Below are positions 1-64,000 of a stretch of DNA of 64,000 bases, one piece after another; within the stretch, counting starts at the first letter, position 1, and every line of letters starts with the position of its first letter. The stretch spans positions 3,917,501 through 3,981,500 of the forward strand of contig NZ_JAJLMN010000001.1 of assembly GCF_021730615.1 (NCBI RefSeq), given 5' to 3'. The stretch is from Lichenibacterium dinghuense (GTDB lineage: Bacteria > Pseudomonadota > Alphaproteobacteria > Rhizobiales > Beijerinckiaceae). A program made the position numbers and the translations under genes. The notes beneath the pieces are model-generated. The model was given only the letters and a program-made list of their open reading frames with translations, searched no databases and had not been told where the DNA came from.

Positions 1-2
1 AC

Positions 3-1310
3 AACGCGCGCCGCGCCCGCACCCCCATGGTCAACGTCGTGGGCGACCACGCCGGCTACCACCTGCCCTATGACGCTCCGCTGACGAGCGACATCGACTC
101 GCTCGCCCGGCCCATGTCGCACTGGCTGCGCCGCTGCACGGGCCCGGACGACGTCGGCCCCGCCGCCGCGGCGGCGATCGTCGCGGCGCGCAGCCACCCC
201 GGCGTCGCCACGCTGGTGCTGCCCGCCGACGCGGCTTGGGGCGATGCCGGCGGTCCCGCTGACATCGCGCCGGCGCAGATCCCGGCGCCGCGCGCCGTGC
301 CGGAGGAGCGGGTCGCCGCCGCCGCCGAGGCGATCCGCCGGGCGGGGCCCCGCGCCGGCCTCCTGCTGCGCCACGAGGGCCTGCGCGCGGATGGGCTGGA
401 GGTGGCGGGGCGCATCGCCGCCGCGACCGGGGCGCGGCTCTTCGCGCCCGTGCAGATCCCGCGCGTCGAGGCCGGGCTCGGCCGCGTGCCCGTCACCAAG
501 ATCCCCTACGCGATCGACCTCGCGCTGAAGTGCCTCGCCGAGGTCGACGTGCTCGTGCTCGTCGGCGCGCCCGAGCCGGTGGCCTTCTTCGCCTATCCGG
601 GTAAGCCGAGCCGCCTGCTGCCCGAGGGCGCGCCGGCGCTGCTCCTGGCGGAGCCGGGCGAGGACATCACCGGCGCGCTCGCCGCCCTGGCCGACCGGCT
701 CGGGGCCAAGGCGCCGCCGGAGGTCGCGCGGCCCGCGCCGCTCGAGGGCGCGCCGTCCGGCGACCTCACCGACGCGGCGCTGTCGCGCTCGATCGCCATG
801 CTGATGCCGGAGGGCGCCATCGTGGTCGACGAGGGGCTGACCACGGCCCGCTCGGCCTTCGACCTCCTCAAGGGCGCGCCGCCGCACGACTACCTGATGC
901 TGACGGGCGGCGCGATCGGCATGGGGCCGGGCGCCGCGGCCGGCGCCGCGCTGGGCGCGCCGGGGCGCAAGGTGGTGGCGCTGCAGGCGGACGGCTCCGG
1001 CCTCTACACCGTGCAGGGCCTGTGGACGCAGGCGCGCGAGAAGCTCGACGTGGTGACGATCGTCTTCTCCAACCGCGCCTACGCGATCCTGCAGCGCGAG
1101 ATGCGCAACGTCGGCGTGACCGAGTTCGGCGAGAACGCAAAGCGCATGATGCAGATCGACGATCCCGCGGTCGATTGGGTGTCGCTCGCCAACGGCTTCG
1201 GCGTCGAGGGCGCGGCGGTCGAGACCGCGGAAGGGTTCCACGCCGTGCTGGACTACGCGCTGAGCCGGGACAGGCAGGGGCCGTTCCTGATCGAGGCCGT
1301 GATGGCGTGA
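3..1310 (+). CDS. Acetolactate synthase large-subunit family TPP enzyme (5' truncated by window edge)
   Basis: This is the carboxy-terminal part (about 435 residues) of a thiamine pyrophosphate-dependent enzyme related to the acetolactate synthase large subunit. The frame is open to the left edge; the first in-frame ATG (27) lies inside conserved sequence (NARRARTPMVNVVGDHA), so the real start is outside the window. The end of the pyrimidine-binding domain, a central domain and the C-terminal TPP/Mg-binding domain can be followed. The TPP motif begins ADGSGLYT rather than the usual GDG and is followed about 25 residues later by SNRAY. No regulatory small subunit is adjacent, so a role in branched-chain amino acid synthesis is uncertain; another 2-oxoacid carboligase or decarboxylase is possible. 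The family call is firm, the substrate is not. Confidence 0.85.
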   Translation, partial: NARRARTPMVNVVGDHAGYHLPYDAPLTSDIDSLARPMSHWLRRCTGPDDVGPAAAAAIVAARSHPGVATLVLPADAAWGDAGGPADIAPAQIPAPRAVPEERVAAAAEAIRRAGPRAGLLLRHEGLRADGLEVAGRIAAATGARLFAPVQIPRVEAGLGRVPVTKIPYAIDLALKCLAEVDVLVLVGAPEPVAFFAYPGKPSRLLPEGAPALLLAEPGEDITGALAALADRLGAKAPPEVARPAPLEGAPSGDLTDAALSRSIAMLMPEGAIVVDEGLTTARSAFDLLKGAPPHDYLMLTGGAIGMGPGAAAGAALGAPGRKVVALQADGSGLYTVQGLWTQAREKLDVVTIVFSNRAYAILQREMRNVGVTEFGENAKRMMQIDDPAVDWVSLANGFGVEGAAVETAEGFHAVLDYALSRDRQGPFLIEAVMA

Positions 1311-1411
1311 AAAGTGGTTTCGAAAGGCCTCGGCCTTTCGCGGGTTTCAGGGCAGAGCCCTGAAGGACATGCGTTTGGCGCTCCCTGCGCCGGTTTGTGG
1401 TCGGTCGAGTG

Positions 1412-1804
1412 ATGGTCGGAAAAGTGGAAGCCTACGCGGCGCTGGGCGCCGCGCTGAAGAACGAGCGCTGGGCCTGGTCGGGCCACGGCGAGGACGGGAC
1501 CACGGTGGTGGTCACGCTCTGGGCCGACAAGCTGCGCGACGTGCCGGGCGGCGGCCACCGCTACGACCTGTTCGACGCGCCCGACCTCGACGCCTGGCGC
1601 ACCAAGCGCGGCAACCGCGAGCGCATCCGCGACCTCGTGATGGCGCGCGACCACGCGGACGGGCTGTTCAAGGTCGTGGTCGGCCGGGCCAACGAGGAGG
1701 GCGACGCCATGCTGGAGGGGTCGGTCTACGAGGCCTCCGACATCGTCATGCGGCTGATCGACCTCGACGAGACCACGGGCGAGTTCAGCGCCGAGAGCGT
1801 GTGA
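1412..1804 (+). CDS. Conserved-looking hypothetical protein, 130 aa
   Basis: A soluble protein of 130 residues that I cannot name. It starts MVGKVEAYAALGAALKN and carries an RWAWSG segment early, followed by alternating strands and helices and an acidic C-terminus. There is no signal peptide, membrane segment or metal-binding cluster. I chose the ATG at 1412; an in-frame GTG at 1397 would add five residues, and neither has a strong ribosome binding site. It lies about 100 bp after the TPP enzyme in the same direction and may be cotranscribed with it. Reality of the gene rests on its length and alphaproteobacterial codon use. Confidence 0.6.
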   Translation: MVGKVEAYAALGAALKNERWAWSGHGEDGTTVVVTLWADKLRDVPGGGHRYDLFDAPDLDAWRTKRGNRERIRDLVMARDHADGLFKVVVGRANEEGDAMLEGSVYEASDIVMRLIDLDETTGEFSAESV

Positions 1805-1894
1805 GCGCGCCGCCCGATTGTCGGGCCGGGCTCCGGTCTCCTAGGATGGACTCCGCCGGAGCGAAGCCCGGCGAAGCGACATCCGGGAGGAATC

Positions 1895-3004
1895 ATGCAG
1901 GCCATCTCGCGCGCGGCCGCCTGCGCCGCCGCCCTCGTCCTCGCGTCCGCGGCCTCGGCCGAGACCGCCGCCGTCCCGCCCGACTTTTCCGCCCTGGAGA
2001 CGCAGCAGAACGCCGCCAACGGCGCGCCCGGCCCGCGCTCGGTGCCCCCGAAGACGATCCCCGTGCCGCACGACGTCGACGCCGCCACGGAGGCGCTGAT
2101 CGCCGCGCCCTACCGCGTGCCGGCCTGGGATGCGAACCCGCCCGACGCAGCGGCGTGGAAGGCGTTGGTCGACAAGCTCGCGCAGGCGGCGCTGCCCGGC
2201 CTCGCGAAGGCGCGCGCGGCGCTCGGCGTGTCGATCGAGCCCACCACGGTCGGCGGCGTGAAGGCCTTCGTGCTGACGCCGCGGGAGATCCCCGAGGCCC
2301 ACAAGGACCAGCTGATCTACAACATCCACGGCGGCGGCTACGTCTATGGCCCCGGCGAATCCGGCACCGCCGAGGCCATGCTGATGGCGGCCTACGGCGG
2401 CTACAAGGTCATCGCGGTCGACTACCGCATGCCGCCGGACTTCCCCTACCCGGCCGCCATGGACGACGCCGACGCGGCCTACAGGGCGATCATCGCGACC
2501 ACCGACCCGAAGAAGGTGGCCGTGGTCGGCACGTCGACGGGCGGCGGCATGACGCTGGCCCTGATGCTGCGGCTGAAGGCCGAGGGCGTGGCGCTGCCCG
2601 GCGCCATCGCGCCCGGCACGCCCTGGTCCGACATGACCGAGACGGGCGACACCTACAAGACCAACGAGTGGGTCGACAACGTGCTGGTGAGCTACGACGG
2701 CTACCTCACCCACGCGGCCCAGCTCTACGCGAACGGCCACGACCTCAAAGACCCGCAGCTCTCGCCCATCTACGGCGACTTCCACGGCCTGCCGCCGACG
2801 ATCCTGACCAGCGGCACGCGCGACCTGTTCCTGTCCAACACCGTGCGGACGCAGCAGAAGCTGCGCGAGGCGGGCGTCGTGCAGGAGCTGCAGGTCTACG
2901 AGGGGATCTCCCACGCGCAATACCTGTTCGACCCGACCTCGCAGCTCACGAAGGAGGTGTTCGGGGAATATGCGCGGTTCTTCGACGGGCATTTGGCGAG
3001 GTAG
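1895..3004 (+). CDS. Exported alpha/beta-hydrolase esterase (hormone-sensitive-lipase type)
   Basis: Predicted periplasmic or secreted serine esterase of 369 residues. A Sec signal peptide (about residues 1-23, ending ASAASA) precedes the alpha/beta-hydrolase fold. The oxyanion-hole motif HGGG begins at residue 145 ([10 protein letters not shown]), the nucleophile is Ser214 in GTSTGG, and Asp310 (TRDLF) and His340 (ISHAQY) complete the triad, as in the hormone-sensitive-lipase (bacterial class IV) branch. The start is supported by GGGAGGA six to seven bases upstream. Substrate unknown; short-chain acyl esters are typical of the family. It stands alone between a hypothetical gene and a palindromic repeat. 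Confidence 0.85.
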
Positions 3005-3016
3005 GGCGAGAGTGTC

Positions 3017-3145
3017 CCTTCTCCTGTGAACGGGAGAAGGTGGCCCGACGCAGTCGAGTCGGATGAGGGGAAGCGCGACGGTCCGAGGTCCCCTCATCCG
3101 TCGTCGCTTCGCGCCGACACCTTCTCCCGCGCCGCGGGAGAAGGA
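3017..3145. repeat. Large palindromic intergenic repeat element
   Basis: The gap between the convergent esterase and edd genes is filled by an imperfect giant inverted repeat. GGGAGAAGGTG (3032-3042) pairs with CACCTTCTCCC (3118-3128), and GGATGAGGGG (3061-3070) pairs with CCCCTCATCC (3090-3099). Each end also has its own small palindrome (CTTCTCC...GGGAGAAGG and CTTCTCCCGCGCCGCGGGAGAAG). The arrangement resembles dispersed palindromic elements common in rhizobial genomes and could act as a bidirectional transcript end. That it is dispersed cannot be shown from one copy. Confidence 0.7.
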
Positions 3146-3151
3146 GAGTCC

Positions 3152-4978
<1,827 letters not shown>

Positions 4979-5082
4979 GGAAATCCTCGTCGTCCGGCGG
5001 GCCCGCCGTGGCCGGCGCGTCCTGCGATCCCGGGATGTACCACGCCGGCGCATCCGGTCCAATCGCGCTTCACGGCCCCCGT

Positions 5083-5094
5083 GCAAGCGCTTGC
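5083..5094. promoter_or_regulatory. Perfect palindrome, probable LacI-family operator of edd
   Basis: GCAAGCGCTTGC is a perfect 12-bp palindrome with the GC-centred symmetry typical of LacI/GalR-family operators (compare TGAAAGCGCTTTCA-like sites). It lies in the divergent region between edd and the dehydrogenase gene, closer to the presumed edd promoter. A sugar-responsive repressor acting on edd is the simplest reading; the repressor gene is not in the window. Confidence 0.5.
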
Positions 5095-5109
5095 CCGGCG
5101 GCCCGCGAC

Positions 5110-5134
5110 GGAACGCCTCGCGAGATGGATCGTT
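5110..5134 (+). promoter_or_regulatory. EcfG-type general stress promoter upstream of SDR gene
   Basis: GGAAC (5110-5114), exactly 16 bases, then CGTT (5131-5134): a perfect match to the alphaproteobacterial general-stress ECF sigma factor (EcfG/SigT) consensus. It lies 46 bp upstream of the short-chain dehydrogenase start and points towards it. Confidence 0.7.
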
Positions 5135-5180
5135 GAGCGGGAGCTAAGGCGGGGCCGTCCCGCCCGACGAGGACCGCATC

Positions 5181-6062
5181 ATGAGCGACGCCAAGGCCGC
5201 CGACGACAGATCCGCCGCCCCCGCCCAGTTCGACCCCGGCCGCGTGCCGCACGTCGCCTACAACCAGGTCCTCGAGGGCCAGCCCGCCATCGTCACCGGC
5301 GCCAATTCCGGCATCGGCGAGGCGGTGGCGCTGGGCCTCGCCCAGGCCGGCGCCGACGTCGCGGTGAACTACGTCACCCATCCCGAGACCGCCGAGGAGG
5401 TCGCCCACAAGATCGAGGGCTTCGGCCGGCGCGCCATCGTGGTCAAGGCCGACGTGTCCAAGGAGGACGAGGTCGAGGCCATGTACGCCAAGGCCATCGC
5501 CGAGTTCGGCACGCTGCACATCTCGGTCAGCAACGCCGGCCTGCAGCAGGACTCGCCGCTCGTGTCGATGACGCTGGCCCAGTGGGAGAAGGTGATCTCG
5601 GTCAACCTCACCGGCCAGTTCCTGTGCCAGCGGGCGGCGGCGCGCGAGTTCCTCCGGCGCGGCGTCGTCAAGGGCGTGTCGCTCGCGGCCGGCAAGATGA
5701 TCTGCATGAGCTCCGTCCACCAGCAGATCGCCTGGGCGGGCCACGTCAACTACGCCTCGTCGAAGGGCGGCATCATGATGCTGATGCAGAGCATGGCGCA
5801 GGAGCTCGCGCCGCACTTCGTGCGCGTCAACGCCATCGGCCCCGGCGCCATCCGCACGCCCATCAACAAGCCGGCCTGGTCGACGCCGGAAGCCTACGCC
5901 GACCTGATGACGCTGGTGCCCTACAAGCGCATCGGCGAGCCCGACGACATCGCCCAGGCGGCCGTGTGGCTGGCGTCCGACGCCGCCGACTACGTGACGG
6001 GCACGACGATGTTCGTGGACGGCGGCATGACGCTCTACCCCGGCTTCGCCACCGGCGGCTGA
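5181..6062 (+). CDS. SDR family NAD(P)-dependent oxidoreductase (glucose 1-dehydrogenase-like), stress-controlled
   Basis: A 293-residue classical short-chain dehydrogenase. It has the nucleotide-binding motif TGANSGIGEAV (about residue 38), NAG (SVSNAGLQQ), the catalytic Ser in MSSVHQQ and the YxxxK motif YASSK, and ends with a typical GTTMFVDGGMTL segment. The extra 30-residue N-terminal extension (FDPGRVPHVAYNQVLEGQ) resembles stress-associated SDRs annotated as glucose 1-dehydrogenase or YhdG-like. GAGGA precedes the ATG. A perfect EcfG promoter upstream suggests induction in general stress. The true substrate is unknown. Confidence 0.88.
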   Translation: MSDAKAADDRSAAPAQFDPGRVPHVAYNQVLEGQPAIVTGANSGIGEAVALGLAQAGADVAVNYVTHPETAEEVAHKIEGFGRRAIVVKADVSKEDEVEAMYAKAIAEFGTLHISVSNAGLQQDSPLVSMTLAQWEKVISVNLTGQFLCQRAAAREFLRRGVVKGVSLAAGKMICMSSVHQQIAWAGHVNYASSKGGIMMLMQSMAQELAPHFVRVNAIGPGAIRTPINKPAWSTPEAYADLMTLVPYKRIGEPDDIAQAAVWLASDAADYVTGTTMFVDGGMTLYPGFATGG

Positions 6063-6068
6063 CGCCCC

Positions 6069-6701
6069 TCAGCTCCGCTCCACCGCGGCCGTCGCGGCGT
6101 CCAGCGCCGCCGCGACGGCGGCGCTCTGCTCGGCCGTCAGGGGCCCGCGGGCGTAGCGCATGCGCAGGGCGAGCTTCAGCCCCTCCTTGGCCCGCACGAC
6201 GGACGGGTGCGGGCCATCGCCCTGGGCCGCCGCGGCCTCGCCCATCCGGCGCAGCAGGGCCTCCAGCGTCGCCCTGTTGGCCTCCAGCATGGCCCGGCCC
6301 TCGTCGGTGATGCCGTGCAGCTTCTTGGTGCCCTCGCCGGGCGTCACGACCGTGTGGCCGAGCTCCTCGAGCAGCGACAGCGTCGGGTAGACCACGCCCG
6401 GCGAGGGGCTGTAGGCGCCGCCGACCGCGTCCTCGACCGCCTTGATGATCTCGTAGCCGTGCCGCGGCTTCTCGGCGACGAGGTGGAGGATCACGAGCCG
6501 CAGGTCGCCGTGGGCGAAGAAGCGGCCGAGGTCCGAGCGCTCGCCGCGCCCGCGCCCGAAGAGGCCGCCGCGGCGCTCGTCGTCGGACCGGCCGCGCGAC
6601 GGCCCGCCGTGATGCCGGCCGCGGCCGAAGTGGCCGTGTCCCTCGTCGCGCGAGCCGTGGTCGCGGTGGAAGCGGAGGTGGAAGGCGTGGAACGGGTGCA
6701 T
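6069..6701 (-). CDS. PadR family transcriptional regulator with His-rich N-terminus
   Basis: A 210-residue winged-helix repressor of the PadR family. The HTH region is clear (LRLVILHLVAEKPRHGYEII, then YSPSPGVVYPTLSLLEELG), followed by the dimerising C-terminal helix. The first 31 residues contain nine histidines, then Arg/Gly-rich sequence, suggesting a metal- or nucleic-acid-binding extension ahead of the core domain. The start is the ATG at 6701, 14 bp before an inverted repeat that probably serves for autoregulation. It is convergent with the SDR gene (6-bp gap). Ligand and targets are unknown. Confidence 0.88.
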   Translation of the reverse strand: MHPFHAFHLRFHRDHGSRDEGHGHFGRGRHHGGPSRGRSDDERRGGLFGRGRGERSDLGRFFAHGDLRLVILHLVAEKPRHGYEIIKAVEDAVGGAYSPSPGVVYPTLSLLEELGHTVVTPGEGTKKLHGITDEGRAMLEANRATLEALLRRMGEAAAAQGDGPHPSVVRAKEGLKLALRMRYARGPLTAEQSAAVAAALDAATAAVERS

Positions 6702-6714
6702 GGGTTCGATCCAG

Positions 6715-6747
6715 TTTCGATATGTCGAAATTACAGATATATCGAAA
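6715..6747. promoter_or_regulatory. Inverted-repeat operator, probable PadR autoregulatory site
   Basis: TTTCGATAT (6715-6723) and ATATCGAAA (6739-6747) form a perfect 9-bp inverted repeat with a 15-bp spacer. A second symmetry, TTTCGA-TATG-TCGAAA, is nested at 6715-6730. The site lies just upstream of the PadR start codon in an AT-rich pocket of otherwise GC-rich sequence, as expected for an autoregulated PadR gene. Confidence 0.65.
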
Positions 6748-6854
6748 TCGCGCTCCCTTCAAGCTCACCGACAGGCCCACGCCAGGGATCGCGCCGCGCG
6801 AGCGGCGGCGCGCATCCGCGCCGGCCGAGGGTCCAGGAGGTCCGACCCTCGGCG

Positions 6855-7658
6855 TCAGTCGGGGTCGGTCGTCGGCGGGGGCCGGAGGATCACGGAGCGA
6901 GCGCGCTCGAAGGGTTCGACCGACACGCTGAGCGAACCCCGGTAGGGGTTGTCGAGCTCCACGATCATGACGAGAACCAGGACGATCGCCGCGACGAAGC
7001 CGGCCAGCAGCCCGGCCTGGATGCGGGCGTCGCGCGCCGGGATCAGGGCCGCGAAGCCGACGAGCAGCAGGCCCATCGCGACGATCAGCGTCCAGACCAG
7101 GCCGGGGATGTGCCCACCCAGGGCTTCGATGCGGGTCGCGCGGGCGGCGTCGAGCTGGTTCAGCACGCGCAGCATGTCGCCCATCACCACGGTGTCGCCG
7201 TTGTCGGCCGGAGACAGCCGCGCGACGTGGCGGTGCAGGTCGGCGAGCGCGGCCGACCCTTCCGGCGGGGAGGTCCCTTCGGCCTGGAGCGGCCATTCCC
7301 GGAGGATCACCGTGTCGAGGTACTGCCTGATATGGTTCTCGACATCGGCCGCCAGAGGCGGAGCCAGCCCCTGGGCGTCGTGGTAGAGGGCCCCGATGAG
7401 GCTGGCCTCGACGCCCGCGTCGTCCGACGCCTTGCTCAGCCCTTCCCAGCTCACCACCGTCAGGAAAGCGAGCAACACGCCGTACAGCACCGCGATGTTG
7501 GTCACGCTGAAGTTCACGAGGTCGGTGTGGCCATCGAGCCGGCCGTTGCCGAGGCATCGGCGGACCAGGGCCTGGCAGGTCCAGGCGACGGCGAGGCCGA
7601 CGGCCAGGAAGGCGAGAGTCAGCAGCCAGGGAGGGCTGCCGTAGACGAGATCGGCCAT
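6855..7658 (-). CDS. DUF4239 family membrane protein
   Basis: A 267-residue integral membrane protein. Hydrophobic helices occur near residues 12-30, 52-72, 180-200 and 215-235, and the segment LYGVLLAFLTVVSWEGLSKA with a following EASLIGALYHDA is typical of DUF4239, a family of unknown function whose topology is two N-terminal and two C-terminal helices around a soluble loop. It is the last gene of a minus-strand group of three or four genes (9405 to 6855) with small gaps, so it is probably expressed with the unknown proteins upstream. No enzymatic motif is visible. Confidence 0.75.
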   Translation of the reverse strand: MADLVYGSPPWLLTLAFLAVGLAVAWTCQALVRRCLGNGRLDGHTDLVNFSVTNIAVLYGVLLAFLTVVSWEGLSKASDDAGVEASLIGALYHDAQGLAPPLAADVENHIRQYLDTVILREWPLQAEGTSPPEGSAALADLHRHVARLSPADNGDTVVMGDMLRVLNQLDAARATRIEALGGHIPGLVWTLIVAMGLLLVGFAALIPARDARIQAGLLAGFVAAIVLVLVMIVELDNPYRGSLSVSVEPFERARSVILRPPPTTDPD

Positions 7659-7679
7659 GGCGTGTCTCTCGGAGGGTCG

Positions 7680-8300
7680 TCAGGTGCCGCCCGCGCTCCG
7701 CGGCACGGTCAGGCGCAGGGCCGCGCCCATCAGGACGCGGAGGGCGAGCCGCAGCAGCGTCCGGCGGCAGGGGATCAGGACCGCGTAGGCGGCCGGCACG
7801 AGCGCGGCCTGGAGCACCGCGGATGCGCCCGAGCCGGCGCGGGCGAAGGCTGCCAGCGCGGCCGCGAGGGCGAACAGCGCCACCAGCGCGTCGAGCGCGG
7901 CGCGGATCGAGGCCAGCGCGTCGCGGGCCGCCGCCATGCGCCCGCCGAGCCGCGCCAGGGCCGCGACCCCGCCGCTGGCCGCCAGGGACTCCACCGTCGT
8001 GAAGCGCAGTGTGGCGCTGCCGTCGAGCCGGAAGTCGGCGCCCATGCCGCCCCCGGCCGGATCGGGGCAGGCCAGCGTCAGGCCCGTGCCGGACAGGCTT
8101 CCGGCCAGGAGGGCCAGAGCCGCCCGCGCTTCCGGAAATCGCAGGCGCCGGGCGCGCGCGAGGTCACCGAGCCACAGCCGGAGCCGGCGGAAGCGCCGGA
8201 GTCCCGCCCCCGCCCCGGTCGGAGCCGCCAGGAAAAAAAAATCCGGCCAAATCCTTGGCCGTCTGCACCAGGAAGCCCCAGCGCGCGAGGGCGATGTCAA
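7680..8300 (-). pseudogene. Probable C-terminal half of a gene split by a frameshift at a T9 run
   Basis: This open frame (up to 206 residues) has no convincing start: the only candidate is a TTG at 8300 inside the preceding gene, without a ribosome binding site. It overlaps the upstream gene by about 137 bp, and both frames pass through a run of nine T on the coding strand. Removing one T would join the upstream protein to this frame directly (...GFFF-LAAPTGAG...), giving one protein of about 423 residues. The sequence holds hydrophobic stretches near its end (LVALFALAAALAAFARA and a further segment), so the fused product could be membrane-attached. Family unknown. A sequencing error, real mutation or programmed slippage are all possible. 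Confidence 0.55.
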
Positions 8301-8952
8301 CCCCTCGATAATGCAGGTCGTGCACGGGCGCGGCCTCGGGCCCGTCCCAGCCGTCGAGCACGCGTGTGGTCACCCCGCCGTCGAGCCGCACCATGGTCTG
8401 CATGACGATCACGTCCACCCCGGTCTCCCAGATGCGGCGCAGCGCGAGGATCGTGTCGCGGTCGAAGGCGGGCCAGGCGGTGCCGGATTCCTCGGCCCAT
8501 TCGACGCTGGGCTCGTCGATGGTGACCTCCTTGAGGCCCATCCTCCGCAGGATGGCCTGGATGTCGCCGCAGGAGCCGGCGACCCGCGCCAGGATGGGCT
8601 CGTGCTCGCCCCGCATGCCGTTGGGGCGGGGCACGGCTGCCCGCGCGGTCTGGCACGCCTGCGCGGCGCGCCGGAGCGTGCCGAAGGTGCGCAGCCCGCC
8701 GGTGGCGACGTCCCAGTCGTCGAAGGCGGTGGTGCCTCCGTCCTCCCCGCGGAAGCCGGGCAGGCCCGCCACGGTCGATCCCGCGTCCCGCACCTCGCCG
8801 ATCGCCCGGCCGAGGAAGTCCTTGTAGAGCTGGGCGATGCGGATCAGGGCTTGCCCGTCCGTGGGCATGCGCTCGGCCGCGATGCCGTCCGACACGATCG
8901 TGTCGATCTCCAGGGTGAGCAGTTTTCCGGCGATGTCGCCGAAATCCGTCAC
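8164..8952 (-). CDS. Hypothetical protein, 262 aa, probably N-terminal part of a frameshifted gene
   Basis: A soluble protein beginning MTDFGDIAGKLLTLEIDTIV. About 240 residues look structured (QALIRIAQLYKDFLG, GWDGPEAAPVHDLHYRG). After the poly-T run, encoding GFFF, it ends in a 22-residue Gly/Pro-rich low-complexity tail, as expected for translation in a wrong frame. I do not recognise a family. It starts 6 bp after the stop of the 148-residue gene and is therefore probably in the same transcript. It may be continued by the frame at 7680-8300. Confidence 0.6.
   Translation of the reverse strand: MTDFGDIAGKLLTLEIDTIVSDGIAAERMPTDGQALIRIAQLYKDFLGRAIGEVRDAGSTVAGLPGFRGEDGGTTAFDDWDVATGGLRTFGTLRRAAQACQTARAAVPRPNGMRGEHEPILARVAGSCGDIQAILRRMGLKEVTIDEPSVEWAEESGTAWPAFDRDTILALRRIWETGVDVIVMQTMVRLDGGVTTRVLDGWDGPEAAPVHDLHYRGVDIALARWGFLVQTAKDLAGFFFPGGSDRGGGGTPALPPAPAVAR
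8233..8241. repeat. Homopolymer run (A9 on +, T9 on coding strand) at a frame switch
   Basis: Nine consecutive A on the plus strand, the longest homopolymer I noticed in this GC-rich window. It lies exactly where the 262-residue frame and the frame that continues to 7680 overlap; eight bases instead of nine would fuse them. Confidence 0.8.
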
Positions 8953-8958
8953 GGCCCG

Positions 8959-9405
8959 CTACCGGCGCATCGTCGCCAGCGCGCTGGCCAGCTTCTGAAG
9001 CTCGGCGAGGTTGCGCAGCATGATGTCGTTGCTCTTCTCGACCTGGGTCTTGTGGAAGCCCTGCAGGTCGCCGCCCGTCGCCGCGAAGCCGGTCGAGAAC
9101 ACGTTGACGATGTGCCCGTCGAGCAGGTTCACCTCGGTGCTGGCCGCCTCGACGGAGGTGCCGGGCCGGGTGGCGACGACCGTGTCCCCGCCGGTGCCGC
9201 TCACCGACACGTCGCCCACGACGGTCACGACCTTCAGCGTCACGAGCTGGCCGAAGGCGTTTTCCAGCGATCGGAGGAAGTCGCGCGCCGAGACGGCGGC
9301 GGGCGCCCCGGGGGGAACGGAGTCCGGCGAAGGGGACGGGCCGTTCCCCGGCAGCGCGACGACCTGGGGAGCGGGACCGTCGTTCGTCGATGCCATCGCG
9401 CTCAT
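8959..9405 (-). CDS. Hypothetical protein, 148 aa
   Basis: A soluble protein without signal peptide. After a disordered, Pro-rich N-terminus (about 35 residues) it has a helix (ARDFLRSLENAFGQ), an all-beta-looking stretch (VVTVVGDVSVSGTGGDTVV) and a C-terminal amphipathic helix with KTQVEKSNDIMLRNLAELQ that could form a coiled coil. Not recognised. It is the first gene of the minus-strand group and diverges from the GH19 lysin across 120 bp. An in-frame second ATG three codons later is an alternative start. Confidence 0.6.
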   Translation of the reverse strand: MSAMASTNDGPAPQVVALPGNGPSPSPDSVPPGAPAAVSARDFLRSLENAFGQLVTLKVVTVVGDVSVSGTGGDTVVATRPGTSVEAASTEVNLLDGHIVNVFSTGFAATGGDLQGFHKTQVEKSNDIMLRNLAELQKLASALATMRR

Positions 9406-9525
9406 CCCCCGATTGATTCGTTTCGATCCCTCATCGATAGTCTAAGGCCGTCGCGCCGGCCGATGTCAACGCTCGGTGGCAGGTCCCGGCGACGGCGGGG
9501 CCCGGCGTTCACGGGGAGGTCCAAC

Positions 9526-10347
9526 TTGCTGCCCATCGACGGCCACACGATCCGCGCGATCGCCCAGAGGTACAGCGGCCAGCGTGCCGCCACGCAGGAG
9601 GCGACGGTCGCCGTCATCGGCCCCGTCCTGGCCGAGACCCTGGCGTCCTACGCGATCGACCGCCCGCTGCGGATCGCGCATTTCCTCGCGCAGATGTGCA
9701 CCGAGTGCCAGGACTTCACCGCCATGGAGGAGCAGGGGACGGAGGCCTACTTCGAGCGCTACAACGGCCGCATGGGCAACCTGCCGCCGGGCGACGGCTA
9801 CCGCTTCCGCGGCCGCGGCCTGATTCAGCTGACCGGGCGGCAGAACTACACCCTGTACGGCACGCTGCTGTCCTACGACCTCGTCGAAGTGCCCGACAAG
9901 GCGGCCGAGCCGGCGACCGCGCTGGCGATCGCCTGCACGTTCTGGAAGAAGCTCGACCTCAACGCCGCCGCGGACGCCGACGACGTGATCCTCGTGACCA
10001 AGCGGATCAACGGCGGGCTGAACGGCATCGAGCAGCGCCGGGCCTACCTCGCCAAGGCCAAGGCGGTGCTGGCGCGGATGACGGCCGAGGCTTCGGCCGG
10101 GACCGACCCGCAGCCGCCCGGCAGCCCCATCCTCCACAGGGGGACGGACGTCACGCAGGTCGTCGAACTCCAGCGGCTGCTCGTCGGCGCCGGCTATCCG
10201 ATGACGGTGGACGGCCAGTTCGGCCCCGGCACCGAGGTCGCCGTGAAGGCCTTTCAACTCACCCAGGGTCTGACCCCCGACGGCATCGTCGGCCCGTCCA
10301 CCTGGGACGCGCTTCGCCGCCTCGTCCCGGCGCCGGAGCCGGACTGA
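9526..10347 (+). CDS. GH19-type lysin/chitinase with C-terminal peptidoglycan-binding domain
   Basis: About 273 residues. The N-terminal 190 residues are a glycoside-hydrolase 19 (chitinase/endolysin) domain: LAQMCTECQDFTAMEE, YFERYNGRMG and RGRGLIQLTGRQNY are hallmark segments. Residues about 205-265 form a PG_binding_1 domain (VVELQRLLVGAGYPM, DGQFGPGTEVAVKAFQ, DGIVGPSTWDAL). The start is decided by the ribosome binding site: GGGGAGGT lies five to six bases before the TTG at 9526 (LLPIDGHTIRAI), whereas the upstream ATG at 9463 has none and adds Arg-rich sequence. There is no signal peptide, as in phage-type endolysins. It hydrolyses peptidoglycan or chitin-like glycans; biological role unknown, and no other phage genes are nearby. 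Confidence 0.85.
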   Translation: MLPIDGHTIRAIAQRYSGQRAATQEATVAVIGPVLAETLASYAIDRPLRIAHFLAQMCTECQDFTAMEEQGTEAYFERYNGRMGNLPPGDGYRFRGRGLIQLTGRQNYTLYGTLLSYDLVEVPDKAAEPATALAIACTFWKKLDLNAAADADDVILVTKRINGGLNGIEQRRAYLAKAKAVLARMTAEASAGTDPQPPGSPILHRGTDVTQVVELQRLLVGAGYPMTVDGQFGPGTEVAVKAFQLTQGLTPDGIVGPSTWDALRRLVPAPEPD

Positions 10348-10396
10348 CCCCTCCGGGGCCGAAGCCGCGCTGTTGCCGCTGCGGTGCCCTTGCCGC

Positions 10397-11419
10397 ATGA
10401 TGCGCCATCCTGCGACGTTCCGGAGCATCGGCTTGGCGTTCCCCCTGACCCTCATGCCCCGTCCCATGCCGCCCAAGGTCGTCGAGGCCCTGGAGACGGG
10501 GGTGAACCTCGTGAAGCTGTGGGAGGCCGCCGACCCCGAGGCCGAGCTGTCGCGCGTGGCCGGCGACGTCGGCGCCCTCGCGGTCGGCGGCCACGTCAGG
10601 GTCGATGGCCCCTACATGGAGCGGTTCCCGCGCCTGCAGCTCGTGTCGAGCTTCGGGGTGGGCTACGACGCGATCGACGCCGCCTGGGCGGGCGGACGCG
10701 GGCTCGTCGTCACCAACACGCCGGGCGTGCTCGACGACGAGGTGGCCGACACGGCGATGGGCCTCGTGCTCGCCACCGTGCGCCAGTTCCCCGCCGCCGA
10801 GCGCCACCTGCGCGCCGGCCGCTGGATCGACGGCGCCTTCCCGCTGAGCCACACGCTGCGCGGCCGCACGCTGGGCATCCTCGGCCTCGGGCGCATCGGC
10901 AAGGCCGTCGCGCACCGGGCCGAAGCCTTCGGCCTCGCGATCGCCTATCACGGCCGCCGGCCGCAGGAGGGCGTCGGCTATCGCTACTGCTCTTCCGCCG
11001 TCGCGCTGGCCGAGGCCTGCGACATCCTGGTCGTGATCACGCCCGGCGGCGCCGACACGCGGCACCTCGTCGACGCGGCCGTGCTGAAGGCCCTCGGCCC
11101 CTCCGGCATCCTGATCAACGTGGCGCGGGGCTCCGTGGTGGACGAGGCGGCGCTGATCGCGGCGCTCCAGTCGAAGACGATCCTCGGCGCGGGGCTCGAC
11201 GTCTTCTCCGAGGAGCCCGAGGTGCCCCAGGCCCTGCTCGACCTCGACCACGTCGTGCTGCTGCCGCACGTGGGCTCGGCGTCGCACCACACGCGCGACG
11301 CCATGGGGCAGCTCGTGGTCGACAACATCCTGTCCTGGCGCGACGGCCGGCCGCCCCTGACGCCCGTGGCCGAGACGCCGTGGCGTGGTAGCTACGGGGC
11401 GCCCTCCGGCTCCCGATGA
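10397..11419 (+). CDS. D-isomer-specific 2-hydroxyacid dehydrogenase (glyoxylate/hydroxypyruvate reductase type)
   Basis: NAD(P)-dependent reductase of 2-oxoacids, about 340 residues. The Rossmann motif GILGLGRIGKAVA and the catalytic Arg (NVARGSVVDE), Glu (EEPEVP) and His (LLPHVGSAS) are all present, and TNTPGVLDDEVADTAMGL is typical of the glyoxylate/hydroxypyruvate reductase branch. The start is uncertain: ATG 10397 or 10454 (MPRPMPPKVVEAL) both precede conserved sequence. It overlaps the following inhibitor gene by 4 bp (ATGA), so the two are probably cotranscribed although functionally unrelated. Confidence 0.88.
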   Translation: MMRHPATFRSIGLAFPLTLMPRPMPPKVVEALETGVNLVKLWEAADPEAELSRVAGDVGALAVGGHVRVDGPYMERFPRLQLVSSFGVGYDAIDAAWAGGRGLVVTNTPGVLDDEVADTAMGLVLATVRQFPAAERHLRAGRWIDGAFPLSHTLRGRTLGILGLGRIGKAVAHRAEAFGLAIAYHGRRPQEGVGYRYCSSAVALAEACDILVVITPGGADTRHLVDAAVLKALGPSGILINVARGSVVDEAALIAALQSKTILGAGLDVFSEEPEVPQALLDLDHVVLLPHVGSASHHTRDAMGQLVVDNILSWRDGRPPLTPVAETPWRGSYGAPSGSR

Positions 11420-12213
11420 CCGCGCTCCCGAAAGCCCCCGTCATGACCCCGATCCGTTCCGCGCTCCTCACCGTCGCGGTCCTCCTGTCGTCCGCCCCGG
11501 CGCTGGTCGCCCCCGCGTCGGCCGCTCCCGCGGCGAGCGTGTGGACGCTGTCGCTCGCCGGCGGCGAAAAGCAGTGCCGCCTTACGTTGCGCCCCTCCGT
11601 CGGCGGCCGGGCCGCGCCCGTCGCCATGCCGCCCGGCTGCCACCGTGCCTTCCCGGCGCTGAGCCGCGTCGTGTCCTGGTCGCAGGCCGGCGACGGGCTG
11701 CACTTCGACGACGCGCACGGCGATCCGCTCCTGGCCTTCGACCCCGACGGCAAGGGTTTCCGCGCCACGAGCCCGCAGGGCGACGCCCTCGCCCTGACCT
11801 CCGCCGACGGCCGCGGCCGAGCGGCCCTCGAAGCCGCCGCCCCCGCGGCGGTCGAGGTCGCGCAGGCGAGCGCCAAGCCGGCGGCCGCCGCCAAGAAGCC
11901 GGCGGCCGGGCCGAAGCCCGCCGAGGTCGCGGGCCGCTACGCCGTCCTGCGCGACAAGACGCGCGACACGGGATGCATGGTGACGCTGGACGACAAGTCG
12001 GCGGGGCCGGGCAAGTCGCTCAAGGCCCGCCTCGCCCCGGCCTGCCGCGACCAGGGCATCGTGATCTTCGACCCCGTGGGATGGGAGGTGGTCGGCAACC
12101 GGCTGGTGCTGACGGCCCGCAAGGGGCACACGACGGAGCTCGAGACCCAGGAGGACGGCACCTGGATGAACGAGGTCAAGAAGGGCAAGACGCTGTCCCT
12201 GAAGCGGATCTGA
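11416..12213 (+). CDS. Exported protein with two AprI/Inh (Omp19-like) protease-inhibitor domains
   Basis: 265 residues with a Sec signal peptide (cleavage near ASAAPA, about residue 37) and two copies of the Inh/AprI beta-barrel domain joined by an Ala/Lys/Pro linker (about residues 137-172). Domain 1 has VWTLSLAGGEKQCRLTL ... PPGC and a GDPLLAFDPDG strand; domain 2 has VAGRYAVLRDKTRDTGCMVTL and PACRDQGIVIFDPVGWEVV. Each domain has the usual cysteine pair. Family members inhibit serralysin-type metalloproteases or, as Brucella Omp19, other proteases; no serralysin gene is near. It follows the dehydrogenase with an ATGA overlap. Some family members are lipoproteins, but no lipobox is seen here. 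Confidence 0.78.
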   Translation: MTALPKAPVMTPIRSALLTVAVLLSSAPALVAPASAAPAASVWTLSLAGGEKQCRLTLRPSVGGRAAPVAMPPGCHRAFPALSRVVSWSQAGDGLHFDDAHGDPLLAFDPDGKGFRATSPQGDALALTSADGRGRAALEAAAPAAVEVAQASAKPAAAAKKPAAGPKPAEVAGRYAVLRDKTRDTGCMVTLDDKSAGPGKSLKARLAPACRDQGIVIFDPVGWEVVGNRLVLTARKGHTTELETQEDGTWMNEVKKGKTLSLKRI

Positions 12214-12533
12214 GCCGCCGCGCTCCGACGCCGTATTTCGCGCGCTCGCGGCGGTTCGCGGTCCTCCCCGAGCCGCCCGGAAACGATCGATCATGAGGCG
12301 ATGTGCGCGATCGGGCGGCACCGTTGCAGTATTCGGCGCCGATGCCGCGGTCATCGCCCTCATGACAGGGGGCGCCGGCCGCCCCCGCTGCCCTTGAGTT
12401 GCCCCGCTGGCCTGTGCATGGGCGGCCTTCCGCTCGGATTTCATTTGCAGGACATTTCGAAAAGTTCTTGGATGCGGCCCGACCGGGAGGGTTCGCCCTT
12501 CGAGGCCACCACGCACGGGCGGAAGGACGACGG
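12214..12533. other. 320-bp intergenic region upstream of the peptide importer
   Basis: No convincing gene is seen. The second half (about 12430-12480) is less GC-rich (TTTCATTTGCAGGACATTTCG and following) and probably holds the promoter of the dpp operon, but I find no clear -35/-10 pair. GATCGATCATGAGGCGATGTGCGCGATCG near 12286 is weakly symmetrical. AAGGACGACGG at 12523-12533 is the ribosome binding site of the next gene. Confidence 0.5.
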
Positions 12534-14123
12534 ATGACATTGCATCGCGTTTTGGGGCTGGGGGTCGCGACCCTGCTGCTCTGCGGAACCGCCGCTTCGG
12601 CGAAGACGCTGGTCTACTGCGCGGAAGGATCGCCGGAGAACTTCACCCCGGCCCTGAACACGACCGGCACCAGCTTCGACGCGGCGCGCCCGGCCCTCGA
12701 CCGGCTGATCGAGTTCAAGCCCGGCACGACGGACATCCGCCCCGGCCTCGCCGAGTCCTGGGACATCGCCCCCGACGGCAAGACGATCACGTTCCACCTG
12801 CGCAAGGGCGTGAAGTTCGGGGCCACGAAGGGCTTCAAGCCGACGCGCGACTTCAACGCCGACGACGTGCTGTTCTCGTTCGGACGCCAGTACGACCCCG
12901 CCAACCCCTACAACAAGATCGGCGGCGGCAAGTACGACTACTACAACGACATGGACCTGCCGAAGCTTCTGACCAGCATCGAGAAGAAGGACGACTACAC
13001 CGTCGTCTTCCACCTGTCGGAGCCCAACGTCACCATCCTGGCCGACATGGCCATGGACTTCGCCGCGATCCAGTCGAAGGAGTTCGCGGATGCCATGCTG
13101 AAGGCCGGCACGCCCGAGCAGTTCGACCAGGTGCCGGTCGGCACGGGCCCCTTCATCTTCTCGTCCTATCAGAAGGACGCCGTGATCCGCTTCAAGGCCA
13201 ACCCGAACTACTGGAATGGCCGGCCGCCGATGGACGAGCTCGTCTTCGCCATCACGCCCGATCCCACGGCGCGCTATTCCAAGCTGAAGACGAACGAGTG
13301 CCAGATCATCCCCTATCCGCGTCCGGCCGACCTGCCCGAGATGCAGAAGGACCCTGAGCTGACCGTCCAGTCGCAGCCGGGGCTCAACATCGGCTATTAC
13401 TCGTTCAACGCCACCAAGCCGCCCTTCGACAAGAAGGAGGTGCGCCAGGCCTTGTCCATGGCGATCGACCGCGGCGCCATCGTGAAGGACGTCTACCTCG
13501 GCGCCGGCCAGCAGGCGAAGAACCTGATTCCCCCGACCATGTGGGCCTACAACGACGCCGTGAAGGACTACCCCTTCGACCCCGCCAAGGCCAAGGAGAT
13601 GCTCGCGGCCGCCGGCGTGAAGACCCCGCTCGACGTCGACCTCTGGTACATGCCGGTCCAGCGGCCCTACAACCCCGATTCCAAGCGCATCGGCGAGATG
13701 ATGCAGGCGGACCTCGCCAAGGTCGGGGTGAACGCTCACCTCGTGTCCTACGAGTGGGGCGAGTACCGCAAGCGGCTCAGCGCCGGCGAGGACACCACGG
13801 CGCAGTACGGCTGGACGGGCGACAACGGCGATCCCGACAACTTCTTCTTCCTGCTCAGCTGCCCGGACGGCAAGCCGGCGCAGAACAACGCCACCAAGTG
13901 GTGCGACGCGACCTTCGACGCCGACCTCGTCAAGGCGCGGCAGATCGCCGACCAGGCCGAGCGCAAGAAGATCTACGACGAGATGCAGGTCATCCAGCAC
14001 GACAACGCGCCCATGCTGACCCTGGCGCATTCGGTGGTGTTCATGCCCATGCGCAAGACCGTGACGGGCTACACCATGAGCCCGCTCGGCACGCATGAGT
14101 TCGACCACGTCGACGTGAAGTGA
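12534..14123 (+). CDS. dppA: Peptide ABC transporter substrate-binding protein
   Basis: Periplasmic solute-binding protein (529 residues) of family 5 (DppA/OppA), capturing di- or oligopeptides for the permease encoded downstream. A Sec signal peptide (cleavage after GTAASA, about residue 22) precedes the mature start KTLVYCAEGSPENFTPALN, which is typical of DppA. Other family features are FHLRKGVKFG, PVGTGPFIFSSYQKD, VRQALSMAIDRGAIV and a Trp/Asp-rich GWTGDNGDPDNFF segment. The ATG at 12534 is favoured by AAGGA upstream and the signal peptide. A hairpin follows before dppB. Substrate could also be heme or 5-aminolevulinate, as for E. coli DppA. Confidence 0.93.
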   Translation: MTLHRVLGLGVATLLLCGTAASAKTLVYCAEGSPENFTPALNTTGTSFDAARPALDRLIEFKPGTTDIRPGLAESWDIAPDGKTITFHLRKGVKFGATKGFKPTRDFNADDVLFSFGRQYDPANPYNKIGGGKYDYYNDMDLPKLLTSIEKKDDYTVVFHLSEPNVTILADMAMDFAAIQSKEFADAMLKAGTPEQFDQVPVGTGPFIFSSYQKDAVIRFKANPNYWNGRPPMDELVFAITPDPTARYSKLKTNECQIIPYPRPADLPEMQKDPELTVQSQPGLNIGYYSFNATKPPFDKKEVRQALSMAIDRGAIVKDVYLGAGQQAKNLIPPTMWAYNDAVKDYPFDPAKAKEMLAAAGVKTPLDVDLWYMPVQRPYNPDSKRIGEMMQADLAKVGVNAHLVSYEWGEYRKRLSAGEDTTAQYGWTGDNGDPDNFFFLLSCPDGKPAQNNATKWCDATFDADLVKARQIADQAERKKIYDEMQVIQHDNAPMLTLAHSVVFMPMRKTVTGYTMSPLGTHEFDHVDVK

Positions 14124-14129
14124 CGGCCG

Positions 14130-14160
14130 GCGCCGGCCGGGCCGGTGCGCCGGCCGGCGC
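14130..14160 (+). terminator. Hairpin between dppA and dppB
   Basis: GCGCCGGCC (14130-14138) and GGCCGGCGC (14152-14160) form a 9-bp all-GC stem with a 13-nt loop directly after dppA. No U-tract follows. Such hairpins often stabilise the upstream binding-protein message or partly attenuate readthrough to the permease genes. Confidence 0.45.
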
Positions 14161-14263
14161 GCAGCGGGGCGATCGGGACAACAGAAGCCCGTCGCCGACC
14201 CTTTCGCGCCGCGGCTTCGGGCTGCGGCGCCCTTCTTAGCTTCGGCGTGGCCCTGCCTTCCCC

Positions 14264-15277
14264 ATGATCCGCTTCTTCGCCAAACGCCTCCTCCTCACGA
14301 TCCCCACCTTCATCGCGCTGATCTTCCTCGTCTTCGTGGCGATCCGGCTCGTGCCGGGCGACCCCGTCGAGGTCCGCGTCGGCGAGCACGGCATCGACCC
14401 CGCGCGGCTGGCCATGCTGCGCCACCAGCTCGGCCTCGACCTGCCGCTCTGGCGACAGTTCCTCGACTACCTGTGGCAGCTCGCCCACGGCGACTTCGGC
14501 CGCTCGCTGTCGACCTCGAACCCCGTGCTCGGCGAGTTCCTGACGCTGTTCCCGGCGACGCTGGAGCTGTCGGTCGCGGCCATGACCCTGGCGGTCGTCA
14601 TCGGCATCCCGATCGGGGTGGTGGCGGCGGTGAAGCGCGGCAGCGTTTTCGACCAGGGCCTGATGGGCCTGTCGGTGGCGGGCTATTCCATGCCGATCTT
14701 CTGGTGGGGCCTCCTGCTCATCATGCTGGTGGCCGAGCGCTGGGGGCTCGCCCCGGTGTCGGGCCGGCTCGACTTCATCCGCTTCGACTACGACACGCCG
14801 ACGGGCTTCATGCTGATCGACAGCCTGCTGTCCGGCGAGGACGGCGCCTTCCTCGACGCGCTCCACCACCTCATGCTGCCCGCCATCGTGCTCGGCACCG
14901 TGCCGCTGGCCGTGATCGCCCGCATGACGCGCTCCTCCATGCTGGAGGTGCTGAGCGAGGACTACGTCCGCACCGCCCGCGCCAAGGGGCTCTCGCCGTT
15001 CCGCGTGGTGGGGCTGCACGCGCTCCGCAACGCGCTGATCCCGGTCGTCACCGTGATCGGCCTGTCGATCGGCGTGCTGCTCGCCGGCGCGGTGCTGACC
15101 GAGACGATCTTCTCCTGGCCGGGCATCGGCAAGTGGCTCATCGACGCCATCTCGCGGCGCGACTACCCGTCGCTGCAGGGCGGCATCATCCTGATCTCGG
15201 CGCTGGTGATCCTGGTCAACCTCGCCGTCGACCTCGTCTACGGCATCATCAACCCGCGGATCCTCCATGGCCGCTGA
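14264..15277 (+). CDS. dppB: Peptide ABC transporter permease DppB
   Basis: Inner-membrane permease of 337 residues with six predicted helices; the first begins almost at the N-terminus (RLLLTIPTFIALIFLVFVAIR). The N-terminal LVPGDPVEVRVGEHG with a following helix-rich stretch and the cytoplasmic EAA-like loop VRTARAKGLSPFRVVGLHALRNAL identify the DppB/OppB family. It ends within the first codons of dppC (11-bp overlap), indicating translational coupling. It pairs with DppC to form the channel powered by DppD and DppF. Confidence 0.94.
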   Translation: MIRFFAKRLLLTIPTFIALIFLVFVAIRLVPGDPVEVRVGEHGIDPARLAMLRHQLGLDLPLWRQFLDYLWQLAHGDFGRSLSTSNPVLGEFLTLFPATLELSVAAMTLAVVIGIPIGVVAAVKRGSVFDQGLMGLSVAGYSMPIFWWGLLLIMLVAERWGLAPVSGRLDFIRFDYDTPTGFMLIDSLLSGEDGAFLDALHHLMLPAIVLGTVPLAVIARMTRSSMLEVLSEDYVRTARAKGLSPFRVVGLHALRNALIPVVTVIGLSIGVLLAGAVLTETIFSWPGIGKWLIDAISRRDYPSLQGGIILISALVILVNLAVDLVYGIINPRILHGR

Positions 15278-16175
15278 CACGCTGATCACGCTGGTCGAGG
15301 AGCCGAGCCTCCACGCCCCGCCGTCCGGCGCCGCCACCCTGTGGTACGCCTTCCGCGAGAACCGCGGGGCCGTGGTGGGGGCCGCGGTGGCGGTGTTCAT
15401 CGCGCTCCTCGCGATCTTCGCGCCGCTGGTGGCCCCGCACTCGCCCTACGAGCAGTTCCGCGACTTCATCAAGGCGCCGCCGGTGTGGGACGGCGGCACG
15501 TGGCGCTTCCCGCTCGGCACCGACGGGGCGGGGCGCGACACTCTGTCCCGCCTCATCTACGGCGCGCGTGTGTCGCTGTTCATCGGCTTCAGCGTGATGG
15601 CCGTGTCCTTCGCCATCGGCGTGGCGCTGGGGCTCCTCGCGGCCTTCAACAACGTCGCCGACGTGCTGATCACCCGCCTGATGGACGTCATCATGGCGGT
15701 GCCTTCCCTCGTGCTCGCCATCCTGGCGGTGGCGATCCTGGGGCCCAACCTCGTCAACACCATCATCGCCATCACGATCGTCTACATGCCGCGCTACGTG
15801 CGGCTGGTGCGCGCTTCCGCGCTCGGCGAGCTCGACAAGGACTACGTGATGGCGGCCCGCGTCGCGGGCGTGAAGGGCCTGCGCCTCGCCTTCGTGACCG
15901 TGCTGCCGAACTGCCTCGCCCCCCTCATCGTGCAGGCGGCGCTCGGCGTGTCGGACGCCATCCTGGAAGCGGCGGCGCTGGGCTTCCTCGGCCTCGGCGC
16001 GCAGCCGCCGACGCCCGAATGGGGCTCGATGCTGGCCGACGCGCGCCAGTTCATCCGCTCCGACCCCTGGATCGTCACCCTGCCGGGCCTGGCCATCCTG
16101 GTCACGGTGGTGGCCATCAACCTCGCCGGCGACGGGCTCCGCGACGCCCTCGACCCCAAGATGAGGCGCTCCTGA
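15267..16175 (+). CDS. dppC: Peptide ABC transporter permease DppC
   Basis: Second inner-membrane permease, 302 residues. It has the DppC/OppC layout: a cytoplasmic N-terminus, one helix (about residues 31-52), a periplasmic loop with PLGTDGAGRDTLSRLIYGAR and then five helices. The coupling loop reads VMAARVAGVKGLRLAFVTVLPN and is followed by LEAAALGFLGLGAQPPTPEWG, both family signatures. It shares one base with dppD (TGATG). Confidence 0.94.
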   Translation: MAADTLITLVEEPSLHAPPSGAATLWYAFRENRGAVVGAAVAVFIALLAIFAPLVAPHSPYEQFRDFIKAPPVWDGGTWRFPLGTDGAGRDTLSRLIYGARVSLFIGFSVMAVSFAIGVALGLLAAFNNVADVLITRLMDVIMAVPSLVLAILAVAILGPNLVNTIIAITIVYMPRYVRLVRASALGELDKDYVMAARVAGVKGLRLAFVTVLPNCLAPLIVQAALGVSDAILEAAALGFLGLGAQPPTPEWGSMLADARQFIRSDPWIVTLPGLAILVTVVAINLAGDGLRDALDPKMRRS

Positions 16176-17191
16176 TGGCCCTTCTCGACATCCGGAACCT
16201 GCGCGTGCGCTTCGCCACGCGCGGCGGCGCCTTCACGGCGGTGGACGGCGTCGACCTGTCGGTGGACCCGCGCGAGATCGTCGCCGTGGTGGGCGAGTCG
16301 GGGTCGGGCAAGTCGGTCGCCATGCTGGCCGTGATGGGCCTGCTGCCCTGGACCGCCACGGTCGAGGCCGACCGCATGGAGTTCGACGGCACCGACCTGC
16401 GCGGCCTGTCCAGGAAGGCGCGGCGCAGGATCGTCGGGCGCGACATCGCCATGATCTTCCAGGAGCCGATGACCTCGCTGAACCCCTGCTTCACCGTGGG
16501 GTTCCAGATCCGCGAGATGCTGCGCGCCCACACGAGGTTCGACCGCGCCGCGCGCCAGCGCCGCGCCGTCGAGCTCCTCGCCAAGGTCGGCATCCCCGAG
16601 CCCGAGCGGCGCCTGAAGAGCTACCCGCACCAGATGTCGGGCGGCATGAGCCAGCGCGTGATGATCGCCATGGCGATCTCCTGCGACCCGAAGCTGCTGA
16701 TCGCCGACGAGCCCACCACTGCGCTCGACGTCACCATCCAGGCGCAGATCCTCGACCTCCTGAAGGGGCTCCAGCGCGACACCGGCATGGGCCTCGTGCT
16801 GATCACCCACGACATGGGCGTCGTGGCCGAGGTGGCGGACCGCGTGCTGGTGCAATACGCCGGCCGGCCGATCGAGACCAACACGGCGGCGGCCCTCTTC
16901 GCCGACCGCCACCACCCCTACACCGAGGCGCTGCTCGCGGCGCTGCCGGAGCGCTCGACCGCCCGGCGCCTGCCCGCCATCCCGGGCGTCGTGCCGGGCC
17001 AGTTCGACCGGCCGCCCGCCTGCGTGTTCGAGCCGCGCTGCGCCTTCGCGTTCCGCCAATGCCGCGAGGCCCCGCCGACGCCGGCCGGTCCCGAACTCGG
17101 CCGCGCGCTGTGCCACATCCCGCTCGTCGGCGGCGTGCCGACGCCGGTGCGCGACGAGGCCTACCGCGTCCGCGACGGAGTGCCCGCATGA
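16175..17191 (+). CDS. dppD: Peptide ABC transporter ATP-binding protein DppD
   Basis: ATPase subunit of 338 residues. Walker A (GESGSGKSV), ABC signature (MSGGMSQRV), Walker B ([12 protein letters not shown]) and the switch His (LITHDMG) are intact. The C-terminal oligopeptide-transporter extension ([13 protein letters not shown] ... [17 protein letters not shown]) has the four-cysteine pattern that binds a [4Fe-4S] cluster in some DppD proteins. The ATG at 16175 overlaps the dppC stop; the next gene starts by an ATGA overlap. Confidence 0.94.
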
Positions 17192-18177
17192 GCGCCCTCC
17201 CGAAGGCGGAGGCCGCCGTCCCGGTGCTCGACGCGCGCGACCTCCGCCGCACCTACGAGGTGCGCCGCGGCTTCTTCGGCCGGCCCGCCACCGTGAAGGC
17301 GCTGTCGGGCGTGTCGTTCCAGCTCGCGGCCGGCGAAACGCTGGCCGTGGTGGGCGAGTCGGGCTCCGGCAAGTCGACGCTGAGCCGGCTCGTGACGCTG
17401 ATCGAGCCGCCGACCGCGGGCTCGCTGCTGATCGAGGGCCGCGACGTGTCGGGCGCCGATGCCGCGGAGCGCCGCCGGCTCCGCCGCGACGTGCAGATGG
17501 TGTTCCAGAACCCCTACGGCTCGCTGAACCCGCGCCAGACCATAGCGGCGACGCTGGCCGAGCCCCTGGTGGTCAACACCGACACGCCCAAGGCCGAGCG
17601 CCGCGAGGCCGTGCGCGCCGCCATGGCGCGCGTGGGCCTGCGGCCGGAGTTCGCGGCCCGCTACCCGCACATGTTCTCGGGCGGCCAGCGCCAGCGCATC
17701 GCCATCGCGCGCGCGCTGATGCTGCGGCCGAAGATCCTGGTGCTCGACGAGCCCGTGGCGGCGCTCGACGTGTCGATCCGCGCGCAGGTGCTGAACCTGC
17801 TCGCCGACCTGCAGGACGAGTTTGGGCTCGCCTACCTGTTCGTCAGCCACGACCTCGGCGTGGTGGAGCACATCGCCGACCGCGTGATGGTGATCTACCT
17901 CGGCCACGCGGTGGAGATCGGCACGCGCGAGGCGATCTTCGGCGCGCCCCAGCACCCGTACACGCGGGCGCTCCTGTCCGCGACGCCCTCGGCCGACCCG
18001 GCCAAGCGCCGCGAGCGCGTGGTGCTGCGCGGCGAGCCGCCCTCGCCGATCGACCCCCCGAGGGGCTGCGTGTTCCACCCCCGCTGCCCGCTGGCCTTCG
18101 ACCGCTGCCGCGTCGAGGAGCCGCCGCTGGAGAGGAAGAAGGGCCGGGACGTGGCCTGCTGGGCGGTGGAAGGCTAG
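17188..18177 (+). CDS. dppF: Peptide ABC transporter ATP-binding protein DppF
   Basis: Second ATPase subunit, 329 residues, last gene of the importer operon. Walker A ([10 protein letters not shown]), signature (FSGGQRQRI), Walker B (ILVLDEPVAALD) and the switch His (FVSHDLG) are present, as is the C-terminal HPYTRALLSATP region with CVFHPRCPLAFDRC. The last residues (PPLERKKGRDVACWAVEG) matter because the DNA coding for the final 13 residues and the bases after the stop are repeated at 18949, beyond the BrnTA genes. That later copy is preceded by a diverged version of the same C-terminus. Confidence 0.94.
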   Translation: MSALPKAEAAVPVLDARDLRRTYEVRRGFFGRPATVKALSGVSFQLAAGETLAVVGESGSGKSTLSRLVTLIEPPTAGSLLIEGRDVSGADAAERRRLRRDVQMVFQNPYGSLNPRQTIAATLAEPLVVNTDTPKAERREAVRAAMARVGLRPEFAARYPHMFSGGQRQRIAIARALMLRPKILVLDEPVAALDVSIRAQVLNLLADLQDEFGLAYLFVSHDLGVVEHIADRVMVIYLGHAVEIGTREAIFGAPQHPYTRALLSATPSADPAKRRERVVLRGEPPSPIDPPRGCVFHPRCPLAFDRCRVEEPPLERKKGRDVACWAVEG

Positions 18178-18193
18178 AAGGCCCGGGCGCGGC
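18150..18193. repeat. 44-bp direct repeat, left copy (3' end of dppF)
   Basis: These 44 bases cover the last codons of dppF (VACWAVEG), its TAG stop and 16 bases beyond. They are identical to 18949-18992, 799 bp to the right; the toxin-antitoxin pair lies between. Similarity continues upstream without a gap: CCGCCGCTGGAG occurs at 18121 and again at 18920. Confidence 0.9.
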
Positions 18194-18381
18194 ACCAGCG
18201 CGCTTGCGACGCGTGTCGGGCGATGGGATCATCGGTCTCCGTGGCGGTCGTCGGCGGGTCGTCCTGGTGGATCGGCCGATCGATGTCAGCTCCCCCGTCC
18301 GGAGGCGCGTGGATCGAGGTTGGCCCTGCGCTCGACGTCGGGAGCGTCCGGCCGTCGTGCGATCGGCAAAGACAAGGGCTC

Positions 18382-18684
18382 ATGCAATTCGACGGGTTCG
18401 ATTGGGATGTCGGCAACTGGAACAAGTGCCAGAAACACGGGGCGTCCGTCGCCGAGATCGAGAGCCTCTTCGCCGGCCCTCTGCGGGTCGTACCCGATCC
18501 AGCGCATTCCGCGACGGAGCAGAGGCTCAGGGCAGTCGGCCGGTCTGCCTCGGGACGCTGGATCTTCGTCGCATTCACGTGGCGGCGGAACGGTGATCGT
18601 GCGCTGATCCGTCCGATCAGTGCGAGGCCCATGCGCGACAAAGAGGTTCGCTTCTATGAAGCCCTTCCCGACCCTCACCAGTGA
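18382..18684 (+). CDS. brnT: BrnT family toxin
   Basis: A 100-residue protein of the BrnT (DUF497) family, small ribonuclease toxins with a RelE-like fold that cleave RNA and arrest translation. Visible signatures are the N-terminal FDWDVGNWNKCQKHG, then EIESLF, the central RLRAVGRSASGRWIFVAFTWR strand pair and the C-terminal IRPISARPMRDKEVRFYE. I start at the ATG at 18382 because the conserved domain begins there (MQFDGFDWD); the open frame further upstream is not conserved. It overlaps brnA by 29 bp, the usual toxin-first order of brnTA. The DNA is visibly less GC-rich than its neighbours and is framed by direct repeats, suggesting acquisition. Confidence 0.85.
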   Translation: MQFDGFDWDVGNWNKCQKHGASVAEIESLFAGPLRVVPDPAHSATEQRLRAVGRSASGRWIFVAFTWRRNGDRALIRPISARPMRDKEVRFYEALPDPHQ

Positions 18685-18898
18685 CGAGGACGCCGAAGAC
18701 TTCGTCGTGGGCGTCGACCTGACGGAATACGATCCGTCGGAGATGGTCACGATCCGGTTCGAGCGGACCGGCGAGGCCGGTACCGTCGTCCTGCCCGACG
18801 CGCTCCTGGCCGCGTCGCGGGAGAAGGCCGCCCATCTGGGGATTCCGCTCGACGTGTTCGTGCGCTCGGCCATCGAGCGCGCACTGACGACCGATTGA
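18656..18898 (+). CDS. brnA: BrnA family antitoxin
   Basis: An 80-residue antitoxin. The N-terminal MKPFPTLTSDEDAEDFV and DLTEYDPSEM segments bind the toxin in this family, and the C-terminal part (VVLPDALLAASREKAAHLGIPLDVFVRSAIERAL) is a ribbon-helix-helix DNA-binding domain that would autorepress the operon. AGAGG precedes the ATG, which lies inside the end of brnT. Confidence 0.85.
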   Translation: MKPFPTLTSDEDAEDFVVGVDLTEYDPSEMVTIRFERTGEAGTVVLPDALLAASREKAAHLGIPLDVFVRSAIERALTTD

Positions 18899-18948
18899 AC
18901 CCGGTCGCGGCATCGAGGCCCGCCGCTGGAGCCGACACAGGATCGGGT

Positions 18949-18992
18949 CGTGGCCTGCTGGGCGGTGGAAGGCTAGAAGGCCCGGGCGCGGC
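18949..18992. repeat. 44-bp direct repeat, right copy
   Basis: Identical to 18150-18193. Read in the frame of dppF, the bases from 18919 encode PPLEPTQDRVVACWAVEG and a stop, a diverged version of the real DppF C-terminus (PPLERKKGRDVACWAVEG). This copy is therefore a fragment of a dppF 3' end standing without its gene. Confidence 0.9.
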
Positions 18993-19102
18993 GACGCCGG
19001 ACGCGCGCTCGAAACGGGGTTCCGCTTGGGAGCATCGCAGGACATCGCAGCCCCGCCCCCGCCGTCGCTGTCTGATCGGCGCCACGCCAGGAATTCCGAC
19101 CG

Positions 19103-19435
19103 ATGATCGCCCCGGCCTCCCTCCTCGCCGTCCCGGTCCTGCTCACCCTCGCGGCCGCGCCCTTCCCGGCCATCGACGTCCCGAAACTCTGCGCGGGCGA
19201 GCAGGTCGCCGTGGATGCCGACCGCGCCTCCGCGTCGTGCCGGCGGCAGGAGACGGAGGCGCGGGACAGGCTGCGCGCGCTCTGGGGCAGGCTTTCGGCC
19301 GCCGAGCGCTCCGTCTGCGTCGGCGACGCCGAGCTCGGGACGGCGCGGAGCTACGCCGACATCCTGGGCTGCATCGACACCAGCCGCGAGCTCGACCGCG
19401 AGAAGGCCCTCGAGGCCCCGAAGGCGCCGCGCTGA
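19103..19435 (+). CDS. Small exported four-cysteine protein, unknown function
   Basis: 110 residues. An N-terminal hydrophobic segment (about residues 1-22, LLAVPVLLTLAAAPFPA) is a probable signal peptide. The mature part is helical and has four cysteines (KLCAGEQ, ASCRRQE, VCVGDAE, ILGCIDT), probably forming two disulfides in the periplasm. This spacing recurs in small uncharacterised rhizobial proteins. No link to neighbouring genes is evident. Confidence 0.65.
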   Translation: MIAPASLLAVPVLLTLAAAPFPAIDVPKLCAGEQVAVDADRASASCRRQETEARDRLRALWGRLSAAERSVCVGDAELGTARSYADILGCIDTSRELDREKALEAPKAPR

Positions 19436-19460
19436 CCGCGGCGCCTCATCGCGTCGGCTG

Positions 19461-19634
19461 TCAGAGCCGGCGGCCGCGCCCGAACAGCAGGTACAGCAGC
19501 ACGAGGATGAGGATCAGCCCGACCACGCTGATGCCTCCGTAGGCGCTGCCGGCGTACATGCCGGAATTGTAGCCGTAGAAGCCGCCGCCGCCGAACAGCA
19601 GCAGGACGACGATGATGAGGACGATCAGGGGCAT
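19461..19634 (-). CDS. Small Gly-rich two-helix membrane protein, 57 aa
   Basis: Begins MPLIVLIIVVLLLFGGGGFYG, has a Gly/Tyr-rich turn (GYNSGMYAGSAYGG) and a second helix (VVGLILILVLLYLLFG) ending in RGRRL. GGAG lies six bases before the ATG. It is clearly related to the 53-residue protein at 35223-35384. Both have two short hydrophobic helices joined by a Gly/Tyr loop, as in small membrane proteins of the DUF3309 kind, though that assignment is tentative. Function unknown. Confidence 0.72.
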   Translation of the reverse strand: MPLIVLIIVVLLLFGGGGFYGYNSGMYAGSAYGGISVVGLILILVLLYLLFGRGRRL

Positions 19635-19840
19635 GAAACGCTCCGGGAACGCGGTTACGATCCTCCCACAAGCTGTGGCGTGACAATTCGTTCCGCCCCG
19701 CCGCGCGCCGAAGCGCGGCGCGAGGCTCCCGGTCTCCTGGCGCCCCGCCGTTCTCCGGTGCTAGGCTCGGCGCCCAAACCCGGCGTCCGCGGAAGCGCCG
19801 GCCCGCCGAACGCCAGCACCACACCCCAGCCCAGAGGCCG

Positions 19841-20308
19841 ATGCTCACACAGCCGATCGTGCTGCCCGACGACGGGCGGCAATCCGAGACCGCGCGCGAG
19901 GTGGTGCGCGGCACGCGGCGCCTGCTGCGCGCGCGCAACATCGCCACCGTGACCGAGCTCGTGCTGGCCGACGGCCGGCGCCCCGACATCGTCGGCATGG
20001 GGCCGGACGGCAGCATCACCATCGTCGAGGTGAAGTCCTCGATCGCGGACTTCCGCGCCGACAAGAAGTGGCACCACTACCGCGCCTTCTGCGACCACCT
20101 GTATTTCGCGATCCCGGTCACGCTGCCCGTGGCCGTGATGCCGGACGAGACCGGGATCATCGTGGCGGACGGCTACGGCGCCGAGGTGGTGCGCGACGCC
20201 CTGCCGGCGAAGCTCGCCCCGGCCACGCGCCGCGCCATGATGATCCGCTTCGCCCAGGCCGCGGCGGACCGGCTCCACGCCCTGGCGGACGCCGGCCGGC
20301 CCTCCTGA
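19841..20308 (+). CDS. mmcB: MmcB family DNA repair protein
   Basis: 155 residues with a PD-(D/E)XK nuclease-like core: RRPDIVGMGPDGSITIVEVKSS supplies the Asp and the ExK pair. The remaining sequence (DFRADKKWHHYRAFCDHLYFAIP) closely fits the alphaproteobacterial MmcB family, known from Caulobacter as a LexA-regulated protein for mitomycin C resistance. I see no clear SOS box (GTTC-N7-GTTC) just upstream. Monocistronic; the ATG at 19841 opens directly on family sequence. Confidence 0.85.
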   Translation: MLTQPIVLPDDGRQSETAREVVRGTRRLLRARNIATVTELVLADGRRPDIVGMGPDGSITIVEVKSSIADFRADKKWHHYRAFCDHLYFAIPVTLPVAVMPDETGIIVADGYGAEVVRDALPAKLAPATRRAMMIRFAQAAADRLHALADAGRPS

Positions 20309-20326
20309 GAGCCCGCCGCCGGGGCT

Positions 20327-20351
20327 GGAACCCCGGTATGGCGGCGGCGTT
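20327..20351 (+). promoter_or_regulatory. EcfG-type general stress promoter
   Basis: GGAAC (20327-20331), 16 bases, CGTT (20348-20351), a perfect EcfG consensus match 32 bp before the next start codon. It would drive the two-gene operon 20384-21489. Confidence 0.72.
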
Positions 20352-20383
20352 GCCATGGCGGCACGACACCAGGAGGCGACGCC

Positions 20384-20629
20384 ATGACACAGGACGACAA
20401 GGAGCGGCGCCCCATCGACGTGGAGCCCTTCGAGCCGGGGAGCCCCGACCTCGAAGGCGGCGACACGTTGATGGACCCTGAGAGCATGTCGCTCGAAGAC
20501 CTCGCCGTGGCCGAGGACGCCCGCCCCGACATCCTGGGCGAGACGGTCGACGGCCTCGACGAGATGGACGAGGAGGTCCGCCGCCAGGCCGAAGACCTCC
20601 CGTCCGGGACCCCAGGGAGAGGACTGTGA
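20384..20629 (+). CDS. Small acidic hypothetical stress protein, 81 aa
   Basis: A very acidic, probably disordered protein (repeated Asp/Glu in VEPFEPGSPDLEGGDTLMDP and VDGLDEMDEEVRRQAEDLP). AGGAGG lies eight bases before the ATG. The gene follows a perfect EcfG promoter and its stop overlaps the next start (TGATG), so both are members of a putative general-stress operon. Function unknown. Confidence 0.7.
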   Translation: MTQDDKERRPIDVEPFEPGSPDLEGGDTLMDPESMSLEDLAVAEDARPDILGETVDGLDEMDEEVRRQAEDLPSGTPGRGL

Positions 20630-21489
20630 TGGCTGACGACGACCACGAGCGCATCTCGGCGAAGGCCTACGAGATCTGGGAAAGCGAGGGACGGCCGCAC
20701 GGCCGCGACCAGGCGCATTGGGACCAGGCCAAGGAGATCGTCGCGCTCCACGACAGCATGGGCGACACGCTCCTGCCGCGCAGCGCGGGTTCCTTCGAGC
20801 CCGAGGAGCAGACGCAGTCGACCGAGCCCTACGGCGACATGCCGGGCATCACCGACCAGGGGCGCGACGACCTCACCGACATCGACCGCGAGCCGGAGGT
20901 CACCAAGCCCTCGCACGCGACCTATTCGACCGGCGACACGGCCGGCCACGTCGCCCGCTCGAAGCGCGACGAGGACCCGGACATCGACGACGGCGAGGTC
21001 GTGACCCCGGCCCCGAAGGTCGCCGCCGTGACGCCGACGCCGTCGAACCCCACGCTGGGCGTGTCGGCGCCGCGCGAGGCCGTGAAGCAGGACCCCGATC
21101 TCAAGGCGCCGCAGGCCGTCACGCCGAAGACTGCGGAAGCCGCCCCGAAGCCCTCCGCGTCGGCGCCCGGCACGGGGATCGCCCCGGCTGGCAACGGCGC
21201 CGCGACGTCGGGCATCACGCCGACCCCGGCGGCCTCGCCCTCGGGCGCCAAGGCGCCGGCCGGCATGGCGGCCTCCTCCGGGCGCGCCCCGGCCGAAGCC
21301 CCGGCGGGCCTGCCGCCGATCGCGACCGGCGCCGGCCAGGCGCCCGCCGCGACCGACGACGCGCGGCTCGGCTCCGGCCTGCAGGCTTCGCCGGTCGGCA
21401 ACAGCACCCAGGTCACCGGCAAGAGCCCGCCGAAGCCGGCCTCCGCGCCCGGCCCGGTCACCAGGGGCCGGTCGAGCGACCGACGCTGA
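20629..21489 (+). CDS. DUF2934-containing protein with long disordered tail, general stress operon
   Basis: 286 residues. The N-terminal 45 residues form a DUF2934 domain (RISAKAYEIWESEGRPHGRDQAHWDQAKEI split over two helices), common in rhizobial stress loci. The rest is low-complexity and rich in Ala, Pro, Thr and acidic residues and probably disordered. The ATG at 20629 follows GGAGAGG; a GTG one codon earlier is possible. It is translationally coupled to the acidic 81-residue protein. A clear terminator follows at 21515. Function unknown; DUF2934 genes are often induced with EcfG regulons. Confidence 0.75.
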   Translation: MADDDHERISAKAYEIWESEGRPHGRDQAHWDQAKEIVALHDSMGDTLLPRSAGSFEPEEQTQSTEPYGDMPGITDQGRDDLTDIDREPEVTKPSHATYSTGDTAGHVARSKRDEDPDIDDGEVVTPAPKVAAVTPTPSNPTLGVSAPREAVKQDPDLKAPQAVTPKTAEAAPKPSASAPGTGIAPAGNGAATSGITPTPAASPSGAKAPAGMAASSGRAPAEAPAGLPPIATGAGQAPAATDDARLGSGLQASPVGNSTQVTGKSPPKPASAPGPVTRGRSSDRR

Positions 21490-21514
21490 CGGGCGTCCGA
21501 TCGAAGGGAAGGAA

Positions 21515-21537
21515 GGGTCGCTTCGGCGGCCCTTTTT
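21515..21537 (+). terminator. Rho-independent terminator
   Basis: GGGTCGC (21515-21521), TTCG tetraloop, GCGGCCC (21526-21532), then TTTTT. A 7-bp stem with one T-G wobble ends the DUF2934 operon. Confidence 0.82.
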
Positions 21538-21551
21538 CGTCGTCGGCCGCG

Positions 21552-22337
21552 TCAGCGCACCGCGAAGATCGCGTCGTGGATCGGGTGGCCGGGCGTCAGC
21601 GCGAGCTTGGCGGCCAGCACGAGGCTGATCGCGACGATGAGCGGCTTCACCAGCCGCGCGCCGTGCCGCATCGCCAGCCGCGCGCCGACCTGCGCGCCGG
21701 CGAACTGCGCGAGGCCCATGGCCAGGCCCAGCGCCCAGATCACGTGGCCGCCGAGCGCCAGGGTGGCGAGCCCGGCGAGGTTGCTGGCGAGGTTGCAGAG
21801 CTTGGTGTGCGCCGTGGCCCGCAGGACGCCGAACCCCAGCACCGCCACGAGCCCGGCCATGTAGAACGAGCCCGCGCCGGGGCCGAACACGCCGTCGTAG
21901 AAGCCGACGAGCGGCACGACCGTCGCGAGGAAGGCGGGGCGCGACAGCAGGTGGTGGCGCCCGGCGTCGCTGAAGCGGGGCGACAGCGCGAAATACAGCG
22001 CCACGCCGAGCAGCACGAAGGGCAGGGCCACCGACACGGCGCGCTGGGGCACGTGGTCGAGCGTCAGCGCGCCGACGACCGAGCCCGCCGCGGCGGCGAG
22101 CGCGAAGGGCCAGGAGCCGAGCGGCAGGTGGCCGGCGCGGGCGAAGGCCGAGGTGGCCGAGGCCGTGCCGAAGGAGCCCTGCAGCTTGTTGGTGGCCAGC
22201 ACCGCGCGCGGGTCGAGGCCGGCGAAGATCAGGGCCGGCACGGTGAGCAGCCCGCCGCCGCCCGCGATCGCGTCCATGCAGCCCGCGACCAGGGCCACGG
22301 CGCAGAGGGCCGCGAAGGAGGTGGGATCGATCGGCAT
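21552..22337 (-). CDS. TSUP family (TauE/SafE) membrane exporter
   Basis: 261 residues, about eight hydrophobic helices in two homologous halves. VAGCMDAIAGGGGLLTVPAL near the N-terminus and the repeat-related GFYDGVFGPGAGSFYM are hallmarks of the TauE/SafE (TSUP, YfcA-like) family, which moves sulfite, sulfonates or other organic anions across the inner membrane. LATNKLQGSFGTASATSAF is a further YfcA-type segment. It is convergent with the DUF2934 operon and monocistronic. Substrate unknown. Confidence 0.88.
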   Translation of the reverse strand: MPIDPTSFAALCAVALVAGCMDAIAGGGGLLTVPALIFAGLDPRAVLATNKLQGSFGTASATSAFARAGHLPLGSWPFALAAAAGSVVGALTLDHVPQRAVSVALPFVLLGVALYFALSPRFSDAGRHHLLSRPAFLATVVPLVGFYDGVFGPGAGSFYMAGLVAVLGFGVLRATAHTKLCNLASNLAGLATLALGGHVIWALGLAMGLAQFAGAQVGARLAMRHGARLVKPLIVAISLVLAAKLALTPGHPIHDAIFAVR

Positions 22338-22515
22338 GGGTGGCGGGCCCCGGTGAGCACGGGACCGGACGGCACCACGCGACGTGCGGCGACGGGCCGC
22401 CCGCGATGACTAGCGCGCGGGCGGCGGCGGGCCAAGCTCTGCATGCAGTCCCATGGCGGGCCGCCCCGCCCGCCGATGTGGTAAGCCGGCCCGGACGCTT
22501 CCCGAGAGGACCCCC

Positions 22516-23352
22516 TTGCGACCCGACATCGCCGCCCGCCTCGACGCGCTGTTCCGCGACGCCGACGCCGACTGGCCCGTGATGGGCATCCTCAACGTGA
22601 CGCCGGATTCCTTCTCGGACGGCGGCCGCCACGACGCGGCCCCCGTGGCCCGCGGCGAGGCGCTGGCGTCGGAGGGCGCCGCGGTGCTCGACATCGGCGG
22701 CGAGTCGACCCGGCCGGGCTTCACCCCCGTGCCGGCCGAGGAGGAGTGGCGCCGCATCGCCCCGGCGGTCGAGGCCCTGGCGGCGAGCCTGCCCGTGCCG
22801 GTCTCGGTCGACACCACCAAGGCCGCGGTGGCCCGCCGGGCGCTCGCGGCCGGCGCCGCCGTGGTCAACGACGTCTGGGGCTTTCTCGGCGACCCCGCCA
22901 TGGCCGAGACGGTGGCGGAGGCGGGCGCCGGCGCCGTGCTGATGCACAACCGCGACGGCATCGACCCCGCCCTCGACATCGTGGGCGACATGCTCGGCTT
23001 CTTCGAGCGCGCGCTGCGCCATGCGGAAAGCGCCGGCGTCGCGCGCGCCCGCATCGCGCTCGACCCCGGCATCGGCTTCGGCAAGACGCAGGCGCAGCAG
23101 GTCGAGGCCATCCGGGGGGTGGGCCGGCTGCGCGCGGCCTTCGGCCTGCCGGTGCTGGTCGGGCTGTCGAAGAAGCGCTTCCTCGGCCATATCACCGGCG
23201 CGCCGGTCGAGCGGCGCGGCGTCGAGACGGTGGCGGCCAACCTCGCCGCGGCGGCGGCGGGCGCCTCGATCTTCCGCGTCCACGACGTCGCCGAGCACGT
23301 GGCGGCGCTGAAGGTGTTCCGCGCCGTGCACCGCGCGGGAGGGCCGGCGTGA
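22516..23352 (+). CDS. folP: Dihydropteroate synthase
   Basis: Condenses p-aminobenzoate with hydroxymethyl-dihydropterin pyrophosphate in folate synthesis and is the target of sulfonamides. Family motifs are VMGILNVTPDSFSDGG, VLDIGGESTRPGF, VSVDTTKAAVA, ALDPGIGFGKT and LVGLSKKRFLG. I prefer the TTG at 22516 (278 residues) because AGAGGA lies five bases upstream; an ATG at 22453 would add 21 Arg/Pro-rich residues. The stop overlaps the folK start (GTGA), so the two are coupled. Confidence 0.95.
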   Translation: MRPDIAARLDALFRDADADWPVMGILNVTPDSFSDGGRHDAAPVARGEALASEGAAVLDIGGESTRPGFTPVPAEEEWRRIAPAVEALAASLPVPVSVDTTKAAVARRALAAGAAVVNDVWGFLGDPAMAETVAEAGAGAVLMHNRDGIDPALDIVGDMLGFFERALRHAESAGVARARIALDPGIGFGKTQAQQVEAIRGVGRLRAAFGLPVLVGLSKKRFLGHITGAPVERRGVETVAANLAAAAAGASIFRVHDVAEHVAALKVFRAVHRAGGPA

Positions 23353-23828
23353 GCGGCGTCGACGTCGCCTTCTCGCTGGGCTCCAACATGGGCGACAAGG
23401 CCGGCGCGATCCGCCGCGCCCTCGCGGTTCTGGAAGCGGCCGGCATCGCGCGGGAGCTTCGGTGCTCGCCGCTCTACACCACGCCGCCCTGGGGTCCGGT
23501 CGCGCAGGACAGCTTCGTCAATGCCTGCGCGGTCGGCACGACGGGCCTCGACGCCTTTGCGCTGCTGCGCCGGGTCAAGGCCGCCGAGGTGGCGCTCGGC
23601 CGCGTCGACGGCCTGCGATGGGGGCCGCGGGCGATCGACGTCGACATCCTGTACCGCGGCGAGGACGCGGTCGAGGCGCCGGAGCTGACGCTGCCGCACC
23701 GCCACATGCTGGAGCGGGGCTTCGTGCTGGTGCCGCTCGCGGACCTCGTGCCCGGCAAGGTGATCCGGGGCGTGACGGTCGCCGAGGCCGCCGCGCGGGT
23801 CGATCGCGCGGGGATCGAGCGCCTCTGA
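23349..23828 (+). CDS. folK: 2-amino-4-hydroxy-6-hydroxymethyldihydropteridine pyrophosphokinase
   Basis: 159 residues. It transfers pyrophosphate from ATP to the pterin that FolP then uses. The HPPK signature is visible: FSLGSNMGDKAGAIRRAL at the start, SPLYTTPPWG, and WGPRAIDVDIL carrying the two Mg-binding Asp residues, then LPHRHMLERGFVL. Starts with GTG inside the folP stop. folB is not adjacent, although many rhizobia carry folP-folB-folK. Confidence 0.94.
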   Translation: MSGVDVAFSLGSNMGDKAGAIRRALAVLEAAGIARELRCSPLYTTPPWGPVAQDSFVNACAVGTTGLDAFALLRRVKAAEVALGRVDGLRWGPRAIDVDILYRGEDAVEAPELTLPHRHMLERGFVLVPLADLVPGKVIRGVTVAEAAARVDRAGIERL

Positions 23829-23853
23829 AGCGTGCCGCCTGGGGCGGGCGGCC

Positions 23854-25017
23854 TCACGCCGCGAGGTCGGCCACCACCATGTCGAGCACCGGGAAGCCCT
23901 CGCGCGTCACGCGCAGGCGGCCCGTCGAGGATCGCTCGACGAGCCCGTCGTCGATCAGGCTGTCGATGCGCGTCCGGTCGAGCGCGCGGCCCGACAGGGC
24001 CGCGAAGCGCGCCGGGTCGACGCCCTCGCCGAGGCGCAGGCCCATCAGCAGGAACTCGTCGCCCTGCTCCTCAGCCGACAGGCCCTCGTCCGACACGAGG
24101 CCGTGGCCCTCGCCCTCGACCACCGTCAGCCACATCTCGGGATGGCGTTCGGTGGAATGGGCGCGTCGGCCCGAGGCCGTGAGGATGCGGCCGTGGGCGC
24201 CGGGGCCGACGCCGGCATATTCGCCGTAGCGCCAGTAGACGAGGTTGTGGCGCGACTCGGCGCCGGGCCGGGCGTGGTTCGACACCTCGTAGGCCGGCAG
24301 GCCGCGCGCGGCCGTCAGCTCCTGCGTCACCTCCCACAGCGCGCGCGCCTGCTCGGGGTCCGGCACGGCGAGCTTGCCCGCCTTGTGGAGCCGCTCGAAC
24401 ATCGTGTCGGGCTCGATGGTGAGCTGGTAGAGCGACAGGTGCTCGGCCGCGCGGTCGATGGCGCCGTGGAGCTCGGCCTGCCACTGCGCCGGCGTCTGTC
24501 CGGGCCGGGCGTAGATGAGGTCGAAGGAGAAGCGCTCGAAATGCGTGGCCGCGATCTCCACCGCGGCCAGGGCCTCCTCGGCGGTGTGGAGGCGGCCGAG
24601 CGCCTTGAGGTCGGGGTCGTTCAGCGCCTGCACGCCGAGCGACACGCGGTTGACCCCCGCGGCGCGGTAGCCGCCGAACCGCGTCGCGTCGACGCTGGTG
24701 GGGTTGGCTTCGAGCGTCACCTCGGCGGCGGGGTCGACCGTCCAGTGGCCCCCGATGGCGTCCAGGATGGCGCCCACCGTGGCGGGCCTCATCAGCGAGG
24801 GCGTGCCGCCGCCGAAGAACACGGACCCCACGGTGCGGCCGGGCGTCAGCGCGGCGCGGTGCGCCAACTCCTGCCGGAAGGCCGCGAGGAAGCGCGCCTC
24901 GTCGACCGGCGCCTGGCGGACGTGGCTGTTGAAGTCGCAATAGGGGCACTTCGACAGGCAGAACGGCCAGTGCACGTAGAGGCCGAAGCCGGGATCGTCG
25001 GTACCGAGGGCGGTCAT
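23854..25017 (-). CDS. hemW: Radical SAM family heme chaperone HemW
   Basis: 387 residues, a radical SAM protein that binds heme and is thought to deliver it to respiratory enzymes. The [4Fe-4S] motif is CLSKCPYC (about residues 20-27) in the HemW context LYVHWPFC...CDFNSH, followed by VFFGGGTPSLM and LEANPTS. The extra cysteine after CxxxCxxC (CDF instead of CxF with further Cys) used by HemN is absent, as in HemW. It lies 73 bp downstream of rdgB on the same strand, an order common in rhizobia. Confidence 0.93.
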   Translation of the reverse strand: MTALGTDDPGFGLYVHWPFCLSKCPYCDFNSHVRQAPVDEARFLAAFRQELAHRAALTPGRTVGSVFFGGGTPSLMRPATVGAILDAIGGHWTVDPAAEVTLEANPTSVDATRFGGYRAAGVNRVSLGVQALNDPDLKALGRLHTAEEALAAVEIAATHFERFSFDLIYARPGQTPAQWQAELHGAIDRAAEHLSLYQLTIEPDTMFERLHKAGKLAVPDPEQARALWEVTQELTAARGLPAYEVSNHARPGAESRHNLVYWRYGEYAGVGPGAHGRILTASGRRAHSTERHPEMWLTVVEGEGHGLVSDEGLSAEEQGDEFLLMGLRLGEGVDPARFAALSGRALDRTRIDSLIDDGLVERSSTGRLRVTREGFPVLDMVVADLAA

Positions 25018-25090
25018 GGGACCCGTTATGGCACGGCGCGCGCCCGCGAACCACGCCCGACGACGCCGTCGGGTCAGCGCCGCGCCAGGG

Positions 25091-25729
25091 TCATGCCGCC
25101 CCGAACAGCCGCGCCGCGAGCTGCTGGAAGGCCCGCGCCCTGTGGGACAGCCCCTCGCCGCCGTCTGCCGGGATGCCGTGCTTCTCGTCGGACGACATCT
25201 CGCCGAAGGTGCGGTCGTGGCCGTCCGGCAGGAAGGCGGGGTCGTAGCCGAAGCCCTGCCGCCCGCGCGGCGGGTGGACCATGACGCCGTCCACCCGACC
25301 CTCGACAGCCTCGACCCGCCCGTCCGGCCACACCAGCGCCAGAGCGGCGATGAAATGCGCGCGGCGGGCGTCCGGCGCGGCGGCCCCGCGCTCCGCGAGC
25401 AGCGCCTCGATGCGCGCCATCGCGCCCGCGAAATCCTTGTCGGGCCCCGCCCAGCGCGCCGAATAGATGCCCGGCGCCCCGTCGAGCGCCGCGACGCAGA
25501 GGCCGGAATCGTCGGCCAGCGCCGGCAGGCCGGTGCCCCGCGCGGCCGCCTCGGCCTTGAGCCGGGCGTTGGCGGCGAAGCTGGTCCCGGTCTCCTCCGG
25601 CTCCGGCAGGCCGAGCTCGCCGGCCGACAGCACCGTGACGCCGTGCGGCCGCAGCAGCTCGCGGAATTCGGCCAGCTTGCCGGCGTTGTGGGTGGCGATC
25701 ACGAGGCGGTCGAGGCTGGGATCGCGCAT
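25091..25729 (-). CDS. rdgB: dITP/XTP pyrophosphatase (RdgB/HAM1)
   Basis: 212 residues. It hydrolyses non-canonical purine NTPs (ITP, dITP, XTP) to monophosphates and so keeps them out of DNA and RNA. Signatures: [18 protein letters not shown] at the N-terminus, [43 protein letters not shown] and [13 protein letters not shown]. The ATG at 25729 ([15 protein letters not shown]) is the natural start. Probably cotranscribed with hemW. Confidence 0.95.
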
Positions 25730-25966
25730 GGTCGGGGGCTCGGGGCAGGGAGGTGGTCGGGGGGAGCCCTACTGCGGCCGACGTGATCTGGCCAGCCGCG
25801 ATGCTGCCCTCGGTGGGAGCGCGGGACCGGCCGGCATGACCTCGTCTCGCAGCGTCATGCGGCAATTTGACCGGGATTCATGATCGACGGCCTTGGAATT
25901 CTTGAGCTTTTTGACTTACGGTGGCGGCACCGGCTCGACAGTCCGTGCCGGGAGCGGCCGGGGACG

Positions 25967-27607
25967 ATGACGAGAGACGAGGGCGCAGGCGGGACGGGGG
26001 ACGACGCCGTGCAACCGGCGATCACCTTTCCGTCGGACCCGTCGCTCGATCGCATCGCGGCCCTGGCGGCCGATCTGTTCGGAACCTCCTCCGCCTGTCT
26101 GATCCTGCGCCGGAAGGACGTCGGCATCGTGGCGGCCAGCGCCGGCCTCGACGGCATGCCGAATCCCGTACCCTGGGCCTTCCCGGTGTCCGAAGCCGCG
26201 CCGCTCGCGATCGCCGACCTGTCGGCCGATACCAGGGGCGCCGCTGGGTCGCCCGTCACGGCGGCGCGACGCTTCTACGCCGGGGTGCCGCTCGCTGGGC
26301 CGGAGGGGGCGCCGCGCGGCACGCTCTGCGTCACGGGGGCCGAGGCGCGCGCCGTCCCGTCGCCCGCCGACATGGACCGGCTTCGGGCGCTGGCCGGCCT
26401 CGCCGGAGACCTGCTCGACGCGCGGGCGGCGCGCGAGCGCGCCGAGTCCACGGCGGTCGCCAAGGCGGGCCTGCTCGCCGACGTCAGCCACGAGATGCGC
26501 ACGCCGCTGAACGCCATCGTCGGCTTCACCCAGCTCCTGGCGCGCGACGGCGCGCTGGAGGGCGACGCCCTGCGCGCCGTCGAGCGCATCGACCAGGCCG
26601 GCCGCGGCCTGCTCGCCATCGTCGGCGACGCGCTGGACCTGTCGCGCTTCGAGTCCGGCCTCGTTCGGCTCGACCCGCGCCCGTTCTCGCTGGCGCGGGT
26701 CGTCGAGGATGCCGCCGCGATGGTCCGGGCCGAGGCCGAGCGCAAGGGCCTCCGCCTCGTCCTGGACCTCCCGGAGCCGGGGCTCGGGCCGCTGCTCGGC
26801 GACCCCGATCGCCTGCGGCAGGTCGCCCTCAACCTGCTCGCCAACGCGGTCAAGTTCACCGCCAGCGGCACCGTGCGGGTGATCCTGTCGGCGGCCCCGG
26901 GGGCCGGCGGCGTGATCCCGCTGACGCTGTCGGTCGAGGACACCGGCGTCGGCATCGCCGCGCAGGGCCTGTCGCGCCTGTTCCGGCGCTTCGCGCAGGC
27001 CGACGGGGCGATCGCGCGGGAGTTCGGCGGCACGGGACTGGGCCTCGCCATCTCCAAGTCCCTCGTCGAGGCCATGGGCGGCAGCATCGAGGTCGAGTCG
27101 GCCCCCGGCGCCGGGGCGCGCTTCACCGTGCGGGTGGCTCTGCCCCGCGCCGCCGACCCGCGCCCGCTCCCGCCGCCGCGGGGGGAGCTCGCGGCGGGCC
27201 GAGGGGAACTCCGGGGACATGCCGTGCTGGTCGCGGACGACGCGGCGATGAACCAGAGGCTCGTCGTGCAGATGCTGGAGCCGCTCGGCGCCCGGGTGGA
27301 CGTGGTGGCGGACGGCGCCGCCGCCGTGGACGCCGTGGCGCACCGCAGCTACGCGCTGGTGCTGATGGACATGGAGATGCCGGTTCTCGGCGGGCTCGAC
27401 GCCACCCGCCGGATCCGGGCGTTGGACGGGGCGGCCGGAACCGTGCCCATCGTGGCGCTGACCGCCAACGCCTTTCCCGAGCAGCTCGACCTGTGCCACG
27501 AGGCCGGCATGGACGACCATCTCACCAAGCCCTTCGGCGCCGACGACCTCGCCGCCAAGGCCCTGCGCTGGGCCAGGCGCCACGCCCCCGTCGGCGGGGC
27601 GCCCTGA
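25967..27607 (+). CDS. Hybrid sensor histidine kinase (GAF-HisKA-HATPase-REC)
   Basis: A cytosolic sensor of about 546 residues. A GAF-like domain (about residues 20-150; FGTSSACLILRRKDVGIV, FYAGVPLAGPEGAPRGTLCV) precedes HisKA with phospho-acceptor His175 (ADVSHEMRTPLNAI). The HATPase domain has the N box (NLLANAVKF), G1 (VEDTGVGIA) and G2 (GGTGLGLAI). A C-terminal receiver has acceptor Asp468 (VLMDMEMPVLGG) and the Lys of HLTKPFG. I choose the ATG at 25967 after GGGGA; an upstream ATG at 25880 would add 29 residues. No transmembrane segment, so the signal is intracellular. No partner regulator or Hpt protein is adjacent. Confidence 0.9.
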   Translation: MTRDEGAGGTGDDAVQPAITFPSDPSLDRIAALAADLFGTSSACLILRRKDVGIVAASAGLDGMPNPVPWAFPVSEAAPLAIADLSADTRGAAGSPVTAARRFYAGVPLAGPEGAPRGTLCVTGAEARAVPSPADMDRLRALAGLAGDLLDARAARERAESTAVAKAGLLADVSHEMRTPLNAIVGFTQLLARDGALEGDALRAVERIDQAGRGLLAIVGDALDLSRFESGLVRLDPRPFSLARVVEDAAAMVRAEAERKGLRLVLDLPEPGLGPLLGDPDRLRQVALNLLANAVKFTASGTVRVILSAAPGAGGVIPLTLSVEDTGVGIAAQGLSRLFRRFAQADGAIAREFGGTGLGLAISKSLVEAMGGSIEVESAPGAGARFTVRVALPRAADPRPLPPPRGELAAGRGELRGHAVLVADDAAMNQRLVVQMLEPLGARVDVVADGAAAVDAVAHRSYALVLMDMEMPVLGGLDATRRIRALDGAAGTVPIVALTANAFPEQLDLCHEAGMDDHLTKPFGADDLAAKALRWARRHAPVGGAP

Positions 27608-27618
27608 ACCCTCCGGCG

Positions 27619-27652
27619 CGGAACCGCTCGCATCCGAGCGTCGGCGGTTCCG
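27619..27652 (+). terminator. Hairpin after the hybrid kinase gene
   Basis: CGGAACCGC (27619-27627) pairs perfectly with GCGGTTCCG (27644-27652) around a 16-nt loop. No long T-run follows, so a terminator role is likely but not certain. Confidence 0.45.
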
Positions 27653-27733
27653 TCCCGTTCACCCTGAGTCGCGCCTCCGCTTGCCGCTGAGCCTCCGTGG
27701 CCGCTCTCATCGGGCGGTGTGGAGCCCCCTGCG

Positions 27734-28993
27734 ATGAGCATGCTTTCAACCGTGGCGGTGGTCGGCGCCGGGCCCTACGGCCTGTCGGTCGCCGCCCATC
27801 TGGCCGAGGCCGGCGTCGAGGTGCGCGTCTTCGGCGACGCGATGCAGACTTGGCGGGAGGGCATGCCGCGGGGCATGTTCCTGAAGTCCGAGGGCTTCGC
27901 GTCGAGCCTGTCCGACCCCGGCCACACCTACACGCTGAAGCATTTCTGCGCCGAGCGCGGCATTCCCTATGCCGACGTCGGCTGGCCGGTGCCGGTCGAG
28001 GTCTTCGCGGCCTACGGCGACGCCTTCGCCCGGCGCTTCGTGCCGGGGCGGGACCGCCGGAGCGTCGCCCGCGTGGCGCGAGCGGGCGGCGGCTTCCGCG
28101 TCGAGCTCGCGGACGGCGACGCCGTGACGGTCGGCCGCGTGGTTCTGGCGACCGGCATCGGCGCCTTCGCGCGCGTGCCCGAGGAGCTGGAAGGGCTGCC
28201 CCGCTCCGTGCTCACCCATTCGAGCCACCACGCCGACTACGCGGCCTTCGCGGGCCAGGCCGTCGCGGTGATCGGGGCGGGGGCCTCGGCGCTCGACGCC
28301 GCGGCGGCCCTGCGCCGTGCCGGCGCCTCGGCCACCCTGGTCAGCCGGCGCGCGGAGGTGCGCTTCTACGAGGCCGGCAGGCCCCGTCGCGCGATCGACG
28401 CGGTGCTGTCGCCGCTGACGCCGCTCGGGCCGGGCTGGAAGAAGTGGCTGTGCTGCGAGGCGCCGCAGCTGTTCCACGCCCTGCCGGAGCGGCTGCGCCT
28501 CAACATCGTGCGACGATACCTCGGCCCCTCGCCGGCCCGCTTCGTGCGCGACACCATCGAGGGGCACGTGCCCTACTGGCTGAACAGCCGCGTGCTGGGC
28601 GGCGCCGTCGCGGCGGACGGGCGCGTCGCCCTGTCGGTCGACACGGACGGCGTCGGGCGCCGCACCCTCGCGGTCGACCACGTCGTCGCGGCGACGGGCT
28701 ACAAGGTCGACGTGGCGCGGCTCGGCTTCCTCGACCCCGCCCTGGCCGCGGCGGTCCGCACGGTCGACCTGTCGCCTGCGCTGTCGCGCGACTTCGAGTC
28801 GAGCGTGCCGGGCCTGTATTTCGTCGGCACGCCCTCGGCCTACAGCTTCGGCCCGATGTTCCGCTTCGCCTGCGGGGCGGATTACGCGGCGAGGCGGCTG
28901 ACCCGCCACGTCCTCGCGGGCGGGCGCTCCGCGGCCCGCGCTCCGGCCCGCACGGGTGCCCCCGCCCTCCGCGCCCGCCCGTCCGGCGGTTGA
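27734..28993 (+). CDS. FAD-dependent NAD(P)-binding oxidoreductase (monooxygenase-like)
   Basis: About 419 residues with two Rossmann motifs: VAVVGAGPYGLSVAAHLA at the N-terminus for FAD, and VAVIGAGASALDAAAAL near residue 180 for NAD(P)H. VLATGIGAFA and VVAATGYKVDV are the flavoprotein ATG motifs, and GLYFVGTPSAYSFGP is a typical C-terminal FAD segment. This layout is that of flavin monooxygenase or ornithine-hydroxylase-like proteins (Pyr_redox_3). GTG 27719 is an alternative start; ATG 27734 has GGAG upstream. It is followed after 23 bp by an ATP-grasp gene, suggesting a small biosynthetic pair. Substrate unknown. Confidence 0.8.
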   Translation: MSMLSTVAVVGAGPYGLSVAAHLAEAGVEVRVFGDAMQTWREGMPRGMFLKSEGFASSLSDPGHTYTLKHFCAERGIPYADVGWPVPVEVFAAYGDAFARRFVPGRDRRSVARVARAGGGFRVELADGDAVTVGRVVLATGIGAFARVPEELEGLPRSVLTHSSHHADYAAFAGQAVAVIGAGASALDAAAALRRAGASATLVSRRAEVRFYEAGRPRRAIDAVLSPLTPLGPGWKKWLCCEAPQLFHALPERLRLNIVRRYLGPSPARFVRDTIEGHVPYWLNSRVLGGAVAADGRVALSVDTDGVGRRTLAVDHVVAATGYKVDVARLGFLDPALAAAVRTVDLSPALSRDFESSVPGLYFVGTPSAYSFGPMFRFACGADYAARRLTRHVLAGGRSAARAPARTGAPALRARPSGG

Positions 28994-29016
28994 AGCCCGA
29001 TCCGGGGTCCCCGACC

Positions 29017-30327
29017 ATGAGCCACGGCCAGCCCCGCATCCTGTTCGTGTCGCTGTCGGACGACATCGGCTCGGAGCGGATCGTGTGCGAGATGGGGCGG
29101 CTCGGCGCCGCCTGCGCGGTGATGAGCCGCGCCGGCGCGGTGGCGGCCCTGTCGTCCCGCGTGTCGCGCCACCATCGGCTGCCCTCCCGCGGCGGGCTCT
29201 GGGGGGCGGCGCTCGGCGTCGGCCGCGGGCTCGCGGTCCTGACGCGGGAGTGGCGGCCCGACGCCTTGGTGCCGCTCGACGACATGGCGGCGGGCGCGCT
29301 GCGCGACCTCGCCACGGCGCCCCGCACCCCGTCCGACGTGCGGCGCCTGCTCCAAACGTCGCTCGGCGATCCCGGGCACTACCGGACCGCCTGCTCGCGG
29401 GCGCGGCTGATCGAAAGCGCGGCCGGGCTCGGCCTCCGCACGCCCGCCCAGCGGCCGGCGCGCGACGCCGCGGAGGCCGAAGCCGCCGCCGCGGCGCTCG
29501 GCTTCCCGCTGATGGTGAAGCGCGAGGGCACCTGCGGCGGCAGCGGGGTCGCGGTGGCGCGCGACCGCGCCGAGCTCGCCGCGGCGTTCCGCGCGGCCGA
29601 CCGGAGGGCGCGGGCGAAGCGCATCCTGCGCCGGCTCGCCGGCTTCAGGCCGGACCGCGACGACCCGCCCATCACCCTGCAGGCCCACGTCGCCGGGGAA
29701 CTGGCCGTGCACACCGTCGCCTGCGCGCGGGGCAGGGTGCTTGACGGCGTGGGCTTCGCCGCCGAACTCTGCCACCCGCCCGTCACCGGGTCGAGCACGC
29801 TCCTGCGGCCGCTCGCCCATCCCGAGATGGAGGCCGCGGCCGGCCGGCTCGTCGCCGCGCTGGGCCTGTCCGGCTTCGCGTCCTTCGACTTCATCGTGTC
29901 GGCGGATGGCGCCGCTCACCTCATCGAGATGAACGCCCGCCCGGTCGGCAGCGGCCATCTCGGCCGCCGCTTCGGGCACGACCTCTACGGCGCGTGGTTG
30001 GCGGGGCTGTCGGGCCGGCCGGCGCCCGCCGCGCCCGCCGCGCCCGCCGCCGCGCCGCCGCCGCGCGCGGTGGCGCTCTTCCCGAAGGAGGTCGCGCGCG
30101 ATCCGGCCAGCCGCCACGCCGCGGCGTCCGACGTGCTGCACGACGTTCCCTGGGACGAGCCCGCGATCGTGGAAGCCTACCGGGCGCGCGTCCTGCTGCT
30201 GAAGCCGGACGCCGGCCCGCTCCTCGCCCGGCTCATCGGCCCGGCGCGGGAGCCGGGCGCCGCCCGCTCCCGCCCGGCTCTGTTTCCGGGCGAGGTCGCT
30301 TCCTCACCGAACCCGCCCGGATGGTGA
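29017..30327 (+). CDS. ATP-grasp ligase-like protein
   Basis: 436 residues. The central ATP-grasp domain has the lysine-bearing FPLMVKREGTCGGSGVAVA (about residues 160-180) and the metal-binding FDFIVSADGAAHLIEMNARPVG, with Glu and Asn ligands. A preATP-grasp region (ILFVSLSDDIGSERI) precedes it, and about 100 C-terminal residues follow a Pro/Ala linker. ATP-grasp enzymes join a carboxylate to an amine or thiol through acyl phosphate; many act in peptide-like natural products. The preceding flavoprotein gene is 23 bp away. Its substrate is unknown. Confidence 0.82.
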   Translation: MSHGQPRILFVSLSDDIGSERIVCEMGRLGAACAVMSRAGAVAALSSRVSRHHRLPSRGGLWGAALGVGRGLAVLTREWRPDALVPLDDMAAGALRDLATAPRTPSDVRRLLQTSLGDPGHYRTACSRARLIESAAGLGLRTPAQRPARDAAEAEAAAAALGFPLMVKREGTCGGSGVAVARDRAELAAAFRAADRRARAKRILRRLAGFRPDRDDPPITLQAHVAGELAVHTVACARGRVLDGVGFAAELCHPPVTGSSTLLRPLAHPEMEAAAGRLVAALGLSGFASFDFIVSADGAAHLIEMNARPVGSGHLGRRFGHDLYGAWLAGLSGRPAPAAPAAPAAAPPPRAVALFPKEVARDPASRHAAASDVLHDVPWDEPAIVEAYRARVLLLKPDAGPLLARLIGPAREPGAARSRPALFPGEVASSPNPPGW

Positions 30328-30410
30328 GCGCGCCCTTCCGCGGAGCCGGGGCCGCGGGCCGCGTGGTGCCACCGTCGCGGCGGATCGGGTGGGGGTGAGC
30401 CGGCGCGGCG

Positions 30411-31646
30411 TCAGCCCCGGGACGCCGGCGCGTCCGCCGGGAGGCGGGACGACAGGGCGAGCATGAGCGGCACGACGGCGAGCGCCGTCGCGGCCGCCGC
30501 CGCGGCGGCCCAGGCCGGGCCGACCGCGTCGCCGAGCTGCCCGTAGAGCAGCGGCATCGCCAGCGCGCTCACCCCGAGCGTGAAGGTGTAGAACAGCGCG
30601 AAGGCGTGGTCGACGCGGCCGTCCGGTGCGAGGTCCGGCACCGTGCCGTAGAGGATTGACGAGGTGCCGTTCAGCACGAGGCCGAGCCCCGGCAGCAGCA
30701 CGAGCACGGGCCCGAGCGGCAGCGCGATCGCGGCCAGGATCGCCGCGGCGGTCCCGACCTCCGTGAGCAGCACGGTGCGGGTGACGCCGAGACGCGTCCC
30801 GAGCTTCCCGCAGACGGCCTTGCCGAGCGCGCCGCCGACGCCGACCAGCGCGAAGGCGACGCCGACCGTGGCGAGTGCCGCGCCCTTCGCGCCGAGCAGG
30901 AACGGCAGGTAGAGCAGGAAGGCGGGGCGCGCCGTGGTGTCCAGCACGCCGATGGCGACGAGCAGCCCGAAGCCGGCCCGGCCCGGCTGTGCGGCGCGAC
31001 CGACGCGGGCCGGCGGCGCCGCGCCGCCGGTCCTTCGCGGTCCTGCCGACGCGTCGCGCGGCAGCCACAGCCCCACGGCCAGAGCGGCCGCGGCGCCGAG
31101 GCCGGCCACGGCCCAGAGCGCTGCGTGCCAGTTCCAGGCCGTCAGCAGCAGGCCGACGAGGGGCGGCAGGGCGGCTTTCCCGAGGTCTCCGGTGAAGTTG
31201 TAGGTGCTGAGCGGGCCTCGCGCCGCGGCGCCGTAGGCGCGCGCGATCACGGTCGAGGCCAGGGGATGCTGGGTGCTGCTCCCGGCGCCAGCCAGCGCCA
31301 GCGCGACGCAGAGGCCGATGAGCCCGCCCGACAGGCCGGCGAGCGCGTAGCCGGCGGCGCTGAGCGCCGTGCCGAGCACCAGCACGGTCCGCGCCCCGAG
31401 CGCCCTGGCGAGCCGCGTCGAGGGCACCTGCAGCGCCGCCAGCGCGCCCGTGTAGAGCGTGCGCAGCAGGGCCAGGGACGCGTAGTCGAGCCCGAACTGG
31501 CCCTGCCAGACGGGCAGGAGCACGTAGATCAGGTCCGTGTAGCCGTCGTGGAGGGCGTGGTTGACGCCGACGGCCGCGAGCGTGCGGCGGCGGTCGCGGG
31601 CGGCGGGATCGTCGAGCGGGGAGGGCCGGGGGCGGGAGAGCGACAT
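30411..31646 (-). CDS. MFS transporter, Fsr (fosmidomycin-resistance)-like
   Basis: 411 residues and 12 predicted helices. NHALHDGYTDLIYVLLPVWQ in helix 1 and FGLDYASLALLRTLYTGALA are typical of MFS exporters of the Fsr type. I choose the ATG at 31646 (MSLSRPRP) because AAAGGAG precedes it at good spacing; 22 residues upstream of it are non-conserved. It is divergent from a LysR regulator 95 bp away, the usual arrangement of a regulated exporter, and convergent with the ATP-grasp gene, so it could export that pair's product. Substrate unknown. Confidence 0.85.
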   Translation of the reverse strand: MSLSRPRPSPLDDPAARDRRRTLAAVGVNHALHDGYTDLIYVLLPVWQGQFGLDYASLALLRTLYTGALAALQVPSTRLARALGARTVLVLGTALSAAGYALAGLSGGLIGLCVALALAGAGSSTQHPLASTVIARAYGAAARGPLSTYNFTGDLGKAALPPLVGLLLTAWNWHAALWAVAGLGAAAALAVGLWLPRDASAGPRRTGGAAPPARVGRAAQPGRAGFGLLVAIGVLDTTARPAFLLYLPFLLGAKGAALATVGVAFALVGVGGALGKAVCGKLGTRLGVTRTVLLTEVGTAAAILAAIALPLGPVLVLLPGLGLVLNGTSSILYGTVPDLAPDGRVDHAFALFYTFTLGVSALAMPLLYGQLGDAVGPAWAAAAAAATALAVVPLMLALSSRLPADAPASRG

Positions 31647-31741
31647 GCGGCGGCTCCTTTCCGGCCGACGCTGGACCGCGGAGCCGGGACGGACTAGCCC
31701 CTCATGGGTCACCCGACCCGTGCCCTTTCCTCACGCTTCCC

Positions 31742-32653
31742 ATGCGCCGCCTGCCACCCCTGAACGCCCTGCGCGTGTTCGACGTCGCCGCCCGCTCCGA
31801 CAGCTACGCGCGGGCGGCGAGCGAGCTCGGGCTGACCCACGGCGCGGTCAGCCGCCAGATCGCGGCGCTCGAGGCCTGGCTGGGCCAGCGCCTCTTCGTG
31901 CGCTCCGGGCGGCGCATGGTGCCGACGCCGCTCGCCCGTCTCTTCGCCGCCGAGGTGGGCCTGTCCTTCGATCGTATCGTCGCCGTGGCCGAGGCCTGCG
32001 GCCGACTGGAGGCCCGGCGGATCCTCCTCGTCAGCGCGCCGACCAGCTTCGCCATGCGCTGGCTCATCCCGCGCCTCGACCGGTTCCACCGCGACCATCC
32101 GCAGGTGGAGGTGGCGGTGACCACCGTGACGACCGTGCAGGACGACCTGCGCGGCGGCTTCGACGTCGCCATCCGCCGCGGCAGCCCGCGGCCGGAGGCG
32201 TGGCCGCACCACCGGGCGACGCCGGTCCTCGACGAGGCCGACACCGTGATCGTGAGCCCCGCGCTGTTCGCCCGGCGCCCGATCGCCGCGCCGGCCGACA
32301 TCGAGGGCCACCTCCTGCTCGGCAGCGAGACGCGGCCGGGAGATTGGGCCGATTGGCTGGAGGAGGCCGGGCTCGCACACCTCGCCGGCGCGCGACGGCA
32401 GGTCTTCGACCACTTCTTCATCACCCGGCAGGCCGTCGACGACGGGCTCGGGATCGGCGTCGGCCCCCTGCCGATGCTGGACATCGACGTGGCGTCCGGG
32501 CGGCTCCTGACGCCGCTGTCCCACATCCGGGTCCGCCGCACCGGCTACGTCGCGCTGGAGCCGCTCGACGCCGGCGGGGCGTCCGTCACCTCCGGCTTCG
32601 TCGCCTGGCTCGCGGCGGAAGGGGCTCCAGCGGCGGCGCCGGCGCCGTCCTGA
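31742..32653 (+). CDS. LysR family transcriptional regulator (GcvA-like)
   Basis: 303 residues. The N-terminal winged helix reads LPPLNALRVFDVAARSDSYA, ELGLTHGAVSRQIAALE, LGQRLFVR, closely matching the GcvA/AmpR branch of LysR. The rest is the periplasmic-binding-protein-like effector domain. It diverges from the MFS gene and probably controls it and itself. Effector unknown. Confidence 0.9.
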   Translation: MRRLPPLNALRVFDVAARSDSYARAASELGLTHGAVSRQIAALEAWLGQRLFVRSGRRMVPTPLARLFAAEVGLSFDRIVAVAEACGRLEARRILLVSAPTSFAMRWLIPRLDRFHRDHPQVEVAVTTVTTVQDDLRGGFDVAIRRGSPRPEAWPHHRATPVLDEADTVIVSPALFARRPIAAPADIEGHLLLGSETRPGDWADWLEEAGLAHLAGARRQVFDHFFITRQAVDDGLGIGVGPLPMLDIDVASGRLLTPLSHIRVRRTGYVALEPLDAGGASVTSGFVAWLAAEGAPAAAPAPS

Positions 32654-32774
32654 GGGCCGCCTCGGCCGCCGGCGCCCTCCCGCTGCCGCATTCCAGCCCC
32701 GCCCTCCGCGGGCGTTGAGCCCGCGCCGGTTCCGTCATATTTCCGCCGCACGACGATCCACGAGGTGACCCGCG

Positions 32775-33086
32775 ATGATCCGACATGTGGTGCTGGTGCG
32801 GTTCCGGGAAGGCGTCGCGCCGGGCGAGATCGCGGCCATCTTCGCCGCCCTGGCGGACCTGCGCGGCCACCTGCCGGGCATGAGCGACATCCGCCACGGG
32901 GCCAACGTCAGCCCCGAGGGGCTGGCGCACGGGCACACCCACGCCTTCACGGTCGATTTCGACGACGCTGCGGCGCGCGACGCCTATCTGGCCCTGCCCG
33001 AGCACGAAGCCGCCGGCGCGCGCCTGGTCCGGGCCGCCGAAGGGGGCCTCGCCGGGCTGACCGTGCTGGATCTCGACCTGTCCTGA
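32775..33086 (+). CDS. Dabb family (stress-responsive alpha/beta barrel) protein
   Basis: 103 residues forming the dimeric ferredoxin-like Dabb fold: MIRHVVLVRFREGVAPGEI at the N-terminus, then THAFTVDFDDAAARDAYLALPEHE with the conserved YLxxxxH segment. Family members include stress-induced proteins and small cyclases or isomerases; no catalytic assignment is possible here. GAGGTGA precedes the ATG. Independent of the neighbouring transporters. Confidence 0.85.
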   Translation: MIRHVVLVRFREGVAPGEIAAIFAALADLRGHLPGMSDIRHGANVSPEGLAHGHTHAFTVDFDDAAARDAYLALPEHEAAGARLVRAAEGGLAGLTVLDLDLS

Positions 33087-33185
33087 CGATGCGCGCGGGG
33101 CTTGTGCATCCCCGCCCGACCTGAAACTCTCCGTCCGACGAAGGGGCGGAGCCGGAGCTCTCCCGCGTCCGGGAGGGTGACGGCG

Positions 33186-34499
33186 ATGGCTGATGCCGCG
33201 ATGGGGGATCGGCGGGCCGAGGCGGCCCCGACCACGGGGAGTACGGTCTGGGCCGTGCTGGCGACGTCCTTCGGCAACCTCATCGAATGGTACGACGTCT
33301 ACGCCTACTCGGCCTTCGCGCTGTATTTCGCGGGCTCGTTCTTCCCCAAGAACGACGCCGCCGTGCAGCAGCTCCAGGCGGCGACGCTCTTCGCCATCGC
33401 GTTCCTGATGCGGCCCTTCGGCTCCATGATCTTCGGCTACCTGGCGGACCGCTACGGCCGCCGCTCGTCGCTCACCGTGTCCATCCTGGCCATGTGCTTC
33501 GGCTCGTTGCTGATCGCCGTGTCGCCGACCTACGATTCGATCGGCGTCTGGGCGGCCGTGATCCTGTCGCTCGCGCGCATCATCCAGGGCCTGAGCCAGG
33601 GCGGCGAATACGGCACCAGCGTCACGTACCTCAGCGAGATCTCGCCGCCGGACCGGCGCGGGTTCTATTCCGGCGTCTGGTACGTGACGCTGATCGGCGG
33701 CCAGCTCGCCGCCGTGCTGCTGCTCTTCGTGCTGCAGAAGCTGTTCCTGACGCCCGACCAGCTGAAGAGCTGGGGCTGGCGCATCCCCTTCGCGATCGGC
33801 GCGCTGGCCTCGCTCTACGGCTTCCGCATGCGGGCGCACCTGCCCGAATCGGAGAAGTTCGTCGCCGCGGCCCGCACCCGCCGGCCCTTCGGCGAACTGC
33901 TCAAGCAGAACTGGCGCAACATGCTGGTCGTGATCGGCATCACGGTGGGGGGCACCTCGGCCTTCTACACCTACACGACCTACATGCAGAAATACCTCAA
34001 GCTGTCGGTGGGCCTGTCGGACGACCAGACCACGGCGGTGACGCTGGCCTCGCTGGTCTTCGCCATCGCGCTCCAGCCCCTCTACGGCGCCCTGTCGGAC
34101 CGCATCGGCCGCAAGCCGCTGCTCGTGGCCTTCGGCGTGGTGGGGACGCTCGGCACCGTGCCGCTGCTCACCGCCATCAAGCAGACCCACAGCCCGCTCG
34201 TGGCGCTCGGCCTGATCTGCGCCGCCTGGGCCATCGTGTCGGGCTACACCTCGATCACCGCCATCGTGAAGGCGGAGCTGTTCCCCACCGCCATCCGGGC
34301 GCTCGGCGTCGGCCTGCCCTACGCCCTCACGGCGGCGGTCTTCGGCGGCTCCACGGACGCGGTGGCGCTGGCCTTCAAGGACCGCGGCTTCGAGGACGGC
34401 TTCTTCTGGTACGCCAGCGCGCTGATCCTGGTGTCGCTGATCGTCTACCTGTGGCTGCCCGACACGCGGAACGGCTCGGCTCTCGACCGCGCCGCCTGA
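33186..34499 (+). CDS. MFS metabolite:H+ symporter (KgtP/ShiA-type)
   Basis: 437 residues, 12 helices. FGNLIEWYDVYAYSAFALYFAGSFFP and FLMRPFGSMIFGYLADRYGRR are characteristic of the metabolite:H+ symporter branch (KgtP, PcaT, ProP), as is IIQGLSQGGEYGTSVTYLSE. KYLKLSVGLSDDQTT fits alpha-ketoglutarate permeases best. I choose the ATG at 33186, preceded by GGGAGGGTGA. It would take up a dicarboxylate or 2-oxoacid with protons; exact substrate not determined. Confidence 0.88.
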   Translation: MADAAMGDRRAEAAPTTGSTVWAVLATSFGNLIEWYDVYAYSAFALYFAGSFFPKNDAAVQQLQAATLFAIAFLMRPFGSMIFGYLADRYGRRSSLTVSILAMCFGSLLIAVSPTYDSIGVWAAVILSLARIIQGLSQGGEYGTSVTYLSEISPPDRRGFYSGVWYVTLIGGQLAAVLLLFVLQKLFLTPDQLKSWGWRIPFAIGALASLYGFRMRAHLPESEKFVAAARTRRPFGELLKQNWRNMLVVIGITVGGTSAFYTYTTYMQKYLKLSVGLSDDQTTAVTLASLVFAIALQPLYGALSDRIGRKPLLVAFGVVGTLGTVPLLTAIKQTHSPLVALGLICAAWAIVSGYTSITAIVKAELFPTAIRALGVGLPYALTAAVFGGSTDAVALAFKDRGFEDGFFWYASALILVSLIVYLWLPDTRNGSALDRAA

Positions 34500-34512
34500 A
34501 CCCTGCGCGCGC

Positions 34513-34537
34513 GGAACAGGGCCTGTGCTTCCCGGTT
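34513..34537 (+). promoter_or_regulatory. Imperfect EcfG-type promoter upstream of yciF-like gene
   Basis: GGAAC (34513-34517), 16 bases, GGTT (34534-34537): one mismatch to the general-stress consensus GGAAC-N16-CGTT. It points towards the YciF-like gene, whose relatives are typical stress-regulon members. Confidence 0.5.
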
Positions 34538-34585
34538 GATCCGGCGGTGCGGCCCCGCGCGGCCGCCGGAGCACGGGAGCCTGCG

Positions 34586-35089
34586 ATGGGGATCTTCACG
34601 AAGGACATCCACACGATGGACGACCTCTTCGTCCACCAGCTCAAGGACGTCTATTACGCCGAGCACCGCATCGCCAAGGCGCTGCCGAAGATGATCGCCA
34701 AGGCCACGAGCCCGGCGCTGCGGCAGGCCTTCGAGGCCCACCTGGCCGAGACCGAGACGCAGATCGGGCGCCTCGACGAGGCCTTCGGCAAGCTCGGCAT
34801 CAAGGCGGAGTCGGTCACCTGCCAGGCGATCGACGGCATCATCAAGGAGGCCGAGGAGGTCGCGGGCGAGGTCGACGACAAGGCGGTGCTGGACGCCGGC
34901 CTGCTCGCCGCCGCACAGGCCGTCGAGCATTACGAGATCGCCCGCTACGGCACGCTGGTGGCCTGGGCCAAGCGCCTCGGCAAGCACGACGTGCTGCCGC
35001 TGTTCGAGAAGAGCCTCGCCGAGGAGAAGGCGACCGACGCCAAGCTCAGCGACATCGCGGGCGGCGAGGTCAACAGGAAGGCGGCCTGA
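34586..35089 (+). CDS. YciE/YciF family (DUF892) ferritin-like stress protein
   Basis: 167 residues folding as a four-helix, ferritin-like bundle. MDDLFVHQLKDVYYAEHRI and LPKMIAKATSPALRQAFEAHLAETE, followed by EHYEIARYGTLVAWAK, supply the Glu/His residues that bind a di-metal site in YciF proteins. The role is probably in iron handling or oxidative and osmotic stress tolerance. GGGAG precedes the ATG. A near-consensus EcfG promoter fits stress control. Confidence 0.92.
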   Translation: MGIFTKDIHTMDDLFVHQLKDVYYAEHRIAKALPKMIAKATSPALRQAFEAHLAETETQIGRLDEAFGKLGIKAESVTCQAIDGIIKEAEEVAGEVDDKAVLDAGLLAAAQAVEHYEIARYGTLVAWAKRLGKHDVLPLFEKSLAEEKATDAKLSDIAGGEVNRKAA

Positions 35090-35222
35090 GCAGGCCCCTC
35101 GGGGCTCGAAAAGCCGCGCCCGCGCCGGCACATTCCGGCCCCAATCGCGTTGACGGGGCGGCGGCATCCCGTCGCCCGTTCGGCCCGCCCGGTCGATCAC
35201 ACCCCGCCCGGAGATCTCGGCC

Positions 35223-35384
35223 GTGACCCTGCTGATCCTGATCCTGATCGTGATCCTGCTGTTCGGCGGCGGCGGCTTCTACGGATACCGCGGCGGCTAC
35301 TACGGCGGCGGCGGCATCGGCATCGTCGGCCTGATCGGCATCCTCATCATCCTGTATCTCCTGTTCGGCGGCGGCTTCCGCTGA
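35223..35384 (+). CDS. Small Gly-rich two-helix membrane protein, 53 aa
   Basis: GTG start after GGAGA; product MTLLILILIVILLFGGGGFYG, then GYRGGYYGGGGIGI and a second helix (VGLIGILIILYLLFGGGFR). Paralogue of the 57-residue protein at 19461-19634: the LLFGGGGFYGY segment is shared. It follows the yciF-like gene in the same direction, which hints at stress-linked expression. Function unknown. Confidence 0.72.
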   Translation: MTLLILILIVILLFGGGGFYGYRGGYYGGGGIGIVGLIGILIILYLLFGGGFR

Positions 35385-35515
35385 TCCCGGACCGGCGCGA
35401 AAGCGTCGCGCCGGCGGTTCCACCGCGGCGGCGCAGCGTGTAAGGCTCGGGGCCACAGGCCCGCGCGGGCGCCCCCGGGCTGAGCGCGGGCGCCTCCAGC
35501 GAGCCGGAACCCACC

Positions 35516-36820
35516 ATGTCTCCCCTGCGCGTCGGCATCGCCGGCCTCGGCACCGTCGGCGGTGCCGTCCTCCGTCGCCTGACCGACGGCGCCTCCGCCA
35601 TGGCGAGCCGCACGGGGCGGCCGGTCGCCGTGGTCGGGGTGTCGGCGCGGGACCGCGCCAAGGCGGCGCCCCTGCTCGGCACCGCCGAATGGTTCGACGA
35701 TCCCGTCGCGCTCGCCCGCGCCCCCGGCATCGACGTCTTCGTGGAGCTCATCGGCGGACACGAGGGCGTGGCCCGCGAGGCCGTCGAGGCCGCCATCGCG
35801 TCCGGCAAGTCGGTCGTCACCGCCAACAAGGCGCTGCTCGCCCACCACGGCATGGCGCTCGCCGCCGCCGCCGAGGCGCGCGGCGTGTCGCTGAGCTTCG
35901 AGGCCGCGGTCGCGGGCGGCATCCCGGCCATCAAGGTGCTGCGCGAGGCGCTCAGCGGCAACGCGGTGGACCGCGTCTACGGCATCCTCAACGGCACCTG
36001 CAACTACATCCTCACCCGCATGGAGGCCGAAGGCATCGGCTTCGAGGCCTGCCTCGCGGAAGCGCAGCGGCTCGGCTACGCCGAGGCCGACCCGACCTTC
36101 GACATCGACGGCCACGACACGGCCCACAAGCTCGCCATCCTGGCGAGCCTCGCCTTCGGCACCGCCGTGGACCTCGACGCGATCCACGTCGAGGGCATCC
36201 GCTCCATCACCTCGGACGACCTGAAGGCCGCCGACGACCTCGGCTACCGCGTGAAGCTCCTGGGCGTCGCCCAGCGCACCGACCACGGCATCGAGACGCG
36301 CGTGCACCCCACCATGGTGGCCAAGGGCACGGCGCTGGCCGAGGTCAAGGGCGTCACCAACGCGGTCGCGGTCAACGCCGACGCGGTGGCGGAGCTGACC
36401 CTGGTGGGGCCGGGCGCGGGCGGCGACGCCACCGCCTCGGCCGTGCTGGGCGACATCGCCGACCTCGCGCGCGGCAGCCGCGTGCTGCCCTTCGGCCGGC
36501 CGGCCGAGTCGCTGGAGCGCGCGCCCCGCGCGCCGATGCAGCGCCACGAGGGCGGCTACTACGTGCGGCTGGCGGTGCTGGACCGGCCGGGCTCCATCGC
36601 CGCCATCGCGACCCGCATGGCCGCGGCCGAGATCTCCTTCGAGAGCATCATGCAGCGCCAGCCCGCGGCCTCGCTCCGCGCGGCGGCGACCGGCCACGTC
36701 CCCGTGGTGCTGATCACCCACGCCACCTCCGAGACCACCATCCGCGAGGCCCTGGACGCCGTCGAGGCGGGAGGAACCATCGCGGGAAAACCGCAGTTGA
36801 TCCGCATAGAGCGCGGTTGA
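35516..36820 (+). CDS. hom: Homoserine dehydrogenase
   Basis: 434 residues. Reduces aspartate semialdehyde to homoserine, the branch to threonine and methionine. The NAD(P) motif is GIAGLGTVGGAVL; the family signature NGTCNYILTRMEAEGI and AYAEADPTFDIDGHDTAHKLAIL carry catalytic Lys/Asp residues. About 80 C-terminal residues (YYVRLAVLDRPGSIAAIA) form an ACT domain, so threonine feedback inhibition is expected. glpX starts 43 bp downstream, an order often seen in rhizobia. Confidence 0.96.
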   Translation: MSPLRVGIAGLGTVGGAVLRRLTDGASAMASRTGRPVAVVGVSARDRAKAAPLLGTAEWFDDPVALARAPGIDVFVELIGGHEGVAREAVEAAIASGKSVVTANKALLAHHGMALAAAAEARGVSLSFEAAVAGGIPAIKVLREALSGNAVDRVYGILNGTCNYILTRMEAEGIGFEACLAEAQRLGYAEADPTFDIDGHDTAHKLAILASLAFGTAVDLDAIHVEGIRSITSDDLKAADDLGYRVKLLGVAQRTDHGIETRVHPTMVAKGTALAEVKGVTNAVAVNADAVAELTLVGPGAGGDATASAVLGDIADLARGSRVLPFGRPAESLERAPRAPMQRHEGGYYVRLAVLDRPGSIAAIATRMAAAEISFESIMQRQPAASLRAAATGHVPVVLITHATSETTIREALDAVEAGGTIAGKPQLIRIERG

Positions 36821-36863
36821 AGCAGGTGCGGACTGCCCGGACCGCGCGCGGCCGAGAATCGCT

Positions 36864-37859
<996 letters not shown>

Positions 37860-37863
37860 CCGC

Positions 37864-38406
37864 ATGGGGCTGATGGCGTGGATCGCCCAATGGGGGCAGG
37901 GGATCGCGGATTTCGTCCGCGACCATGAGGTCTACGCGGCGCCGGTGTGCTTCGCGCTGGCCTTCGGCGAGTCGCTCGCCTTCGTGTCCTTCCTGCTGCC
38001 CGCCACGCTGGTGCTGGTCGCGGTCGGCACCCTGGTGGGGCAGGCCGGCCTCGCTTTCATGCCGGTCTTCGCCGCCGCGGCGGTCGGGGCCGCGCTCGGC
38101 GACTGGCTGTCGTTCTGGCTCGGCCGCCGCTTCGAGGACCGCGTCGCCGGCCTGTGGCCGCTGTCCCGCCACCCCGAGATGCTGGTGCGCGCGCGGAGCT
38201 ACGTCGACCGCTGGGGCGCGGCGGGCGTGTTCCTCGGCCGCTTCCTCGGCCCGCTGCGCGCCACCGTGCCGCTGATCGCCGGCCTCGCCGCCATGCCGGC
38301 TCTGCCGTTCCAGGCGGCCAACTGGTCGTCGGCGCTGCTGTGGTCCTTCCTCGTGCTGGCGCCCGGCGCCTTCGGGGTCGACGCCGTGCGGGACTGGTTC
38401 GCTTGA
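37864..38406 (+). CDS. DedA family membrane protein
   Basis: 180 residues, short for the family, with a DedA/SNARE-associated domain: ESLAFVSFLLPATLVLVAVG, ALGDWLSFWLGRRF and RWGAAGVFLGRFLGPLRATVPLIAGLAAM, the last carrying the conserved Arg pair (FxGRF-x(2)-xxR). DedA proteins are proton-dependent lipid transporters or scramblases of the inner membrane. The C-terminal helix region is shorter than usual. It shares 4 bp with the esterase gene downstream (TTGA). Confidence 0.85.
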   Translation: MGLMAWIAQWGQGIADFVRDHEVYAAPVCFALAFGESLAFVSFLLPATLVLVAVGTLVGQAGLAFMPVFAAAAVGAALGDWLSFWLGRRFEDRVAGLWPLSRHPEMLVRARSYVDRWGAAGVFLGRFLGPLRATVPLIAGLAAMPALPFQAANWSSALLWSFLVLAPGAFGVDAVRDWFA

Positions 38407-40034
38407 GGCTTCGGCGCCTCGCCGCGGCGCTGCTCGCGGCGGCACTCGGCGGCTGCGACCTCGAACCCGGCCGCGTCGACGACATCGTCCACGCCGACGG
38501 CGTCGAGCCGCGGCGCGTCGAGACCGCGGCCGGCCCCGTGGTGGGCGCCGCGGCGGCGGGCGGGCAGGCCTTCCTCGGCATCCCCTACGCGGCGCCGCCG
38601 GTCGGGCCGCTGCGCTGGCGCGCCCCGCAGCCGCCGGCGCCCTGGACCGAGCCGCGGGACGCGACGCGCCTCGGCCCTTCCTGCCTGCAGAACCTCGCCC
38701 TGTCGGCGCAGCTCGGCGGGGCGGGCGGCGGCCCGACGCTCGGGCAGGAGGACTGCCTCACCCTCAACGTCTACGCGCCGCCGGGCGCCGCGCCGGACGC
38801 CCGCAAGCCCGTGATGGTGTGGATCCACGGCGGCGCGCTCGTGCTCGGCACCTCCGGCCAGTACGACCCGAGCGCGCTGGCGCGCCGCGAGGGCGTGGTC
38901 GTCGTCACGGTCAACTATCGGCTCGGCGCGCTCGGCTTCTTCGCCCATCCCTCGCTCCGCGGCGAGCCGGGCGAGGGCGCCTTCGCGCTGCTCGACCAGC
39001 GCGCGGCCTTGGCCTGGGTGAAGCGCGACATCGCCGGCTTCGGCGGCGACCCGCGCAGCGTGACGGTCTTCGGACAGTCGGCCGGCGCCTGGAGCGCCTG
39101 CTACCAGATGGCCTCTCCGGGCTCGGCCGGGCTGTTCCAGCGCGCCATCCTGCAGAGCGGCGCCTGCGTGACCCCGGAAACCAGCGTGGCGCCCGAGGTC
39201 GCGGAAGCGGGCGGCTTCCGCATGGCCGGCGAGCTCGGCTGCGCGGGCCCCGACGCCCTCGCCTGCCTGCGCGCCCTGCCGGCCGCGGACGTGGTCGAGG
39301 CCGCGCCCGAGCGCCCCGGCGTCACGGGGCCGAACTCCTGGGCGCCCGTCGCGGGGCTCGACGTGCTGCCGCTCGCGCCCCGCGCCGCCTTCGCGTCGGG
39401 CCGGTTCGCCCCCGTGCCGGTGATCGACGGCACCAACCGCGACGAGGGCCGCCTCTTCTCCTACCTGCGCGGGCTGCGGGCCGACCTCCTGACGGAGGCG
39501 AGCTACGGGGCCGAGATCCGCCGCCTCTTCGGCGCGCGGGCGCCGGCCATCCTCGCCGCCTATCCGGCGTCGCGCTTCGACTCGCCGCGCGCCGCCTATG
39601 CGGCCGTGCTGACCGACGGCTTCTTCGCCTGCCCGGCCCTCGACCTCGACCGCCTCGTCGGCGCCCGCGCGCCGGTCTACGCCTACGAGTTCGACGACCC
39701 CGACCCGCCCTTCGCGTTGCCGCGCCTGCCCTTCTCGGGCGGTGCGGGCAGCTATCACACGGCCGAGATCGCCTACGTGTTCGACCGGCCCTGGGCTCTG
39801 GCGGACCCGGCGCGGTTCGACGACGCGCAGGCGCGGCTGTCGGCTGAGATCCAGGACCGCTGGGGGGCCTTCGCGCGGGGGGAGGCGCCGTGGCATCCGG
39901 CGGCATCGGATGCGGCGGGTGCCGTCGTCGCGCTGTCGCCGGGCGTGCCAGGCACGGACGCTTTCGCGCCGAATTTCGCCGCGCGGCATCGCTGCGGCGT
40001 CTGGAGCAGCCTGCGATCTGTCGATCCACGCTGA
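38403..40034 (+). CDS. Type B carboxylesterase lipoprotein
   Basis: 543 residues. TTG start overlapping the DedA stop; the first residues (MRLRRLAAALLAAALGGC) are a lipoprotein signal with lipobox LGGC (Cys18), so the enzyme is probably anchored in the envelope. The type B carboxylesterase fold is clear: FLGIPYAAPPVGPLRW, EDCLTLNVYAP, IHGGALVLG (oxyanion hole), nucleophile Ser226 (FGQSAGAWS), Glu348 (NRDEG) and His452 (SYHTAE). Hydrolyses unknown carboxylic esters. Coupled to dedA, which suggests a shared transcript rather than shared function. Confidence 0.88.
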   Translation: MRLRRLAAALLAAALGGCDLEPGRVDDIVHADGVEPRRVETAAGPVVGAAAAGGQAFLGIPYAAPPVGPLRWRAPQPPAPWTEPRDATRLGPSCLQNLALSAQLGGAGGGPTLGQEDCLTLNVYAPPGAAPDARKPVMVWIHGGALVLGTSGQYDPSALARREGVVVVTVNYRLGALGFFAHPSLRGEPGEGAFALLDQRAALAWVKRDIAGFGGDPRSVTVFGQSAGAWSACYQMASPGSAGLFQRAILQSGACVTPETSVAPEVAEAGGFRMAGELGCAGPDALACLRALPAADVVEAAPERPGVTGPNSWAPVAGLDVLPLAPRAAFASGRFAPVPVIDGTNRDEGRLFSYLRGLRADLLTEASYGAEIRRLFGARAPAILAAYPASRFDSPRAAYAAVLTDGFFACPALDLDRLVGARAPVYAYEFDDPDPPFALPRLPFSGGAGSYHTAEIAYVFDRPWALADPARFDDAQARLSAEIQDRWGAFARGEAPWHPAASDAAGAVVALSPGVPGTDAFAPNFAARHRCGVWSSLRSVDPR

Positions 40035-40129
40035 ATCAAGGCCGATCGGTCGATGGCATGATGCGGTGCGCCGGCTTCGCGCGGCAAATGTTGAGAGACT
40101 CACTAACAGTGGCATCGGCGGCCTTCGTA

Positions 40130-40159
40130 TTGACCGCCCGCTGACCCGAGCACTATCAA
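40130..40159 (+). promoter_or_regulatory. Candidate sigma-70 promoter of the lanthipeptide-type precursor gene
   Basis: TTGACC (40130-40135), an 18-bp spacer and TATCAA (40154-40159), in a noticeably AT-richer stretch about 100 bp upstream of the precursor start. It is the best -35/-10 pair in the 226-bp gap. Confidence 0.4.
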
Positions 40160-40163
40160 GAGA

Positions 40164-40196
40164 TGCAATCAAAGATCGATTAGGTCGAAGATTGCA
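40164..40196. promoter_or_regulatory. Inverted repeat downstream of the candidate promoter
   Basis: TGCAATC (40164-40170) and GATTGCA (40190-40196) form perfect 7-bp arms 19 bp apart, placed just after the -10 candidate. It could be an operator for a dimeric repressor or the foot of a 5' UTR stem. No regulator gene lies in the cluster. Confidence 0.4.
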
Positions 40197-40260
40197 CTTT
40201 TTGCGGGTGCTTCTTCGCGTGTGGGCGTTGAGCATCCCATGAGCGAGGGGAGCGGACGAC

Positions 40261-41400
40261 ATGACGCAAGACATGGGCGGCGGCGCAGGGGCACAGGGCG
40301 GTGGACAGGGCTTCCCGTTCACGATGCCTCCGTTCTGCCCACAGGCGGCTGGTGGTGCACAGCCGATGGCGCAGGGCGGCGCCGGGACGCCCATCCCGAC
40401 CCTGAACTGCACGGGGCTGCCATGCATCATCACCCAGATCGTCGGCTGCAATAATGCGGCGCCCATGGCTCAGGGCGGAACGCCCATCACCTTCACGTTC
40501 CCTCCGCTCTGCGGGCCCCATCAGGGCGGTGGCGCACAGCCGATGGCCCAGGGGGGCGGTATGGGCACGCCCATCCCGACCCTGAACTGCACGGGGCTGC
40601 CGTGCGTCATCACTCTGATTGCCGGCTGCAACAACGCGCCGGCCCCGATGGTACAGGGCGGCGCCCAGGGCGGGACGCCCATCACCTTCACGTTCCCCCC
40701 GCTTTGCGCGTCCCATCAGGGCGGTGGCGCACAGCCGATGGCCCAGGGGGGCGGTATGGGCACACCCATCCCGACCCTGAACTGCACGGGGCTGCCGTGC
40801 ATCATCACCCTCGTCGCCGGCTGCGGCAGCGGTGCGCCGATGGCGCAAGGTGGACAGGGCGGGGCGGGGACGATCTTCCCGACTCTGCCGCCGATGTGCA
40901 ACCTGCCGCATACGCTCCTGCCGCCGCTCTGCCCGCCCAACCAGGGCGGTGCGGCGCCGATGGCGCAGGGTGGACAGGGCGGTGCGGGCACCGTGTTCCC
41001 GACGATGCCGATCCTGTGTCAGATCACCCAATTCCCGATCTGTCCGCCCCATCAGGGCGGTGGAGCGGCACCGATGGCGCAGGGAAGCGGCGGCCTGGGG
41101 ACGATCCTGCATACGCTCGTCTGTCCGACCGGCCTGCCGTGCATCGTCACCCAGATCGCCGGCTGCGGCGGCGCGGGTCCGGTCGCTCAGGGGGGGCAGG
41201 GCGGCGCGGCGCAGACGCCGATCCCGTCGCTGATGAATTGCCCGCCGACGCTGATGCTGTGCTCGGTCTTCGGCTGCGGCAACCAGGCCGGCGGTCAGCC
41301 GGCGATGGCGGGCGGTGGCACCGCGCCCCAGGCCACCCTCGGCCCGTTCGAGTGCAACATCACGATCTTCTCCATCTGCACGCCCGTCTGCGGTCGCTGA
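40261..41400 (+). CDS. Repetitive Cys/Thr-rich multi-core lanthipeptide-type precursor, 379 aa
   Basis: Candidate substrate of the modification enzymes encoded just downstream. It has no signal peptide or membrane helix; it is built of short Thr/Pro/Cys segments separated by Gly-rich spacers of the form P-M-A-Q-G-G (starting at residues 35, 68, 94, 129, 159, 193, 233, 271 and 307, with small variations). There are 25 cysteines, and every one has its own Thr or Ser 2-5 residues upstream, e.g. T47/C50, T51/C55, T58/C63. One segment type (TPIPTLNCTGLPC-x8-type, residues 43-63) occurs three times nearly unchanged (also 103-123 and 168-188) and twice diverged (281-302, 319-339). Shorter types end TFPPLC or PTLPPMC. 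Only the first 17-20 residues could be a leader. GGGGAG precedes the ATG. That it is modified is inference. Confidence 0.8.
   Translation: MTQDMGGGAGAQGGGQGFPFTMPPFCPQAAGGAQPMAQGGAGTPIPTLNCTGLPCIITQIVGCNNAAPMAQGGTPITFTFPPLCGPHQGGGAQPMAQGGGMGTPIPTLNCTGLPCVITLIAGCNNAPAPMVQGGAQGGTPITFTFPPLCASHQGGGAQPMAQGGGMGTPIPTLNCTGLPCIITLVAGCGSGAPMAQGGQGGAGTIFPTLPPMCNLPHTLLPPLCPPNQGGAAPMAQGGQGGAGTVFPTMPILCQITQFPICPPHQGGGAAPMAQGSGGLGTILHTLVCPTGLPCIVTQIAGCGGAGPVAQGGQGGAAQTPIPSLMNCPPTLMLCSVFGCGNQAGGQPAMAGGGTAPQATLGPFECNITIFSICTPVCGR
40480..40824 (+). repeat. Tandem 195-bp coding repeat inside the precursor gene
   Basis: The 150 bases at 40480-40629 recur at 40675-40824 (period 195 bp) with only a few substitutions, many of them silent, encoding residues 74-123 and 139-188. 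The closeness at DNA level points to recent duplication or gene conversion. A third, partial copy of the longer segment type lies at 40384-40449. Confidence 0.88.
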
Positions 41401-41593
41401 CCGCGGACTGACGGGTCCGCATCCGCCTAGCCGTCGATCCGGCCGGGCGGGTGAGGCCCGCTCCGATGACGGGGACGGCCGCAGTCCGCGACCGTTCCCC
41501 CGGCCCAGGGCCGGAGATCGAGACCCGCACGATGCGGCTCCGCGGCGCCCGGCATCGGTCGCGCGAGAGACCGCGGCTCGAGATTGGTGACAG

Positions 41594-42703
41594 ATGTTTC
41601 TGACTGCATCGAACCTGTTCTTCTACCTCCGAGACGCCGGGCTGTGCTCAGCAGCGGACGTCGTCGGCGAGGACTTCGCCGTGTCGGAGACCGGACGCCG
41701 CAACCGCAACTTCGTCGTCAGGCGCGCCGGCCCGCACTCCCTGTTCGTCAAGCAGATCCCGATGATGCACCCAGAGGTCGTCGGATCGCTGCGGCGCGAG
41801 GCGGCCTGCGCGCAGCTCGCGCAGGAGGCTGGCGAGGGCTTGCGCCTGCGCTCCAGCATGCCCGTCCTGCTGCGCTACGACCCTGTCGCCCACATTCTGG
41901 TCTACAGATTCGTCGAGGGCGCCGAGAACCTGAACCAGCGCGTGGTGCGCGACGGACCGCTGACGATCGGACAGGCGGAGCGGATCGGGACGGCGCTCGC
42001 GGCCTGCCATTCGGAGACGGCGCGGCCCGGCGCGCTGCTCGGTCTGGCGCCGCTCCTCAAGGCGGAGCCGCCCTGGCTCTTCAACGTCGTCCAGCAGCCG
42101 CATGCGGTGATGCCGGGCATGAACGAGCCCCGTCGGCGCGTGATCGGCGCCCTGCAGCAGTGCCCCGAGGTGCTGAACGGGATGGAGCGCCTTCGCGCCG
42201 GCTGGCGTCGTCTCTGTCTCATGCACGGCGACGTCAAGTTCGACAACATCCTCGTCGGCGGTGCGGGCGACGATGCGATGCTCCTCATCGACTGGGAGCT
42301 GGCCGAGCTCGGTGATCCGCTTTGGGATGTCGCGAGCGCCCTGGCCGCGATCGTCCAACCCTGGCTCATCGGCGCCGTCGTGGCGGGCAAATCCGCGGCG
42401 CCGCAGGCCGCGGGCAGCGCGGTGGTCGACGCCGCCCGCGGGCTCTGGTCCGCCTATCTGAGCGCCGTCGACCCGTCCGCGGGACCGCCCGACCCCGACC
42501 TCCTCGCGCGCCTCGTCGGCGCGCGCCTCGTTCTGCTGGCGTTCGAGCTGCTGCCCGACGCCGTCGCGACATCGCCGCAGGTCGACCCGGTCCTGGCCCT
42601 GGCGAGATACTTCCTCGCGGCTCCCGCCGCGGCCCTCCTGTCCGTGTTCGGGATCGGAGGGGTCGCCGCCTCGGGTCGGCCGACGATGCGAGCCATCCCA
42701 TGA
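41594..42703 (+). CDS. APH-fold phosphotransferase, probable lanthipeptide Ser/Thr kinase
   Basis: 369 residues with an aminoglycoside-phosphotransferase-like kinase fold. Lys53 (LFVKQ) and Glu69 (LRREAA) fit the ATP-binding pair, catalytic Asp213 and Asn218 lie in LMHGDVKFDNIL, and Asp233 in LLIDWELAELGDPLWDVAS binds Mg. In class V lanthipeptide and thioamitide pathways such a kinase phosphorylates Thr/Ser of the precursor while a HopA1-like partner removes the phosphate. Here the HopA1-like gene follows with an ATGA overlap, which is why I favour that role over drug resistance. The gene begins 193 bp after the precursor; that gap holds no gene. Confidence 0.82.
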   Translation: MFLTASNLFFYLRDAGLCSAADVVGEDFAVSETGRRNRNFVVRRAGPHSLFVKQIPMMHPEVVGSLRREAACAQLAQEAGEGLRLRSSMPVLLRYDPVAHILVYRFVEGAENLNQRVVRDGPLTIGQAERIGTALAACHSETARPGALLGLAPLLKAEPPWLFNVVQQPHAVMPGMNEPRRRVIGALQQCPEVLNGMERLRAGWRRLCLMHGDVKFDNILVGGAGDDAMLLIDWELAELGDPLWDVASALAAIVQPWLIGAVVAGKSAAPQAAGSAVVDAARGLWSAYLSAVDPSAGPPDPDLLARLVGARLVLLAFELLPDAVATSPQVDPVLALARYFLAAPAAALLSVFGIGGVAASGRPTMRAIP

Positions 42704-43773
42704 ACGATCGCGACGACGCCGCGCCCTGGGCCAGGGGGGAGCGCATCGCGCGACTCCTCGCCGACGTGCAGATCACATCGCCGATGGCGTTCAGGTTCGG
42801 GAGCGGGCCGCAGATCTCCGCCGGAGACGTCGTTCCGACCGCTCCTGGAGCAGGACTGACGCCTGGTGTGGCCGCCCTGCGCGACGCGCTCGGCACAGCG
42901 CTCTACGCAGCCGCCTATATGCGTGACTACCGCGGGCCGGGTTACGACCCGGCCTCAATGCGGCGCAAGGTGGTGGCCGACCCGGCCTTCCTCAAGCGGC
43001 TCGACGCGCGCAATCCGAGCCGTGCCGCTTGGGAGCCCGGCTGGCGCGTCTTCTCGCGCGACCTCGACGGGTCCGTCCACGCGTCGAAGGGCGACCGGGC
43101 CATGAGGCTCCCGCCGGGCCGCTACGCCGCGGTCGGCACGCCGCGCTCCCCCGCGGTGGGAGACAGCGTCGAGCGCTGGCGTGACCGGAGCTCCCTCACC
43201 CATCAAGCAGGCTACTACTATGCATTCGGTGAAGCGCCGCCGAGCGATTACGATCTGGCACGTATCGGGCGCCTCTACTTCGACGGCGATGCTGAATCGG
43301 CCGCGTGGCTGCTCGGCGAGCTCGCCCCGCTTCTGAACCGCTTCGGCATCCCGTTCTGGTTCAAGTGCCCCGTGGACCCGGCAGCATTCGATCGCCTGGA
43401 CGCTTCAGTGCTCTACGTCGCGCGCCGCCACGTGCCCAGTCTGATCGGCCTCCTCGTCCCGCTCGCAAGCGATTTCTCACGGAGGTTGAGGGGGGGCGTC
43501 CCGCTCTGGACCGTGCCGCTCGTCGCGGGAGTCGGTGGCGCGGACGACCCCGGCACCGGTGAAAGCTTCGGCCAGTCGCGCTGCGCGCTCTTCGCGGCCG
43601 GCCTCGTCGATGCCTGGGCGAGGGGCCACCAGGACCCCGCGTCCCGCGCAGGGGCCGTCGCCGCGCGCTTCCGGGCGGCGGGCCTCGCTGCGGCACAGCC
43701 CCACCTCGCCCTGGGCCTCGTGGATGTCTACCCCGCCCTCACCAGCTCTGCCGTCAGGGAGACCGCCGCATGA
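42700..43773 (+). CDS. HopA1-like protein, probable phospho-Thr/Ser lyase
   Basis: 357 residues resembling the HopA1 effector family: ALYAAAYMRDYRG, a GWRVFSRDLDGSVHASKGD strand region (Lys130), RLYFDGDAESAAWLL (about 191-205), LLNRFGIPFWFKCP (211-224), DRLDASVLYVARRH and the C-terminal DPGTGESFGQSRCALF (283-298). HopA1-like proteins occur with APH-type kinases in class V lanthipeptide and thioamitide clusters, where the pair makes dehydroalanine and dehydrobutyrine. The gene is coupled on both sides by ATGA overlaps to the kinase and the LanC gene. Family placement is from memory of conserved blocks, not from a search. Confidence 0.78.
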   Translation: MNDRDDAAPWARGERIARLLADVQITSPMAFRFGSGPQISAGDVVPTAPGAGLTPGVAALRDALGTALYAAAYMRDYRGPGYDPASMRRKVVADPAFLKRLDARNPSRAAWEPGWRVFSRDLDGSVHASKGDRAMRLPPGRYAAVGTPRSPAVGDSVERWRDRSSLTHQAGYYYAFGEAPPSDYDLARIGRLYFDGDAESAAWLLGELAPLLNRFGIPFWFKCPVDPAAFDRLDASVLYVARRHVPSLIGLLVPLASDFSRRLRGGVPLWTVPLVAGVGGADDPGTGESFGQSRCALFAAGLVDAWARGHQDPASRAGAVAARFRAAGLAAAQPHLALGLVDVYPALTSSAVRETAA

Positions 43774-45071
43774 GCGTCGCCAGCTTCGAGAGTACGAGGT
43801 TCGCCGGTGGCCAGCGCTACCTCGACGTCGCCGACGGCATAGGATGTGCCCTGGTCCGGGAAGCCATATGGCAGGGCGATCGCTGCAATTGGCTGTGCTG
43901 GAACCTCGAGCCGGGCGCCGGCGGCGCTTTCGTGCCGGTGCTGAAGCCGGCGACGCCCGAGCTCTACAGCGGCGTGTCCGGCATCGCCCTGTTCCTGGCG
44001 CGCCTCCAGGCGGCGACAGGTGACCCCCACCAGAGGCGGGCCGCGCGGGGCGCCTTGCGACAGGCGTTGGCCGCGACCGCGGAATGGTGGCCGACCGGCT
44101 CCGGATTCTACGCTGGCCCCGTCGGGGTCGGCTGGAGCCTCATTCACATCGGCCGATCGCTGGACGATGAGGTCGCCATCGGTCGCGGGTTGGCGCTGCT
44201 CGAACGCGCGGCACGCGAGCCCGTCGCGCCGGGATTCTTCGACCTGCTGAACGGCCGCGCCGGCGCGGCCCTGGGCCTCGTCGCCGCGGCGCGGGCCTTC
44301 GGTCGCGGCGACCTCCTCGCGGGCGCGGTCAGGCTCGCCGAGGAGCTGGTCGCGGCGGCGCGGATCGCGGACGGCGCGATGTCGTGGCCCTCCGGCCTGG
44401 AAGGGCGCGACCTCCTCGGGCTGTCGCACGGCACGGCGGGAGCGGCGCTGGCATTGCACGAGGTCGCCGCAGCGGCGGGGCGCTCGGATTTTCGAGACGC
44501 CGCGCGCGCCTGCCTCCGTTACGAACGGGTCCACTTCGACCGATGGAAAGGCGGCTGGCCCGATTTCCGCATCCTTGCCGGGCAATCGGCCGGCGAGCCG
44601 ACCTATCCCTTCGTCTGGTGCCATGGCGGGGTGGGCATCGGGCTGTCCCGCCTGCGCATCCGCGAGCTCGACCCCGGCGACGCCGAGACCGCCGCGGAGA
44701 TCGATGCCGTGACGGCGGCCGTCACGGCGCGGCTCGCGCGAGGCGTGTCGGCGGAGGAGGACTTCTCCCTCTGCCATGGAGTCGCGGGGATCGGCGAGTT
44801 CCTCGTCGAACTGGCGGTCCGCGTCGGGCGGCCGGAGGCGCTGGAAGCCGCGCGCCGCATCGGCGACGTCGGGGCCGCCGGTTGCCACGACACCGGCAGC
44901 CCGTGGCGGTGCGGCGTGCCACAGGCTGGCGAGACACCGTCCACCATGACGGGCACGACCAGCATCGGCCTCCACTATCTGCGGCTGTTCGACCCCGCCT
45001 GCGCGCCCAGCCTCGCCCTGCCGACCGGCGACTCGCTGGATGTGGCGCAGCCACACCGCGTGGCGGCCTGA
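43770..45071 (+). CDS. LanC-like lanthionine cyclase
   Basis: 433 residues, an alpha/alpha-barrel LanC-family enzyme. All zinc ligands are present: Cys284 (FVWCHGGVGIGLSRL), Cys335 and His336 (FSLCHGVAGIGEFL); the catalytic-region His220 is in GLSHGTAGAALAL. Spacing matches NisC (C284, C330, H331). Repeated Gly-rich turns (LYSGVSGIALFL, FYAGPVGVGWSL, LLNGRAGAALGL) are the barrel repeats. Such enzymes add Cys thiols to dehydrated Thr/Ser to make thioether rings. It starts by an ATGA overlap with the HopA1-like gene. An intact zinc site argues for a real cyclase. Confidence 0.9.
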   Translation: MSVASFESTRFAGGQRYLDVADGIGCALVREAIWQGDRCNWLCWNLEPGAGGAFVPVLKPATPELYSGVSGIALFLARLQAATGDPHQRRAARGALRQALAATAEWWPTGSGFYAGPVGVGWSLIHIGRSLDDEVAIGRGLALLERAAREPVAPGFFDLLNGRAGAALGLVAAARAFGRGDLLAGAVRLAEELVAAARIADGAMSWPSGLEGRDLLGLSHGTAGAALALHEVAAAAGRSDFRDAARACLRYERVHFDRWKGGWPDFRILAGQSAGEPTYPFVWCHGGVGIGLSRLRIRELDPGDAETAAEIDAVTAAVTARLARGVSAEEDFSLCHGVAGIGEFLVELAVRVGRPEALEAARRIGDVGAAGCHDTGSPWRCGVPQAGETPSTMTGTTSIGLHYLRLFDPACAPSLALPTGDSLDVAQPHRVAA

Positions 45072-45109
45072 CAGCGGCCGATCCGTCGACACCAGATAGG
45101 AGCCCCATC

Positions 45110-46954
45110 ATGCCCGATGACGACCCGCGGCCTCGCTCCGCTCCCAAGCCATCGACGCAGCCAGGCCAGCCCGAACCGCAGCGACGCCTAGAGGGAGAGG
45201 CGCCCTCCGCGACGGGCGGGGGGGCGACGCCGCTTGAGCCAGCGCCTCTGTCGCCGCTCGCCGACGCTGCGATCTCCCCCGCTTCCACCCTTCCGCGGGG
45301 CGCCGACGCGACGGAGCCGCCCATCGATGTGGAGGACGCGGGCGGCTCCGGTTCGGGGGGCGGCGGACCTCCGCCGGCGCCCCCGGTCCCCGGCCCGCGA
45401 CAGCCCGAGCGCAGACGCCGCTTCGTGATCTCGCAACTCCTGGCGCAGCATCGCGACCGTCGAACGCGGTCCGACATGGTCGACCTTTTCGCGATGCGGC
45501 TGTCGCGCTCGATCCTGCCGAATGCCGACCTCGTGTCGGACGTCGCGGGCGGCGGCGCGGTGTCCCGGCGCGTCCTGGTCGTCGACGCCGATCCTGAGGA
45601 ACTGGCGGCCAAGCGCCAGGATCTCACGACGGACGCCGTCATCGAGCCCGAGAAGCCAAGGGTGCCCGCGGCGCTGGGCGCCGCATTGCGCTTCGCCCCG
45701 CCAATTCCGGTCCCGGTCCCGGCCGCGGACGGAGGCGCCGCCGGGCCCGGCGTGGGCGGCTCCGTGTCGCTGTTGCTGCGCGGACCGGAGGGCGAGCCGG
45801 TGCAAGGGGCCGTCGTGGTGGCGACGCTGCTGAAGCGCGGCTCGGCGTCCGAGACCTGCGCGGCGGGATCGCGGTCCGACGCCGGGGGGCGCGTCGCAAT
45901 CCCCTTCGACCCGGACATCTGGATGCCAGTCGCGGCCGCGGTCACGCCGGAGAACGGCTACTGGGGCACGTCCGTGCGCTCGCCGCAGGGCGGCCAGACC
46001 GTTCAACTGCTCCGACTCCCTCGCCGCGGGCCGTTCGGGTGGTGGCAGCTCCTGAGCGGGATGCCGAGCTACGACATCTCCGCCGGGCAAGGCCTCGTCG
46101 TGGGCGTGGTGGACACCGGCGTCGGACCGCACCCCTATCTCGACCACGTGCTCCCGGTCGGCGCCTTCCTGAACGGCAGGTTCATGCCCGGCGTGGAGGA
46201 GGGCCGGGACGCCTCGGATCACGGAACACACGTGAGCGGGCTGATCGCCGCCCGGCCCGCGCCGGGCAGCGGCGACTACGGCGGGATGTCACCTGGCGCG
46301 GAGGTCAGGATGGCGAGGGTCTTCGCGCCGGATCGCCTCGCCAACCAGGGCGACATCGCCCTCGCGGTGTCGTCGCTGGCCTCGACCTACAACGCCGACC
46401 TCATCAACCTCAGCCTGGCCGGGGAAGCGTCGGAGATCGAGCAGGACGCCATCATCGTGGCGCGCCGCGAAGGATCGCTCTGCGTCGCCGCGGCGGGCAA
46501 CGGCGGGGGAGGCCCTGTCAGCGCACCCGCGTCCTACCCGGAATGCGCGGCTGTTTCCGCGCTCGGGCTGCTCGGCAGCTTCCCGCCTGACATCGACGCC
46601 TCCGCATCCCTGCCGGGAACGCTCGACAGGTTCGGCGTCGGCGGCCTCTACCTCGCGGCGTTCAGCAACGCCGGACCCGATCTCGCCTGCGCGGCGGCGG
46701 GCGCGGCCGTGATCTCGACCGTGCCGGGGTCGCTGCCGGGCTCCCCGGCCTACGCCGAGATGAGCGGGACCTCGATGGCGGCCCCCCTCGCCGTCGGGGC
46801 GCTGGCGGCCTTGCTGTCCCGCGACGCGACCTACCGCGCCATGCCTCGCTCGGCCGCACGGGCGGACTACGCCGCCGCGGCGCTCGCGAGCCGGGCCATG
46901 GCGGTGGGGCTGGCGCGGGTCTTCGCCGGCGCCGGCCTCGCGCGAGCCAGGTGA
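45110..46954 (+). CDS. Subtilisin-like S8 serine peptidase, probable processing protease of the RiPP locus
   Basis: 614 residues. No signal peptide; the first about 100 residues are Pro/Gly-rich and disordered. Residues about 104-185 (VLVVDADPEELAAKRQ ... VIEPEKP) look like an inhibitor-I9-type propeptide, 216-303 like an Ig/carboxypeptidase-regulatory-type beta sandwich (SVSLLLRGPEGEPVQGAVVV), and 325-610 are the peptidase: Asp335 (GVVDTGVG), His371 (DHGTHVSGL), Asn464 (AAAGNGG) and Ser555 (MSGTSMAAPLA). AGGAG lies eight bases before the ATG, 38 bp after the cyclase gene. A role in cutting the modified precursor is inferred from position; lanthipeptide LanP proteases are also subtilisins. 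Confidence 0.85.
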   Translation: MPDDDPRPRSAPKPSTQPGQPEPQRRLEGEAPSATGGGATPLEPAPLSPLADAAISPASTLPRGADATEPPIDVEDAGGSGSGGGGPPPAPPVPGPRQPERRRRFVISQLLAQHRDRRTRSDMVDLFAMRLSRSILPNADLVSDVAGGGAVSRRVLVVDADPEELAAKRQDLTTDAVIEPEKPRVPAALGAALRFAPPIPVPVPAADGGAAGPGVGGSVSLLLRGPEGEPVQGAVVVATLLKRGSASETCAAGSRSDAGGRVAIPFDPDIWMPVAAAVTPENGYWGTSVRSPQGGQTVQLLRLPRRGPFGWWQLLSGMPSYDISAGQGLVVGVVDTGVGPHPYLDHVLPVGAFLNGRFMPGVEEGRDASDHGTHVSGLIAARPAPGSGDYGGMSPGAEVRMARVFAPDRLANQGDIALAVSSLASTYNADLINLSLAGEASEIEQDAIIVARREGSLCVAAAGNGGGGPVSAPASYPECAAVSALGLLGSFPPDIDASASLPGTLDRFGVGGLYLAAFSNAGPDLACAAAGAAVISTVPGSLPGSPAYAEMSGTSMAAPLAVGALAALLSRDATYRAMPRSAARADYAAAALASRAMAVGLARVFAGAGLARAR

Positions 46955-46960
46955 CGGCCG

Positions 46961-47203
46961 ATGCCGCCCGGCGGCCGGACATACATCCTGGCGCCCCGCC
47001 CCGGAGCGCCCATTCCCGCGGACTGGAAGGACGCCGTCGCGGCGCTGGCCGGCGTCCAGGTGCTCGGCCGCGACGGTCCCGGGCTGCAGATCTCCGCGGC
47101 GCCGGAGGTCGCGGAGGCGGTGCGGGCGAGGTTCGGCGGCGTGCTTCGGATCGAGCCCGTCAGGTCCCGCGCCCCCCGACGCGGGTCGGGACCTGCCCTG
47201 TGA
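46961..47203 (+). CDS. Small protein, possible stand-alone I9-type propeptide/inhibitor of the peptidase
   Basis: 80 residues, starting 6 bp after the peptidase stop. The pattern RTYILAPRPG - helix (ADWKDAVAALAGV) - strand (QVLGRDGPGLQIS) - helix (PEVAEAVRARFG) - strand (VLRIEPV) fits the beta-alpha-beta-beta-alpha-beta fold of subtilisin propeptides, and the terminal IEPV resembles the VIEP of the propeptide-like region in the adjacent peptidase. It may fold or restrain that peptidase. No signal peptide. Function is inference; the gene ends only 4 bp from the convergent glnA stop. Confidence 0.6.
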   Translation: MPPGGRTYILAPRPGAPIPADWKDAVAALAGVQVLGRDGPGLQISAAPEVAEAVRARFGGVLRIEPVRSRAPRRGSGPAL

Positions 47204-47206
47204 GGA

Positions 47207-48616
47207 TCACACCGAATAGTACATGTCGTACTCGACCGGGTGCGGCGTCATCTCGAAGCGCATCACCTCGGCCATCTTAAGCTCGATGTAGCTCTCGATC
47301 AGGTCCTGCGTGAAGACCCCGCCGGCGGTGAGGTAGGCGTGGTCGGCCTTGAGGCTGTCGAGGGCTTCGCGCAGCGAGCCGCACACGGTGGGGATCTGCG
47401 CCAGCTCCGCCTTGGGCAGGTCGTAGAGGTCCTTGTCCATCGCGGCGCCGGGGTCGATCTTGTTCCGGATCCCGTCGAGGCCCGCCATCAGCATCGCCGC
47501 GAAGGCCAGGTAGGGGTTCGCCGCCGGGTCGGGGAAGCGGACCTCGACGCGCTTGGCCTTGGGACTGTTGGTGTAGGGGATGCGGCACGAGGCCGAGCGG
47601 TTGCGCGCCGAATAGGCGAGCAGCACCGGCGCCTCGTAGCCCGGCACCAGCCGCTTGTAGCTGTTGGTCGACGGGTTCGTGAAGGCGTTCAGCGACTTCG
47701 CGTGGCGGATGATGCCGCCGATGTACCACAGGCACTCCTGGCTGAGGTCGGCGTACTTGTCGCCCGCGAACAACGGCACCCCGTCCTTCCAGATCGACTG
47801 GTGCACGTGCATGCCCGAGCCGTTGTCGCCGAACACGGGCTTCGGCATGAAGGTGGCCGACTTGCCGTAGCTCTGCGCGACCTGGTGGACGCAGTACTTG
47901 TAGGCCTGCATGCCGTCCGCCATCAGCGTCAGCCGGTCAAACTTCATGCCGAGTTCGTGCTGGGCGGACGCCACCTCGTGGTGGTGCTTCTCGACCTTGA
48001 CGCCCATCGACGCCATGGCGGCCAGCATCTCGCCGCGCATGTCCTGCGCCGAGTCGAGCGGCGGCACGGGGAAGTAGCCGCCCTTGGTGCGGATGCGGTG
48101 GCCGAGGTTGCCGCCCTCGTAGACCGTGTCGGTGTTGGACGGCAGCTCGATCGCGTCGAGCACGAAGCCGGTGTTGTAGGGGTCGGCCTTGAAGCGCACG
48201 TCGTCGAAGACGAAGAACTCGGCCTCGGGGCCGACGAAGACGCTGTCGCCGATGCCGGTGGACTTCAGGTAGGCCTCGGCCTTCTTGGCGACGCCGCGGG
48301 GGTCGCGGGCGTAGGGCTCGCCGGTGGCGGGCTCCAGCACGTCGCACACGATCGACAGGGTCGAGGCCGAGAAGAACGGGTCCATGCAGGCCGTCTCGGG
48401 GTCCGGCATGAGCGTCATGTCGGACTCGTTGATGGCCTTCCAGCCCGCGATCGACGAGCCGTCGAACATCACGCCTTCGGCGAACAGGTCCTCGTCGACG
48501 ATGGAGACGTCGAAGGTGACGTGCTGCCACTTGCCGCGCGGGTCGGTGAAGCGGAAGTCGACGTATTTGATGTCCTGGTCCCGGATGGCTCTCAGGACAT
48601 CCTGTGCGGTCTTCAT
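47207..48616 (-). CDS. glnA: Type I glutamine synthetase
   Basis: 469 residues, the standard length of GlnA-I. It makes glutamine from glutamate, ammonia and ATP as a cytosolic dodecamer. Signatures: [51 protein letters not shown] and the adenylylation loop [12 protein letters not shown], whose Tyr would be modified by GlnE. It lies 96 bp downstream of glnB on the same strand without an evident promoter of its own, so it is probably expressed from the sigma-54 promoter before glnB. Confidence 0.97.
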
Positions 48617-48712
48617 GCTGTGCTCCGGTGCGGGCGCGCGGGGACGCCCCGCCGGCCGGAGGACTACAAGGCCCCGCGCGGCCGGCGCAAGGCCCGCCGC
48701 CGCCCGGGCCCG

Positions 48713-50762
<2,050 letters not shown>

Positions 50763-50957
50763 CGGGGCCGCGTCCTCCTTCCTCTCCGTGATCGTCGGCC
50801 GGCATGGACGGCAACGGAGACGCGCAGCCGCGGACGGGCGTGGATGCGGCAGCCCACCCGCCCACCTCCGTCCCGTTCCGGCACATTCCCGTCCGGCCCC
50901 CGATTTGCGGCTTCGCCCCCGCGCGGCGCTCCGCCGTGCCGTTTCGGCGAGGTTGCC

Positions 50958-51104
50958 ATGCGTTTCGTGCCCGTCGCCGCGGTCCTGCTCGGGACGGCGG
51001 CCCTCGCCTTCGCCCGTGCCGCGACGGTTGCCCCCGAGGCCGCCCTGCCGGTGTGGGCGCTCTTCACCTTCGCGGTGTCGGCTTTCCGCGAGCCGCTGCG
51101 CTGA
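50958..51104 (+). CDS. Small hydrophobic hypothetical protein, 48 aa
   Basis: Starts MRFVPVAAVLLGTAALAFARA, a signal-peptide or signal-anchor-like sequence, followed by a second hydrophobic stretch (LPVWALFTFAVSAF) and a short polar end. GAGG precedes the ATG at 50958. The open frame continues upstream but without membrane-protein character. Plausible small membrane protein; function unknown. Confidence 0.5.
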   Translation: MRFVPVAAVLLGTAALAFARAATVAPEAALPVWALFTFAVSAFREPLR

Positions 51105-51114
51105 GCCCACTTTT

Positions 51115-51143
51115 TTGCTGCATCGGGCCGGGGGCGTTGATAA
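51115..51143 (+). promoter_or_regulatory. Candidate sigma-70 promoter of tRNA-Leu
   Basis: TTGCTG (51115-51120), 17-bp spacer, TGATAA (51138-51143), ending 34 bp upstream of the mature tRNA 5' end. Confidence 0.45.
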
Positions 51144-51177
51144 GACGCTCCGTCCGGGTTGGCCGGTTGCGAGACGG

Positions 51178-51262
<85 letters not shown>

Positions 51263-51397
51263 TTTCGGCAGGTTCCCACCGGGCCGCGCGGAGCCAGCGC
51301 CGGCCCGATCCTTCCTCGCACCCGTCCTCCGCCCTGCGGCGCCCCGGGAATTGCTTTCGCCGACCCACGGCACCGAGACGAGTGAAGGACTGAGACG

Positions 51398-52813
51398 ATG
51401 CAGGTTACCGAGATCAGCGCCTCCGGGCTCAAGCGCGAATACAAGGTCGTGCTCCCCGCCGCCGATCTGGCGTCCCGCCTCCAGGGCGAACTCGTCGGCA
51501 TGAAGGACAAGGTCCGCATCAACGGCTTCCGCCCCGGCAAGGTGCCGCTGTCGCACCTGAAGCGCCTGTACGGCCGCTCCATCATGGGCGACGTCGTGCA
51601 GAACGCCGTGAACGAGGCCAACCGCAAGATCGTCGAGGACAACAACCTCCGCCTCGCGCTGGAGCCCAAGATCGACCTCGCCTCCGACCAGGCCGAGGTG
51701 GAGCGGGCCATGGAGGCCGAGGGCGACCTGTCCTTCACGGTCGCGGTCGAGACCATCCCGGCCTTCGAGACCGGCTCCTTCGAGGACCTCGAGCTGGAGC
51801 GCCAGGTCGCCGAGATCTCCGACGACGAGATCCAGCGCTCGGTCGACTCGCTCGCGCAGGGCAGCCGCTCCTACACGCCGCGCGAGGGCGACGACGCCGT
51901 CGCGGCCTCGGGCGACCGCCTGAAGATCGACTTCGAGGGCCGCATCGACGACGTGCCCTTCGAGGGCGGCAAGGGCGAGGACGCGCCGCTCGTGCTCGGC
52001 TCGAACACCTTCATCCCCGGCTTTGAGGACCAGCTCGTCGGCGCCAAGGCCGGCGAGGAGCGCCGCATCACGGTGACGTTCCCGGCCGACTACAACGCGG
52101 CCCAGCTCGCCGGCAAGGAGGCCACCTTCGACGTCAAGGTGCGCGAGGTCGGCGCGCCGGGCGAGCAGAAGCTCGACGACGACTTCGCCAAGACCTTCGG
52201 CTTCGACACGTTCGAGGCGCTGCGCGACGCCATCCGGTCGCGCATGCAGGAGGACTTCTCCCGCGCCTCGCGCGACCGCATCAAGCGCTCGCTGCTCGAC
52301 GCGCTCGACAAGCGCTACAGCTTCGAGCTGCCCGAGGGCCTCGTCGGCCAGGAGTTCGACAACATCTGGCGCCAGGTCGGGGCCGAGCAGGGCCGCACCG
52401 GCAAGACCTTCGCCGACGAGGACACGACCGAGGAGGCGGCGCGTGCGGAATATCGCCGCATCGCCGAGCGCCGCGTGCGCCTGGGCCTCGTGCTGGCCGA
52501 GGTCGGCGAGAAGGCCGGCATCAAGGTCGAGGACGCCGAGGTCGGCAAGGCCCTGGTCGAGCTGACGCGCCAGTACCCCGGCCAGGAGAAGGCCGTGTGG
52601 GAGCACTACACCAAGAACCCGCAGGCCTTGAGCGAGATCAAGGCGCCGCTGTTCGAGGAGAAGGTGGTCGACCACATCGTCGGCCAGGCCAAGGTCACCG
52701 AGCGCACCGTGTCGCGCGACGAGCTGTTCAAGCCGCAGGACGACGAGGACGGCGCGCCGAAGTCGGTTCCCGGCATCGAGCAGGCCGGCGCCGAGCAGCC
52801 GTCCGAGGGCTGA
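51398..52813 (+). CDS. tig: Trigger factor
   Basis: 471 residues. The ribosome-bound chaperone that meets nascent chains and catalyses prolyl isomerisation. The N-terminal ribosome-binding domain has [19 protein letters not shown], matching the conserved GFRxGxxP loop. A central FKBP-type PPIase domain follows (about 155-245; [20 protein letters not shown]), then the helical C-terminal chaperone domain, with an acidic tail. It is the first gene of the tig-clpP-clpX-lon group. Confidence 0.96.
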
Positions 52814-52836
52814 CGCCGTGCCCGGCGGGGCGCATG

Positions 52837-52864
52837 TTGCGCTCCGCCGGGGTGGACATATATT
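52837..52864 (+). promoter_or_regulatory. Candidate sigma-70 promoter of clpP
   Basis: TTGCGC (52837-52842), 16-bp spacer and TATATT (52859-52864), an unusually AT-rich hexamer in this sequence, about 48 bp before the clpP start. Confidence 0.45.
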
Positions 52865-52911
52865 CGACGCATGGCCCCGCGGGGCCGCTGACAGGGAAGA
52901 GGGCCGGTCCG

Positions 52912-53541
52912 ATGCAGGATCCGATCGCGATGTACAACAACTACCTCATCCCGCAGGTGATCGAGAACACGAGCCGCGGCGAGCGCGGGTTCGACATCTA
53001 TTCGCGCCTGCTGCGCGAGCGCATCATCTTCCTGACCGGGCCGGTCGAGGACAACATGGCTTCGGTGATCATCGCCCAGCTGCTGTTCCTCGAAGCCGAG
53101 AACCCGAAGAAGGAGATCTCGCTCTACATCAACTCGCCGGGCGGCGTGGTGACGGCGGGCCTCGCCATCTACGACACGATGCAGTTCATCCGCCCCAAGG
53201 TGTCGACCCTCTGCGTCGGCCAGGCCGCGTCGATGGGCTCGCTGCTGCTCTGCGCCGGCGAGGCCGGCATGCGCTACGCGCTGCCCAACGCCCGCGTGAT
53301 GGTGCACCAGCCCTCCGGCGGCTTCCAGGGCCAGGCGTCGGACATCCTGCGCCACGCCGAGGACATCACCAAGATCAAGCGCCGGCTGAACGAGATCTAC
53401 GTCAAGCACACCGGCAAGGACTACGACACGATCGAGCGCACGCTCGACCGCGACCACTTCATGACCGCCGACGAGGCCCAGGCCTTCGGAATCATCGACA
53501 AGGTGGAGACGGTCCGCGTCGAGGCGCCCGAGACGAAGTGA
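52912..53541 (+). CDS. clpP: ATP-dependent Clp protease proteolytic subunit
   Basis: 209 residues forming the double-heptamer protease that works with ClpX (and ClpA). The catalytic triad is Ser107 ([13 protein letters not shown]), His132 ([10 protein letters not shown]) and Asp181 (DRDHFM). [17 protein letters not shown] and [18 protein letters not shown] are family segments. I start at the ATG at 52912 ([14 protein letters not shown]). A second in-frame ATG at 52930 is possible since the N-terminal propeptide varies. Confidence 0.97.
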
Positions 53542-53680
53542 GGCGAGCCGCGGGTCTGGCCCGGGGCACGCCGCCCGCCCCGGGCTTGATCTCGCCGGAA
53601 AGCTGTGTTGGCGTCGGACGTCGGCCCCCGGAGACCCTGGCGCGGTGCCGCTCCGCGCAGACCCCCATGGTGCACCTTTC

Positions 53681-53700
53681 ATTAGCCGGCCGCGGCTAAT
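53681..53700. other. Palindrome between clpP and clpX
   Basis: ATTAGCCG (53681-53688) and CGGCTAAT (53693-53700) are perfect 8-bp arms around a 4-nt loop. No T-run follows, and CTTGAAAAA begins immediately after. It may be a regulator site or weak hairpin. Confidence 0.45.
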
Positions 53701-53757
53701 CCTTGAAAAATGATTCGAATCGCGCCCGGCGCGAAGCGGGTCGGACTGGAGACGACA

Positions 53758-55038
<1,281 letters not shown>

Positions 55039-55046
55039 GGGGATCG

Positions 55047-55078
55047 AAGGGGCGGGGCCGGCGACGGTCCCGCCCTTT
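55047..55078 (+). terminator. Hairpin terminator after clpX
   Basis: AAGGGGCGGGGCC (55047-55059) pairs with GGTCCCGCCCTTT (55066-55078), 13 bp with two G-T pairs, ending in TTT. It separates clpX from the lon promoter. Confidence 0.65.
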
Positions 55079-55132
55079 CCCGTCCAGGGCTTGCTCGGGG
55101 CGGGATCGACCCGCGGCCGGCCCGCGATAGTC

Positions 55133-55161
55133 CTTGAATGACGATCGGGTGACCGCCATCT
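55133..55161 (+). promoter_or_regulatory. Sigma-32 (RpoH) heat-shock promoter of lon
   Basis: CTTGAAT (55133-55139), 14 bp, CGCCATCT (55154-55161): one mismatch in each half to CTTGAAA-N13/14-CCCCATNT. It lies in the 317-bp gap between clpX and lon, which holds no gene; the remaining 5' leader (about 190 bp) shows nothing I can name. Confidence 0.7.
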
Positions 55162-55355
55162 TTTGATCAGGGCATCGGCGACGGGGCGGTTCAGGCCGCC
55201 CGATCCGGTCGCTCCGTGCCCCGGGGTGCAGTCGTCTGGCCCCGCGGTGCGCTTCGGTCCCGTCCGGTCACATCCCGGTCGGGCGCCGCGGCGAATGTCC
55301 GACGGCGGCTTCAGGAGAAGCGCCGGCGTGCGTCTCCCTCCCGACAGGATGCAGC

Positions 55356-57779
<2,424 letters not shown>

Positions 57780-57806
57780 CCCGACCGGGATCGGGCCGAA
57801 ACCAGG

Positions 57807-57838
57807 AAGGGCCGCGCATCGCAGGATGCGCGGCCCTT
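57807..57838 (+). terminator. Strong hairpin terminator after lon
   Basis: AAGGGCCGCGCATC (57807-57820), loop GCAG, GATGCGCGGCCCTT (57825-57838), a perfect 14-bp stem followed by CTTC. Confidence 0.8.
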
Positions 57839-58013
57839 CTTCGTCGATGGGGCTTCGGTCTCCGGTCTGCTTCCCCGGCCTCGTCCGTCGGACCCGGCTC
57901 AGGGCGCGGGAGGTCGGGATGGGTCTGGACGACCGCGGGCCGCGGCGGAGCGGCCTGGCCCGCGAACCGAAACGGCGCCCGGAGGCGCCGTTCCGACCTC
58001 GCCGGTGCGTGGC

Positions 58014-59711
58014 TCAGTGCGCGTGGGCACCGGCCGCGCCAATCCCGGTCTCGGAGCGGACGAACTGCGCCTCGAACAGGGCGCGCTCGCGCTGGGCGCG
58101 GCGGCTGTTGTCCATCTTGGACACGACGTAGATGCCCAGGAAGGCCAGCGGCATCGAGAACAGCGCCGGGCTGCTGTAGGGGAACAGCGCCGCGCTGTTG
58201 TGGAACACGTCGACCCAGACGCCCTTGCTGAGGACGACCATGACGACGGCGGTGACGAGGCCGAGGAGACCGCCCGCGACGGCGCCGTTGGTCGTCGTGC
58301 CGCGCCACATCAGCGACATCAGCAGGACGGGGAAGTTGCAGCTCGCCGCGACCGCGAAGGCGAGGCCCACCATGAAGGCGACGTTGATGGTCTCGAACAC
58401 GTACCCGAGCGCGATGGCGATCAGCCCGATGACCACCGCGGTCACTTTGGAGATCAGCACCTCGCGGCCCTCGTTCGACCGCCCGCGGGCGATCACGTTG
58501 GCGTAGAGGTCGTGGCTCACCGCGCTGGCGGCGGCCAGCGTCAGACCCGCCACGACGGCGAGGATGGTCGCGAAGGCCACGGCCGCGATGAAGCCGTAGA
58601 ACAGCGAGCCGCCGACCGCCTTGGACAGCGCCAGCGCCGGCATGTTGCCGCCGCCGATGAGGCCGGTGAGCTTGTCGTAGGAGCCGTCGGGCTTGATCGT
58701 GTAGTAGGACGAGTCCGGCATCAGGAAGCAGATGGCGCCGAAGCCGATGATGAAGGTGAGGATGTAGAAGTAACCGATCAGGCCCGTGGCGAAGAACACG
58801 GACTTGCGAGCATCCTTCGCGTCCGAGACGGTGAAGAACCGCATCAGGATGTGGGGCAGGCCGGCGGTGCCGAACATCAGCGCGAGGCCGAGCGAGATGG
58901 TCGACACGGGGTCGGCCACGAAGCCGCCGGGGCCGAGGATGGCGGCGCCCTTGGGCTGGATCTTCACCGCGTCGGCCATCATGGCGTTGGGGTTGAAGCC
59001 GTAATGGAACAGCACGGCCAGCGCCATGACGGTCGCGCCGAAGAGCAGCAGGCACGCCTTGATGACCTGCACCGACGTGGTCGCCTTCATGCCGCCGAAG
59101 GCCACGTAGACGATCATCAGCACGCCGACGATCGCCACGGCGTAGCCGTAGGGCAGGCCGAACAGCAGCTTGATGAGCGAGCCCGCGCCGACCATCTGGG
59201 CGATCAGGTAGAAGGCCACGACCGTGAGGGTGCCGACGGCCGACAGCACGCGGATCGCGGTCTGGTCGAGGCGGAAGGACGCGACGTCGGCGAAGGTGAA
59301 CTTGCCGAGGTTGCGCAGGCGCTCCGCGATCAGGAACAGCACGATCGGCCAGCCGACCAGGAAGCCGACCGAGTAGATCAGCCCGTCGAAGCCCGACGTG
59401 AAGACCAGGGCCGAGATGCCGAGGAAAGACGCGGCCGACATGTAGTCGCCCGCGATGGCCAGCGCGTTCTTGCCCGGCGATATGCCGCCGCCCGCGGCGT
59501 AGAAGTCGGCCGCCGTCTTGGTGCTCATGGCGGCGCGATAGGTGATGCCGAGCGTCAGCAGCACGAACAGCAGGAAGATGACGATCGCCGGCCAGTTGGT
59601 GGCGCTCTGCACGGTCTGGCCGAGGTCGGGGCCGGCCGCGACGGCCGCGGTGGCGGCCGTGAGAGCGACGGCGGCCGAGGCGACCGCGAGGGAGCGGGAC
59701 GGCCGCATCAC
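58014..59711 (-). CDS. actP: Cation/acetate symporter ActP
   Basis: 565 residues, a sodium:solute symporter with about 13 helices after an N-terminal signal-like stretch. [28 protein letters not shown] is split over the conserved SSS signature; [34 protein letters not shown] is characteristic of ActP. It imports acetate and related short-chain acids (and glycolate). Its start overlaps the stop of the DUF485 gene by 4 bp, the classic yjcH-actP pair. The acs gene is not in the window. Confidence 0.94.
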
Positions 59712-60034
59712 AGCGCGTCCCGGTTCAGCTGAGCGGTGAGCTCGTCGAAGCGGCCGTTGGCGCGCGACACGTAGATGCCGGTCAGCGCGAAGGCGAAGAC
59801 GATGGTGAAGACGCCGAGCACGATCCCCCAGGAGATCGACGAGCCGGCGATGGTCGCGGCCATGAAGCTCTTGCCGAAGGCCGCCAGGAAGATGAAGGCC
59901 AGGTAGACCGCGAGCATGACGATCGACATCGTCCAGCCGAAGCTCGTGCGCTCCTTCACCAAAGTCTGGAAGGTCGGATCGCGTATGATCCGCCCTGTCT
60001 CGTCTATCGTCGCTGTGCTCTGCCTGTCGAGCAT
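59708..60034 (-). CDS. DUF485 membrane protein (YjcH-like)
   Basis: 108 residues, two transmembrane helices ([19 protein letters not shown] and [22 protein letters not shown] in part), with the DUF485 segments [16 protein letters not shown] and [16 protein letters not shown]. It is always found with ActP and may assist its assembly. I take the ATG at 60034, preceded by GGGAGGGG; the open frame upstream is non-conserved. Confidence 0.92.
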
Positions 60035-60380
60035 GAGGCCCCTCCCGCCGTGATGTCCGTCATCGGGGGATGGCTGAGCCGGGGCGCGCCGTTGTCCGGC
60101 GTCCGATCCGCGAGGCTCCGGGAGGGGCGGGCGCCGAGCCCGTGGCTGCGCCGATCCCGACCGCGGAGCGCATCGGGGATCTGCCCGCGCTTCCATCCCT
60201 GTGTTTGATCGACCGATCCGGGGCGGAACCGCCACCCGATCGGATGCCGTCACGGTATGAGAACCATTGTCATTTCGCAAGTCTGATATGCGTTAACCAC
60301 ATCTGCGCCGATGCCTGGGCCAAAGGTGGATAAATCCTAAATTGTCCCCCCGCGGGGTCGTCCCGCTTCGGAGCGCGGAC
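60035..60380. other. 346-bp divergent intergenic region
   Basis: Lies between the DUF485-actP operon (leftward) and the Gly/Tyr-rich secreted protein (rightward). The right third (about 60255-60345) is strikingly AT-richer than its surroundings (GAGAACCATTGTCATTTCGC, GATATGCGTTAACC, GGATAAATCCTAAATTG), so promoters are likely there, but no pair with proper spacing is convincing. No gene seen. Confidence 0.5.
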
Positions 60381-61247
60381 ATGCACGCCAGAACCTTCGA
60401 CAGCGTCGTTCTGGCGCTCGTCCTGTCGACCCTGCCGACGTGGGACGCCTGGGCGGGGGGAGCCGGCGGCCATGGCGGCGGCGCGTTCCGGCCGATGGGG
60501 GGCGTCCGCGGCGGCTTCGGAGGCCACCCCGGCTTCGGCGGCGGATTCCGCGCGGGTGGCGGTCGCTTCGGCGGCGGACGCGGCCTGCCCCCGGTCTCGG
60601 GCGTGATCCACGAGGGCGCGGGCGGCCGCCCCTACTTCTCCGCCTACGGCCACACGAATACGGGAGCCCGCCTCGGCGGCTTCGCCCGAGGCGGCGTCCC
60701 GGACTTCGGGCGCGGCCTCGCGCCGCTGACGGTCGGCGGTGCCGTGTCCTACGGTCACGTCCGCACCGGCCTGCGCTACGGCGCGGTCCGGCGCTTTGAA
60801 GGGGTGGGCGCGGGACGCCGGCGCTTCGCCGCCGGCCGCGGCTTCGTCGGCGGTTTCGGCGGGGGCCTCGGCTACGGCGGATACGGCGGCTACGGCGCGC
60901 CGGGCACCTACGGCGATGCCGGCGTCTACGGGGGGCAGGGGACCTACGGCCAGTCCGGAACCTACGGCGGGCAGGGCACCTACGGGACGCAGAGCCTGTA
61001 CGGCAACGGCGGCGGGGTGGCCTACCGCTCCGAGACGCCCCTCGCCGCCCGCTTCGCCGAGCCGCCGCTCGGCCCGAGCCCCTACGCGCCCTACAGCCCG
61101 GACGACCGCTACGCCTACGCGGCCTCCGCCGACGTCGGGCCGGGCGTGCGCGTCGTCAACGCCTATCGAGACGCGGCCGCCGGCTGCGCCTGCGGCGTCC
61201 GGCGCGAGCCGGTCGTGTACCGCTACGGGATCGGCACGGCCTATTGA
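60381..61247 (+). CDS. Secreted Gly/Tyr-rich repeat protein
   Basis: 288 residues with a Sec signal peptide (cleavage near AWAGG, about residue 26). The mature protein is rich in Gly, Phe, Arg and Tyr: an N-terminal GGFGG-type region, a middle part (VSGVIHEGAGGRPYFSAYG, LTVGGAVSYGHVRTGLRYGA) and six consecutive hexapeptides of the form G-T-Y-G-x-x (residues 175-210). The C-terminus has CACGVRREPVVYRYG, with one Cys pair. I choose the ATG at 60381, preceded by GGAG. Probably envelope or extracellular, perhaps adhesive or structural; function unknown. Confidence 0.72.
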   Translation: MHARTFDSVVLALVLSTLPTWDAWAGGAGGHGGGAFRPMGGVRGGFGGHPGFGGGFRAGGGRFGGGRGLPPVSGVIHEGAGGRPYFSAYGHTNTGARLGGFARGGVPDFGRGLAPLTVGGAVSYGHVRTGLRYGAVRRFEGVGAGRRRFAAGRGFVGGFGGGLGYGGYGGYGAPGTYGDAGVYGGQGTYGQSGTYGGQGTYGTQSLYGNGGGVAYRSETPLAARFAEPPLGPSPYAPYSPDDRYAYAASADVGPGVRVVNAYRDAAAGCACGVRREPVVYRYGIGTAY

Positions 61248-61312
61248 TCCCCCGCCCCGGCCGACGAGGCCGGGGGAGGGGTGGACGAGCCGGCGCCCGC
61301 ATCGCGGGGCGG

Positions 61313-62176
61313 TCAGGCAGAGGTCGTCCCGGTCGGCGCCTTCAGGCGCGCCACGGTCAGCGCCACCGCGCAGGCGATCGACACGTTGAGGCTCTTGATC
61401 GGGCCCGGCATGTCGAGCCGCGCGACGGCGTCGCAGCGCTCGCGCGTCAGGCGCCGCAACCCGTCGCCCTCCGAGCCGAGCACCAGCGCCAGGGGCCGCG
61501 GCAGCTCCATCGCCTCCAGCGACCCGTCGCCGTCCGAATCCAGCCCGACCCGCAGGAAGCCGCGCTCGCCGAGCTTGTCGAGCGTGCGGGCGAGGTTGAC
61601 CACCAGCGCCACGGGCACGTGTTCGAGCCCGCCGGACGCCGCCTTGGCGAGGGTGCCGCCGAGGTCGGGCGCGTGCCGGTCCTGCATCACGAGGGCGGAG
61701 ACGCCGAAGGCCGCGGCGGTGCGCAGGATGGCGCCGACGTTGTGGGGATCGGTGATCTGGTCGAGGATCAGCACGACGCCGTCGTCCGGCACGTCGTCGA
61801 GCGCGATGGGCTCGATCCGCCGCGCTTCCAGCAGCAGACCCTGGTGCACCGCGTCGCGCGGCAGCCGCGCCGAGATCGCCTCAGCGCACACGACCGTCAC
61901 GGGCACGCCGCGGTCGGCCGCCAGCTCCGCCACGCGTTCGGCGGCGCCCTCCGTCGCGGAGATCCGCAGCACCTTGCGCCGCAGCGAGCCCAGCGCCTCC
62001 ACCACGGCGTGGGTGCCCCACAGGTAGACGGTGTCGGGCGGCGGCGCGGGCGGGCGCCGGTCGCCGTCTCCCCCGCGCGGGGGCGGGCGGCGCGAGGCGC
62101 CGGAGCCGGGCGGGCGGGCGTCGGGTCGGCCGGTGCTCCGGGGCTTGCCGGGATGGTGGGGCTTCTTGGTCGACAA
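61313..62176 (-). CDS. rlmB: 23S rRNA (guanosine-2'-O-)-methyltransferase RlmB (TrmH family)
   Basis: About 287 residues. SPOUT-fold enzyme that methylates the ribose of G2251 in 23S rRNA. An N-terminal basic, Pro/Arg-rich tail (about 45 residues) is followed by the substrate-binding domain (VYLWGTHAVVEAL) and the catalytic domain with the three TrmH motifs: ILDQITDPHNVGAILRTAAA, LVLGSEGDGLRRLTRE and IKSLNVSIACAVAL. The start is probably the TTG at 62176 (MSTKKPHHPGKP); the open frame runs further upstream but into the MFS gene. No strong ribosome binding site is seen. Confidence 0.9.
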   Translation of the reverse strand: MSTKKPHHPGKPRSTGRPDARPPGSGASRRPPPRGGDGDRRPPAPPPDTVYLWGTHAVVEALGSLRRKVLRISATEGAAERVAELAADRGVPVTVVCAEAISARLPRDAVHQGLLLEARRIEPIALDDVPDDGVVLILDQITDPHNVGAILRTAAAFGVSALVMQDRHAPDLGGTLAKAASGGLEHVPVALVVNLARTLDKLGERGFLRVGLDSDGDGSLEAMELPRPLALVLGSEGDGLRRLTRERCDAVARLDMPGPIKSLNVSIACAVALTVARLKAPTGTTSA

Positions 62177-62214
62177 GTTGAGACTCGCGGCGCGGCCGGG
62201 CGCCGCGGGCCTCC

Positions 62215-63525
62215 CTATTCGGCCGGCACGGCCACGATGGCAACGCCGTCCCGCCGCGTTCCGGCGGCCAGCGCCACGAGGGCCACGACGAGGCACATGA
62301 CGCCGGCGGCGTAGAAGGCCGGCAGGTAGGTGCCGAGCCCCGTCCGCGCCGCGCCGGCCCCGTAGGTGGCGACGGCGGCGCCGAGCTGGTGGCCCGTGAA
62401 CACCCAGCCGAACACCAGCGGCCCCTTCTCGCGCCCGAAGCTCTTCGCGGCGAGGCGCACCGTGGGGGGCACGGTGGCGATCCAGTCGAGCCCGTAGAAC
62501 AGCGCGAAGATCGACAGGCCGTAGAGCGTGAAGGTGGAGTGGGGCAGCCACAGCAGCGACAGGCCGCGCAGCCCGTAATACCAGAACAGGAGCCAGCGGT
62601 TGTCGAACCGGTCGGACAGGTAGCCCGACGCCACCGTGCCGACGAAGTCGAAGATCCCCATCATGGCCAGCACCGAGGCGGCGTCGGTTTCGCCGAGCTG
62701 GAAGTCCGCGCAGAAGGAGATGAAGTGGGACTGGATCAGGCCGTTGGTGGACAGGCCGCAGATGAAGAAGGTGGCGAACAGCGCCCAGAAGGCCGGCACG
62801 CCGGCGGCCTCGCGCAGCGTCAGAACGGCCCGGCGCACCGGGCCGGGGCCGGCGGAGGCGGGCGCGGCCGCCAGGGGCGCCGCGCCGCGCGCCTCCTCGC
62901 CGTAGGCGCCGAGCCCGAGGTCCTCCGGCCGGTCGACCATGAACAGCGCCACCAGCGCCGCCACGGCCACGCAGGCCGCCACCGTGGGCACCACGGCGGC
63001 GCGCCACCCGACGTGGCTGACGAGCTGCGTCGCCAGCGGCAGGAAGGCGAGCTGGCCCGTCGCCGCGCTGGCGGTGAGCAGACCGAGCACGAGGCCGCGG
63101 CTCTTCGTGAACCAGCGGTTCGCCACCGTGGCGCCGAGCACCATGGCGGTGAGGCCGGTGCCGAGCCCGACCACGACGCCCCACAGGACGAGCAGCTGCC
63201 AGAAGGACGTCATGGCGGTCGCGAGCAGCAGCCCGGCCGAGATCAGCGCCACGGCGCAGACCACCACGGCGCGCAGGCCGAAGCGCAGGATGAAGGCGGC
63301 CGAGAAGGGCGCCATCAGGCCGAACAGCAGGATGCGCAGGGCCAGCGCCGAGGAGATCGTGGCGGTGGACCAGCCATATTCGGCGTGGAGCGGCAGGATC
63401 AGCGCGCCGGGCAGCCCCATGGCGCCCGCCGTGGTCAGCATGGCCAGGAAGGTCAGCGCGGCCACCACCCAGGCGTAGTGGATGCCGCGCCGGGCCAGGA
63501 TGGCGTTCAATCGTCGGGCCAGCAT
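62215..63525 (-). CDS. MFS transporter (oxalate/formate or monocarboxylate-like)
   Basis: 436 residues, 12 helices. GIHYAWVVAALTFLAMLTTAG, LPLHAEYGWSTATISSAL and NRWFTKSRGLVLGLLTASAATGQ place it in the OFA/monocarboxylate-porter-like MFS branch. The start at 63525 follows GGGGA. It begins 2 bp after the stop of the MarR gene, so it is cotranscribed with and probably regulated by that repressor. Substrate unknown. Confidence 0.88.
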   Translation of the reverse strand: MLARRLNAILARRGIHYAWVVAALTFLAMLTTAGAMGLPGALILPLHAEYGWSTATISSALALRILLFGLMAPFSAAFILRFGLRAVVVCAVALISAGLLLATAMTSFWQLLVLWGVVVGLGTGLTAMVLGATVANRWFTKSRGLVLGLLTASAATGQLAFLPLATQLVSHVGWRAAVVPTVAACVAVAALVALFMVDRPEDLGLGAYGEEARGAAPLAAAPASAGPGPVRRAVLTLREAAGVPAFWALFATFFICGLSTNGLIQSHFISFCADFQLGETDAASVLAMMGIFDFVGTVASGYLSDRFDNRWLLFWYYGLRGLSLLWLPHSTFTLYGLSIFALFYGLDWIATVPPTVRLAAKSFGREKGPLVFGWVFTGHQLGAAVATYGAGAARTGLGTYLPAFYAAGVMCLVVALVALAAGTRRDGVAIVAVPAE

Positions 63526-63527
63526 GG

Positions 63528-63980
63528 TCAATCCCCTTCCGTCGCGGCCGGCGCCGCTTCCGTGTGGCGCGCCAGGGCGAGGAGGCTCGCGCGGAGCGCC
63601 CGCGCCTCCTCGGTGCCGAAGCTGCGGTCGAACCGGTCCTGCGCGGCGCGCCACAGCGGCAGGCAGCGCTCGCGCTTGGCGCGGCCCTCCGCCGTCAGGG
63701 CGACGCGGCGCAGCCGCGCGTCGCGCGCGTCGGGCAGAACGGCCAGGAAGCCGTCGCGCTCCAGCGGGCGCAGGTTGTGGGCCAGCGTCGTGCGGTCGAG
63801 GCCGAGCAGGTCGGACAACTCCGTCATGCTGGGCGGCGCGTCCCCGCTCCACTTGGCGAGGTTGCCCAGCACGGCATATTGCGACACGGTCAGGCCCTCG
63901 GGGGCCAGGGCGGCGTCGTAGTCCTGGCTCAGGCGACGCGCCGCCATGCGGAGCGCCGAACAGGTGCATTGGATGTCCAT
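63528..63980 (-). CDS. MarR family transcriptional regulator
   Basis: 150 residues. Winged-helix dimer: LTVSQYAVLGNLAKW, SMTELSDLLGLDRTTLAHNLRPLERDGFL and the wing DARDARLRRVALTAEGR. The N-terminal DIQCTCSALRMAARRL has two cysteines (CTC), which recur in a MarR subgroup where they may sense oxidants. First gene of a two-gene operon with the MFS transporter. Its promoter lies at or beyond the right edge of the window. Confidence 0.92.
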   Translation of the reverse strand: MDIQCTCSALRMAARRLSQDYDAALAPEGLTVSQYAVLGNLAKWSGDAPPSMTELSDLLGLDRTTLAHNLRPLERDGFLAVLPDARDARLRRVALTAEGRAKRERCLPLWRAAQDRFDRSFGTEEARALRASLLALARHTEAAPAATEGD

Positions 63981-64000
63981 CGCCCCCCACCCCGCGCCGT

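What the first reader, a model, noticed from the sequence alone, without database searches (positions are those of the whole stretch)
40261..47203. Lanthipeptide-type RiPP locus with a giant repetitive precursor in an alphaproteobacterium
Seen: a 379-residue Cys/Thr-rich repeat protein, an APH-fold kinase (HGDVKFDN, LIDWE), a HopA1-like protein, a LanC cyclase with intact Cys284/Cys335/His336, a subtilisin and a small I9-like protein, all in one direction; kinase, HopA1-like and LanC genes are joined by ATGA overlaps. Known: kinase plus HopA1-like lyase produce dehydroamino acids in class V lanthipeptides and thioamitides, and LanC makes thioether rings. Inference: the six genes make a polymer-like chain of many (methyl)lanthionine rings. 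The precursor's size, the number of rings, the addition of a stand-alone LanC and the host group make this unlike the lanthipeptides I know.
Basis: partly seen in the sequence, partly recalled or inferred. Interest (0 to 1): 0.95.

Follow-up and report, generated by a model that had tools for sequence, protein, structure and literature searches.

The report
Giant repetitive lanthipeptide precursor locus
A bacterium carries a small gene cassette whose enzymes look set to build up to 25 sulfur-bridged rings into one unusually long, repetitive protein, and relatives of the same enzymes sit beside other, unrelated repetitive proteins, which would stretch the known limits of this kind of ribosome-made natural product.

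Summary
Window 40261-47203 encodes a 379-aa repeat protein, an APH kinase, a HopA1-type lyase, a zinc-intact LanC, a subtilase and an 80-aa protein. All 25 cysteines have their own Thr/Ser 3-6 residues upstream (shuffles: mean 7.4, maximum 15, 5000 runs); the lyase keeps four residues named for CaoY. Two of five sister species have an empty site. Kinase plus HopA1 plus LanC is not new (class Vb); the precursor is: a LanC survey found precursors of 29-100 aa and at most eight bridges. It is not alone. Relatives of these enzymes sit beside PQTISFAQ arrays in seven genomes of one genus, a Cys-free Thr-rich array whose LanC lacks the zinc ligands, GCPSTSTC and CKHVMWTAGCTF arrays, and a three-core 80-aa version of the last. 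Best reading: class Vb-type dehydration and cyclisation of leader-poor, multi-core giant precursors, then subtilase processing. Whether the chain is cut into peptides or kept as a ring-bearing polymer is open. In-frame conservation of the window's own repeats is only weakly supported. No chemistry was tested. Verdict: real, new variant of a known kind, high interest.

The parts
40261..41400 (+). Giant repetitive precursor, 379 aa, 25 Cys, 36 Thr, 6 Ser, 3 charged residues
   Evidence: ORF, composition, ring-spacing test 25 of 25, GGGGAGCGG shortly upstream of the start (ribosome-binding role is inference)
40351..40824 (+). Tandem DNA repeat, period 195, 2.5 copies, within the precursor
   Evidence: TRF score 643
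40363..41196 (+). Stretch holding nine copies of the spacer P[MV][AV]QG[GS] between Cys/Thr cores such as GTPIPTLNCTGLPC
   Evidence: Segmentation, copies listed
41594..42703 (+). APH-fold kinase (LanK-like), HGDVKFDN and LIDWE intact
   Evidence: PF01636 4.1e-17; NCBIfam LxmK 3.5e-23 but 82 of 315 bits; D213, N218, D233, E235 invariant in 7 sequences, window included
42700..43773 (+). HopA1-type phosphoThr/Ser lyase (LanY-like); R191, K222, R232, Y239
   Evidence: PF17914 2.6e-21; the four residues invariant in 7 and in 11 sequences, window included, spaced as CaoY R187, K219, R229, Y236 (PMC9486802 section 6)
43770..45071 (+). Stand-alone LanC cyclase with zinc ligands C284, C335, H336
   Evidence: PF05147 9.4e-46; alignments
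45110..46954 (+). Subtilase (S8), catalytic D335, H371, S555; also aligns N-terminally with subtilases next to repetitive precursors
   Evidence: PF00082 4.3e-30; alignment of 7, window included, with invariant triad
46961..47203 (+). 80-aa protein, predicted beta-alpha-beta-beta-alpha-beta fold as in subtilisin prosegments (weak)
   Evidence: AlphaFold2 single sequence, mean pLDDT 79.8; Foldseek 1spb_P probability 0.99 but E 0.12, best hit of all E 0.039
40035..47206 (.). Stretch with the cassette, absent from two sister species in which the carboxylesterase and glnA are neighbours
   Evidence: tblastn/blastn of flanks and cassette proteins against L061 and L062; stop codons 57 and 136 bases apart there

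Best explanation
The cassette makes a lanthipeptide-type product from a giant, leader-poor, multi-core precursor. The APH kinase phosphorylates many Thr (few Ser) in the cores, the HopA1-type lyase eliminates phosphate to give dehydrobutyrine (a little dehydroalanine), and the zinc LanC adds each Cys to the dehydro-residue 3-6 positions before it, giving up to 25 small, non-overlapping (methyl)lanthionine rings, three in a row in the main repeat. The Gly/Ala/Gln-rich PMAQGG spacers keep the cores apart and probably serve as repeated binding or cutting sites. The subtilase, helped or held in check by the 80-aa prosegment-like protein, then cuts the modified chain, most likely into several ring-bearing peptides. 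Shown: the genes, their family matches, intact catalytic residues, the ring-spacing pattern, recurrence beside other repetitive precursors, and the empty site. Inferred: every chemical step, the cutting, and that spacers are sites. Modification of this precursor by these enzymes about 0.85; cutting into separate peptides about 0.5, kept as one long chain about 0.35.
For: Families and residues. Ring spacing 25 of 25. Relatives of the enzymes beside repetitive precursors: L028, L040-L046, L050 and L051, L068. Window and the seven PQTISFAQ loci form a supported HopA1 group, 96/98. The whole precursor genes of G947 and G1221, compared position by position, differ at 51 synonymous and 3 non-synonymous of 203 codons; contiguous runs of 16, 16, 20, 12 and 19 units hold 1-3 protein variants each. 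LanC zinc ligands are missing where the precursor has no Cys (L046). L046 also carries a RiPP radical-SAM C-methyltransferase, TIGR03975 1.5e-163, above cut-off. By eye the same core occurs three times in an 80-aa precursor (L068) and eight times in L051, both ending on a core: multi-core logic.
Against: No chemistry tested. The window precursor has no match in 72,556 plasmid records and none but itself in its own genome. Codon changes between its two longest copies are 6 synonymous to 4 not. Most units of the PQTISFAQ arrays hold no Cys, so rings are not the common feature. No subtilase like the window's was found in L050 and L051 (phmmer), and none is annotated in the 10.7 kb of L068, so cutting by S8 is not general. 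The zinc-loss correlation rests on one locus with a readable precursor; L010 lacks the ligands too but its precursor was not found. No exporter is in the cassette. The kinase is far below the LxmK equivalog cut-off. Recurrence is not all independent: seven of the repetitive loci are of one genus.
Confidence: 0.75

Rival explanations
1. The modified protein is not cut into units: it stays one long chain of thioether rings (or, in Cys-poor relatives, of dehydroamino acids), a structural or surface polymer; the subtilase only trims an end.
For: PQTISFAQ units run on without spacers and are kept nearly identical in protein while codons differ, as if every unit mattered at once. Almost no charge in window, L046 and PQTISFAQ precursors, 0-0.9%. 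No window-type subtilase found near L050 and L051, none annotated near L068.
Against: By eye the same core at 3 and 8 copies with spacers of different sequence and length, both precursors ending on a core. A subtilase with intact triad beside window, PQTISFAQ and L046 loci.
Confidence: 0.35
2. The enzymes mainly dehydrate; LanC is ancestral and only a few Cys close rings, the product being a dehydroamino-acid-rich repeat chain.
For: The five uncut PQTISFAQ precursors have 3-4 Cys against 37-61 Ser/Thr; L046 has 0 Cys against 139 Ser/Thr and a LanC without zinc ligands.
Against: In the window 25 of 25 Cys are placed for rings and its LanC is intact. L051 fits at 20 of 32 Cys (17 in reverse; shuffles 10.3) and L050 at 47 of 47 (42 in reverse; shuffles 24.0).
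Confidence: 0.2
3. The repeat protein is an ordinary repetitive cell-surface or disordered protein and its place beside a lanthipeptide enzyme set is chance.
For: Gly/Pro/Ala-rich sequence; no leader peptide of a known type; no homologue found; weak codon evidence in the window itself.
Against: Repetitive Ser/Thr-rich proteins sit beside relatives of the same enzymes in five groups with different repeats (window, PQTISFAQ genus, L046, L050, L051 with L068); ring spacing beyond shuffles; the cassette as a whole is missing from two sisters.
Confidence: 0.06

Closest known systems
Class Vb lanthipeptides (mSmoA type; LanK, LanY, LanC)
   Same: Stand-alone APH kinase, HopA1 lyase and LanC (PMC12291118, passages)
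   Different: Here the precursor is 379 aa, repetitive, without a recognisable leader, with 25 predicted rings, and a subtilase is in the cassette. The Smo proteins themselves were not compared
Class Va lanthipeptides (cacaoidin, lexapeptide, pristinin A3)
   Same: Kinase/HopA1 dehydration; R, K, R, Y named for CaoY are kept (PMC9486802, abstract and sections 3, 6, 7 read)
   Different: Va has no LanC and makes AviMeCys with LanD and LanX (PMC12291118, passages); no such extra gene is among the six of the cassette
Multi-core RiPP precursors (for example microviridins with several cores, PMC5934393, listing and start of abstract only)
   Same: Several cores in one precursor
   Different: Other chemistry; here about nine spacer-separated segments, and 12-20 units in PQTISFAQ relatives
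Lanthipeptides with most bridges (geobacillin I, elgicin: seven; one predicted with eight; PMC11251773, passages)
   Same: Small rings in one chain; that paper also mentions tandem duplications and a peptide with a repeated 15-mer
   Different: 25 predicted rings in one chain; that survey's precursors were 29-100 aa

Membership tests
Class V lanthipeptide (Vb) | APH-family kinase LanK (PF01636) | tested here: met
   63.2 bits against cut-off 23.2; motifs invariant in 7 sequences
Class V lanthipeptide (Vb) | NCBIfam LxmK equivalog score | tested here: not met
   82.2 bits against 315: related, not the same equivalog
Class V lanthipeptide (Vb) | HopA1-type LanY with catalytic residues | tested here: met
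   PF17914 76.7 bits against 22.7; R191, K222, R232, Y239 invariant, matched to CaoY by spacing only; CaoY itself was not aligned
Class V lanthipeptide (Vb) | LanC cyclase with zinc site | tested here: met
   PF05147 156.4 bits; C284, C335, H336
Class V lanthipeptide (Vb) | Short precursor (the CaoY survey took ORFs under 110 residues) with leader and core | tested here: not met
   379 aa, no family match, no charged leader; size rule from PMC9486802 section 7
Class V lanthipeptide (Vb) | (Methyl)lanthionine in the product | not testable with these tools
   Needs mass spectrometry
Class III/IV (LanKC/LanL) | Lyase, kinase and cyclase in one protein | tested here: not met
   Three genes; the NCBIfam III/IV models match the LanC protein only, below cut-off
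Class II (LanM) | LanM dehydratase domain | tested here: not met
   TIGR03897 matches profile positions 546-932 only, 233 of 304 bits
Multi-core RiPP | Repeated core units in one precursor | tested here: met
Multi-core RiPP | Proteolytic release of separate cores | not testable with these tools
   Subtilase present with intact triad, cutting not shown

The most novel reading that the evidence does not exclude
A protein-sized ribosomal polymer: the chain stays whole and becomes a string of about 25 methyllanthionine rings (in relatives, a chain of dozens of dehydroamino acids), a biological material built by lanthipeptide enzymes rather than a small peptide antibiotic, with lineages swapping the repeat while keeping the enzymes.
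Probability: 0.3. Interest if true: 0.95.

Novelty: new variant of a known kind. Interest (0 to 1): 0.8.

Why it matters
Lanthipeptide precursors are taken to be short, led by a leader peptide, with few rings, and mining filters for that (the CaoY class V survey took ORFs under 110 residues, PMC9486802 section 7). These cassettes fall outside such a filter. If the enzymes act on them, substrate recognition without a normal leader, the limit on ring number, and the use of dehydroamino acids in repeat proteins all become testable, and the enzymes could be used to cross-link or stiffen designed repeat proteins.

Tried and rejected
Relatives by one genome-contig scan gave a single locus, the archaeal L021, with only two peptide patterns used; wider sampling came from the genome search. 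One viral-contig scan gave no relative. tblastn of the window precursor against plasmids gave no match; the L028 precursor gave 9 records, all under 60% identity (repeat-rich places such as T6SS VgrG), which I read as low-complexity chance. The HopA1 fold model was useless, pLDDT 36.5, and was not searched. A shared spacer motif across precursors was looked at: enriched in the window and L046 but chosen after seeing the sequences, and its long form is absent in L050, L028, L041 and L044; not claimed. I first thought that repetitive precursors go only with a separate LanC and short ones only with HopA1-LanC fusions; L068 (separate LanC, 80-aa three-core precursor) blurs it, and the LanC tree split is weak, 69/84; in the HopA1 tree the repetitive group needs two changes, L051 falling weakly (62/77) with the others. 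The ring-spacing test says nothing for the PQTISFAQ precursors (1-3 of 3-4 Cys, as shuffles). Codon counts used units picked by protein pattern, which hides changes at fixed positions; (G947 against G1221) and 118 hold the less biased counts. Leader-domain similarity of L023 and L050 is marginal, E 0.001. No promoter or terminator match in the cassette and no RNA family in the window but one tRNA. Not followed: of the 10 HopA1 plasmid records I opened H1-H4 and H10, of the 8 LanC ones H13 (H11 is H1's record); of the 8 PF17914 genomes, four weak ones (L012-L015) and L007 gave no match to the window proteins; of the four other LanC genomes I checked two (L029, L030), where the LanC part lies in ORFs of 1079 and 1098 aa without a window-type kinase or HopA1 match. 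The organism could not be named; the window's glnA is nearest Methylobacterium bullatum among plasmid records, 84%.
Full report
What is there. Between a carboxylesterase-like gene (ends 40034; named by eye) and glnA (47207, other strand; annotated so in a matching record) lie six genes in one direction: repeat protein 40261-41400, kinase 41594-42703, HopA1 42700-43773, LanC 43770-45071, S8 45110-46954, 80-aa protein 46961-47203. Pfam and NCBIfam confirm the four enzymes. Among NCBIfam models the LanC scores best with the cyclase part of LanM, the kinase with class V LxmK but far below that model's cut-off. The genome has one LanC hit only, and the repeat protein matches only itself there.

The cassette comes and goes as a unit. 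In two of five sister species (G469, G406) the carboxylesterase and glnA are neighbours, with 57 and 136 bases between the stop codons, and no cassette protein matches there; the other three do not have the carboxylesterase beside glnA and have no cassette in the stretch read. None of the five sisters has a match to the window LanC (5 of 397 family genomes hit in all, own included).

The repeat protein looks like a substrate. It has 25 Cys, 36 Thr, 6 Ser and 3 charged residues in 379. Every Cys has its own Ser/Thr (23 Thr, 2 Ser when the nearest is taken) 3-6 residues upstream, after the previous Cys; distances 3, 4, 5 and 6 occur 5, 7, 11 and 2 times. Shuffles give 7.4 on average and never more than 15 in 5000. 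In the main repeat TLNC, TGLPC and T-x4-C would give three small rings in a row. Its codon changes are a weak support only: 6 synonymous and 4 non-synonymous between the two longest copies.

The enzymes look active. HopA1 R191, K222, R232 and Y239 are invariant in 7 and in 11 sequences, window included, and have the spacing of CaoY R187, K219, R229 and Y236. In CaoY K219A lost and R187A nearly lost elimination and R229Q was inefficient; Y236 is named there by alignment with SpvC, and I saw no mutant of it (PMC9486802, section 6). I did not align CaoY itself. LanC ligands and the S8 triad are intact.

Relatives. PF17914 in the order: 8 of 397 genomes, of which 3 (own included) have E below 1e-20; in the class 2 of 385, own included; profile A4 in the order of G947 8 of 82; profile A7 in the phylum 3 of 299, own included, in the family of G1405 1 of 129, itself, in the order and class of G1322 1 of 48, itself, the same genomes both times, in the family of G245 2 of 10, both known. 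I read 17 loci with this kind of enzyme set: window, L010, L011, L021, L023, L024, L028, L040-L046, L050, L051, L068; L045 ends inside HopA1, so its LanC is not seen.

Repetitive precursors: 12 of these 17, not all independent (L042 and L043 have only the end of theirs, cut by contig ends). Seven genomes of one genus (L028, L040-L045) have MYGYPQTISF-type starts where uncut and PQTISFAQ or PGTISFAQ arrays; contiguous runs hold 16, 16, 20, 12 and 19 units in the five uncut ones. A kinase-HopA1 fusion follows in all seven, LanC in the six that reach it, and a subtilase related to the window's in five whole copies, E 4e-105 to 8e-115, and one cut copy (L042). G947 and G1221 precursors differ at 51 synonymous and 3 non-synonymous of 203 codons. 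Among units picked by pattern, G947, G1221 and G1223 show 263, 276 and 366 synonymous differences and no other, G1225 325 and 36, G1226 88 and 31; the pattern itself fixes several positions.

L046 (another genus of that family) has a Thr-rich array, 435 aa from the start I chose, with no Cys, a LanC without zinc ligands (WVHG, AQASG) and a RiPP radical-SAM methyltransferase. L050 (same phylum, other class) has a 459-aa precursor ORF with 47 Cys and some unknown residues, and L051 (same class) a 390-aa one, from the start I chose, with 32 Cys in CKHVMWTAGCTF and DCGNVLTTLACTL cores, each before kinase, HopA1 and LanC. L068, a plasmid of Aliiroseovarius crassostreae, has an 80-aa protein of three C-x2-V-x-F-T-A-x-C-S/T cores before the same three genes; that its core is the L051 core is a judgement by eye.

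Not repetitive: L011 (66 aa with GG leader), L021 (Nitrososphaeraceae archaeon MAG; a 67-aa candidate on the other strand), L023 (Deinococcus QL22 plasmid; a 201-aa ORF not in the PLSDB gene table, then kinase, HopA1-LanC, S8 and an 84-aa protein, the window's order), L024 (Rhizobium johnstonii; 101 aa, 4 Cys); in L010 none was found. These five have HopA1 fused to LanC. That the small ORFs are precursors is inference. The HopA1 tree puts the window with the seven PQTISFAQ loci (96/98); the wider grouping is weak.

What is known. Kinase plus HopA1 plus LanC is class Vb (PMC12291118, passages). RiPP precursors are given as typically 20-110 aa (PMC9415263, passages). A LanC-domain survey had precursors of 29-100 aa, seven bridges known and eight predicted, and mentions tandem duplications and a repeated 15-mer in some peptides (PMC11251773, passages), so repeats on a small scale are not new. 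In the held library ten searches listed no paper whose title or shown abstract start deals with repetitive class V precursors; most lists were cut (for example 15 of 84, 12 of 86), I did not read the listed papers through, and subscription papers and preprints are mostly not held, so this is no proof of absence in print.

Mechanism and limits. Dehydration and ring closure are inferred from families and residues. Cutting is less sure: the same core at three and eight copies with different spacers argues for multi-core; unbroken PQTISFAQ arrays argue for a working chain. L050, L051 and L068 show no window-type S8 in the stretch read or annotated. The 80-aa protein has a predicted prosegment-like fold, but no PDB match reaches E below 0.039 and such folds are common. 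There is no exporter in the cassette; the window's flanks were not searched for one beyond reading the neighbouring ORFs. In L041 the S8 gene overlaps a family-5 solute-binding protein gene, followed by a histidine kinase; L044 has the same two families downstream. The host is probably an alphaproteobacterium (nearest glnA records). What the product does is unknown to me; a signal, an antibiotic and a surface material are all possible.

Noticed in passing
L021:6727-10145: A Nitrososphaeraceae archaeon MAG carries an APH kinase and a HopA1-LanC fusion with intact zinc ligands: class V-like genes in an archaeon (binning error not excluded).
   Followed up: partly
L024:1-17200: Rhizobium johnstonii pRlX3: kinase plus HopA1-LanC fusion with a 101-aa, 4-Cys candidate precursor, beside a roughly 30-kb Ig-like protein gene and a separate gene annotated lantibiotic dehydratase.
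   Followed up: partly
L023:5979-12024: Deinococcus sp. QL22 plasmid: 201-aa ORF (not in the PLSDB gene table) with a Cys-bearing C-terminus before kinase, HopA1-LanC, S8 and an 84-aa protein, the window's gene order in another phylum.
   Followed up: partly
L046:11599-13617: RiPP maturation radical SAM C-methyltransferase (TIGR03975, above cut-off) downstream of the Cys-free Thr-rich array.
   Followed up: partly
L041:9238-13189 and L044:8454-14000: Downstream of the S8 gene in the PQTISFAQ genus: a family-5 solute-binding protein gene (overlapping S8 in L041), then a GAF-histidine kinase; in L044 DNA matching type VI secretion ClpV/TssH genes lies beyond. Sensing or uptake of the product is conceivable.
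   Followed up: partly
L027:4298-7496: Paracoccus aestuarii plasmid: phosphotransferase plus HopA1 without a Pfam-detectable LanC in the next gene, with a 144-aa protein upstream that has a Cys-free C-terminus; cas3 nearby.
   Followed up: partly
L052:6935-8401: Variovorax sp. WDL1 plasmid: an S8 protease aligning to 90% of the L028 S8 (29% identity), beside a small protein but no annotated lanthipeptide gene, so this protease type seems wider than the group.
   Followed up: no
L010:8220-10871: HopA1-LanC fusion whose LanC part lacks the zinc ligands (WASG, YASG); no precursor was found.
   Followed up: partly
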